Origin: Paludibacteraceae bacterium
Lineage (GTDB): Bacteria > Bacteroidota > Bacteroidia > Bacteroidales > Paludibacteraceae
DNA length: 36,965 nt
NCBI GenBank assembly: GCA_017470795.1
Contig: JAFUXZ010000020.1
Location: forward strand, 1 to 36,965
Direction: 5' to 3'
Part shown: in pieces, positions 1 through 36,965 of the stretch
Position numbering within the stretch: the first letter of the stretch is position 1
Layout of the letters: the number at the start of each line of letters is the position of its first letter
The notes under the pieces: generated by a model
Database searches by the model: none
Told to the model about the DNA's origin: nothing
Seen by the model: the letters and a program-made list of their open reading frames with translations, nothing else
Position numbers and translations under genes: made by a program

Positions 1-38
1 CCAAACAAAAACAGAAAAAAATTTCAAAAAATTTGCAC

Positions 39-47
39 GCAAAAATA
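39..47 (-). promoter_or_regulatory. Bacteroidota-type -7 box, reading out of the window
   Basis: The reverse complement reads TATTTTTGC, a full match to TAnnTTTG plus C. It points left, so a gene on the minus strand probably begins just outside the window. I did not find a clear -33 TTG at the ideal distance. Confidence 0.5.
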
Positions 48-520
48 CAACGGACTGATAACCTGAAACATAGGAAAAACACAACACAAAGCCACACATG
101 AAGCCAACAGGCACAACAACACACAAAGCATACCCCCAGACACAGCCAACAGACAATGAACAGCACAAGGAAAAACCGCACACAACGCCCTGCAGGAACA
201 GCCAAAGACAAAAAGCAACCACGAAAAAAGCCGGCAGAAAAACAGCGCACGGAAAGATTACCGACCACCAAAAACAACAGAAAACAACACACAGAAACAT
301 CAGCAAACAGCAACGACAACAGACACACGCAGCCACAACAGACCCCTCCACCGACATACGAGGGATATGAATAAAAGGAAACGTTGGCGGTGCTTTTCTG
401 CCGGCTCGACATACATTATATATAAATAGTAAGAACAATCGGCGGCGGGATTGTCAGAAATTGCAAACGAACATGCAGAAATGGACGTATAACGCTTGGT
501 TATGTTGGCGATTTTTTTTA

Positions 521-529
521 TATCTTTGC
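521..529 (+). promoter_or_regulatory. -7 box for the glycogen-synthase-like gene
   Basis: TATCTTTGC matches TAnnTTTG. A TTG at 496-498 lies 22 bases upstream as a possible -33 element. Transcription would start near 536, giving a leader of about 100 bases before the ATG at 634. Confidence 0.65.
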
Positions 530-633
530 AGGAGATTAGTAAAATGCGTTGTGTTATGCCCATGAAAACCCTCATGTGAAGCAATTCATCTTGCTTGTCT
601 GCACAAAGGAACAACCATAAGTTATCTGAGATA

Positions 634-1446
634 ATGAAAGAAATACGCCGCATCCTGTTCATTTCGCAAGAGATTACCCCCTACTTGTCAGAAACGCCTC
701 GCTCGCTGCTGGGTCGCATGTTGCCCCAGACGGCTCAGGAGAGTGGGTTTGAGACACGTACGTTCATGCCAAAGTTTGGTGAGATAAACGAACGTCGCAA
801 CCAACTGCATGAGGTCATCCGGCTGTCGGGCATGAACCTGATTATTGATGACACGGACCATCCGCTGATTATCAAGGTGGCCAGCATCCCTTCGGCGCGC
901 ATACAGGTGTACTTCATTGACAACGAAGATTACTTCCATCGCCGTCGCTCTGACGAGCCTGTCAAGTCGCAGTCTGACAATGACGAGCGAAGCATCTTCT
1001 TCGTACGCGGTGTATTGGAAACGGTTAAGAAACTACGCTGGACTCCTGACATCATTTACTGTCAGGGCTGGATGTCAGCGCTCGCTCCGCTATACATCAA
1101 GCGTGCCTATCAGGACGACCCGTTCTTCCGCAACTCAAAAATCGTCTACTCGCTGACAGACATCGCGATGCCGGCCGAGCTTGACGAACATTTTGCAGAG
1201 AAGTCGTTGGTTGACGGCGTGGAGCCTGACGACCTGAAGCAAGTTGCCGGAGGGCCGGTCAGTCTGAACGCTTTGATGCGCCTTGCGATAGATTATTCTG
1301 ACGCTGTAATGCTTACGTCCGAGTCTGTCAATGAAGAACTGCTGCAGTATGCGCAGCAGCGCAACCTGCCCGTCATGCCATACACGCCCCTTGAGCAGAA
1401 GCAGGCCTATGTCGACTTCTTTCACTCGCTGATAACTGCCGATTAA
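634..1446 (+). CDS. Short glycogen/starch synthase-like protein (GT5 N-terminal domain only)
   Basis: This 270-residue protein matches the N-terminal Rossmann domain of GT5 glycogen/starch synthases in the short form common in Bacteroidales. The block around RNQLHEVIRLSGMNLIIDD and the tract ending in GWMSALAPLYIK are typical. The ATG at 634 starts the conserved MKEIRRILFISQEITPY segment; an in-frame ATG at 595 adds 13 unconserved residues and was rejected. The usual ADP-glucose-binding KTGGL loop is absent (SETPRSLLG occupies the position), and the C-terminal GT-B half is missing. Catalysis is therefore doubtful, and a regulatory or sugar-sensing role is possible but unproven. It lies 60 bases before a DUF4270 lipoprotein gene, probably in one transcript. 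Confidence 0.8.
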   Translation: MKEIRRILFISQEITPYLSETPRSLLGRMLPQTAQESGFETRTFMPKFGEINERRNQLHEVIRLSGMNLIIDDTDHPLIIKVASIPSARIQVYFIDNEDYFHRRRSDEPVKSQSDNDERSIFFVRGVLETVKKLRWTPDIIYCQGWMSALAPLYIKRAYQDDPFFRNSKIVYSLTDIAMPAELDEHFAEKSLVDGVEPDDLKQVAGGPVSLNALMRLAIDYSDAVMLTSESVNEELLQYAQQRNLPVMPYTPLEQKQAYVDFFHSLITAD

Positions 1447-1506
1447 ACAAACATACACATGCGATGTGCCCCCGTCGAGGGTTCAGCGCAACATTGTTTT
1501 TCTTAC

Positions 1507-2889
1507 ATGACAAAGTTTCGTATTTCCCTGTTTTCGACACTTGTTGCGTTTATCATTTGCTCGTGTAACGAAAACCTGTCGTCCGTCGGTCAGGGCATAC
1601 AACCTCAGGCCGACGGCATTGACGTGGCTGCTGACACCTTCATGCTTCAGTCAGACAACGTAGCCAACGACTACATCTATGCCCGCACGGACTCCTTCCT
1701 CATCGGGCGATATGTTGACTCCGAATACGGCACTACCCATGCCGACCTGCTCATGCAGCTGGCCTGCCCGGAAGGCTATCAGTATCCTGACGGAGCCGTA
1801 GTCGATTCTGCCGAACTGTTCATCTACTACAACTCCTACTTCGGATATGCCAACACAGCCATGCGGCTGTCTGCATACCAGATGGACCGCGGCACGTTCA
1901 GCTACTCTACCGGCTACCCTACCAACCTCGACCTCGCCGACTATTGCAGTCTGGCCGATTCCACCCTCGTCGGGCAGCGTATCATCAGCCCGCTCAACCC
2001 CACCGACTCCGTCTACGGAACCTATGGATACGTCTATTACGTCCGCATCAGAGCCTCTGCCGAATGGGCCGAACGCTTCTTCAACACCAGCAGGCAACAC
2101 ATGCAGACGCAGGAAGACTTCAATCAAAACTTCAACGGACTGTACCTGACATGCGATTATGGCTCCGCAGCCATGCTCAACGTGTCTCAGATAGACCTCG
2201 CTCTGCATTATCACTTCAGCTATACGCGCACGGACGGGACCTCCGGCACTGCCGAAGACACGCGCGTCTTCCCGGCAAACTCCGAAGTCCGTCAGGTCAA
2301 CCTCATCAGCCATCCTGACAAAGCCGCCGTGATGAGCCGTCTCAACAGCACGGACAGCGTTAACTACATTGTCTCTCCAGCCGGCATCTACACACGCGTC
2401 ACCCTGCCGATGAAACACATCAAGCAAAGCATACAAAGCAAGATGGGCGGACGCAAACTGTTCGTCAACAACGCCATGCTTCAGGTAGAAGGAGTCAACA
2501 TCAGCGCTGACGACAAATACCAGCCTGCACAAGCCATGCTCCTCGTTCGCGAAGACACAGTCAGCAGTTTCTTCAACAGCCGCCTGCCGCTGAACGACCG
2601 CTATGCCATACTGGCCTACCTGAATGCCGTTGCCGACAACACAGCCTCCGGCTACACTTATGTCTATCAGTACGACCTTGGCGAAATCATCGAACAAGCC
2701 ATCGAAGAACAAAACGACGACCCTGTCAGCCTGCTGCTTATTCCGGTCAGCGTCGCCACCTCGAGCACTTCGTCCGGTGCTGGTGTGACCAACATTCAAC
2801 ACCAGATGCAAATGACCGGAGTAGCCGTACGCAGCGCAAAGAACACCTATCAACCGCTCAAACTCAGCGTTGTGTATAGCGGATTCTAA
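1507..2889 (+). CDS. DUF4270 family lipoprotein
   Basis: The product has about 460 residues. It begins with a lysine-arginine n-region, a hydrophobic stretch and a lipobox ICSC, so it should be lipidated at the second cysteine and sent to the envelope. The mature part begins NENLSSVGQGIQPQADGI and runs through repeated beta-rich segments, as expected for DUF4270, a Bacteroidota family of unknown function. The ATG at 1507 is chosen because it directly precedes the signal peptide; an in-frame ATG at 1459 adds 16 residues without signal character. It follows the glycogen-synthase-like gene by 60 bases, a pairing often seen in the order, and ends at a strong bidirectional terminator. Its biochemical role is unknown. 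Confidence 0.85.
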   Translation: MTKFRISLFSTLVAFIICSCNENLSSVGQGIQPQADGIDVAADTFMLQSDNVANDYIYARTDSFLIGRYVDSEYGTTHADLLMQLACPEGYQYPDGAVVDSAELFIYYNSYFGYANTAMRLSAYQMDRGTFSYSTGYPTNLDLADYCSLADSTLVGQRIISPLNPTDSVYGTYGYVYYVRIRASAEWAERFFNTSRQHMQTQEDFNQNFNGLYLTCDYGSAAMLNVSQIDLALHYHFSYTRTDGTSGTAEDTRVFPANSEVRQVNLISHPDKAAVMSRLNSTDSVNYIVSPAGIYTRVTLPMKHIKQSIQSKMGGRKLFVNNAMLQVEGVNISADDKYQPAQAMLLVREDTVSSFFNSRLPLNDRYAILAYLNAVADNTASGYTYVYQYDLGEIIEQAIEEQNDDPVSLLLIPVSVATSSTSSGAGVTNIQHQMQMTGVAVRSAKNTYQPLKLSVVYSGF

Positions 2890-2911
2890 CAGACAATGAC
2901 ACACATACATC

Positions 2912-2943
2912 AAGGGGCATCAGACCGAACTCTGATGCCCCTT
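2912..2943. terminator. Bidirectional intrinsic terminator between convergent genes
   Basis: A perfect 13-bp stem (2912-2924 with 2931-2943) closes a 6-base loop. The stem begins with AA and ends with TT, so both strands get a short T-rich flank. It sits between the DUF4270 stop (2889) and the lpxC-fabZ stop (2975), where both transcripts must end. Confidence 0.85.
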
Positions 2944-2974
2944 AATATATGCGATACACCGCAAAAACGATGTC

Positions 2975-4357
2975 CTATCCTTTGTTCTTGATGATTTGCG
3001 CAGTAAACTCTGCCTCAGACGCAATCACGCCGCCGACGAAGCAATAGCCACGCATGGTGGAGATGCCACGGCGTACAGGCTCTATCAGCTCCAACCGGAA
3101 GATGGCGGTGTCACCCGGAACAACCTTCTGTCTGAACTTAACATTGTTAATCTTCAGGAAGTAGGTTGAATACAGTTCGGCATCGGGCTTGTCATGCAGC
3201 ACGAGTATACCGCCCGTCTGGGCCATGGCTTCAATCTGCAGTACGCCCGGCATGACAGGTTCGTCGGGGAAGTGCCCTTGGAAGAAAGGTTCGTTAATGG
3301 TAAGATTCTTCACTCCGATAATCACCGTTTCTGACACATAGATAATCTTGTCGACCAGAGCAAACGGGTAGCGATGAGGCAGCAGACGGCGGATGTCGTG
3401 GATGTCATAGATTGGTTTCTCGGCAGGATCGTAGTGAGGTTCCATGACATCAAGATGTTTCAGTTGGCGACGTATCTGCTTGGCAAGGGCGGTGTTGGTT
3501 GTGTGCCCCGGATGCCATGCGATGATATGCCCCTGAATACGTTTCCCCACCAAAGCCAGGTCGCCCAGCAGATCAAGAAGTTTGTGGCGCGCCGGCTCGT
3601 TGTCAAAATGAAGCGTCGTATTGATATAGCCGAAACGCTCCGCCTTGATATGAGGCTGATTGACCAGGTCGGAAATCTGATCCAGCTCGGCTTGAGAGAC
3701 CTCCTTGTCGTATATGACCAGTGCATTGTTCAGATCACCGCCCTTAATGAGTCCTGCCTGAAGCAGCGGAGCAATCTCACGGACAAACACAAAGGTGCGC
3801 GCACGCGCGACTTCGGATGCAAACTCACTGATGTCTTGTATGCAGGCATATTGATTGCGCAACACGTCAGAGTCATAGCCCACATGCACATCCACGCTGA
3901 GCTGCTTGTCAGGCAAAATCAGGATGCGGCTGCCCGACTCTGGATTTACATATTCAATAGGGCGATTGACCACAAAGACATCGCGCTCCTTGTCCTGCTC
4001 TTCAACTCCGGCCTGAAGGATGGCGTCGACATAGGGCTGTGCCGATCCGTCAAGTATTGGGAACTCGGGTCCGTCAACCTCTATCAGGCAGTTGTCTATC
4101 TGCATGCCATACAAGGCGGCCATGCAATGTTCTATTGTGCTGACGCGCCAGGCACCACGTTCAAGTACTGTTCCCCGACTGGTAGCGGAGACGTAGTCAG
4201 CCGCCGCCGGATAGGTCGGACAGCCATCCAAATCGGTGCGACAGATCTGGATGCCGCTGCCGGCCGGTGCGGGCTTGCATGTGAAGTGGATGTTAAGGCC
4301 CGTGTGCAGACCTTTGCCTTCAATACTGAAGGCTTGCTTAATGGTATTCTCTCTCAT
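2975..4357 (-). CDS. lpxC-fabZ: Bifunctional UDP-3-O-acyl-GlcNAc deacetylase / 3-hydroxyacyl-ACP dehydratase
   Basis: This is the LpxC-FabZ fusion characteristic of Bacteroidota, 460 residues. Residues 1 to about 290 are LpxC, which removes the N-acetyl group of UDP-3-O-acyl-glucosamine, the committed lipid A step. Zinc ligands are visible as His77 (in STIEHC) and His258/Asp262 (in HKLLDLLGD). Residues from about 315 to 460 are FabZ, which dehydrates 3-hydroxyacyl-ACP; the catalytic His362 lies in GHFPDEPVMPG, followed by QIEAMAQTGG. The fusion couples lipid A commitment to fatty acid supply, because both activities draw on 3-hydroxyacyl-ACP. It is the last gene of an HD-lpxD-lpxC/fabZ operon, 21 bases after lpxD. 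The lpxA gene usually found next in Bacteroidales is not here. Confidence 0.97.
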   Translation of the reverse strand: MRENTIKQAFSIEGKGLHTGLNIHFTCKPAPAGSGIQICRTDLDGCPTYPAAADYVSATSRGTVLERGAWRVSTIEHCMAALYGMQIDNCLIEVDGPEFPILDGSAQPYVDAILQAGVEEQDKERDVFVVNRPIEYVNPESGSRILILPDKQLSVDVHVGYDSDVLRNQYACIQDISEFASEVARARTFVFVREIAPLLQAGLIKGGDLNNALVIYDKEVSQAELDQISDLVNQPHIKAERFGYINTTLHFDNEPARHKLLDLLGDLALVGKRIQGHIIAWHPGHTTNTALAKQIRRQLKHLDVMEPHYDPAEKPIYDIHDIRRLLPHRYPFALVDKIIYVSETVIIGVKNLTINEPFFQGHFPDEPVMPGVLQIEAMAQTGGILVLHDKPDAELYSTYFLKINNVKFRQKVVPGDTAIFRLELIEPVRRGISTMRGYCFVGGVIASEAEFTAQIIKNKG

Positions 4358-4378
4358 GTGGGATTGTATCGTAATTGT

Positions 4379-5416
4379 TTATTTTTCAGAATCGAGTTGG
4401 TCCATCTTCCGCTTCAAGTCATAGACGATGCGCTGTATGTCTGCCAGATTCTTGTAGACGGCGGCCGACTTGCGGAAGGTCATGATGGGAATGGCCGGCA
4501 GTCCCTGATAGGCGCCCGTCTGTCTGATGTTGTTGGCTATCGAACTGGATGCCCCAAAGACGCAGTTGTCGGCCACGGTAATATGTCCGCCGAACCCGAC
4601 CTTTCCGCCCGACATGATGTGCTTACCGAGTTTTGTCGAGCCGGCAATGCCGTTCTGGGCAGCGAGCACCGTGCTTTCACCGACTTCAACGTTGTGGGCA
4701 ATCTGCACCAGGTTGTCAACCTTAACGCCGCGGCGCAGGATTGTGCTGCCAATCGTTGCGCGGTCGATGCAGGTGTTCGACTGAATCTCCACGTCGTCTT
4801 CTATCACCACGTTGCCTACCTGCGGCAACTTGTCGTATGTGCCGTCCTCTTTGGGTGCGAAGCCAAATCCGTCAAAACCGCAGGCTACACCGGCCTGCAT
4901 TACGACGCGATTGCCTATCTGCGTGCCGTCACCAATGCGCGTGCCGGCTTTGATGATGCAATCCTGACCGATGGTGGTGTTGTCGTCGACGAACACATGC
5001 GGATAGATTTGTGTGTTGTCACCAATGCTGACGTTCTCACCAATATAGGCGAATGGCCCGATGTAGACCTGATTGCCGATTTGTGCTGTCTCACTGATGT
5101 ATGCAAGTGACGATATGCCCGATTTCTTTGGTTTAGCCGCCTCGACGAGTTGCAACAGCTGCGCAAGGCAGTCGTATGCGTTGTCTACACGTATCATCGT
5201 GGCCTGCACGGGATGTTGAGGTTCAAACGAACGATTGACCAGCACGATGCTTGACTTGGTCGTGTAGACGTGTTCTGTATACTTGGGGTTAGACAAGAAG
5301 CTGAGCGTTCCGGGGCGTCCTTCCTCTATGCGTGATACGTCGCTCACGGTTACGTCCGGATTGCCGACTACGTCGCCTTGCAGGAATTCGGCTATTTGTT
5401 TGGCTGTGAATTGCAT
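4379..5416 (-). CDS. lpxD: UDP-3-O-(3-hydroxyacyl)glucosamine N-acyltransferase
   Basis: LpxD adds the second 3-hydroxyacyl chain, at the 2-amino group, during lipid A synthesis in the cytoplasm. The 345-residue length fits the family. Residues 1 to about 100 form the uridine-binding N-terminal domain. Residues from about 105 to 320 are left-handed beta-helix hexapeptide repeats of the pattern IGD-x-x-x-I. The catalytic histidine is His241 in IAHNVEVGE. The C-terminus (YKNLADIQRIVYDLKRKM) is the helical region that contacts acyl carrier protein in the trimer. It starts 32 bases after the HD-domain gene and ends 21 bases before lpxC-fabZ, so the three genes look like one transcript. Confidence 0.97.
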   Translation of the reverse strand: MQFTAKQIAEFLQGDVVGNPDVTVSDVSRIEEGRPGTLSFLSNPKYTEHVYTTKSSIVLVNRSFEPQHPVQATMIRVDNAYDCLAQLLQLVEAAKPKKSGISSLAYISETAQIGNQVYIGPFAYIGENVSIGDNTQIYPHVFVDDNTTIGQDCIIKAGTRIGDGTQIGNRVVMQAGVACGFDGFGFAPKEDGTYDKLPQVGNVVIEDDVEIQSNTCIDRATIGSTILRRGVKVDNLVQIAHNVEVGESTVLAAQNGIAGSTKLGKHIMSGGKVGFGGHITVADNCVFGASSSIANNIRQTGAYQGLPAIPIMTFRKSAAVYKNLADIQRIVYDLKRKMDQLDSEK

Positions 5417-5448
5417 AAATACTGGGTTGACAGGGTTGTGTGTTGTTG

Positions 5449-6669
5449 TTAAAGTCGCCAGGTATAGTAGAAAAGTTTTGTGGCTTTGCGCGTGAGCACG
5501 TCGATGTTGAGCATGTCTGATGCCTCGGATATGTCGCAGACAGACCCGTCTTTCATCAGGATGTTGATGCGTTCGTCATCGGCGTGATAGGTGTCTGTGG
5601 TAACAGTATGCAGATCCCAAAAGTAGTGCGCATCGGCTGCGTCAATGCCGAGCTGGCGTGTGCAGATGCGCTCAAAGTGGTCTGTCTGCTCCCTGCCGGG
5701 CGGAGCCTGAAGCGTCTCTGCCCTGAACAGCCTGCGGTCGATGAAGGCCTGACAGAGCAGTGAGAGGACTTTATCCTGATGGGTTGTCCATACTTTAATG
5801 GCCGACCACAAGTCAGAGTCGTCCAGAGCGGCATACATCGCCAGGGCCTGCTCGTCGGTGCGGAAGTCGTTCTCCGTTATCTGGTTGTACAGGAAATAGC
5901 GCAGGGCCGGTGTGGCATAGAGCTCTACTCCACGCGCAGCAAGCTCTTTGGCTCTGTGCATGATGTGAAGGAGCATCTGTTCAGCCCCGACGGATGTTTT
6001 GTGCAGATATACCTGCCAGTACATCAGCCGGCGAGCCACCAGAAACTTCTCCACGCTGTAGATACCTTTTGACTCGATGACCAGCCGGTCGTCTGACACG
6101 TTGAGCATCTTGAGCAGGCGGGCAGAGCCAATCATTCCCTCGCTCACGCCGCAAAAGAAGCTGTCACGGCTCAGATAGTCCAGTCTGTCGGTGTCGAGCT
6201 GACTGGAAACGAGCTGATGCAAGAACGGCTTCTCATAGTGGTTTTCGAAAATGCTGATAGCCATGTCGAGCCTCCCGTTCATATCGCTGTTGATGCGCTG
6301 CATCATCAGTGAAGACACTTCTTCATGGCTGATGCCGCTGACCAGCGAGTGCTCCATCACGTGTGAGAAAGGTCCGTGACCGATGTCGTGCAGCAGGATG
6401 GCCATTCGTGCAGCCTCTGCTTCTTCGGCTGAGATTTCGTGTCCTTGTGCGCGGAGCTGCGTGATGGCCTCGCCCATCAGATGCATGGCTCCAATGGAGT
6501 GAAGGAAGCGCGTATGCACCGCCCCGGGATATACATAGCATGAAAGTCCCAACTGTCTGATACGGGTCAACCGCTGCACATAGCGGTGCTGCACCACGTC
6601 AAGAATCCGATTTGGAATGCTGATAAATCCGAAGACGGGGTCGTTGATAATCTTGTGTTTGTTGGGCAT
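5449..6669 (-). CDS. HD-domain phosphohydrolase (dGTPase/SAMHD1-like)
   Basis: This 406-residue protein belongs to the HD superfamily, dNTPase/YwfO-like branch. The metal-binding residues appear in order: HTRFLHSIGAMH, then HDIGHGPFSH, then the later aspartate in DTDRLDYLSRD. Such proteins hydrolyse dNTPs or related phosphates; the substrate here is unknown. The ATG at 6669 (MPNKHKIINDPVFGF) is preferred over an open frame reaching 6828, because the likely promoter (-7 box 6784-6792) lies inside that extension and the added residues have no family character. It is the first gene of the operon with lpxD and lpxC-fabZ, an order common in Bacteroidales. The reason for linking it to lipid A synthesis is not known. 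Confidence 0.88.
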   Translation of the reverse strand: MPNKHKIINDPVFGFISIPNRILDVVQHRYVQRLTRIRQLGLSCYVYPGAVHTRFLHSIGAMHLMGEAITQLRAQGHEISAEEAEAARMAILLHDIGHGPFSHVMEHSLVSGISHEEVSSLMMQRINSDMNGRLDMAISIFENHYEKPFLHQLVSSQLDTDRLDYLSRDSFFCGVSEGMIGSARLLKMLNVSDDRLVIESKGIYSVEKFLVARRLMYWQVYLHKTSVGAEQMLLHIMHRAKELAARGVELYATPALRYFLYNQITENDFRTDEQALAMYAALDDSDLWSAIKVWTTHQDKVLSLLCQAFIDRRLFRAETLQAPPGREQTDHFERICTRQLGIDAADAHYFWDLHTVTTDTYHADDERINILMKDGSVCDISEASDMLNIDVLTRKATKLFYYTWRL

Positions 6670-6783
6670 GTCTGCCACGACGAGCGCGATGCTACATGCG
6701 CTCTGCTGGGTTTGTTGATTAGACAAAGGACTTCCGTGACCAATGCTGTCGGAGAAGCGCTTGGACAGAAAGGCAATAACTCT

Positions 6784-6792
6784 GCAAAAATA
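6784..6792 (-). promoter_or_regulatory. -7 box for the HD-lpxD-lpxC/fabZ operon
   Basis: The reverse complement reads TATTTTTGC, matching TAnnTTTG. Transcription should begin near 6777, leaving a leader of about 108 bases before the ATG at 6669. This placement supports the shorter HD protein. Confidence 0.6.
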
Positions 6793-6852
6793 CAACAAAA
6801 AGCCGAACCATAAAACCCGGAACGACACGGCGACAGGCCTGTCCGAACGACA

Positions 6853-6888
6853 TCGGCGGCTGCCTCCGAATCTGGAAGCAGCCGCCGA
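6853..6888. repeat. Strong GC hairpin after the outer-membrane gene, no T-tract
   Basis: An 11-bp perfect stem (6853-6863 with 6878-6888) extends by three inner pairs after one mismatch and has a 6-base loop. It lies 20 bases beyond the stop of the barrel gene (6908, minus). Neither strand has a following T-run, so it may act as a 3'-end stabiliser or a weak terminator rather than a classical intrinsic terminator. Confidence 0.55.
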
Positions 6889-6907
6889 CGGATTTATGAC
6901 GCTCTGT

Positions 6908-7471
6908 TTAGAACTTGTAGTATACGCCGATGTTCAGGCTGTATGACGTGAAGTCAAAACCGAAACTATTGGTTACGACGCTCTTTGCTCCCGGAAAGTC
7001 AGTTTTGTAGCTCTCCAAGTTCCAGCCCAGTTGGCCGAGATGAGCCACGAAACCGAGGTTTTCGCCGGCAGCGATAGAGATACCGGGGGCAACACCGAGA
7101 CCGAAGGTGTTCGTCTTGGTGTTGACAGCGTTTGTTGCATACTCGTAACCCAGCTGGCCGTCAAGGAAGAATTGTACCGGGCCAAATTCTATGACATTGT
7201 AACGAACGTAGGGCTTGATGAACAAACCGGTGTTATTAGCGTCACTGTTACCGTGGTAATTGTAACCGATAGCAGCAGCAACCGACCAGTTTTCATTCAG
7301 ATCGTAACCAACTTCAGGAGCAATCGTGAAGTCATGCGTATTGACCTTTGTGTCCGTGTTTTTGTCGTTCTCTGTGTTGAAGGTATAACCCAGTGAACCA
7401 CCGACCCACCATTGTGCATTGGCTGCAACAGTAGCAAGCGCCATTGCAGCGATGAGTAACATTTTCTTCAT
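6908..7471 (-). CDS. Outer-membrane beta-barrel protein (OmpX/OmpA-barrel type)
   Basis: The product has 187 residues. It starts with a clear signal peptide (MKKMLLIAAMALATVAANA, cut before QWW). The mature protein is a series of alternating amphipathic strands rich in Gly, Tyr, Phe and Asn, such as SVAAAIGYNYHG and YSLNIGVYYKF, and it ends in a C-terminal phenylalanine, the usual signal for outer-membrane insertion by BamA. Size fits a small 8-stranded barrel. No peptidoglycan-binding OmpA domain is present. It has its own promoter (7541-7549), so it is a single-gene unit. The function is unknown; members often act as structural or adhesive surface proteins. Confidence 0.88.
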   Translation of the reverse strand: MKKMLLIAAMALATVAANAQWWVGGSLGYTFNTENDKNTDTKVNTHDFTIAPEVGYDLNENWSVAAAIGYNYHGNSDANNTGLFIKPYVRYNVIEFGPVQFFLDGQLGYEYATNAVNTKTNTFGLGVAPGISIAAGENLGFVAHLGQLGWNLESYKTDFPGAKSVVTNSFGFDFTSYSLNIGVYYKF

Positions 7472-7540
7472 ACGTTTGTAAATAACATTAAATTCGTCCC
7501 TACTCTGTTCTGGGTTTTCGGGCGTTCCCGTCTTTCGGCT

Positions 7541-7549
7541 GCAAAGGTA
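7541..7549 (-). promoter_or_regulatory. -7 box for the outer-membrane barrel gene
   Basis: The reverse complement reads TACCTTTGC. A TTG on the minus strand (7573-7575) is 23 bases upstream as a possible -33 box. The leader would be about 60 bases. Confidence 0.65.
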
Positions 7550-7575
7550 GTAAGTTTTTTACATATTGTGTGCAA

Positions 7576-7948
7576 GTTGCACTTATTGAGCGCAATTTAT
7601 AAGTCCCAACGGCCCTTATCGGCATGTCGGACGATGGTAATCCAAGCGGGTTTTATGAGGGAAAAACATTGTGTGCAGCCAACGCCGCCTGCTGCGGCGT
7701 CCCGTATGCCTTGAGCGGCTGAGAGCAGGTCGGATTCAGGTGCTGACACGGTGTGCGGCCGTGCGACGCTGCCGTATCAGACCCCCGCAACAACATCCCG
7801 AGCATGTCGGCTGACGGCGCTGAGGCGGCAGTATCTGTCTGTACGCTTGTCACCGGTTGTCTTGACCGGGACGTAAGGCCTGTGTGTGAACGTCTCCGCC
7901 GGATTCGGGTGTGCGGATTCATCAGGCCCTATCAGCACCGCCGGATGT
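7576..7948. other. Gene-free GC-rich spacer
   Basis: No convincing gene. A minus frame at 7653-7922 (89 codons) has no start signal, no promoter and a composition rich in Arg, Ser and Ala typical of chance reading in GC-rich DNA. A short GC inverted repeat lies near 7680-7700 (ACGCCGC and GCGGCGT). Confidence 0.55.
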
Positions 7949-7981
7949 AAAAAAGAATCGGAAGCCCTGACGGCTTCCGAT
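7949..7981 (-). terminator. Intrinsic terminator of the initiator tRNA gene
   Basis: A 10-bp stem (7957-7966 with 7972-7981) closes a 5-base loop. On the minus strand it is followed by TTCTTTTTT. It begins 8 bases after the tRNA end, as expected for a single-tRNA transcript. Confidence 0.85.
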
Positions 7982-7988
7982 CCGATAG

Positions 7989-8060
7989 TTGCGGAGGATG
8001 GATTCGAACCAACGACCTCCAGGTTATGAGCCTGACGAGCTACCCCTGCTCTACTCCGCG
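7989..8060 (-). tRNA. Initiator tRNA-Met (CAT)
   Basis: The cloverleaf is 72 bases with anticodon CAT at 8026-8028. Position 1 is C (8060) and position 72 is A (7990), the unpaired 1-72 end that identifies bacterial initiator tRNA; elongator tRNA-Met would be paired. The D-stem is GAGC/GCTC and the T-loop is TTCGAAT. The anticodon stem has A29-T41 followed by two G-C pairs, rather than three consecutive G-C pairs. CCA is not encoded. It has its own promoter and terminator. Confidence 0.95.
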
Positions 8061-8068
8061 ATTCGAGT

Positions 8069-8077
8069 GCAAAGGTA
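8069..8077 (-). promoter_or_regulatory. -7 box for initiator tRNA-Met
   Basis: The reverse complement reads TACCTTTGC, with TTG on the minus strand at 8097-8099, a spacing of 19 bases. Transcription would start a base or two before the mature tRNA 5' end (8060). Confidence 0.75.
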
Positions 8078-8159
8078 CAACTTTTTTCTGAACCTGCAAG
8101 TGATTCGCGCTTTCTTCATCAAAAACACACGGTCCGGAGGGCTTTCCGAGGCCGGCGAA

Positions 8160-8813
8160 TCAGAGCTTGCAGCCGAAGGCAAGGTCGCCTGCATCGCCGA
8201 GACCCGGCACGATATAGGCCTGGTCGTTGAGCGTTTCGTCCATGGCGGCCACCCATAGCGTTGCGTCCGTATCGGCAAAGCGATTGCGGATGAAGTCGAC
8301 ACCCTGTGGACTGGCGATGACAGATGCCAGATGCAGGTGTGCTGGTGTGCCGTTTTGCAGCAGGGCTTCATAGGCAAGGTGCATTGAGCCTCCGGTAGCG
8401 AGCATCGGGTCGACAAGCAGCAGGGTCTTGCCGTTCAGGTCGGGCGCAGCCTTGTATTCCACATGGATAGACAGCCGGCCGTCGGCCGACTCCTCACGAA
8501 AAGCCGACACAAAGGCGTTCTCGGCGCGGTCGAACACGTCAAGAAAGCCCTGATGCAGCGGCAGACCGGCACGCAAAATCGTTGCCAGTACGACAGCGTC
8601 GGCAGGTACGCTGACGGTGGTCGTGGCGAGTGGTGTACGGACTGTCTGGGCCGTGTAGCGCAGCGTGCGGCTGATCTCATAGGCCATCAGCCACCCGATG
8701 CGCGCTATGTTGTGACGAAATCGGAGAGGGTCTGACTGGATGTCGACAGAACGGATCTCTTTCAGGTACTGCCCCAGAACACTGGGGCGGTCAGATAGAT
8801 TGATGATTTGCAT
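8160..8813 (-). CDS. upp: Uracil phosphoribosyltransferase
   Basis: The enzyme makes UMP from uracil and PRPP in pyrimidine salvage. Its 217 residues fit the family (about 210). The PRPP-binding signature is LLLVDPMLATGGS, and the C-terminal uracil-binding region is YIVPGLGDAGDLAFG. The N-terminus MQIINLSDRPSVLGQYLKEIR is typical of the Bacteroidales form. The gene lies on the minus strand downstream of a BI-1 membrane-protein gene, separated by a hairpin; no clear promoter of its own was found, so partial read-through is possible. Confidence 0.96.
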   Translation of the reverse strand: MQIINLSDRPSVLGQYLKEIRSVDIQSDPLRFRHNIARIGWLMAYEISRTLRYTAQTVRTPLATTTVSVPADAVVLATILRAGLPLHQGFLDVFDRAENAFVSAFREESADGRLSIHVEYKAAPDLNGKTLLLVDPMLATGGSMHLAYEALLQNGTPAHLHLASVIASPQGVDFIRNRFADTDATLWVAAMDETLNDQAYIVPGLGDAGDLAFGCKL

Positions 8814-8832
8814 GGCTGGATTGGATTTGTAA

Positions 8833-8865
8833 AAGGAGCCTGCATCTTGAGATAGCAGGCTCCTT
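8833..8865 (-). terminator. Hairpin between BI-1 gene and upp
   Basis: An 11-bp perfect stem (8833-8843 with 8855-8865) has an 11-base loop and lies just after the BI-1 stop (8871). On the minus strand the flank is only weakly T-rich, so termination may be partial, which would let upp share the upstream transcript. Confidence 0.6.
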
Positions 8866-8870
8866 CTGTA

Positions 8871-9581
8871 TTAGTTTCTGTCAAAAATACGCAGTAAGTA
8901 GAGGAAGAGGTTGATGAAGTCGAGATAGAGTGAGAGCGCACCCAGCAGAGCGGTTTTCTGCATCACAGAATCGTATGCATCGTCAGCTCCGGCGAGCATC
9001 TGCTTGATCTTCTGTGTGTCATATGCTGTCAGGCCGACGAAGATCAGCACACCGGCATAGGTAATGATTATATCCAGCGTGCCGTTCGACCAGAAGAGGT
9101 TGACAACACTTGCGATGATGAGTCCAATCAGCAGCATGACCAATATGCGCCCCATGCCGGAAAGATCGCGCTTGATCACGTATCCGACAACCGACATGAC
9201 GGCAAATGTACCCGCAGCACAGAAGAAGGCTTTGGCAATGACAGTATCGGTATAGGCAAGAAAGATGAACGAAAGGGTAAGCCCGTTCAGGACGGAGTAA
9301 AGGGCGAAGAGCAGGGTGGCAGTCGTGAGAGACAGACGGTCAATACGTGCACTCACATACCATACGAGGGCAATCTCACCAATAAGCAAGCCCCAGAAGA
9401 GAAGACGGTTGGAGTAGATGGCGACCATAATCGACGGACTCTGCGAAGCGATGTAGGCCGTCACGCCCGTAATGGCGAGAGCAAGCGTCATCCAGAGATA
9501 AACCTTGCGCATCAAGACAGGGAAAGCCGCTGCGAGCTTCTGCTCGCTGCCGGCAACGGAGTATTCATTCTGATTGTACAT
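8871..9581 (-). CDS. Bax inhibitor-1 / YccA family membrane protein
   Basis: The product has 236 residues and about seven hydrophobic helices, beginning near residue 28 (VYLWMTLALAITGVTAYIA). The segment LTAYDTQKIKQM near residue 190 is the conserved C-terminal motif of the BI-1/TMBIM family, whose bacterial members can act as pH-sensitive calcium leak channels or modulate FtsH. The N-terminal tail (MYNQNEYSVAGSEQ) is short and soluble. It follows the YgjP-type peptidase gene by 28 bases and looks co-transcribed with it. The specific role in this organism is unknown. Confidence 0.93.
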   Translation of the reverse strand: MYNQNEYSVAGSEQKLAAAFPVLMRKVYLWMTLALAITGVTAYIASQSPSIMVAIYSNRLLFWGLLIGEIALVWYVSARIDRLSLTTATLLFALYSVLNGLTLSFIFLAYTDTVIAKAFFCAAGTFAVMSVVGYVIKRDLSGMGRILVMLLIGLIIASVVNLFWSNGTLDIIITYAGVLIFVGLTAYDTQKIKQMLAGADDAYDSVMQKTALLGALSLYLDFINLFLYLLRIFDRN

Positions 9582-9609
9582 AGATTATATGGTTTAATGA
9601 TTATGATTC

Positions 9610-10344
9610 TTACCAGCGAGGCGGATGATACTGAGCTATCCGGCGCGTCAGTTCGCGTTCATGACCCTGCGTCAGCCGGTCAAGGAGTGCCCTGAACTGC
9701 GGCCCGTGGTTCATGTAACGGGTATGACACAACTCATGCAGCATCACAAAGTCTGTCAGCTCGGCAGGCAGTAACCTCAGGTATGCCGAAAGGCTGATAT
9801 GCCCCGCAGACGAACAGCTCCCCCAGCGCGTGCGCGCACAGCGTACACCGGCCGATGCGTATTCAAGTCCCGTCTGTCGCGACAACTGAGCCAGGCGCAC
9901 GGGGAGGGTCTGCCGCGCGTCCGCCACAAGGTATCGGCGTGTAATCTGTCCCAACTGCTGTTGCAGAACAGCCTGATCAACTCCTTTCGGATAGCGAATC
10001 ATGAGCACATCCCGCTCACGCCGATAGGCAATATGCCTCATCCCGTCAACAGGCTCGACACACACGTCAAAACCCTGTGTGTGCAGGGGGACATCAGGCC
10101 GGAAGGTCCACTCCTGCCGCTGCAACGGCTGCCGACTGCGGAGACGGTTGACCTTGTCAAGAATTTGCGGTGCCGCTCCGACGAGAAACGATGCTGCCTG
10201 CTGCCGCGTTGCGGATGGCGGATACACAACCTCAAGCCGCTGTGCTTCTATCTTCACCACAATGCGCCGGCAACGTGACGACTCCCGATAGACCACCGAA
10301 AGTTCATCCAGCGAGCAGACCGGTTTGAGATTCATCTGAGCCAT
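9610..10344 (-). CDS. YgjP-type (DUF45) M48-like metallopeptidase
   Basis: This 244-residue protein carries the YgjP/DUF45 signature TRWGSCSSAGHISLS followed by a zinc motif HELCH (residues 203-207) and the later RYMNHGPQF, the usual third-ligand region. It is probably a cytoplasmic zinc metalloprotein of unknown substrate. I chose the ATG at 10344, 13 bases after the trmB stop (10358). Upstream in-frame starts at 10386 and 10398 would overlap trmB by 29 to 41 bases and add residues without family character; they cannot be excluded. It is flanked tightly by trmB and the BI-1 gene, suggesting one transcript. Confidence 0.87.
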   Translation of the reverse strand: MAQMNLKPVCSLDELSVVYRESSRCRRIVVKIEAQRLEVVYPPSATRQQAASFLVGAAPQILDKVNRLRSRQPLQRQEWTFRPDVPLHTQGFDVCVEPVDGMRHIAYRRERDVLMIRYPKGVDQAVLQQQLGQITRRYLVADARQTLPVRLAQLSRQTGLEYASAGVRCARTRWGSCSSAGHISLSAYLRLLPAELTDFVMLHELCHTRYMNHGPQFRALLDRLTQGHERELTRRIAQYHPPRW

Positions 10345-10357
10345 AGCACCCTGCACC

Positions 10358-11122
10358 TCATGCTGTTTCCTGATCTGATCGGACATGTCCGCGCCCATAA
10401 CTGCGATACGTGTCGCGCTCTATGTCCACCTGAGGCTCAACAAAATGGTCGCGGTGTGCAAGCGCGAACCGCACATACTTGATGGTCAGCCCCCGGCTGA
10501 GCCATTGTTGCTCATAATAAGTCTGTATGGAGAGTATCGGATCCTGCTGGAGCGTCCGATACAAATCGTCTGTCTGCACCTCCACCCTGTAACTGTTGGC
10601 CTGCAGCATGGCCTCCGTATAGGCATAGAGAAACGGGCTGTCCGTCTTGAGATGTATCAGGCCCTCGTCTCTCAGGAATCGTTGGTAACGTTGGAGGAAC
10701 GTCGTGCCAACGAGCCGCTTGGTGACCTTCTTCATTTGTGGATCGGGGAAGGTGATCCAAATTTCATCTACCTCATCAGGTGCAAAAAAGCGATCGATAA
10801 ACTCTATGTTGGTGCGCAGGAATGCCACGTTCTCCAATCCCTCCTCCAAAGCCGTCCGTGCGCCGTGATACATCCGTGCGCCCTTGATGTCGACCCCGAT
10901 AAAGTTTCGGTCGGGAAACATTCTGGCCAGTGCGACCGTATATTCGCCACGCCCGCATCCAAGCTCCAGGACAATCGGATGCTGATTCTTAAAGCAGCGC
11001 TCGCTCCAATGTCCGCACATGCCCGTAGCGTCACGCGAGGTCCCGAGATCTGCTGCCGCACACTGGAAAACGTTGCGGAAGGACTCCATCTCGGCGAATT
11101 TCTGAAGTTTGTTTTTACTCAC
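10358..11122 (-). CDS. trmB: tRNA (guanine-N7-)-methyltransferase
   Basis: TrmB methylates guanosine 46 in the variable loop of tRNAs using S-adenosylmethionine. The SAM-binding motif is VLELGCGRGEYTVALA, and the acidic/catalytic region is EIWITFPDPQMKK, both diagnostic. The protein has 254 residues, slightly longer than many homologues because of a C-terminal extension after the HLKTDSPFLYAYTEAML block. It starts 103 bases after gldH; no clear promoter was found in the gap, so it may belong to the holB-ricT-gldH transcript or have a weak promoter. The YgjP-type peptidase gene follows within 13 bases. Confidence 0.95.
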   Translation of the reverse strand: MSKNKLQKFAEMESFRNVFQCAAADLGTSRDATGMCGHWSERCFKNQHPIVLELGCGRGEYTVALARMFPDRNFIGVDIKGARMYHGARTALEEGLENVAFLRTNIEFIDRFFAPDEVDEIWITFPDPQMKKVTKRLVGTTFLQRYQRFLRDEGLIHLKTDSPFLYAYTEAMLQANSYRVEVQTDDLYRTLQQDPILSIQTYYEQQWLSRGLTIKYVRFALAHRDHFVEPQVDIERDTYRSYGRGHVRSDQETA

Positions 11123-11225
11123 GAGGACTCTCTGTCTTTTTTACCATGTTAAGTGTTGACCGGTTGTGCACTCCGGCAGCTCTGCATCAGGTCATGACTC
11201 ACGCACGGCTTGCACTGCCGGCCGC

Positions 11226-11681
11226 TTACTCGATGCTGATTCCCACGTCTGTGATGCCGGCCAGAACGGTGTCACGCATGGCCTGACGAATCATGTAGGT
11301 GTAGGCCCCGGCTTGCCTGAACGTCTGCCCGTCACTGTAGATGACAGACATCTCCTTGATGCTTCCTCCGTCACCGAGCCAGCGCCCGCGTCCGTCGGCA
11401 AGGTAGAATTCAATCGTGTCACGCGCAACGGAGCTGTCCGGCCGGACGATGTCGACAAAGAGCCAGATGTTCTGATACGGATAGTCGGCAGTATGACGGA
11501 GATACAGCATCACGTCGTACGGCTGCACGGTATCCGTCCATTCGACCCTGTACTGCAGCGTGTCGTTCATGTCCCAGCCACCCTGACCTATGGACCTGAA
11601 CTCCGAATACACTCCATGCCCGCCACAGGCACTCAGCCCGATGGCAATCATGCCAAGAATCAGATTGCAGACCTTCTTCAT
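11226..11681 (-). CDS. gldH: Gliding-motility lipoprotein GldH family
   Basis: A 151-residue lipoprotein with signal MKKVCNLILGMIAIGLSAC, lipidated at Cys19 by signal peptidase II. The body (YRVEWTDTVQPYDVMLYLRH, then NIWLFVDIVRPD) matches GldH, found throughout Bacteroidota. In Flavobacterium GldH is needed for gliding and contributes to type IX secretion; in non-gliding Bacteroidales its role is less clear. The start codon overlaps the ricT stop (ATGA, 11678-11681), so translation is probably coupled. Two secreted proteins with type IX-like tails occur later in the window. Confidence 0.9.
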   Translation of the reverse strand: MKKVCNLILGMIAIGLSACGGHGVYSEFRSIGQGGWDMNDTLQYRVEWTDTVQPYDVMLYLRHTADYPYQNIWLFVDIVRPDSSVARDTIEFYLADGRGRWLGDGGSIKEMSVIYSDGQTFRQAGAYTYMIRQAMRDTVLAGITDVGISIE

Positions 11682-13003
11682 TGATTTTGCTGTTTGTCGG
11701 TCTTGTTGCGGCGGTCATTGCCGCCATGCCTGTTGTCGGGGCGGCGATCACCCCGCTGACGGTCATGTGAGGCAGCTCTCCTGTCGGCTTGCGCCTGCGC
11801 TCCGCCAGCATCCTGACGTCCGTCGGAGCGTCCCTCGCGCCTGTTGTCGCGCGCCCGGTCCCTCCGGTCGGCTCCACGGTTGCGGTTTCTGTTGTTATTC
11901 CGTCGGTCGTTACGCTTGTTGTCCGGCTTGTCAAAGCGCGTCACATCGTCCTGACCCACGACGTTCTCAAAGTCATACGCGGGTTCTGCGTTGGGCTTGA
12001 CCGTTGCGTTTACCCCTCCAAGCCGGTCGGGCTTCTCACCGCGCCGGTTCATCTCCACGATCTCACATGCCCGCTTGGCAGTTATCGTTTCCAGATTGGC
12101 CGGTATACGCGGGTCTGTTGAATAAGTTGCCAGTCCTGCGAGCGCATCGGTTTTGATGCAGTAATAGGTTCCGCTGATGGTCTCCAGAGTGGTGTTTTTT
12201 TCGGGGAAGTTTTTGAGTGCGTCTTTATAGACGTCAACTTCAAAGTTCAGGCAGCACTTGAGCTTTGCACAAAGGCCGGCAAGCTTCTGAGGGTTGAGCG
12301 ACAGGTCTTGCAGCCGGGCAGCACCGGTAGTAACGCTGTTGAAGTTCGTCATCCACTTGGCGCAGCAGAGCTCACGCCCGCAGGGTCCGAATCCCCCGAT
12401 GCGTCCGGCCTCCTGACGTGCCCCGATCTGCTTCATCTCTATGCGCACATGAAAGGTATCGGCAAACACTTTGATAAGCTGCCTGAAGTCAACGCGCTCA
12501 TCGGCTATGTAGTAGAATATCGCCTTGGTTCCGTCGCCCTGAAACTCCACATCGCCTATCTTCATGTTCAATCCGAGCTGCTGTGCAATCTGCCGCGCTT
12601 GTATCATGGTTTCCTGTTCACGGGCTTTTGACTCGGCTCTTTTTTGCAGGTCCAGTTCGCGTGCGATGCGATAGATCTTCTTGAATTCGTAACGGTCGGG
12701 CGTGATGTGGTTTTTGTTCATCTGAAGGAGGACAAGTCTTCCTGTCAGTGTGACTTCACCGATGTCATGTCCGGGTGAGGCTTCGACAGCCACGATGTCC
12801 CCTTTCTGCAGCGGCAGGTGGTCAACATTGTTGTAATAGCCCTTGCGCGTGTTCTTGAACTGCACTTCCACAAGGTCGGTTTCGCTGACGTTCTCGGGCA
12901 GGTCACACAACCAGTCGAAAGTGCTGAGCTTGAGGGCGGAGTTGCGGCAACACCCTTTGGCATTCATCTGGCAACCGCCGTTATTGAGTGTAAAGTCATT
13001 CAT
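11678..13003 (-). CDS. ricT: RicT/YaaT-like PSP1-domain protein with basic disordered tail
   Basis: The 441-residue protein contains a PSP1 domain over roughly residues 50-310, with cysteine clusters GFGPCGRELCCAKW and LCAKLKCCLNFE. In Bacillus subtilis the homologous YaaT/RicT, with YlbF and YmcA, binds iron-sulfur clusters and controls RNA processing by RNase Y. From about residue 355 to the end the protein is low complexity, rich in Arg, Asp, Asn and Gly (for example RNDRRNNNRNRNRG), likely disordered and RNA-binding. The gene lies between holB (24 bases upstream) and gldH (overlapping by 4 bases), a common order in Bacteroidales. The function in this phylum is inferred, not demonstrated. 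Confidence 0.9.
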   Translation of the reverse strand: MNDFTLNNGGCQMNAKGCCRNSALKLSTFDWLCDLPENVSETDLVEVQFKNTRKGYYNNVDHLPLQKGDIVAVEASPGHDIGEVTLTGRLVLLQMNKNHITPDRYEFKKIYRIARELDLQKRAESKAREQETMIQARQIAQQLGLNMKIGDVEFQGDGTKAIFYYIADERVDFRQLIKVFADTFHVRIEMKQIGARQEAGRIGGFGPCGRELCCAKWMTNFNSVTTGAARLQDLSLNPQKLAGLCAKLKCCLNFEVDVYKDALKNFPEKNTTLETISGTYYCIKTDALAGLATYSTDPRIPANLETITAKRACEIVEMNRRGEKPDRLGGVNATVKPNAEPAYDFENVVGQDDVTRFDKPDNKRNDRRNNNRNRNRGADRRDRARDNRREGRSDGRQDAGGAQAQADRRAASHDRQRGDRRPDNRHGGNDRRNKTDKQQNQ

Positions 13004-13027
13004 CTGTTTTTCTGGGAGGTCTTTTCT

Positions 13028-14182
13028 TTATCTGATTTGCATAATCATCTGCAACGCGAGGTTGAAGAAGATCATTTTTGCATTGCCGTTTTTTTCTATT
13101 TGGCGCTCGGCCTTGGCCAGTTCGGCCGTGATGCCTTCGATATTGCTTTCGTTGACGAAGGGGGAGAAGCGTTCGGCAAACCGGGACTCTTGCTCCGTCA
13201 TGCAGTTGAGCGCGTCGATATGAAGATTCCTGACGAAGTTTTCTCTTGTGAGCCGTTGACAGTATTGCAGAAATTGCACCTGTCGGTTGCGGCTGATGCT
13301 CTTGTCGGCAATCTGTAAACTCCAGCTGCGAAGCCCCTGAAGCGCCTGATAGTCCCGCCGGTTACGTACCAGCCAGGCCTGACGCATCAGCTGCGTGTAC
13401 CACTCGAAGTACACCCTGCTGTCGTCTTCCTGCTCTATCAGCTGCAGGGCGCGGAGGTAACTGCCGCGTGCCAAGCGTGCCGCATCCGTTACGGCCTGAC
13501 GGTCCACATCGTCAAAGCGTCGGACAAGCGCACCGGCAATCTCACCCTCCTGCAATGCGTCTACCTGAACGCGCTGTGTGCGTGACACGATGGTGGTCAG
13601 CAACTGGTCAGGGCTGTTGCTTACGAGCAGGAACAAGGTTTTGGCAGACGGTTCTTCAAGAATTTTCAGAATCTTGTTGGCACACGTCTCGTTCATGCGC
13701 TCGGGCAACCAGATAATCATCACTTTATATCCGCCTTCGAACGACTTGAGACTCAGCTTGCGCAGTATCTCACTGCTTTCGCTGGCGTAGATTTGTCCCA
13801 TCTTGACTTCGCTCCATGTTGCTGCGTACCAGTCGCCCTCACTGAAATATCCCCGTTCCAGAATCATGTTGCGGAAAGGTGTGAGGTAGTCATCGCAGAC
13901 GGATGTGCGATGACCGCTGTCGCTCTTGATGATGGGGAAGACAAAGTGCAGGTCGGGGTGCTGCAGACGCTGATATTGCAGACAGGAAGGACACTGACCG
14001 CAGGAGTCGGTTGGGGTAGGATGCTGACAGTTGACGTATTGGGCATAGGCCAGTGCGAGTTGCAGCTTGCCAACGCCCTCCTGCCCGCAGAACAGTTGTG
14101 CGTGGGCGATGCGCTGCTCCTGAACAGTCGATATCAGTCGCTGTTTCAGGCTGTCATGACCTATGATTTGTGCAAACTTCAT
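13028..14182 (-). CDS. holB: DNA polymerase III delta' subunit
   Basis: Delta' is part of the clamp loader that places the sliding clamp on DNA. The 384-residue protein shows the AAA+ P-loop GQEGVGKLQLA, a zinc module with CGQCPSC (around residues 61-67), and the conserved ILEEPSAKTLFLLVSNSPDQLL followed by SRTQRV, where SRT is the arginine-finger (SRC-like) motif. The start MKFAQIIGHDSLKQRL is the family N-terminus. The -7 box at 14189-14197 places transcription initiation within about three bases of the ATG, so the message may be leaderless. It heads a cluster with ricT and gldH. Confidence 0.95.
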   Translation of the reverse strand: MKFAQIIGHDSLKQRLISTVQEQRIAHAQLFCGQEGVGKLQLALAYAQYVNCQHPTPTDSCGQCPSCLQYQRLQHPDLHFVFPIIKSDSGHRTSVCDDYLTPFRNMILERGYFSEGDWYAATWSEVKMGQIYASESSEILRKLSLKSFEGGYKVMIIWLPERMNETCANKILKILEEPSAKTLFLLVSNSPDQLLTTIVSRTQRVQVDALQEGEIAGALVRRFDDVDRQAVTDAARLARGSYLRALQLIEQEDDSRVYFEWYTQLMRQAWLVRNRRDYQALQGLRSWSLQIADKSISRNRQVQFLQYCQRLTRENFVRNLHIDALNCMTEQESRFAERFSPFVNESNIEGITAELAKAERQIEKNGNAKMIFFNLALQMIMQIR

Positions 14183-14188
14183 CAGTTT

Positions 14189-14197
14189 GCAAAGATA
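14189..14197 (-). promoter_or_regulatory. -7 box abutting the holB start codon
   Basis: The reverse complement reads TATCTTTGC. The last base lies only 6 bases before the holB ATG (14182), so the predicted transcription start falls at or next to the start codon. Confidence 0.6.
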
Positions 14198-14597
14198 CGT
14201 ATTTTTTCCGGCGCTTCACAGAGACCCGTCGGACACGGGCATTCAACCCGCTGAACAGCAGCCGGAACGCCTCCGGCAGGCTCCCGACCGCCGGAAATGA
14301 CGCAGGCAACCGTTGTGCGACGGCATCTCCGTCGGCGTCGGTCTCCATGAAAGATTCACGCACGCTGCACCCAAAGGCTCCAGCCCGGCACAATACATCC
14401 TGTGCTGCCGACCCGTGGGCGGCAACCTGCACAGAAACGTTCTCCCAATGTCAAGCCCGGAGAGACACCGCCCGGCAAGGCTTGTGTCCGCCCTTTACGG
14501 CCAGCGACTGCCGGGCGGAAAGCATGCCTGCATGCAAAACGGACGGATTCGGACACAAAGATGATTGCCGCCTTCGGTTCGCAAACGCGAAAAGTAT
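14198..14597. other. Gene-free GC-rich spacer between divergent units
   Basis: No gene is supported. Several frames on both strands stay open only because of GC richness, and none has a start region, conserved motif or promoter. Short blocks here (GGCTCCA then GCACAA then CATCC near 14379, and GGAGAGACACCGCC near 14459) resemble blocks in the spacer at 26990-27430. Confidence 0.55.
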
Positions 14598-14606
14598 TAC
14601 CTTTGC
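14598..14606 (+). promoter_or_regulatory. -7 box for the polyprenyl synthase gene
   Basis: TACCTTTGC is a full match. Transcription would begin near 14612, leaving a leader of about 50 bases before the ATG at 14663. Confidence 0.65.
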
Positions 14607-14662
14607 CATGAGCAGAAACAGAAAGCCCAAACAAGACCTTCGGGCCCCTTACGCACCAGACT

Positions 14663-15637
14663 ATGCACACACTGACAGAAATCCAACAGATTGTGGCCTC
14701 AGCCATTGACAAGCTCGACTGGAGCCTGCCTCCTCACGGACTGTACGAACCGATTGAATATACGCTCCGGCTGGGTGGAAAACGCCTTCGCCCATGCCTG
14801 ACACTGATGGCTGCCGACCTGTATGACGCTCCGCTCGAGTCGGCCATCCCTGCCGCAATGGCGCTTGAGATCTTTCATAACTTCACACTCCTGCACGACG
14901 ACGTGATGGACCATGCAGACGTCAGACGCGGACAGCCGACAGTGCATCGCCGATGGAACGAGAACACCGCCATCCTTTCGGGCGACACCATGAGCCTCTG
15001 CGCTTTCAGGCAACTTGACGGCATAGCAGAGAGGCACCTCAAGGAAGTCCTCCGCCGCTTCTCCGACATGAGCATCCAGATCTGCGAAGGGCAGCAATAT
15101 GACATGGACTTCGAGACCCGCTCGGACGTCAGCATCGATGAGTACATGGAAATGATCCGGCTCAAGACCGCCGTCCTGATAGCGTCAGCCCTGCAAATCG
15201 GAGCCGTGCTGGCCGACGCTCCCGGGTCGGATGCCGACGCCCTCTATGACTTTGGTCTCCACGTTGGCCTCGCGTTCCAACTCAAGGACGACTATCTTGA
15301 TGTATATGGCAATCCGGCAACATTCGGCAAAGCCATCGGAGGTGACATCCTGTGCAACAAAAAGACCTTCATGCTGCTCACCGCCTTCCGGCTGGCCGAT
15401 GCACCCGGCCGCGAGGCACTGCTCCGCCTCCTCAATGACAACAACAGTCGTCCACAGGAGAAAATTCAGGGCGTCACACAAATCTACGACAACCTGAACG
15501 TCGGCCGTCACTGCATTGATGCCATGGAGCAGCATCTGCGACAGGCCCTCGACAGCCTCGAACGGGTTCAACTGCCTGCAGAACGGCTTGCCCCGCTGCG
15601 CGACCTGGCCAACAGGCTCATGCAGCGCGACAAATGA
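14663..15637 (+). CDS. Trans-polyprenyl diphosphate synthase (IspA/IspB family)
   Basis: The enzyme condenses isopentenyl diphosphate with allylic diphosphates to make linear prenyl chains. Both aspartate-rich motifs are intact: the first is LLHDDVMDHADVRRG (first Asp at residue 79) and the second is QLKDDYLD (first Asp at residue 209). GGKRLRP near residue 38 is the IPP-binding region. At 324 residues it fits either a geranylgeranyl/farnesyl enzyme or the synthase of the menaquinone side chain; the residues before the first motif cannot settle chain length by eye. It has its own promoter and is followed by tRNA-Pro about 125 bases downstream. Confidence 0.93.
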   Translation: MHTLTEIQQIVASAIDKLDWSLPPHGLYEPIEYTLRLGGKRLRPCLTLMAADLYDAPLESAIPAAMALEIFHNFTLLHDDVMDHADVRRGQPTVHRRWNENTAILSGDTMSLCAFRQLDGIAERHLKEVLRRFSDMSIQICEGQQYDMDFETRSDVSIDEYMEMIRLKTAVLIASALQIGAVLADAPGSDADALYDFGLHVGLAFQLKDDYLDVYGNPATFGKAIGGDILCNKKTFMLLTAFRLADAPGREALLRLLNDNNSRPQEKIQGVTQIYDNLNVGRHCIDAMEQHLRQALDSLERVQLPAERLAPLRDLANRLMQRDK

Positions 15638-15739
15638 CGGCCGTCAGAACCGACAGCCCGCTACACAACGCCGACCGGCCGAAAAACATCTGGCGCACAA
15701 CTTTTTTCGGAAAGTTGATGACAATTCAATAAAAAGCAT

Positions 15740-15748
15740 TACTTTTGC
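15740..15748 (+). promoter_or_regulatory. -7 box for tRNA-Pro
   Basis: TACTTTTGC matches TAnnTTTG; a TTG at 15715-15717 is 22 bases upstream. It ends 13 bases before the mature tRNA 5' end. Confidence 0.7.
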
Positions 15749-15761
15749 AATCCAATCAGCG

Positions 15762-15838
<77 letters not shown>

Positions 15839-15845
15839 ATAGAAG

Positions 15846-15886
15846 CGAGATCGTTGTCAGCAAGCATCGGTCTCGTTTGTTTTTTG
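15846..15886 (+). terminator. Intrinsic terminator of tRNA-Pro
   Basis: An 8-bp stem with one T-G wobble (15846-15853 with 15868-15875) has a 14-base loop and is followed by TTTGTTTTTTG. It begins 10 bases after the tRNA. Confidence 0.8.
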
Positions 15887-16084
15887 CCCTCCGCCCTGCA
15901 TGACACACTGCCAGCCTTGCACCGCCCCCGCACCGCCGTCCCTCCCACAGTGCCGGCATGCCGTGCTCCTCTCTTGTCTTAAGCCGGACAGACAGCAGCC
16001 CCGTCAGTCCATATTATATAATGTCTGCTCCTCAACAAAATCTGAGGGCCGATGCCCGATGATTGTTCATTCAAAAAAATGTCC

Positions 16085-16093
16085 TATCTTTGC
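16085..16093 (+). promoter_or_regulatory. -7 box for tRNA-Ser
   Basis: TATCTTTGC with a TTG at 16063-16065 gives a spacing of 19 bases. The mature tRNA begins at 16116, so a short 5' leader would be removed by RNase P. Confidence 0.72.
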
Positions 16094-16115
16094 GCCCCGA
16101 AAGCGACCAACATCC

Positions 16116-16200
16116 GGAGAGTTGGCTGAGTGGTCGATAGCGGCGGTCTTGAAAACCGTTGAACGGCAACGTTCCGGGGGTTCGAATCCCTCACTCTCCG
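16116..16200 (+). tRNA. tRNA-Ser (TGA)
   Basis: An 85-base class II tRNA with a long variable arm. The acceptor stem GGAGAGT/ACTCTCC is perfect and the discriminator is G (16200), as required by seryl-tRNA synthetase. Anticodon TGA lies at 16150-16152 in the loop CTTGAAA. CCA is not encoded. Its last 16 bases and the downstream hairpin are duplicated 84 bases further on. Confidence 0.95.
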
Positions 16201-16323
16201 CAAGAATAAAGCGAGGCTACCGTCAGGTGGTCTCGCTCTGATTATCAGGTGAGGGTTCGTCGACAGACAATCCCTCACTCTCCGCAAAAATAAAGCGAGG
16301 CTACCGCTAGGTGGTCTCGCTCT
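16185..16323 (+). repeat. Duplicated tRNA-Ser 3' end plus terminator hairpin
   Basis: Two 55-base copies, 16185-16239 and 16269-16323, match at 52 of 55 positions with a period of 84. Each contains the last 16 bases of tRNA-Ser, a short A-rich linker and the downstream hairpin. In front of copy 2, GAGGGTTCG (16251-16259) resembles the T-arm of the real tRNA (GGGGGTTCG), but 9 extra bases separate it from AATCCCTC. Confidence 0.9.
16210..16237 (+). terminator. First hairpin after tRNA-Ser (no T-tract)
   Basis: Stem AGCGAG/CTCGCT (16210-16215 with 16232-16237) with partial inner pairing. It is followed by CTGATTATC, not a T-run, so it probably terminates poorly. Confidence 0.5.
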
Positions 16324-16330
16324 TTCCTTT
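16294..16330 (+). terminator. Second hairpin after tRNA-Ser, with T-rich flank
   Basis: The duplicate stem AGCGAG/CTCGCT (16294-16299 with 16316-16321) is followed by CTTTCCTTT. It is the more likely end of the tRNA-Ser transcript, which would then include the duplicated tRNA tail. Confidence 0.6.
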
Positions 16331-16413
16331 ACTAACCCCTGCACAGAACCTAAGGAAAAACGGGCGTCAGCAACCGGAATAACATTTTTGACCAGAAAAA
16401 AATATCGATAAAA

Positions 16414-16446
16414 TTTGCACATCTCGGAAACGCTCCGTATCTTTGC
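16414..16446 (+). promoter_or_regulatory. Promoter for the greA leader
   Basis: TTTG (16414-16417) and TATCTTTGC (16438-16446) with a 20-base spacer form the best full promoter match in the window. Transcription should begin near 16452, about 215 bases before greA. Confidence 0.8.
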
Positions 16447-16499
16447 TCGCGAAACAGATAAAATTTTTCATAGTTAAGGTTTAGGTTAAAAAATGATGG

Positions 16500-16535
16500 C
16501 GTTGGGTGGCTGGGAAGTTGCCCAACGTGTTTTTT
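16500..16535 (+). terminator. First intrinsic terminator in the greA leader
   Basis: An 11-bp stem (16500-16510 with 16517-16527), whose loop-proximal part contains three G-T wobbles, has a 6-base loop and is followed by TGTTTTTT. It meets all the usual criteria for intrinsic termination and lies 50 bases after the predicted start site. Confidence 0.8.
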
Positions 16536-16599
16536 GGCCTTTACGACGGCAAAGGAAAGAACAAAGAAAAAAACAACATAACATCGGCCAAACAGCCTG

Positions 16600-16643
16600 C
16601 AAGAGTTCCTGCGAGAAAACGGAATTCTTGTTGTTTTCTGTTT
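16600..16643 (+). terminator. Second terminator-like hairpin in the greA leader
   Basis: A 10-bp stem with one G-T wobble (16600-16609 with 16621-16630) has an 11-base loop and is followed by TTGTTTTCTGTTT (10 T in 13). It lies 25 bases before the greA ATG. The stem is AT-richer and weaker than the first. Confidence 0.6.
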
Positions 16644-16667
16644 GCATCATAAATCTTCTGAAGAAAT

Positions 16668-17138
16668 ATGGCAGTAATCTACATGACAGCCGAAGGGCTT
16701 AAGAAACTACATGAAGAACTCTCTGAAATGGAGAGCGTTCAGCGTCCGGCTATCTCACGCGCCATTGCCGAAGCACGCGACAAGGGCGACTTATCGGAGA
16801 ATGCCGAATACGATGCTGCACGTGAGGCACAGGGTCTGCTTGAGATGAAAATCGCGCAGCTGAAAGACAAGATTGCCAACGTACGCATCATTGACGAATC
16901 GCGCATCAAGACTGACGAAGTGCAGATTCTCACCAAAGTCAGAATCCGCAATACCAAGAACAACGCCCAGATGACCTACACCATCGTGTCAGAAGGCGAG
17001 GCCAACTTCAAAGAAGGCCGCCTGTCCGTCACCACCCCGATTGCAAAAGCACTGCTCGGCAAGAAAGTCGGCGACAAGGTTGAGGTGGTTGTTCCGGCAG
17101 GCAAGATGGAGTTCGAAATCCTCGACATATCCATCTGA
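16668..17138 (+). CDS. greA: Transcription elongation factor GreA
   Basis: GreA enters the secondary channel of RNA polymerase and stimulates cleavage of backtracked transcripts. The 156-residue length is standard. The N-terminal coiled coil (about residues 1-75) carries the catalytic tip, seen as DLSENAEYDAAREAQ. The C-terminal FKBP-like domain follows (KVGDKVEVVVPAGKMEFEIL). The start MAVIYMTAEGLKKLHEEL is the family N-terminus. It is the first protein gene after a 215-base leader with two terminator-like hairpins, which suggests that GreA level is set by premature termination. Confidence 0.97.
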   Translation: MAVIYMTAEGLKKLHEELSEMESVQRPAISRAIAEARDKGDLSENAEYDAAREAQGLLEMKIAQLKDKIANVRIIDESRIKTDEVQILTKVRIRNTKNNAQMTYTIVSEGEANFKEGRLSVTTPIAKALLGKKVGDKVEVVVPAGKMEFEILDISI

Positions 17139-17162
17139 ACAGGACAAAACAGCAAGTTCACA

Positions 17163-17221
17163 CAAAGTTGTGCAGAGGGTAAGAGCCACCGGTGACAGAC
17201 TCCACTCCTTGCACAACTTTG
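17163..17221. repeat. 12-bp perfect inverted repeat between greA and the HIT gene
   Basis: CAAAGTTGTGCA (17163-17174) is the exact reverse complement of 17210-17221, with a 35-base spacer. No T-run follows. The right arm overlaps CAACTTTGC, one base from a -7 consensus, so it could be an operator-like palindrome at the HIT promoter or a large mRNA hairpin. Confidence 0.6.
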
Positions 17222-17255
17222 CACTATATCACACACACAAAAAACAGACACTATC

Positions 17256-17657
17256 ATGACCATCTTCACACGCATCATCAACGGAGAAATTCCGAGTTAC
17301 AAAATTGCTGAAGACGATCGTTTCTTCGCTTTCTTAGACATCAATCCACTTACGGAAGGACACACGCTCATCGTGCCCAAGCTGGCAGAACCGGAAGCCG
17401 ACTACATCTTCAATCTCGACGACCAACTGCTGGCCGACATGATGAAGTTTGCCAAACGCGTCGCACAAGCCCAGAAGGCCGCCATCGACTGCCGCCGCAT
17501 CGGCGTGGCAGTGCTGGGGATGGAAGTACCCCACGTACACATCCACCTCGTACCGCTGCATCAGGAAGGCGACCTCAACTTTGCCAATCCGAAACTGCAA
17601 CGCACCCCGGAACAAATGGCCGACATCGCAGCACGCATCGCAGCACAGTTCAAATAA
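17256..17657 (+). CDS. HIT family hydrolase (HinT-like)
   Basis: The 133-residue protein has the histidine triad HVHIHLVP (HVHIH at residues 93-97) and the N-terminal MTIFTRIINGEIPSYKIAED typical of the HinT branch. These enzymes hydrolyse nucleoside phosphoramidates such as AMP-lysine or aminoacyl-adenylates. It lies 117 bases after greA, with an inverted repeat in between, and may be co-transcribed or use a weak promoter within that repeat. The physiological substrate is unknown. Confidence 0.94.
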   Translation: MTIFTRIINGEIPSYKIAEDDRFFAFLDINPLTEGHTLIVPKLAEPEADYIFNLDDQLLADMMKFAKRVAQAQKAAIDCRRIGVAVLGMEVPHVHIHLVPLHQEGDLNFANPKLQRTPEQMADIAARIAAQFK

Positions 17658-17738
17658 CAGCGTCAGAACCACACCGGACAATAACAGGCTGACAACACGC
17701 CCGGCCCCGCACATCGGGACGAATCAACAAAAATAATG

Positions 17739-17747
17739 TACCTTTGT
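17739..17747 (+). promoter_or_regulatory. -7 box for glyS
   Basis: TACCTTTGT matches TAnnTTTG. It is followed by an A/C-rich leader of about 40 bases with almost no secondary-structure potential, as usual for Bacteroidota genes lacking a Shine-Dalgarno sequence. Confidence 0.7.
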
Positions 17748-17792
17748 TATTCATAACAACATCAACCACACAACGAACAAACCAACCACACT

Positions 17793-19340
17793 ATGGCTTC
17801 ACAAGAAGAAGTTTTCAAAAAACTCGTCGCTCACTGCAAAGAATACGGCTTCGTCTTCCCTTCAAGCGAGATCTATGACGGACTGGCAGCCGTCTACGAC
17901 TACGGGCAAAACGGCGTTTTGCTCAAAAACAACATCAAGCAATACTGGTGGGACTCGATGGTCAAACTGCATGAAAACATCGTCGGTATCGACGCAGCGA
18001 TTTTCATGCATCCAACGACATGGAAAGCCAGCGGACACGTCGATGCCTTCAATGACCCGCTGATTGACAACCGCGACTCCAAGAAACGCTATCGTGCAGA
18101 CGTACTGATTGAAGACCAGATTGCCAAATACGAAGACAAAATCAATAAGGAGGTCGAAAAAGCAGCGCGGCGTTTCGGCGAAAAGTTTGATGCCGACCTG
18201 TTCAGAAAGACCAACCCGCGCGTACTTGAGCACCAGCAGAAACACGACGCGCTGCACCAACGCTATAGCGACGCCATGAATGCCGGCGACCTGAAAGAAC
18301 TCCGGCAAATCATTATCGACGAAAACATCGTCTGCCCCATCAGCGGCACAACCAACTGGACCGACGTGCGCCAGTTTAACCTCATGTTCTCAACCGATAT
18401 GGGGTCAACAGCCGACGGGGCAATGAAGATATACCTCCGTCCCGAGACTGCACAGGGCATATTCGTCAACTTCCTGAACGTACAGAAGACCGGACGCATG
18501 AAGATTCCATTCGGCATCGCGCAAATGGGTAAGGCTTTCCGCAACGAAATAGTGGCCCGTCAGTTTATCTTCCGCATGCGCGAATTTGAACAGATGGAGA
18601 TGCAGTTTTTCGTCCGTCCCGGCGAAGAGATGCAGTGGTTCGACTTCTGGCGCCAGACACGTCTCAAGTGGCACAAAGCCCTCGGACTGGGTGACGAAAA
18701 GTATCGCTTCCACGATCATGAAAAACTTGCTCACTATGCCAACGCCGCCACCGACATTGAGTTTGAGATGCCTTTCGGCTTCAAAGAAGTAGAAGGCATC
18801 CACAGCCGCACAAACTTCGACCTCTCACAACACGCCAAGTATTCAGGGAAGAAAATCGAATACTTCGATCCCGAACTTAATCAGAGCTACACCCCATACG
18901 TGATTGAGACCTCAATCGGTGTAGACCGCATGTTCCTCAGCGTTCTCTCGGCCGCATACCAGGAAGAACAGCTCGAGGGAGGCGACCGGCGCGTCGTGCT
19001 CCGTCTGCCTGCCGTCCTTGCACCTGTCAAGGCCTGCGTCATGCCGCTCGTTCGCAAAGACGGACTGCCGGAGAAAGCCCAGGAAGTGATGAATCTGCTC
19101 AAGTACGACTTCAACTGCAGCTACGACGAGAAAGACTCCATCGGCAAACGCTACCGCCGACAAGACGCCATTGGCACACCGTTCTGCATCACGATAGACC
19201 ACGAAACGCTGAACGATCAGAGCGTCACCATCCGCTATCGTGACACAATGCAGCAGGAGCGCATCGCCATCAGCGAGTTGCATTCGCTGATTCAGCGGGC
19301 AACAGCCATGAGTACGCTGTTCCGCAAGATCATGGAGTGA
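17793..19340 (+). CDS. glyS: Glycyl-tRNA synthetase (single-chain, dimeric type)
   Basis: This 515-residue class II synthetase charges tRNA-Gly. It is the archaeal/eukaryote-like single-chain form, not the alpha-beta form of Escherichia coli. Class II motif 2 is visible in FRNEIVARQFIFRMREFEQME, and RPETAQGIFVNF lies just before it. Motif 3 is in the region YVIETSIGVDRMFLSVL. The C-terminal anticodon-binding domain begins near residue 405 (VLAPVKACVMPLV). The start MASQEEVFKKLVAHCKEYGF is standard. It has its own promoter; dprA follows after 81 bases containing a strong inverted repeat. Confidence 0.97.
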   Translation: MASQEEVFKKLVAHCKEYGFVFPSSEIYDGLAAVYDYGQNGVLLKNNIKQYWWDSMVKLHENIVGIDAAIFMHPTTWKASGHVDAFNDPLIDNRDSKKRYRADVLIEDQIAKYEDKINKEVEKAARRFGEKFDADLFRKTNPRVLEHQQKHDALHQRYSDAMNAGDLKELRQIIIDENIVCPISGTTNWTDVRQFNLMFSTDMGSTADGAMKIYLRPETAQGIFVNFLNVQKTGRMKIPFGIAQMGKAFRNEIVARQFIFRMREFEQMEMQFFVRPGEEMQWFDFWRQTRLKWHKALGLGDEKYRFHDHEKLAHYANAATDIEFEMPFGFKEVEGIHSRTNFDLSQHAKYSGKKIEYFDPELNQSYTPYVIETSIGVDRMFLSVLSAAYQEEQLEGGDRRVVLRLPAVLAPVKACVMPLVRKDGLPEKAQEVMNLLKYDFNCSYDEKDSIGKRYRRQDAIGTPFCITIDHETLNDQSVTIRYRDTMQQERIAISELHSLIQRATAMSTLFRKIME

Positions 19341-19353
19341 GCCAAACCTCTGA

Positions 19354-19401
19354 CAATGACCGGCGGATAAAGAGTGCCGACATCTCTGCCGCCGGTCATT
19401 G
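19354..19401. repeat. 13-bp perfect inverted repeat between glyS and dprA
   Basis: CAATGACCGGCGG (19354-19366) pairs exactly with 19389-19401 across a 22-base spacer. No T-run follows. It may attenuate transcription or protect the glyS message; it ends 20 bases before the dprA ATG. Confidence 0.7.
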
Positions 19402-19421
19402 CATCCGCCCAAACACCGCCC

Positions 19422-20531
19422 ATGGACGACCAACTCAAATACTATATCGCGCTGACTAACGTGCAAGGCATAGGTCCCGTCTTGGCACGCAACCTGATTC
19501 GGTATGTGGGTTCGGCAGAAGCAATCTTTCATGAGAAGCAATCTCTGCTTGAACACATCAGCGAGATAGGTCCCGTGCGGGCAAAAGCTATCTGCGCAGC
19601 GCAGACCATGCAACGCGCCGAGCAAGAGCTGGAGTTTATCCAAAAACATCACATTAAGGCTTATTGCATCGGCCAGCCGGACTATCCCTATCGGCTTGCC
19701 GAGTGTGACGACGCTCCGATTGTAATCTACACCAGCGGCAACATGACGCTGAACGAACGTCATGTGCTGAGCGTCGTCGGTACGCGCAAGCCTTCCGACT
19801 GGGGGAGAGAAAACTGCCGCCGTATCATCAGTGATCTGGGCAAGATGCTACCCGACACAATCATTGTCAGCGGGCTGGCCTACGGGATAGACGTCACGGC
19901 ACACAAAGCCGCCCTCGAAGCCGGCTTGCAGACAATAGCCGTACCGGGGCACGGGCTGGACCGCATCTATCCGGCAGTACACCGCGAGGTTGCCGTGAAG
20001 ATGGCGCAGCACGGAGGAATAGTCACCGAATTCATGAGCCAGACAAGACCCGACCGCGCCAACTTCATACAGCGCAACCGGATTATTGCAGGTCTGGCCG
20101 ATGCCACCATCGTCATCGAATCCAGGACCCACGGCGGTTCTCTCATCACAGCGGCAGATGCTCTCTCATACGGACGCGATGTGATGGCAGTCCCCGGACG
20201 GATTGGCGACGAGCTTGCCGCCGGATGCAATGCACTCATCAAGCATAACAAAGCCGGATTGATTGAGAGCGCAGCCGACCTGCTGGAACAGCTCAACTGG
20301 GAGCCGGCGGCTACACCGCAGCCTCAACAGTCCGAACTCTTCACTCCGCTGACGCCGCAACAGGTGCAGGTTGTCAAGCTGCTCAGGCAGTCGTCAGACC
20401 CGATCCATATCAATGACATTGCGCAAACGATGCAGATGACCATTGCCGCCACTTCTTCCCTGTTGCTTCAGATGGAGTTCAACGCCCTTGTCCGAAGTGT
20501 CCCGGGCGGTCGCTACCGCGCACTCCCATAA
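19422..20531 (+). CDS. dprA: DNA-processing protein DprA (DNA recombination mediator)
   Basis: DprA loads RecA on incoming single-stranded DNA during transformation. The 369-residue protein has an N-terminal helix-hairpin-helix region (VQGIGPVLARNLIRYVG), a Rossmann domain with VVGTRKPSDWG and SGLAYGIDVTAHKAAL, then the AVPGHGLDRIYP and ESRTHGGSLITA blocks, and a C-terminal winged helix (HINDIAQTMQMTIAATSSLL). The ATG at 19422 begins the conserved MDDQLKYYIALTNV; an in-frame GTG at 19374 lies inside the inverted repeat and was rejected. It begins a run of closely spaced genes (mpl, dCMP deaminase, S41 peptidase, YciO). Confidence 0.95.
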   Translation: MDDQLKYYIALTNVQGIGPVLARNLIRYVGSAEAIFHEKQSLLEHISEIGPVRAKAICAAQTMQRAEQELEFIQKHHIKAYCIGQPDYPYRLAECDDAPIVIYTSGNMTLNERHVLSVVGTRKPSDWGRENCRRIISDLGKMLPDTIIVSGLAYGIDVTAHKAALEAGLQTIAVPGHGLDRIYPAVHREVAVKMAQHGGIVTEFMSQTRPDRANFIQRNRIIAGLADATIVIESRTHGGSLITAADALSYGRDVMAVPGRIGDELAAGCNALIKHNKAGLIESAADLLEQLNWEPAATPQPQQSELFTPLTPQQVQVVKLLRQSSDPIHINDIAQTMQMTIAATSSLLLQMEFNALVRSVPGGRYRALP

Positions 20532-20592
20532 CAGGCCATATTGCCGAAAGGATAATCCACAAAACCCAACAACCCATAAAAACACATCGCGT

Positions 20593-21972
20593 ATGAAGAA
20601 GATACATTTCATCGCAATAGGAGGTGCCGCCATGCATAATCTCGCACTCTGCATGGCCGATATTCCATGGTATAAGGTAACCGGTTCGGATGATGAGATC
20701 TTCGATCCTTCACGATCGAGACTTGAAGCCAAAGGTTTGCTTCCTGAAAAAATGGGGTGGTTCCCGGAGCGCATCACACCGGATCTGGAAGCCGTCATTG
20801 TGGGCATGCACGCCCGAAAAGACAATCCGGAACTGATACGGGCGCAGGAACTCGGCCTGCGTGTCTATAGTTTTCCTGAATACCTGTATGAGCGCACGCG
20901 CACAAAGACCCGCATCGTTGTAGGGGGCAGTCACGGCAAGACGACAACCACGGCCATGATCCTGCATGTCCTCAAACACGTCGGCATGGAGTGTGACTAC
21001 ATGGTTGGGGCGCAAATCGACGGTTTCGACAACATGGTGAGTCTCAGTCCTTCGGCACATATCGCCGTCTTTGAGGGCGACGAATATCTCACCTCGCCCA
21101 TTGACCCGCGCCCGAAGTTCCACTTATATCATCCGCATATCGCCATCCTCACCGGCATAGCATGGGACCACATCAATGTCTTCCCAACCTTTGAGATGTA
21201 TGTCGACCAGTTCCGTAAGTTCACCGAACTCATGGAGCATCAGGGACGGCTCATCTATTGCGCCGACTCTCCCGAATTGTGTCAGATTGCGTCAAACCTT
21301 CGTCACGACCTTATCGCATTTCCTTACAGCACTCCTAAACATGAGATTCGTGACGGCATCACCTACGTTGACCATCGGGGACAGCTTATTCCTCTACAGA
21401 TTTTCGGCACACACAATCTGCAAAACATGAATGCGGCCAGAATGGCATGCAATCAGATAGGCATCAGCGATCCGGTGTTCTACAACGCAATCAAAACGTT
21501 TCATGGTGCCAGTAACCGGCTGGAAAAGGTGGCGGAGACACCAACGGCCATAGCTTTCAAGGACTTTGCTCACTCTCCGTCAAAACTCCGTGCAACGGTC
21601 GAGGCCGTCCGGACGCAGTATCCGACTCGCCGGATGATTGCCTGCATGGAACTGCACACGTTCTCCAGCCTTACAGAAGCCTTCCTTCCGCAATATGAGG
21701 GGACGATGCAGCAGGCCGACGAGGCGTTCGTCTATTTTAACCCGCAGGTGATTGAGCACAAACAGCTCAAGCCTATCACGGTCCAGCAGGTGCAACAGGC
21801 CTTTGGCTCCAAGAATGTCCGTGTATTTACTGATTCGGCGGCCTTGCAGGACCACCTGCGGCAACTCGATTATAACAATGCGGCCCTGCTGTTCATGACG
21901 TCGGGCAACTTCGACGGGGTCAACCTCAAACAGTTTGCTGCCGAACTGATTCACGCGGAATCAAACGCGTAG
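20593..21972 (+). CDS. mpl: UDP-N-acetylmuramate:L-Ala-gamma-D-Glu-meso-Dap ligase (Mpl-like)
   Basis: Mpl joins the tripeptide recovered from old peptidoglycan to UDP-MurNAc, saving steps in wall synthesis. This 459-residue Mur ligase has an N-terminal Rossmann fold (HFIAIGGAAMHNLALCM), the ATP loop GGSHGKTTTT (about residues 111-120), and GTHNLQNMNAARMA plus FKDFAHSPSKLRATVEAV of the C-terminal domains, all matching Mpl rather than MurC. The ATG at 20593 starts MKKIHFIAIGG; the frame extends upstream into dprA but has no conserved residues there. It is 61 bases after dprA. Confidence 0.93.
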   Translation: MKKIHFIAIGGAAMHNLALCMADIPWYKVTGSDDEIFDPSRSRLEAKGLLPEKMGWFPERITPDLEAVIVGMHARKDNPELIRAQELGLRVYSFPEYLYERTRTKTRIVVGGSHGKTTTTAMILHVLKHVGMECDYMVGAQIDGFDNMVSLSPSAHIAVFEGDEYLTSPIDPRPKFHLYHPHIAILTGIAWDHINVFPTFEMYVDQFRKFTELMEHQGRLIYCADSPELCQIASNLRHDLIAFPYSTPKHEIRDGITYVDHRGQLIPLQIFGTHNLQNMNAARMACNQIGISDPVFYNAIKTFHGASNRLEKVAETPTAIAFKDFAHSPSKLRATVEAVRTQYPTRRMIACMELHTFSSLTEAFLPQYEGTMQQADEAFVYFNPQVIEHKQLKPITVQQVQQAFGSKNVRVFTDSAALQDHLRQLDYNNAALLFMTSGNFDGVNLKQFAAELIHAESNA

Positions 21973-22013
21973 ACCTCTTGCCGCCACCACAACCGTTTAT
22001 TTATTGTCATACC

Positions 22014-22442
22014 ATGTCCAAACAGGAAGATTTAGACTTGCGCTACATGCGCATGGCTCGTATATGGGCAGAAAATTCATACTGCACGCGCCGTCAGGTC
22101 GGGGCCTTGCTGGTCAAGAACAAGATGATCATCTCCGACGGATACAACGGTACGCCCTCCGGGTTCGAGAATCAGTGTGAAGACGAAAACAATGTGTCCA
22201 AACCTTATGTACTTCATGCTGAAGCCAATGCAATCAGCAAGATTGCCCGCTCGCACAACAGCAGCGACGGCGCGACGCTCTATGTCACCGCCTCCCCCTG
22301 CATGGAGTGCGCCAAACTGATTATCCAAGCCGGCATCCGTCGTGTGGTCTACGGCGAGGAGTACCGCATCATGGACGGCGTTGAACTGCTTCAGCGCGCA
22401 GGTATCCAGACCGTTTTCCTGAATCAGCAGGACGCACGATGA
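22014..22442 (+). CDS. dCMP deaminase family protein
   Basis: This 142-residue zinc enzyme converts dCMP to dUMP, feeding thymidylate synthesis. The zinc site is complete: HAEANAI with the catalytic Glu, and SPCMECAKL with two cysteine ligands. The insertion GYNGTPSGFENQCED is typical of dCMP deaminases as opposed to cytidine or tRNA adenosine deaminases. The ATG at 22014 (MSKQEDLDLRYMRMARIWA) is the family start; the frame opens 12 codons earlier without conserved residues. It lies 41 bases after mpl and is followed by an S41 peptidase gene, an arrangement common in Bacteroidales. Confidence 0.94.
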   Translation: MSKQEDLDLRYMRMARIWAENSYCTRRQVGALLVKNKMIISDGYNGTPSGFENQCEDENNVSKPYVLHAEANAISKIARSHNSSDGATLYVTASPCMECAKLIIQAGIRRVVYGEEYRIMDGVELLQRAGIQTVFLNQQDAR

Positions 22443-22491
22443 CCGGCCGGTTCATCCGTGCGTTTTGTACATACTAATGTTTCACTTGCAG

Positions 22492-24123
22492 ATGAAAGAC
22501 AAAGTTCTCGTTATTCTGATTGTCGTCTTTGCGGCTCTTTCCGGCATGCTTGGAGGGCTGTTGCTCTCCGGGAGCAGGAGAGCCGGCAGCGCGTTGATGC
22601 AGGAAGAGTTGAGCACTCTGGGGAAGTACGACCAGGTGTTACACTACATCCGGAGCAACTATGTAGACAGCATCAATGCCGACAGTATCAACGACCTGAC
22701 GCTGATGCGCCTGATGTCTGAATTGGATCCACATTCGGCCTACATCCCGGCCAAGGATCTTGACGATGTCAACACCGAACTTGGCAGCAGTTTCAGCGGC
22801 ATCGGGATTCAGTTTGTCATCCGGCGCGACACGGTGCATGTCGTTGAGGTGGTGAGCGGAGGTCCGTCGGAGCGGGCCGGCATCAAAGCCGGCGACCGCA
22901 TCGTGACGGTTGATGACTCGCTCTTCGTCGGCCGGACGGTAACCAACGAGCGTGTCATGCACACGCTCCGCGGGAAGAAGGGAAGCACGGTCAGGCTGGG
23001 CATCGCGCGCGAAGGGGCTGCCGAATCGCTCACCTTCACCATCACCCGGGGCGACATCCCGCTGCACGCCATTGATGCGGCTTTCATCATCCGTCCCGGG
23101 GTGGGGATGATTCGCGTGAGCAAGTTCTCCGAGACGACTTACACGGAGTTCCTCAACGCTCTGGCAAGTCTCCGCAATCAGGGGGCAAGAAATTACGTGA
23201 TTGACCTTCGCGAGAATGGCGGCGGACTGATGGACCAGGTGATCTACATGGCCAACGAGTTCCTGCGTCGCGGACAGACGATCGTCTACTCCGAAGGCCG
23301 CAGCTATGAGCGCTTTGATGCCATTGCCGACGGGACAGGCCGCTTCAAGAACGCCCCGCTGGCCGTCCTGATTGATGAATACTCTGCCTCTGCCAGCGAG
23401 ATCTTCGCAGGGGCGATGCAAGACAACGACCGCGGCATTGTGGTCGGCCGACGTTCGTTTGGCAAGGGCCTGGTACAGCAGCAGTACGAACTGACCGACC
23501 ACTCAGCCATCAGACTGACTGTCGCCCGCTACTATACGCCCTCCGGACGCTGCATTCAAAAGCCCTACCGGCTCGGTGAGCAGGACGACTACCTGTATGA
23601 TTTGTGGAACCGCTATGAACACGGCGAACTGGATAACAGAGACAGCATCAGGATGCAGGACTCGACGGTCTACAAGACCATCGGCGGGCGGACGGTCTAC
23701 GGTGGAGGAGGGATTATGCCCGATGTGTTCGTGCCGCGTGACACCAGCCGGTACACTGCGTGGTACAACCTCGTCAGCAACCGCTCCTACACGATTGACT
23801 TCGCTTTCCAATATGTCGACCAGAACCGCGCACGCCTGTCGGAGTACACCGACTATCAGTCGCTCGAGCAGTATCTGCTCCGTCAGGACCTCGTGAACCG
23901 CTTCGTTGCATACGCCGACGAGCGCGGTGTCGAGCCCAACCGGCAGCAGATCGACAAGTCGGCTCCGCTGCTACTGCAGCATCTTGTGGCCTACATCATT
24001 CGTGATGCGTTAGGCAACGAGGCGTTCTTCCAGATATGGCTGCGTGACGACACGATGGTGCAGCGGGCCATTGAGGCACTCCAGACGGAGCATCTGCCCG
24101 GGAGTGTATCATCAGGACTATAA
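22492..24123 (+). CDS. S41 family C-terminal processing peptidase (CtpA-like), membrane-anchored
   Basis: The 543-residue protein has an N-terminal membrane segment (VLVILIVVFAALSGMLGGLLL), a PDZ domain over about residues 85-175 (SFSGIGIQFVIR, then ERAGIKAGDRIVTVDD), and the S41 catalytic domain. The Ser-Lys dyad lies in the SASASE block (about 298-303) and in RSFGKGLVQQ (Lys325). Such periplasmic enzymes trim or degrade proteins from the C-terminus. Alternative starts are ATG 22477 and TTG 22465; the ATG at 22492 directly precedes the membrane segment. A second S41 gene lies at 34288. The YciO-like gene follows after 16 bases. Confidence 0.93.
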   Translation: MKDKVLVILIVVFAALSGMLGGLLLSGSRRAGSALMQEELSTLGKYDQVLHYIRSNYVDSINADSINDLTLMRLMSELDPHSAYIPAKDLDDVNTELGSSFSGIGIQFVIRRDTVHVVEVVSGGPSERAGIKAGDRIVTVDDSLFVGRTVTNERVMHTLRGKKGSTVRLGIAREGAAESLTFTITRGDIPLHAIDAAFIIRPGVGMIRVSKFSETTYTEFLNALASLRNQGARNYVIDLRENGGGLMDQVIYMANEFLRRGQTIVYSEGRSYERFDAIADGTGRFKNAPLAVLIDEYSASASEIFAGAMQDNDRGIVVGRRSFGKGLVQQQYELTDHSAIRLTVARYYTPSGRCIQKPYRLGEQDDYLYDLWNRYEHGELDNRDSIRMQDSTVYKTIGGRTVYGGGGIMPDVFVPRDTSRYTAWYNLVSNRSYTIDFAFQYVDQNRARLSEYTDYQSLEQYLLRQDLVNRFVAYADERGVEPNRQQIDKSAPLLLQHLVAYIIRDALGNEAFFQIWLRDDTMVQRAIEALQTEHLPGSVSSGL

Positions 24124-24139
24124 TTTTTTCATTGACAGC

Positions 24140-24742
24140 ATGCTACTTCCTTTATACGACGGTTTGCTGCTTGAGCGGCAGTTAGGACTCGTGTTACGGT
24201 CGTTGGAGCAGGGGCGGATTATCGTCTATCCGACAGACTCGGTCTATGCCTTTGGCTGCGATGCCGGCAATCGGCATGCAGTGGAGCAGATCTGTCGGCT
24301 GCGCCATATCGGAGAGCGCAACCCGCAGCTGGCCATCCTGTGCAGCAGCATCTCACAGATTCGCTCATTCACGCTCTTCGACGACGCCACTTTCCGCCTG
24401 ATGCGGTCATGCCTGCCCGGTCCGTACACCTTTATCCTCGAGGGCAGCAGTCGCCTGCCCAAGCTGTATCGTGAGCGACGCACGATAGGGGTCCGGATTC
24501 CCGACCGGCCGGTCGTAGGTCAGCTGGTCGAGGCTTTCGGCCGGCCGCTCATGACAGCCTCGCTCCGGGCTGAGGCCGACCATGAGGTGGAGTACATGAC
24601 CGATCCGAGTCTGATACAGGAGCGCTACGGATCCGATGTGGCTTTCGTGCTTGACGGAGGCATCGGAGGCACAGAGCCAAGCAGCGTGATCGACTGCACG
24701 GGCGATGAGCCCGTTGTGGTGCGCGGTCATCTGCCGGACTGA
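24140..24742 (+). CDS. Sua5/YciO/TsaC family protein
   Basis: The 200-residue protein has the YrdC fold signature GRIIVYPTDSVYAFGCDAGN and the later blocks CLPGPYTFILEGS and RTIGVRIPDRP. Sua5/TsaC enzymes make threonylcarbamoyl-AMP for the t6A tRNA modification; the short YciO branch, which this length resembles, has less certain activity. The usual lysine after the first block is replaced by arginine in RLRHIGERNPQ, so t6A synthesis should not be assumed. The ATG at 24140 is 16 bases after the S41 stop. It is the last gene before a strong terminator facing gyrB. Confidence 0.88.
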   Translation: MLLPLYDGLLLERQLGLVLRSLEQGRIIVYPTDSVYAFGCDAGNRHAVEQICRLRHIGERNPQLAILCSSISQIRSFTLFDDATFRLMRSCLPGPYTFILEGSSRLPKLYRERRTIGVRIPDRPVVGQLVEAFGRPLMTASLRAEADHEVEYMTDPSLIQERYGSDVAFVLDGGIGGTEPSSVIDCTGDEPVVVRGHLPD

Positions 24743-24765
24743 TTCACAGACAGGATACAGCAAGC

Positions 24766-24810
24766 CTCAGGGCCGAATCTGCCATGCAGCACGATTCGGC
24801 CCTGAGACTT
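24766..24810. terminator. Bidirectional terminator between YciO-like gene and gyrB
   Basis: A perfect 14-bp stem (24766-24779 with 24793-24806) closes a 13-base loop and is followed by ACTTTTCTG on the plus strand. It separates the plus-strand operon end (24742) from the gyrB stop (24845, minus). Confidence 0.8.
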
Positions 24811-24844
24811 TTCTGCCTTCCGCCCGGGGCGGAGCGATACCTTG

Positions 24845-26824
<1,980 letters not shown>

Positions 26825-26878
26825 CTATGCGTTGGACGACCGCCGGCACAGCCCCTCGCAAGGCTCCGGCGAAATCAT

Positions 26879-26887
26879 GCAAAGTTA
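26879..26887 (-). promoter_or_regulatory. -7 box for gyrB
   Basis: The reverse complement reads TAACTTTGC, a full match. Transcription would start near 26872, about 70 bases before the ATG at 26803. Confidence 0.65.
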
Positions 26888-27449
26888 CACATTTTCGCCC
26901 GTCTGTGATTCGGGGTGTGACGGCCTTCAGCCGGTAAAAAACGGGAAACTTCGCCACAGCGGCTGAAAACGGCTCTGACGGCATTTGTGTCCGCCGTGTT
27001 TTTTGTCGATTTTTCTGCGATGCGCTCAGAACGGCTTATTTTGCGTCGTTTTACGTCGCACAGCGGCAGAAAACATGCCCCGGCTCCTGCGCCGGAAGCG
27101 CTGACAGGACAGATGCCTGCCGGTGAGACGCCGCCGACAGCCCCGCCCGAGCGTAATCCCTCCTGCCTGCCCGCCGCCACGGGCTCCAACACCGCACAAC
27201 GCATCCGCCTGCAGCACTCCGGCAGCAGCATGCCGCCCCATGCATCACACACACCCACCGCCACCGGCCACGCACCCGCAAAAGCCGTCCCGCCGACCGT
27301 AGCCGACAGCCACGGCCTCCGGTAAGCCTTATGCAGCATCGCACCGCAAATCGGCAACATACGGCCAAAAATCGATGCACGCACCAGACGTCCGACCGGA
27401 CAAACAGCATTTATGACCGACAACAGAAACACCCTATGTCAAAAAAGCG
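26888..27449. other. Gene-free GC-rich spacer
   Basis: The space between the divergent gyrB and secreted-protein promoters is about 560 bases with no supported gene. A minus frame of 185 codons (26875-27432) runs across the gyrB promoter and is Arg/Gly/Ala/Cys rich without motifs. Blocks GGTGAGACGCCGCC (near 27121) and GGCTCCA...GCACAA..CATCC (near 27181) resemble parts of the 14198-14597 spacer. Confidence 0.55.
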
Positions 27450-27458
27450 TACCTTTGC
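27450..27458 (+). promoter_or_regulatory. -7 box for the 990-residue secreted protein
   Basis: TACCTTTGC is a full match; the predicted start near 27464 gives a leader of about 74 bases. Confidence 0.65.
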
Positions 27459-27537
27459 CGCTGATTATAACTAACATGCAGTAGTTTGGTCATCTGACAA
27501 GGACGCCTGCCACTGCATACCAAAAACAGCGAAAGAT

Positions 27538-30510
27538 ATGAGCAAAATGCAAACCTCGATGTTCAGCATCTGCCGATTCAAAGTCCTCCTGCTCGCACTT
27601 GTGGCTCTCACCACCCTCACGGCTCAGGCAGAGTGTTATACATTCAATCAAACGAGAGAAGCGGATAAGTTTACATTAAGAAACCAAGAAAAAAAACTCG
27701 TCGCTGATTCATATAAAGATTCTATCATCACTCCGGGTAAGTTGCTGCGTTTCAAATTAACATGTCTGGATAGCAGAGCAAAAAGTAATGGCTTCTCGTT
27801 CAAAGTCTATCAGGTCGTAAACGAAGAAAAGCTAGAAATTCTGTCTGTTACTCTAAACGAAAGCATTGCTCTCGCGTCCAACAGCAACAAAGACGGAGAC
27901 GGTAAATATAAGGACTTCAACCAATACGAGATTCCCATCTCACCAGATGCTACCAATATAGTCTTCTACACCAACACAACAGGAAGTGGCTTGTTTTCCA
28001 CTAATGGGGGGAATATACAAGTCTTCGATTTCCAAATTGTCATGGATGATGAGCCACGCATATTCCCTTCGTCCAGCAACTTGTTTTTCGATGCAAATCA
28101 GGAAGAGAGCAGCCAGGAAATAACTTTTGACTATTCTCAAACAGGGTTGATTAGTGTAACGAGCAACAATCCTGCGTTCAGCATATCTCAATCTGTGTAC
28201 AACACCTCCGGTAATTGCTCCGGACGCGACAACCAACTGACCATAACCTACCGACCCTCTTTAAGCGATGCTACGACTGGAGAGATAACACTGCATGCCG
28301 AAAACGGTTTAGATGAGACAATTTTTGTTCAAGGGCTGTATTGTGGTCTCTTGGTAGACGAACCGGATGAATTCGCAATAGAAACATCAGGCTCAGCACA
28401 TAAAGACAAAACAATCTCATGGAATTCGCCTGCGGCCAGACTTTCATTTGACTTTTGGCCTGGTGGCGGTTCTTCTGGTATGTGTTATGTGTATGCATAC
28501 GAATCGAATGACTGTTCCGGAACAGGCGTAGAAGTTTTCAGATTTAATGCCACTCTTGGACAAGGATATAAACAAGGCGCATGGAACAACAACGCATGTA
28601 ACATCGATATTACCGGGAAAGGATATCACAGCATAAAAATCAGTTCGGGTAGTGGCGTAGGATATAAGTGTATCCGCAATATAAAGGTCTCTCCCGACGT
28701 GTACTTTACAACCGACTCAACAAAGTACGAACTTATCACCTACACGGGAACGCAATTTGATCGTTGGCTGATACTCGATTATGCAAATCATCCGGAATTG
28801 GAAGTTAGCCATACGGGCAGTCTGGTCAAAATAGAAGGAACTGACAGGTTGAGTGTCGGTGAGGGATGCGGAACTTTCGAAACAAAAACCATTCACATAT
28901 CCGGTGAGGTAGCATTTGAAGAAGGGGTACAGAAAGATACCGTCACAATATCAGAAGAAGGCAAGCGGTTTATGTCGATTCCAATCACTGTTCTTGTCAC
29001 CAAGCGCGAACAAGCCTTGGCCTGGACGCAGAATCTGGCGGAAACGGTGAGCATCGTTGACACGCTGACACTTACAGACGCGGTAGCAACATCGGGACTG
29101 ACCGCAACATTCTCGTCAGAAGATGCAGGAGTGCATGTTGATGGCAATCGGGTATATTTCAGCGATTATGGCACATTTGACCTGCAGGCAGACCAGAAAG
29201 GCGACAACTTCTACGCTGCGGCAGAGAGCGTGACGAAAACCATCACCGTCCTGCCCAACGACCAAGCCGACCTGACACGCTTCTCCATCGAAGGATTCAG
29301 TTCGTCAGTCGACCCGACAGACGGATCTGAGACCATCATCCCCTCTTCACAGCAGATCAACATCATGGAGTCGGTCATCAACTTCACCACCTCCGCGTAT
29401 GCCACTGTCAAGATTGGCTCAGACGACATCAGCGACGGCGGGCAGTTTGCCGTCATGAGCCGCTCGACCTTCGACCCCTCGACCCGCATCTACACGCTCC
29501 CGACCATCAGCGTGACCTCACAGGACGGCACCAAAACCCAGACCTACACCATCCGTCTGCAGTTACAGCCGCGCAGCACCGCCTTCCTCTTCGACCGCAA
29601 CGTCGACAAGAACTATCAGTCCACGCTGCTCTACAAGGCGGCCAAGGACTACTACGGCGACGCCCTCAACGATGTAGACATCCTATGCGAGGAGGTCAAG
29701 GCAGCCGAGAAAGCACAGGAAATCGTGCAGTGGTATGACGTCATCATCATGCCGCACCTGTATGACGGACGCATCGGGGAGGTCTACCGCCAGCTGTCCA
29801 CATCGCTCGACGGCATGGAGCGCGTGCTCTGCCTGCAGTACGAACTGATCAACGGGCAGTACAGCAGCTACGGCTGGCCGCAGAGCGACGACAACACCAT
29901 CGGTTCGCAAGACTACCTCACGCGCATCACCGGAGAAGGCGTCGACTACAGCAAGTACCGCCTCTTTGACCAACTGCCATTCGTAGACGACAAGCTTCAG
30001 CTGGCCGAAGGCAGCGTCAAAACCATCAACTGCAATGACGACAACTGGATTCGCCGCACGGCAGAAGGCAGCATCTATGAGCAGCACAACTGGGGCTACA
30101 AGAAAGTGCTCGTGATAGGCATCGACGTTGAAGCCAACGCCCCGTCAGCATCAGTGCCGGAACCGACGCCGGCTCCGCGCCGCGTCACGCGGCAGACAAC
30201 CGCCCTCTCGCCGGTTGAACAACTGCTGGCCAATACGTTCACCTATCTGGAAAAGGACACCTACTACGACGAGGTTTCGGGCAAGGCCACCGTGCTGCCG
30301 GAGGTCTACCAAGTGCGTACGCTCCCCGGCATCAGCGATATCATGATGCAGGGAACGCTGCTGCTCAACCCCACCGGCAAGCCGCTGCGCATCTACAACG
30401 CGTCGGGCAGACTCCTCACACAGACGCTGGGCAACGTAGACCTGACGGGCTATCCGACCGGACTGTACTTCATCTGCGCACCCGACGGGCAGATCAAAAT
30501 CCTGCGTTGA
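27538..30510 (+). CDS. Large secreted multidomain protein with type IX secretion-like tail
   Basis: The 990-residue product has a signal peptide (hydrophobic residues 14-31, cut after AQA). Residues from about 32 to 485 are beta-rich with several cysteines and no domain I can name. Residues about 488-575 form an Ig-like segment (ALAWTQNLAETVSIVDTL). Residues about 578-680 look like a DUF5018/cadherin-like sandwich. Residues about 680-870 are an unidentified alpha/beta domain (TAFLFDRNVDKNYQ, WYDVIIMPHLYDG). After a Pro-rich linker, the last 50 residues (PLRIYNASGRLL, PTGLYFICAPDG, IKILR end) resemble a type IX sorting domain. The 5' half is AT-rich and the 3' half GC-rich. It is monocistronic, with its own promoter and terminator. 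Confidence 0.85.
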   Translation: MSKMQTSMFSICRFKVLLLALVALTTLTAQAECYTFNQTREADKFTLRNQEKKLVADSYKDSIITPGKLLRFKLTCLDSRAKSNGFSFKVYQVVNEEKLEILSVTLNESIALASNSNKDGDGKYKDFNQYEIPISPDATNIVFYTNTTGSGLFSTNGGNIQVFDFQIVMDDEPRIFPSSSNLFFDANQEESSQEITFDYSQTGLISVTSNNPAFSISQSVYNTSGNCSGRDNQLTITYRPSLSDATTGEITLHAENGLDETIFVQGLYCGLLVDEPDEFAIETSGSAHKDKTISWNSPAARLSFDFWPGGGSSGMCYVYAYESNDCSGTGVEVFRFNATLGQGYKQGAWNNNACNIDITGKGYHSIKISSGSGVGYKCIRNIKVSPDVYFTTDSTKYELITYTGTQFDRWLILDYANHPELEVSHTGSLVKIEGTDRLSVGEGCGTFETKTIHISGEVAFEEGVQKDTVTISEEGKRFMSIPITVLVTKREQALAWTQNLAETVSIVDTLTLTDAVATSGLTATFSSEDAGVHVDGNRVYFSDYGTFDLQADQKGDNFYAAAESVTKTITVLPNDQADLTRFSIEGFSSSVDPTDGSETIIPSSQQINIMESVINFTTSAYATVKIGSDDISDGGQFAVMSRSTFDPSTRIYTLPTISVTSQDGTKTQTYTIRLQLQPRSTAFLFDRNVDKNYQSTLLYKAAKDYYGDALNDVDILCEEVKAAEKAQEIVQWYDVIIMPHLYDGRIGEVYRQLSTSLDGMERVLCLQYELINGQYSSYGWPQSDDNTIGSQDYLTRITGEGVDYSKYRLFDQLPFVDDKLQLAEGSVKTINCNDDNWIRRTAEGSIYEQHNWGYKKVLVIGIDVEANAPSASVPEPTPAPRRVTRQTTALSPVEQLLANTFTYLEKDTYYDEVSGKATVLPEVYQVRTLPGISDIMMQGTLLLNPTGKPLRIYNASGRLLTQTLGNVDLTGYPTGLYFICAPDGQIKILR

Positions 30511-30540
30511 CGCAGACCCCTATAACTGCCCTATCAGATA

Positions 30541-30571
30541 CGAGACACTCTGCAGAGTGTCTCGCTCTTTT
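30541..30571 (+). terminator. Intrinsic terminator after the secreted-protein gene
   Basis: A perfect 24-base palindrome (30541-30564) folds into a 10-bp stem with loop TGCA and is followed by CTCTTTTA. It lies 30 bases after the stop and 52 bases before the proposed xerD start. Confidence 0.8.
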
Positions 30572-30622
30572 AGGCAGACAACCGCTCTTGGCATCAACAG
30601 ACCCACAAACCCACGCATCGCT

Positions 30623-31513
30623 GTGTCCTCCATCATCAACGAATACAAAGCCTACCTGGCGCTTGAAAAATCGCTCTCCGGCAACACGATAGAAGCCTAC
30701 ATGGCCGACTTGCAGAAGCTGACCGACTACTGTGCCGACCGTCAGATCGAACCCGTCAGTGCAAGCATGTCGGACATCGAGGACTTCGTATTCTGCCTCG
30801 GAAAACAGATGAACAATGCGCGTACGGAGGCCCGCATCATATCGGGAATACGGTCGTTCTACAAATTTTTGCTGTACACACGCCGTATTGAGGACGACCC
30901 AACGCGCCTGATTGATCTTCCCCGTCTCGGCATCCACCTGCCAGAGGTACTGACGCTCGACGAGATTAACCGGATGGTGTCCGCCATCGATCTGAGCCAT
31001 CCGCAAGGTCAGCGCAACCGCGCCATCATCGAGATGCTCTATGGTTCCGGACTGCGCGTGTCAGAGCTCGTCAGTCTGCGCCGTTCCGACATCTATCCGG
31101 ACGAGGGCTACATGCGTATCCTCGGCAAAGGCAGCAAGCAACGGCTGGTGCCAATATCTGGGGAGGCGCTCAAACGGCTTCGGCTCTGGGAGCAAGACCG
31201 TCAGCAGCTGGACATCAAGCCCGAATATGCAGACACAGAATTTCTCAACCGCTATGGCCGCAAGCTGACACGCGCCATGATCTTTACCATCGTCCGCCAG
31301 CTTGCGCGCGATGCAGGCATAGAGAAGACCATCAGTCCGCACACACTGCGTCACAGCTTCGCCACCCATCTGCTTCAGAACGGCGCAAATATCATGGCCA
31401 TCAGCGCGTTGCTTGGACATGAATCCGTCGGCACAACACAGATCTATACGCACCTGGATATTCGCGAGCTCCGCAACGAGATTCTGCGCTGTCACCCCAT
31501 GAACAAAACCTGA
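30623..31513 (+). CDS. xerD: Tyrosine recombinase XerD
   Basis: XerD with XerC resolves chromosome dimers at the dif site. The 296-residue protein has an N-terminal SAM-like DNA-binding domain (SIINEYKAYLALEKSLSGNTIEAY) and a catalytic domain with Arg145 (GSGLRVSELV), the lysine in GKGSKQR, HTLRHSFATHLL, LGHESVGTTQ and the nucleophile Tyr275 in IYTHLD. No ATG lies before the conserved N-terminus; the GTG at 30623 fits it, while a GTG at 30557 falls inside the upstream terminator hairpin. No clear promoter was found in the short gap. It is chromosomal housekeeping rather than a mobile-element integrase, judging by its close match to XerD and the lack of element genes nearby. Confidence 0.92.
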   Translation: MSSIINEYKAYLALEKSLSGNTIEAYMADLQKLTDYCADRQIEPVSASMSDIEDFVFCLGKQMNNARTEARIISGIRSFYKFLLYTRRIEDDPTRLIDLPRLGIHLPEVLTLDEINRMVSAIDLSHPQGQRNRAIIEMLYGSGLRVSELVSLRRSDIYPDEGYMRILGKGSKQRLVPISGEALKRLRLWEQDRQQLDIKPEYADTEFLNRYGRKLTRAMIFTIVRQLARDAGIEKTISPHTLRHSFATHLLQNGANIMAISALLGHESVGTTQIYTHLDIRELRNEILRCHPMNKT

Positions 31514-31640
31514 GGCTGCAGGCATCAACGACGTCTGACGACAAGTGCTCCCCGCGTCCTGACCCGCCGGGACGTCATCACCCGACAGGTCTCCGCCGGA
31601 AAACACACCCAGTCAGCCGACCTGACAGGCTTATATGACA

Positions 31641-31676
31641 GAAGCCCGACGCATGACTGCATCGGGCTTCATTTTT
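31641..31676. terminator. Bidirectional terminator after xerD and a small minus-strand gene
   Basis: A 9-bp stem (31641-31649 with 31662-31670), extended by three inner pairs after one mismatch, is followed by ATTTTTAA on the plus strand. The minus strand has only a short T-poor flank. It touches the stop codon of the 56-residue gene at 31675. Confidence 0.75.
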
Positions 31677-31845
31677 AACGGAGATTTGCTCCTGCGGACT
31701 GTACGTGCTTCACAAACATCGGCCGATAAGCCGCGGCAAACCTCATGATGGCATCCAGCGTCTCCTGCTTCGGACAAGGAGGCAGCTCCATGTCGTCCGC
31801 CAACAGACCTTGATGCAACGGCGTAACGTGTTCTATCATAGGCAT
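31675..31845 (-). CDS. Small protein of 56 residues, unknown function
   Basis: A short minus-strand frame begins at ATG 31845 (MPMIEHVTPLHQGLLADD) and ends at TAA 31675, flush with a terminator hairpin. The sequence is compositionally normal for a soluble acidic-to-neutral protein, with a likely helical C-terminal half (QETLDAIMRFAAAYRPMFV). An internal ATG at 31839 is an alternative start. It has no membrane segment or signal peptide. I recall similar short proteins (PCPxxETL then a helix with FAxxY) in Bacteroidales, but cannot name a family. No clear TAnnTTTG promoter was found upstream. The placement next to a terminator and the non-random protein support a real gene. Confidence 0.65.
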   Translation of the reverse strand: MPMIEHVTPLHQGLLADDMELPPCPKQETLDAIMRFAAAYRPMFVKHVQSAGANLR

Positions 31846-32018
31846 CAGGGGATTTGGGGATTCGTCTGACTATATAACGCACTGCTCTCCGGTTTATTGC
31901 AGACACACAACTTTTTCTGCCCGTTTTTTCAACATGCCTCACCGGGCGGACAGCTGCCGCACCATCACCGCCAACGGCTCCAACCTGTCGGCATTTCGAC
32001 ATGTCACGCTTTATTTCG

Positions 32019-32027
32019 TAACTTTGC
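32019..32027 (+). promoter_or_regulatory. -7 box abutting the start codon of the 572-residue protein
   Basis: TAACTTTGC ends 5 bases before the ATG at 32033, so the predicted transcription start coincides with the start codon. Confidence 0.6.
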
Positions 32028-32032
32028 GCCTG

Positions 32033-33751
32033 ATGCAGATTCGTTTCGTCATATTGGCCGGCATGATGTCCGCAGCAGCGTTGAGCTGTGCCCAGGCCAT
32101 GCTCTCTGCCGCCGAAGATCAGGCCTGCTATGCCGGCACATCCTGCCAACGGACGCAGATTGCCGCGGGGAGCGGCATGCGCAGCTGCATCAGTGCTTCG
32201 GCCGATGATGAGACGGACATCCTTGCCGGCGACGGCATCCTGTTCAGATCTTCTTCACACAACTTTGCTGTAACATCGACCAACGAATCCGTCGTCCGCC
32301 CTGCGGACATCGCGATGACGCACACGGCAACCGACGGGCTGTACGTGCTGCATGTCCGTCCCCACGCACAAGGCTGCACCGTCCTCAAAGTCGAGTCGGT
32401 TGACGAATCGTCACACTCTCCGGTCTACTATATCGACTACGCAGCAACAGCCGGCAGGCATCATGCGCTGCAGACCCGTTGGCACACGCATCATGCCGAC
32501 ATATCAGCAGCCGTCTGTCCGGATGAGACACATCTGCTTGCCCTTGACGGACAGGATAATACCATCAGCATCTACAGCACGCATCAGAGCGGTGCCCCTA
32601 TGTCCACCTCGGACAACGTGAGCCGTTCTGCGGTCAATGGTCTGCCCGCCGATATCCGTGTGTGCGCCATGTGTACGAGTTCTGAAGCCTATGCGTCAGG
32701 CCGGCGGGTCTACCTCCTCGGCTCATTAAGCAACGGGGAAGACGGGGAAACAGCCGAACAGAACAACCGTGTGCTGGCGCTTAACACAACAGACACGGCC
32801 CAGAACATGCGTTTTTCACTCCGCTCTTACTCTGCCTTACTGCGCCCGGCCCTTATTGCCTGTGGCGACAGGTATGGCTGGGACTTCACTGCGTCGGCAG
32901 CAGACGGCCGGAAGCCTACATCATCTGACGGGCTGTGTGCCGGCGGTCTGACCATCACGCCACAAGGCAATGAGGCTTATATCGCCCTGTCGTCGCCACG
33001 CGTCCCCAACATTGGAGAGTCACCCAATCCGGCCAACCGGCGCTATGCCGTCCTGATGCCGGTCACAAACTTCGAGGCTGCGATGGACCCGACGGGTCGG
33101 AGCAAGACAGAACCGCAAGTTGGCACGCCGGTGCTTTTTGACCTCGACCAACGTACCATCTGCAACATCAGCCATACCGGGTCAGGATGGTATGTGCTCC
33201 TTGCAAAAAATCCCGATTTCAACGATGATTTCGCACTCTATCTGTGGAATGGTGAGCGGAACGCTGACGCTTCACCCGTCAGCGTCATCTCCGGTCAGGT
33301 GACACGCTTACCGATTGACCTGACCGACATCACCGCCACCGGCTGCCGGCCAGCTGCCGTGATGGCGCAACAATACGGGAGCCAAATCGTCATCCGCATG
33401 GTGAGCAACAGCAGAGATGCCGACCTGTATGACACACAGCAGACCCAGCAGCAGATCGCTGCCGATGCGTCACGCCGCCCGTGGGTCAAGTTTCGCTCCG
33501 ACCTCTATGCAGCCGGCGTGCCGGGCAGGGAATCCGTCGGCCGCCCGTCCGTGTCACCCCGCGTTGAGCACTGCGCTGACGGCATCATCATCCACAACAC
33601 GGTTCCCGGACATGAAGTCCGCGTCTACAACCGCGCCGGCCAACTCGTCCGACAATGCTCCACAGATGAGCAGGAGACGCGGGTCGAACTTTCAAAAAAC
33701 GGCGTTTTCATCGTTGAAACAGAAGGTTTATGTCTCAAAATCGCCAGATGA
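32033..33751 (+). CDS. Secreted protein of unknown function with type IX-like C-terminal tail
   Basis: The 572-residue protein starts with a signal peptide (MQIRFVILAGMMSAAALSCAQA). Cleavage by signal peptidase I after AQA is likely; a weak lipobox-like ALSC is also present. The body contains short repeated segments such as LYVLHVRPHAQGCTVLKVES, HLLALDGQDNTISIYST and NRVLALNTTDT that suggest a beta-propeller, but I cannot assign a family. The last 45 residues (VRVYNRAGQLVRQC, NGVFIVETEG, LKIAR end) resemble a type IX sorting domain. The ATG at 32033 is chosen over an in-frame ATG at 31934 because it precedes the signal peptide and the promoter lies between them. Confidence 0.8.
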   Translation: MQIRFVILAGMMSAAALSCAQAMLSAAEDQACYAGTSCQRTQIAAGSGMRSCISASADDETDILAGDGILFRSSSHNFAVTSTNESVVRPADIAMTHTATDGLYVLHVRPHAQGCTVLKVESVDESSHSPVYYIDYAATAGRHHALQTRWHTHHADISAAVCPDETHLLALDGQDNTISIYSTHQSGAPMSTSDNVSRSAVNGLPADIRVCAMCTSSEAYASGRRVYLLGSLSNGEDGETAEQNNRVLALNTTDTAQNMRFSLRSYSALLRPALIACGDRYGWDFTASAADGRKPTSSDGLCAGGLTITPQGNEAYIALSSPRVPNIGESPNPANRRYAVLMPVTNFEAAMDPTGRSKTEPQVGTPVLFDLDQRTICNISHTGSGWYVLLAKNPDFNDDFALYLWNGERNADASPVSVISGQVTRLPIDLTDITATGCRPAAVMAQQYGSQIVIRMVSNSRDADLYDTQQTQQQIAADASRRPWVKFRSDLYAAGVPGRESVGRPSVSPRVEHCADGIIIHNTVPGHEVRVYNRAGQLVRQCSTDEQETRVELSKNGVFIVETEGLCLKIAR

Positions 33752-33804
33752 CAGAAGCCCCTGCAAGACCTTATCAGAACTTTTTCAATCCTCATCCATA
33801 ACAC

Positions 33805-34275
33805 ATGACACGCAGAGCCATCTTCCCCGGATCGTTTGATCCCTTCACCATCGGTCATTACCGTATCGTCCAACGCGCACTTGACCTGTTTGACCACATC
33901 ATCATCGGTGTCGGTGTGAACACATCCAAACGTCACCTTTTTGCGTTGGATACGCGCCTTGACATCATCCGCCAGGCCTTTGCTTCCGAGCCGCGCGTGA
34001 CTGTAAAAAGTTACGACGGCCTGACGATGGACTTTGCGCAGGAGGCTGATGCACGGTTTATCCTGCGCGGACTGCGAAGTACGGCCGACTTCGAGTATGA
34101 GCGCACGCTGGCCGAGGCCAATCTGCACTTTGCAGGCATCGAGACCGTTGCCCTGTACACAGAGCCTGACCAAGCCTTTGTCTCGTCAACGGTGGTGCGC
34201 GACATGTACACCTTTGGCAAAGATATTGCACCCTTGCTTCCGCCCGGAGTTGTACTGCCGGACGACAAACACTAA
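33805..34275 (+). CDS. coaD: Phosphopantetheine adenylyltransferase
   Basis: CoaD transfers AMP from ATP to 4'-phosphopantetheine, the penultimate step of coenzyme A synthesis. The 156 residues fit the family. The nucleotide-binding motif is FPGSFDPFTIGHYRIV (TxGH), followed by ILRGLRSTADFEYE and the C-terminal VSSTVVRDM. It starts 53 bases after the secreted-protein gene and ends 12 bases before the second S41 gene, a pairing common in Bacteroidales. Confidence 0.97.
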   Translation: MTRRAIFPGSFDPFTIGHYRIVQRALDLFDHIIIGVGVNTSKRHLFALDTRLDIIRQAFASEPRVTVKSYDGLTMDFAQEADARFILRGLRSTADFEYERTLAEANLHFAGIETVALYTEPDQAFVSSTVVRDMYTFGKDIAPLLPPGVVLPDDKH

Positions 34276-34287
34276 ATCCTCAACATC

Positions 34288-35931
34288 ATGAAACGAATCA
34301 GAACGCTCGCGGCTGTCTTTGTGCTGTGTTTTGCAGGCGTACATGCCGAGAGTAACGATTGGCGCATTGTTCGCAACCTGTCCATCTTCAACGACGTGAT
34401 GCGCTCGGTCGACATCGCCTATGTCGACACGCTGAACTACAACCAGATGGTCCGGACAGCCATCAACGCCATGTTGCGCAGCCTTGACCCCTACACAGTC
34501 TACTATCCGAAAGAAGACGAGGATGCTGTGGAGCAACTTACCAACGGGACCTATGGCGGCGTGGGAGCCACCATCATGCAGAGAGCCGACAAGCAGGTGT
34601 GCATCAGCGCAATGTATGACGACAAGCCTGCCCACCGTGCCGGACTTCATGTGGGCGACGTGCTGCTCGAGATTGACGGCGTGAGCACGAAAGGCATGAG
34701 TGTGAGCGATGTCTCCAAACATCTGCGCGGGACACCCCTGTCGGAAATCTGCGTCAAGGTCGACCGATATGGCGAGAAGAAACCCCTCACCTTCCGCTTC
34801 AAGCGTGAGCAGATACAGATCGACCCGATCTTCTACTCCGGAATCATCGCCCCGCAGGTCGGCTATGTTGCCTTCAGCGAGTTTACCGACGGGTCGGCAG
34901 CGGCCTTCCGGAAAGCCGTTGAAGACCTTGTAGACCAACACCACATCGACCGCCTCGTGATAGACCTGCAGGACAATGGCGGCGGACTCATCACTGAGGC
35001 CGTCCGGCTCGTCAGCCTGTTTGTAGAAAAAGGCACGGAGGTGACCTCGGTGCGCGGACGCGGCAAGACAGGCCAACATACGTACAAAACCACAACGCAA
35101 CCCACTTGGCCTGACATGAAGCTGGTCGTACTCGTGAACGAAAACACGGCCTCAGCCTCCGAGATTGTCAGCGGCGCACTGCAAGACCTCGACCGGGCAG
35201 TCATCATCGGCGAACGCACATACGGCAAAGGCCTCGTACAGAGCCTTGTCCCCATCAGCTTCGACGGGCAGCTGAAGGTCACCACAAGCAAGTATTACAT
35301 CCCGAGCGGACGCTGCGTGCAGGCCATCGACTACGCACATCGCGACGAGCAGGGACGGGCCAAAAAGATTCCTGACAGCCTGACCCATGAGTTCAGGACG
35401 CGGGCAGGGCGTATCGTGCGCGACGGACGCGGCATCACGCCCGACATCATCCTGACCGACTCCGGCTCCTACGGCATCAGCTATCATCTGGAGCAGGCAC
35501 AGCTCTTCTTCGACTTCGCAGTGCGCTACGGATCGACACACCCGGCTCCGGAAAGCGCAGAAGGCTTTCAGGTCAGCGACACGCTGTTTAACGACTTCGT
35601 CCGATATGTCAAAGAGCAGAATTTCACCTATAAGACGGCCAGCATGGACGAATATAACAGTCTGCTACGCATCATGCGCTACGAGTCACTCGACCTCGAA
35701 GCACAAGACGAGCTGGAAGCACTGAAACAAAAACTCCAGCCGACAATCGAGAGCGCCATGCTGCTGGACCGACAGATGACAGACCAGTTCCTGGGCGTCA
35801 ACCTGCTCAACTACTACTTTGGAAATCAGGGAGTGACACGCTTTTACCTGCCCTACAACAAAGTGGTGCAGAAAGCTGTCAGCGTCATCACCGACGACGA
35901 GCTGATGACCCGCATGCTTCAGGGCAAATAG
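34288..35931 (+). CDS. S41 family C-terminal processing peptidase, secreted form
   Basis: The 547-residue protein has a signal peptide (MKRIRTLAAVFVLCFAGVHA), a PDZ domain around residues 85-165 (GGVGATIMQRADKQV, then HRAGLHVGDVLLEIDG), and an S41 domain. The catalytic Ser-Lys pair lies in the SASE block (near residue 291) and in TYGKGLVQS (Lys314). The C-terminal 130 residues are helical (for example LEAQDELEALKQKLQ). It is a paralogue of the S41 gene at 22492 but has a cleavable signal rather than a membrane anchor. It is 12 bases after coaD and probably co-transcribed. Confidence 0.94.
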   Translation: MKRIRTLAAVFVLCFAGVHAESNDWRIVRNLSIFNDVMRSVDIAYVDTLNYNQMVRTAINAMLRSLDPYTVYYPKEDEDAVEQLTNGTYGGVGATIMQRADKQVCISAMYDDKPAHRAGLHVGDVLLEIDGVSTKGMSVSDVSKHLRGTPLSEICVKVDRYGEKKPLTFRFKREQIQIDPIFYSGIIAPQVGYVAFSEFTDGSAAAFRKAVEDLVDQHHIDRLVIDLQDNGGGLITEAVRLVSLFVEKGTEVTSVRGRGKTGQHTYKTTTQPTWPDMKLVVLVNENTASASEIVSGALQDLDRAVIIGERTYGKGLVQSLVPISFDGQLKVTTSKYYIPSGRCVQAIDYAHRDEQGRAKKIPDSLTHEFRTRAGRIVRDGRGITPDIILTDSGSYGISYHLEQAQLFFDFAVRYGSTHPAPESAEGFQVSDTLFNDFVRYVKEQNFTYKTASMDEYNSLLRIMRYESLDLEAQDELEALKQKLQPTIESAMLLDRQMTDQFLGVNLLNYYFGNQGVTRFYLPYNKVVQKAVSVITDDELMTRMLQGK

Positions 35932-36549
35932 GACGGAACAAACCGAAAGGCAGCGCGTTCAGGCCTGCCGTCTCACGTCAGACAGACCGGTGTGAACGGG
36001 CAGTCCGTATGCGCCAACGGCTGACGGTACGGACAAAAGCCGGGTACTGCCACCGACAGCGGCGTCAGCAAGCCTCCCTCATCGGGTCTGCACATCACCG
36101 GCGGCTCCAGAGCGACGGCAACCGTCTGCACGCTCAGGGCTGCCGGCTCCGAAAAAGCCTGAACCAACCACCCACCACGAAACCATCGGACGAACCTGCC
36201 CGAATGACTTACGACAGATTCGCGCCGCCGACTCCGGGCAGCCGGACTGCATGCCTGCCGCTGGAGCCCACAGATGCGCCGGCACGGAATCCTTATCCCC
36301 ACACAAACCCAAGTGACAGCATGACACGCCACAGGAACGGGCTTATAAGTAGCTCACAGACAGCCGGCTGCATGCAGAGAGTCCACAACAGCCCGGCGTA
36401 AGCACCGACCCACAAAAAGCACCCCAAGGCGTCCCTCTGCCGAACAGCATCGGCCACCAACGGGCCGGAAGCCGGTCTGCCGGCATCAAAATTGATGCTT
36501 TTATGGCGAAATAAGTGCATGACGGGTACACGTTTCTGCTGCTTTTTTG
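35932..36549. other. Gene-free GC-rich spacer before purH
   Basis: About 620 bases without a supported gene. A plus frame at 36009-36401 is rich in Arg, Pro, Thr and Ser with no motif, start signal or promoter. A weak hairpin GCATCA/TGATGC at 36483-36498 is followed by TTTT. Confidence 0.55.
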
Positions 36550-36558
36550 TAATTTTGT
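36550..36558 (+). promoter_or_regulatory. -7 box for purH
   Basis: TAATTTTGT matches TAnnTTTG. The leader to the ATG at 36591 would be about 27 bases, too short for a purine riboswitch. Confidence 0.65.
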
Positions 36559-36590
36559 AGGCTTAATACAAGTACAATCTTTTGACTACT

Positions 36591-36965
36591 ATGAGCAGCA
36601 GACAAATCAAGCGGGCACTGGTCTCGGTCTACCACAAAGACGGACTGGAACAAATCATCAGAAAACTGGCTGACGAAGGCGTTGAACTTCTGTCAACGGG
36701 TGGCACACAGCAATTTATCGAAAGTCTCGGCATCGCGTGCCAGAAAGTGGAAGACCTGACCGGCTATCCGTCCATACTGGGCGGGCGGGTGAAGACGCTC
36801 CATCCGAAAGTCTTTGGCGGCATACTGGCCCGGCGTGACAACGAGCAGGACATTGCACAGCTCGAACAGTATGAGACACCGCAGATTGACCTCGTGATTG
36901 TTGATCTGTACCCCTTCGAACAGACTGTCCGGTCGGGAGCCGCACATCAGGAGATCATCGAAAAG
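36591..36965 (+). CDS. purH: Bifunctional AICAR transformylase / IMP cyclohydrolase, 5' part only
   Basis: The first 125 codons of PurH run off the right edge of the window with no stop. The N-terminus (MSSRQIKRALVSVYHKDGLE) and the blocks LLSTGGTQQFIESLGI, GRVKTLHPKVFGGILARRD and IDLVIVDLYPFEQTV define the IMP cyclohydrolase (MGS-like) domain, which closes the purine ring in the last step of IMP synthesis. The transformylase domain lies beyond the window. It has its own promoter and stands apart from the upstream S41 gene. Confidence 0.96.
   Translation, partial: MSSRQIKRALVSVYHKDGLEQIIRKLADEGVELLSTGGTQQFIESLGIACQKVEDLTGYPSILGGRVKTLHPKVFGGILARRDNEQDIAQLEQYETPQIDLVIVDLYPFEQTVRSGAAHQEIIEK

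Follow-up and report, generated by a model that had tools for sequence, protein, structure and literature searches.

An internal low-GC block in a secreted-protein gene of an uncultured Paludibacteraceae bacterium, probably acquired from a lower-GC lineage

How does a single gene come to carry two kinds of codon usage? The question is raised by an open reading frame (27538-30510, plus strand) of a Paludibacteraceae bacterium, intact over its full length of 990 codons, for which a preliminary description had reported a sharp composition break inside a secreted protein and had read it as replacement of the exposed N-terminal half by foreign DNA. The window, which is the whole stretch of DNA analysed here (36,965 nucleotides), comprises one entire contig (C111) of a 2.1 Mb bin of 269 contigs with an estimated contamination of 1.12%. 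The ORF is placed between gyrB (24845-26803, minus strand) and an xerD-like gene (30557-31513, plus strand), both named by reading. These flanking genes are ordinary, with GC3 of 0.64-0.76, and the closest named relatives of XerD come from rumen bins of Paludibacteraceae (61-62% identity). By direct reading of the sequence, a probable Bacteroidales promoter lies at 27445..27465 (plus strand), with a TAnnTTTGC-like -7 box at 27450-27458 that we take to be the promoter motif of this order. A stretch of 26-35 bases around this box recurs in several genomes of the family with 85-96% identity. Elsewhere in the window, the contig start (1-500) has an AT skew of 0.62, being rich in A and C and poor in T and G, and GC drops locally to 43-47% at 16001-16750, adjoining a tRNA-Ser gene (16116-16201).

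Module borders of the protein, drawn by eye from an alignment and matches, follow the plus strand from a putative signal peptide with host-like codon use (codons 1-31, 27538..27630) to a low-GC block (residues 32-485, 27631..28992) comprising two sandwich-like module units and a choice-of-anchor-D/HYDIN-like module. An Ig-like (Big-type) domain of transitional composition comes next (residues 486-571, 28993..29250), followed by a module whose single relative is weak and belongs to another family (residues 572-672, 29251..29553). An orphan region, alpha/beta-looking by eye (residues 673-890, 29554..30207), precedes a Pro/Ser/Arg linker and a C-terminal tail resembling a sorting domain (residues 891-990, 30208..30510).

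The break itself is real and large. The 60-base samples given earlier for 27661, 28561 and 29761 (19, 25 and 38 GC) were reproduced exactly, and the GC change point falls at 29003-29004, with 28938-29217 lying within 3 log units. The best single break in GC3 is at codon 547 (range 540-563, or 29155-29226), where GC3 rises from 0.46 to 0.81 with a log-likelihood gain of 69.1. As an own-genome control we used 65 ORFs of ≥400 codons from the window and 42 sampled stretches of the bin, 3 of which were masked and yielded no ORFs. The target break ranked first among the 65 (next 32.4, 27.1, and 14.3), and the lowest GC3 over 200 codons, 0.40, was also the target's. The preference for AGA, ATA and AAA noted previously for the first half was borne out in codons 32-485, where AGA/AGG account for 6 of 13 Arg codons (0.11 in the genome sample), ATA for 14 of 32 Ile codons (0.15), and AAA for 16 of 24 Lys codons (0.41). 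GC3 in the block is 0.36-0.47 per module, against 0.64-0.66 expected from the amino acids, and when the protein sequence is taken as given, the genome's own codon table yields z values of -5.5, -4.0, -6.4, and -4.4 for the four modules in residues 32-485. Because each of them is poor in GC3 given its amino acids, the shift is one of synonymous choice and not an amino-acid effect. The Ig-like domain has a GC3 of 0.59 (z -1.4).

One might attribute such a pattern to regional or gene-level variation of composition within one genome, caused by translation selection or mutation bias, with no recent transfer. GC3 does vary widely across contigs and genes of the bin, and smaller breaks occur in other ORFs, including those of Cas9 (32.4) and of a secreted protein of 2907 codons (27.1). 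However, the target break is twice the next largest and lies inside one ORF with ordinary genes on either side, and all 15 homologous ORFs examined for a shared composition shift lack a comparable break (largest 10.4). We therefore regard this explanation as distinctly unlikely.

The low-GC stretch is an internal block, with a host-like signal peptide ahead of it. Modelling a block bounded at codons 28 and 547 gained 74.1 log units, above the 69.1 of the single break. GC is 54% over the ORF's first 93 bases but 32% over the next 93, and 22 of the 31 signal-peptide codons end in G or C, more than the mean GC3 of the low block (0.43) would predict (P=0.0014), although with so few codons the statistics at this edge are limited. 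For the same codons, the own-sample table was second best of 20, the best being the genome's own GC-rich set. With three other-genome tables, the maximal foreign-like segment started at codons 33, 33, and 31 and ended at codons 474, 486, and 474, and its score was second among 160 own ORFs. Other tables delimited pieces within codons 194-346 (G247, G011, and G016), codons 31-346 (g22 genomes), or codons 33-547 (G018). The left edge is thus sharp, and the right edge is blurred over codons 474-563 (about 28960-29226) by the better-fitting measures. The earlier placement of the shift near residue 488 falls within this range, but the junction cannot be fixed there. Likewise, the idea of an atypical N-terminal half holds for the exposed region, whose best reading is foreign origin, but the atypical part is internal and codons 1-31 are host-like.

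These edges also bear on the assembly. A chimera joining genes of two organisms would be conceivable in a metagenome bin of so many contigs with some estimated contamination, but it needs two in-frame junctions (about 27630 and 28960-29226) in an ORF that is unbroken throughout. No repeat linking the junctions was found, nor was any longer DNA copy of the target stretch elsewhere in the bin, where matches were short. A chimera is accordingly highly improbable.

Whether the Ig-like domain belongs to the block is less clear-cut. The own sample (-93.7) and the G018 table (-91.3) fit its codons almost equally well. Nevertheless, the domain directly follows the preceding module in homologs, and no second copy was found in the own genome at E≤1, which hints that it was imported together with the preceding modules.

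Searched separately, the two halves of the protein have different relatives. Matches to the whole protein at E≤0.001 occur in 113 family genomes out of 358, a count that includes the window's own genome; those listed concerned mostly the Ig-like domain, the module before it or the tail. The best ones (G018, G267, G268, and G069) cover residues 283-572 at about 30% identity and are long proteins with sorting-like tails; homologs of residues from about 187, 211 or 277 to 571 are same-family proteins. The best match by score lies in G018, the closest genus by GyrB (80%). For the C-terminal part (query 572-931), one other genome of 344 gave a match, confined to residues 573-673 (E 2.8e-5, 40% identity), and residues 673-930 had no relatives in the 344 genomes of the order, with up to five candidates per genome scored; nor had residues 673-890 any in the sampled loci. 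In a search of 395 genomes of the phylum, the matches listed besides the window's own lay within residues 456-584; two candidates per genome were scored there, as in the protein and DNA searches of the 358 genomes, and absence in these searches is weaker than it looks. No relative was found by a whole-protein search of named genome contigs or among viral contigs and plasmids, and PHROGs and PDB sequence searches returned chance-level matches only. At E≤1e-8, neither gyrB and xerD together nor the target was found in 12 gyrB (L102-L113) and 13 xerD (L089-L101) neighbourhoods of other genomes. A tree of residues 376-571 does not resolve the place of the target, whose branch is 2.01 long, and the C-terminal part yielded too few relatives to build one. 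At the DNA level, no long similarity was found in the 358 family genomes or the bin, the matches spanning about 18-51 bases. Among these short matches, a recurrent set corresponds to the promoter-like stretch around 27435-27474.

Some homologs and one protein of the bin match NF012200 (best 2.8e-5), Big_3_5 (3.2e-4), and Big_2 (9.8e-4), models of choice-of-anchor-D and Big-type Ig domains of secreted proteins, whereas the target itself does not match these models at the thresholds used. The matches of its relatives suggest a role in adhesion or carbohydrate binding, and profile searches found no catalytic family in the target. Single-sequence structure predictions of target regions had pLDDT values of 31.9 and 33.2 (32 in the orphan region), too low for use.

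The C-terminal part, which had been described as native-looking, is host-like in codon use, but its GC3 exceeds the genome expectation. Its values of 0.81-0.82 compare with 0.66-0.68 expected for the same amino acids in the genome sample, with z values of +3.4, +4.7, and +2.9 for its three parts. Nonetheless, the own sample fits codons 572-990 better than all 18 other-genome tables, and the best of 20 tables was that of the bin's GC-rich secreted genes and contig C244. To call this part host-like is therefore fair; to say that the C-terminal modules and tail stayed native goes further than a composition signal in a region with almost no known relatives. Contigs of the bin span a GC3 of about 0.5 to 0.87, and ORFs on other contigs (L127, L129, and L135) have a GC3 of 0.77-0.81. 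On contig C244, all five ORFs listed for L073 have a GC3 of 0.82-0.87, and this contig could be a high-GC region or a contaminant of the bin. One ORF there (L073 5737-8823, minus strand) encodes a secreted-looking protein with a choice-of-anchor-D match that resembles target residues 201-252.

The high GC3 of this part (z 2.9-4.7), the lack of relatives for residues 673-930 and the presence of family relatives for the N-terminal modules, the best of them in the closest genus, would also suit the reverse history, in which an older gene of low-GC modules gained, by fusion, a GC-rich C-terminal part specific to the lineage, and the host-like look of the signal peptide is due to chance. We consider this history rather unlikely, as the C-terminal part is fitted best by the own sample and still more by the own GC-rich secreted set, GC3 reaches 0.77-0.84 in four more of the bin's long ORFs of secreted type, and it is the N-terminal block that forms the low extreme of the genome sample.

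Our preferred reading, which we hold to be probable, is that the gene is a mosaic in which modules donated by a lower-GC Bacteroidales lineage sit as a block, with a host signal peptide ahead of them and, behind them, a C-terminal part of host-like codon use that ends in a probable type IX sorting tail. Tables of lower-GC relatives outperform the host sample on codons 32-485 by as much as about 50 log units, and 16 of 18 other-genome tables explain these codons better than the own sample does. Together with the absence of the break from the homologs examined, this argues that the exposed N-terminal region is of foreign origin. The different distribution of the C-terminal part and the N-terminal modules also supports the mosaic reading. 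It is weakened by the absence of a long donor DNA match in the family genomes (matches of about 20-51 bases), by nearest relatives that are only about 30% identical and the long branch, and by a C-terminal part that is GC-rich for the genome, together with the wide spread of GC3 among contigs of the bin. Moreover, as the best match lies in the closest genus, homology stays compatible with descent of the modules within the lineage. No alleles of the target locating the junction were found, the genus being represented by one genome. Of the earlier proposal of replacement by foreign DNA, the foreign origin stands as the best reading, and telling replacement from fusion or insertion would take alleles.

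If the mosaic reading is right, an in-frame recombination would have placed the module block (residues about 32-485, perhaps to 571) after a host-type signal peptide and before a C-terminal part of host type. Expression would then depend on the host promoter, and the host signal peptide would take the protein across the inner membrane by the Sec path; the tail would hand it to the type IX secretion system for delivery to the surface, and the imported beta-sandwich modules may form the exposed binding region. The N-terminus has, by eye, a hydrophobic stretch ending in AQA, with putative cleavage after AQA. On the tail, TIGR04183 scored 16.3 bits with hmmscan and 19.3 bits in a genome search, below the cut-off of 23, and Pfam PF18962 scored 13.1 against a cut-off of 27. 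Residues 933-989 resemble G000:C5 (E 6.8e-5), a protein of the own genome with a sorting tail above the cut-off (24.1 bits), and tail homologs occur in the own genome and in the family. The tail is, as judged from such similarity, a probable type IX sorting tail. The bin encodes SprA, in two contig-end pieces above cut-off (2268.6 and 483.4 bits), and has 29 sorting-tail matches, 18 of them above cut-off. GC-rich C-termini are not a general trait of sorting-tail proteins: the mean difference was 0.011 in 25 tail-like ORFs, a class set by a crude pattern that includes the target, and 0.004 in 40 others.

Lateral transfer within genes is established: fragments of genes recombine between lineages, and the breakpoints can fall within genes (Chan et al. 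2009, PMC2639706; PMC3212841). The former study reports that, in annotated gene sets, domain-encoding regions are avoided by breakpoints, but it concludes that domains are not modules of transfer. The target is one composition-based case of this well-known process. It would likewise involve recombination of fragments, but the published mosaics were identified from orthologous sets and phylogeny, whereas the target is known by composition and distribution. Long modular proteins with putative T9SS secretion have been described from uncultured rumen Bacteroidetes (PMC5831590); the target shares their long, modular build and putative T9SS secretion, but those proteins are cellulases. Literature screened by title and start of abstract yielded no description of composition breaks in T9SS cargo, and such accounts may exist elsewhere. 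The gene offers a clear example of how uncultured gut Bacteroidales may remodel secreted modular surface proteins, with a foreign-looking stretch that starts at the signal-peptide boundary and leaves the export parts in place. Should alleles confirm a swap, the gene would be a system in which to test how T9SS cargo exchange modules. A broader and more doubtful generalization is that secreted proteins of this lineage keep a constant export signal and sorting tail while the display modules that directly follow the cleavage site move between species as an exchangeable cassette. Under such a scheme, codons 38-178 of L137 and codons 156-621 of L123 would be further cases.

Several other ORFs of the bin have unusual composition. 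The L137 and L123 segments are atypical internal segments of sorting-tail ORFs. The top foreign-like score of the 160 ORFs belongs to a lipoprotein-like ORF of 304 codons (L066:7132-8043, plus strand, contig C140), which is foreign-like throughout with a GC3 of 0.30. The 2907-codon protein (L117:437-9157, plus strand, contig C27) carries a sorting tail, and its GC3 rises from 0.57 to 0.75 at codon 2451. The Cas9 gene (cas_Csn1, 528 bits; L058:1698-5174, minus strand, contig C20), whose GC3 break is the second largest in the sample, has a GC3 of 0.86 before codon 553 and 0.66 after it, and is possibly a mosaic gene.
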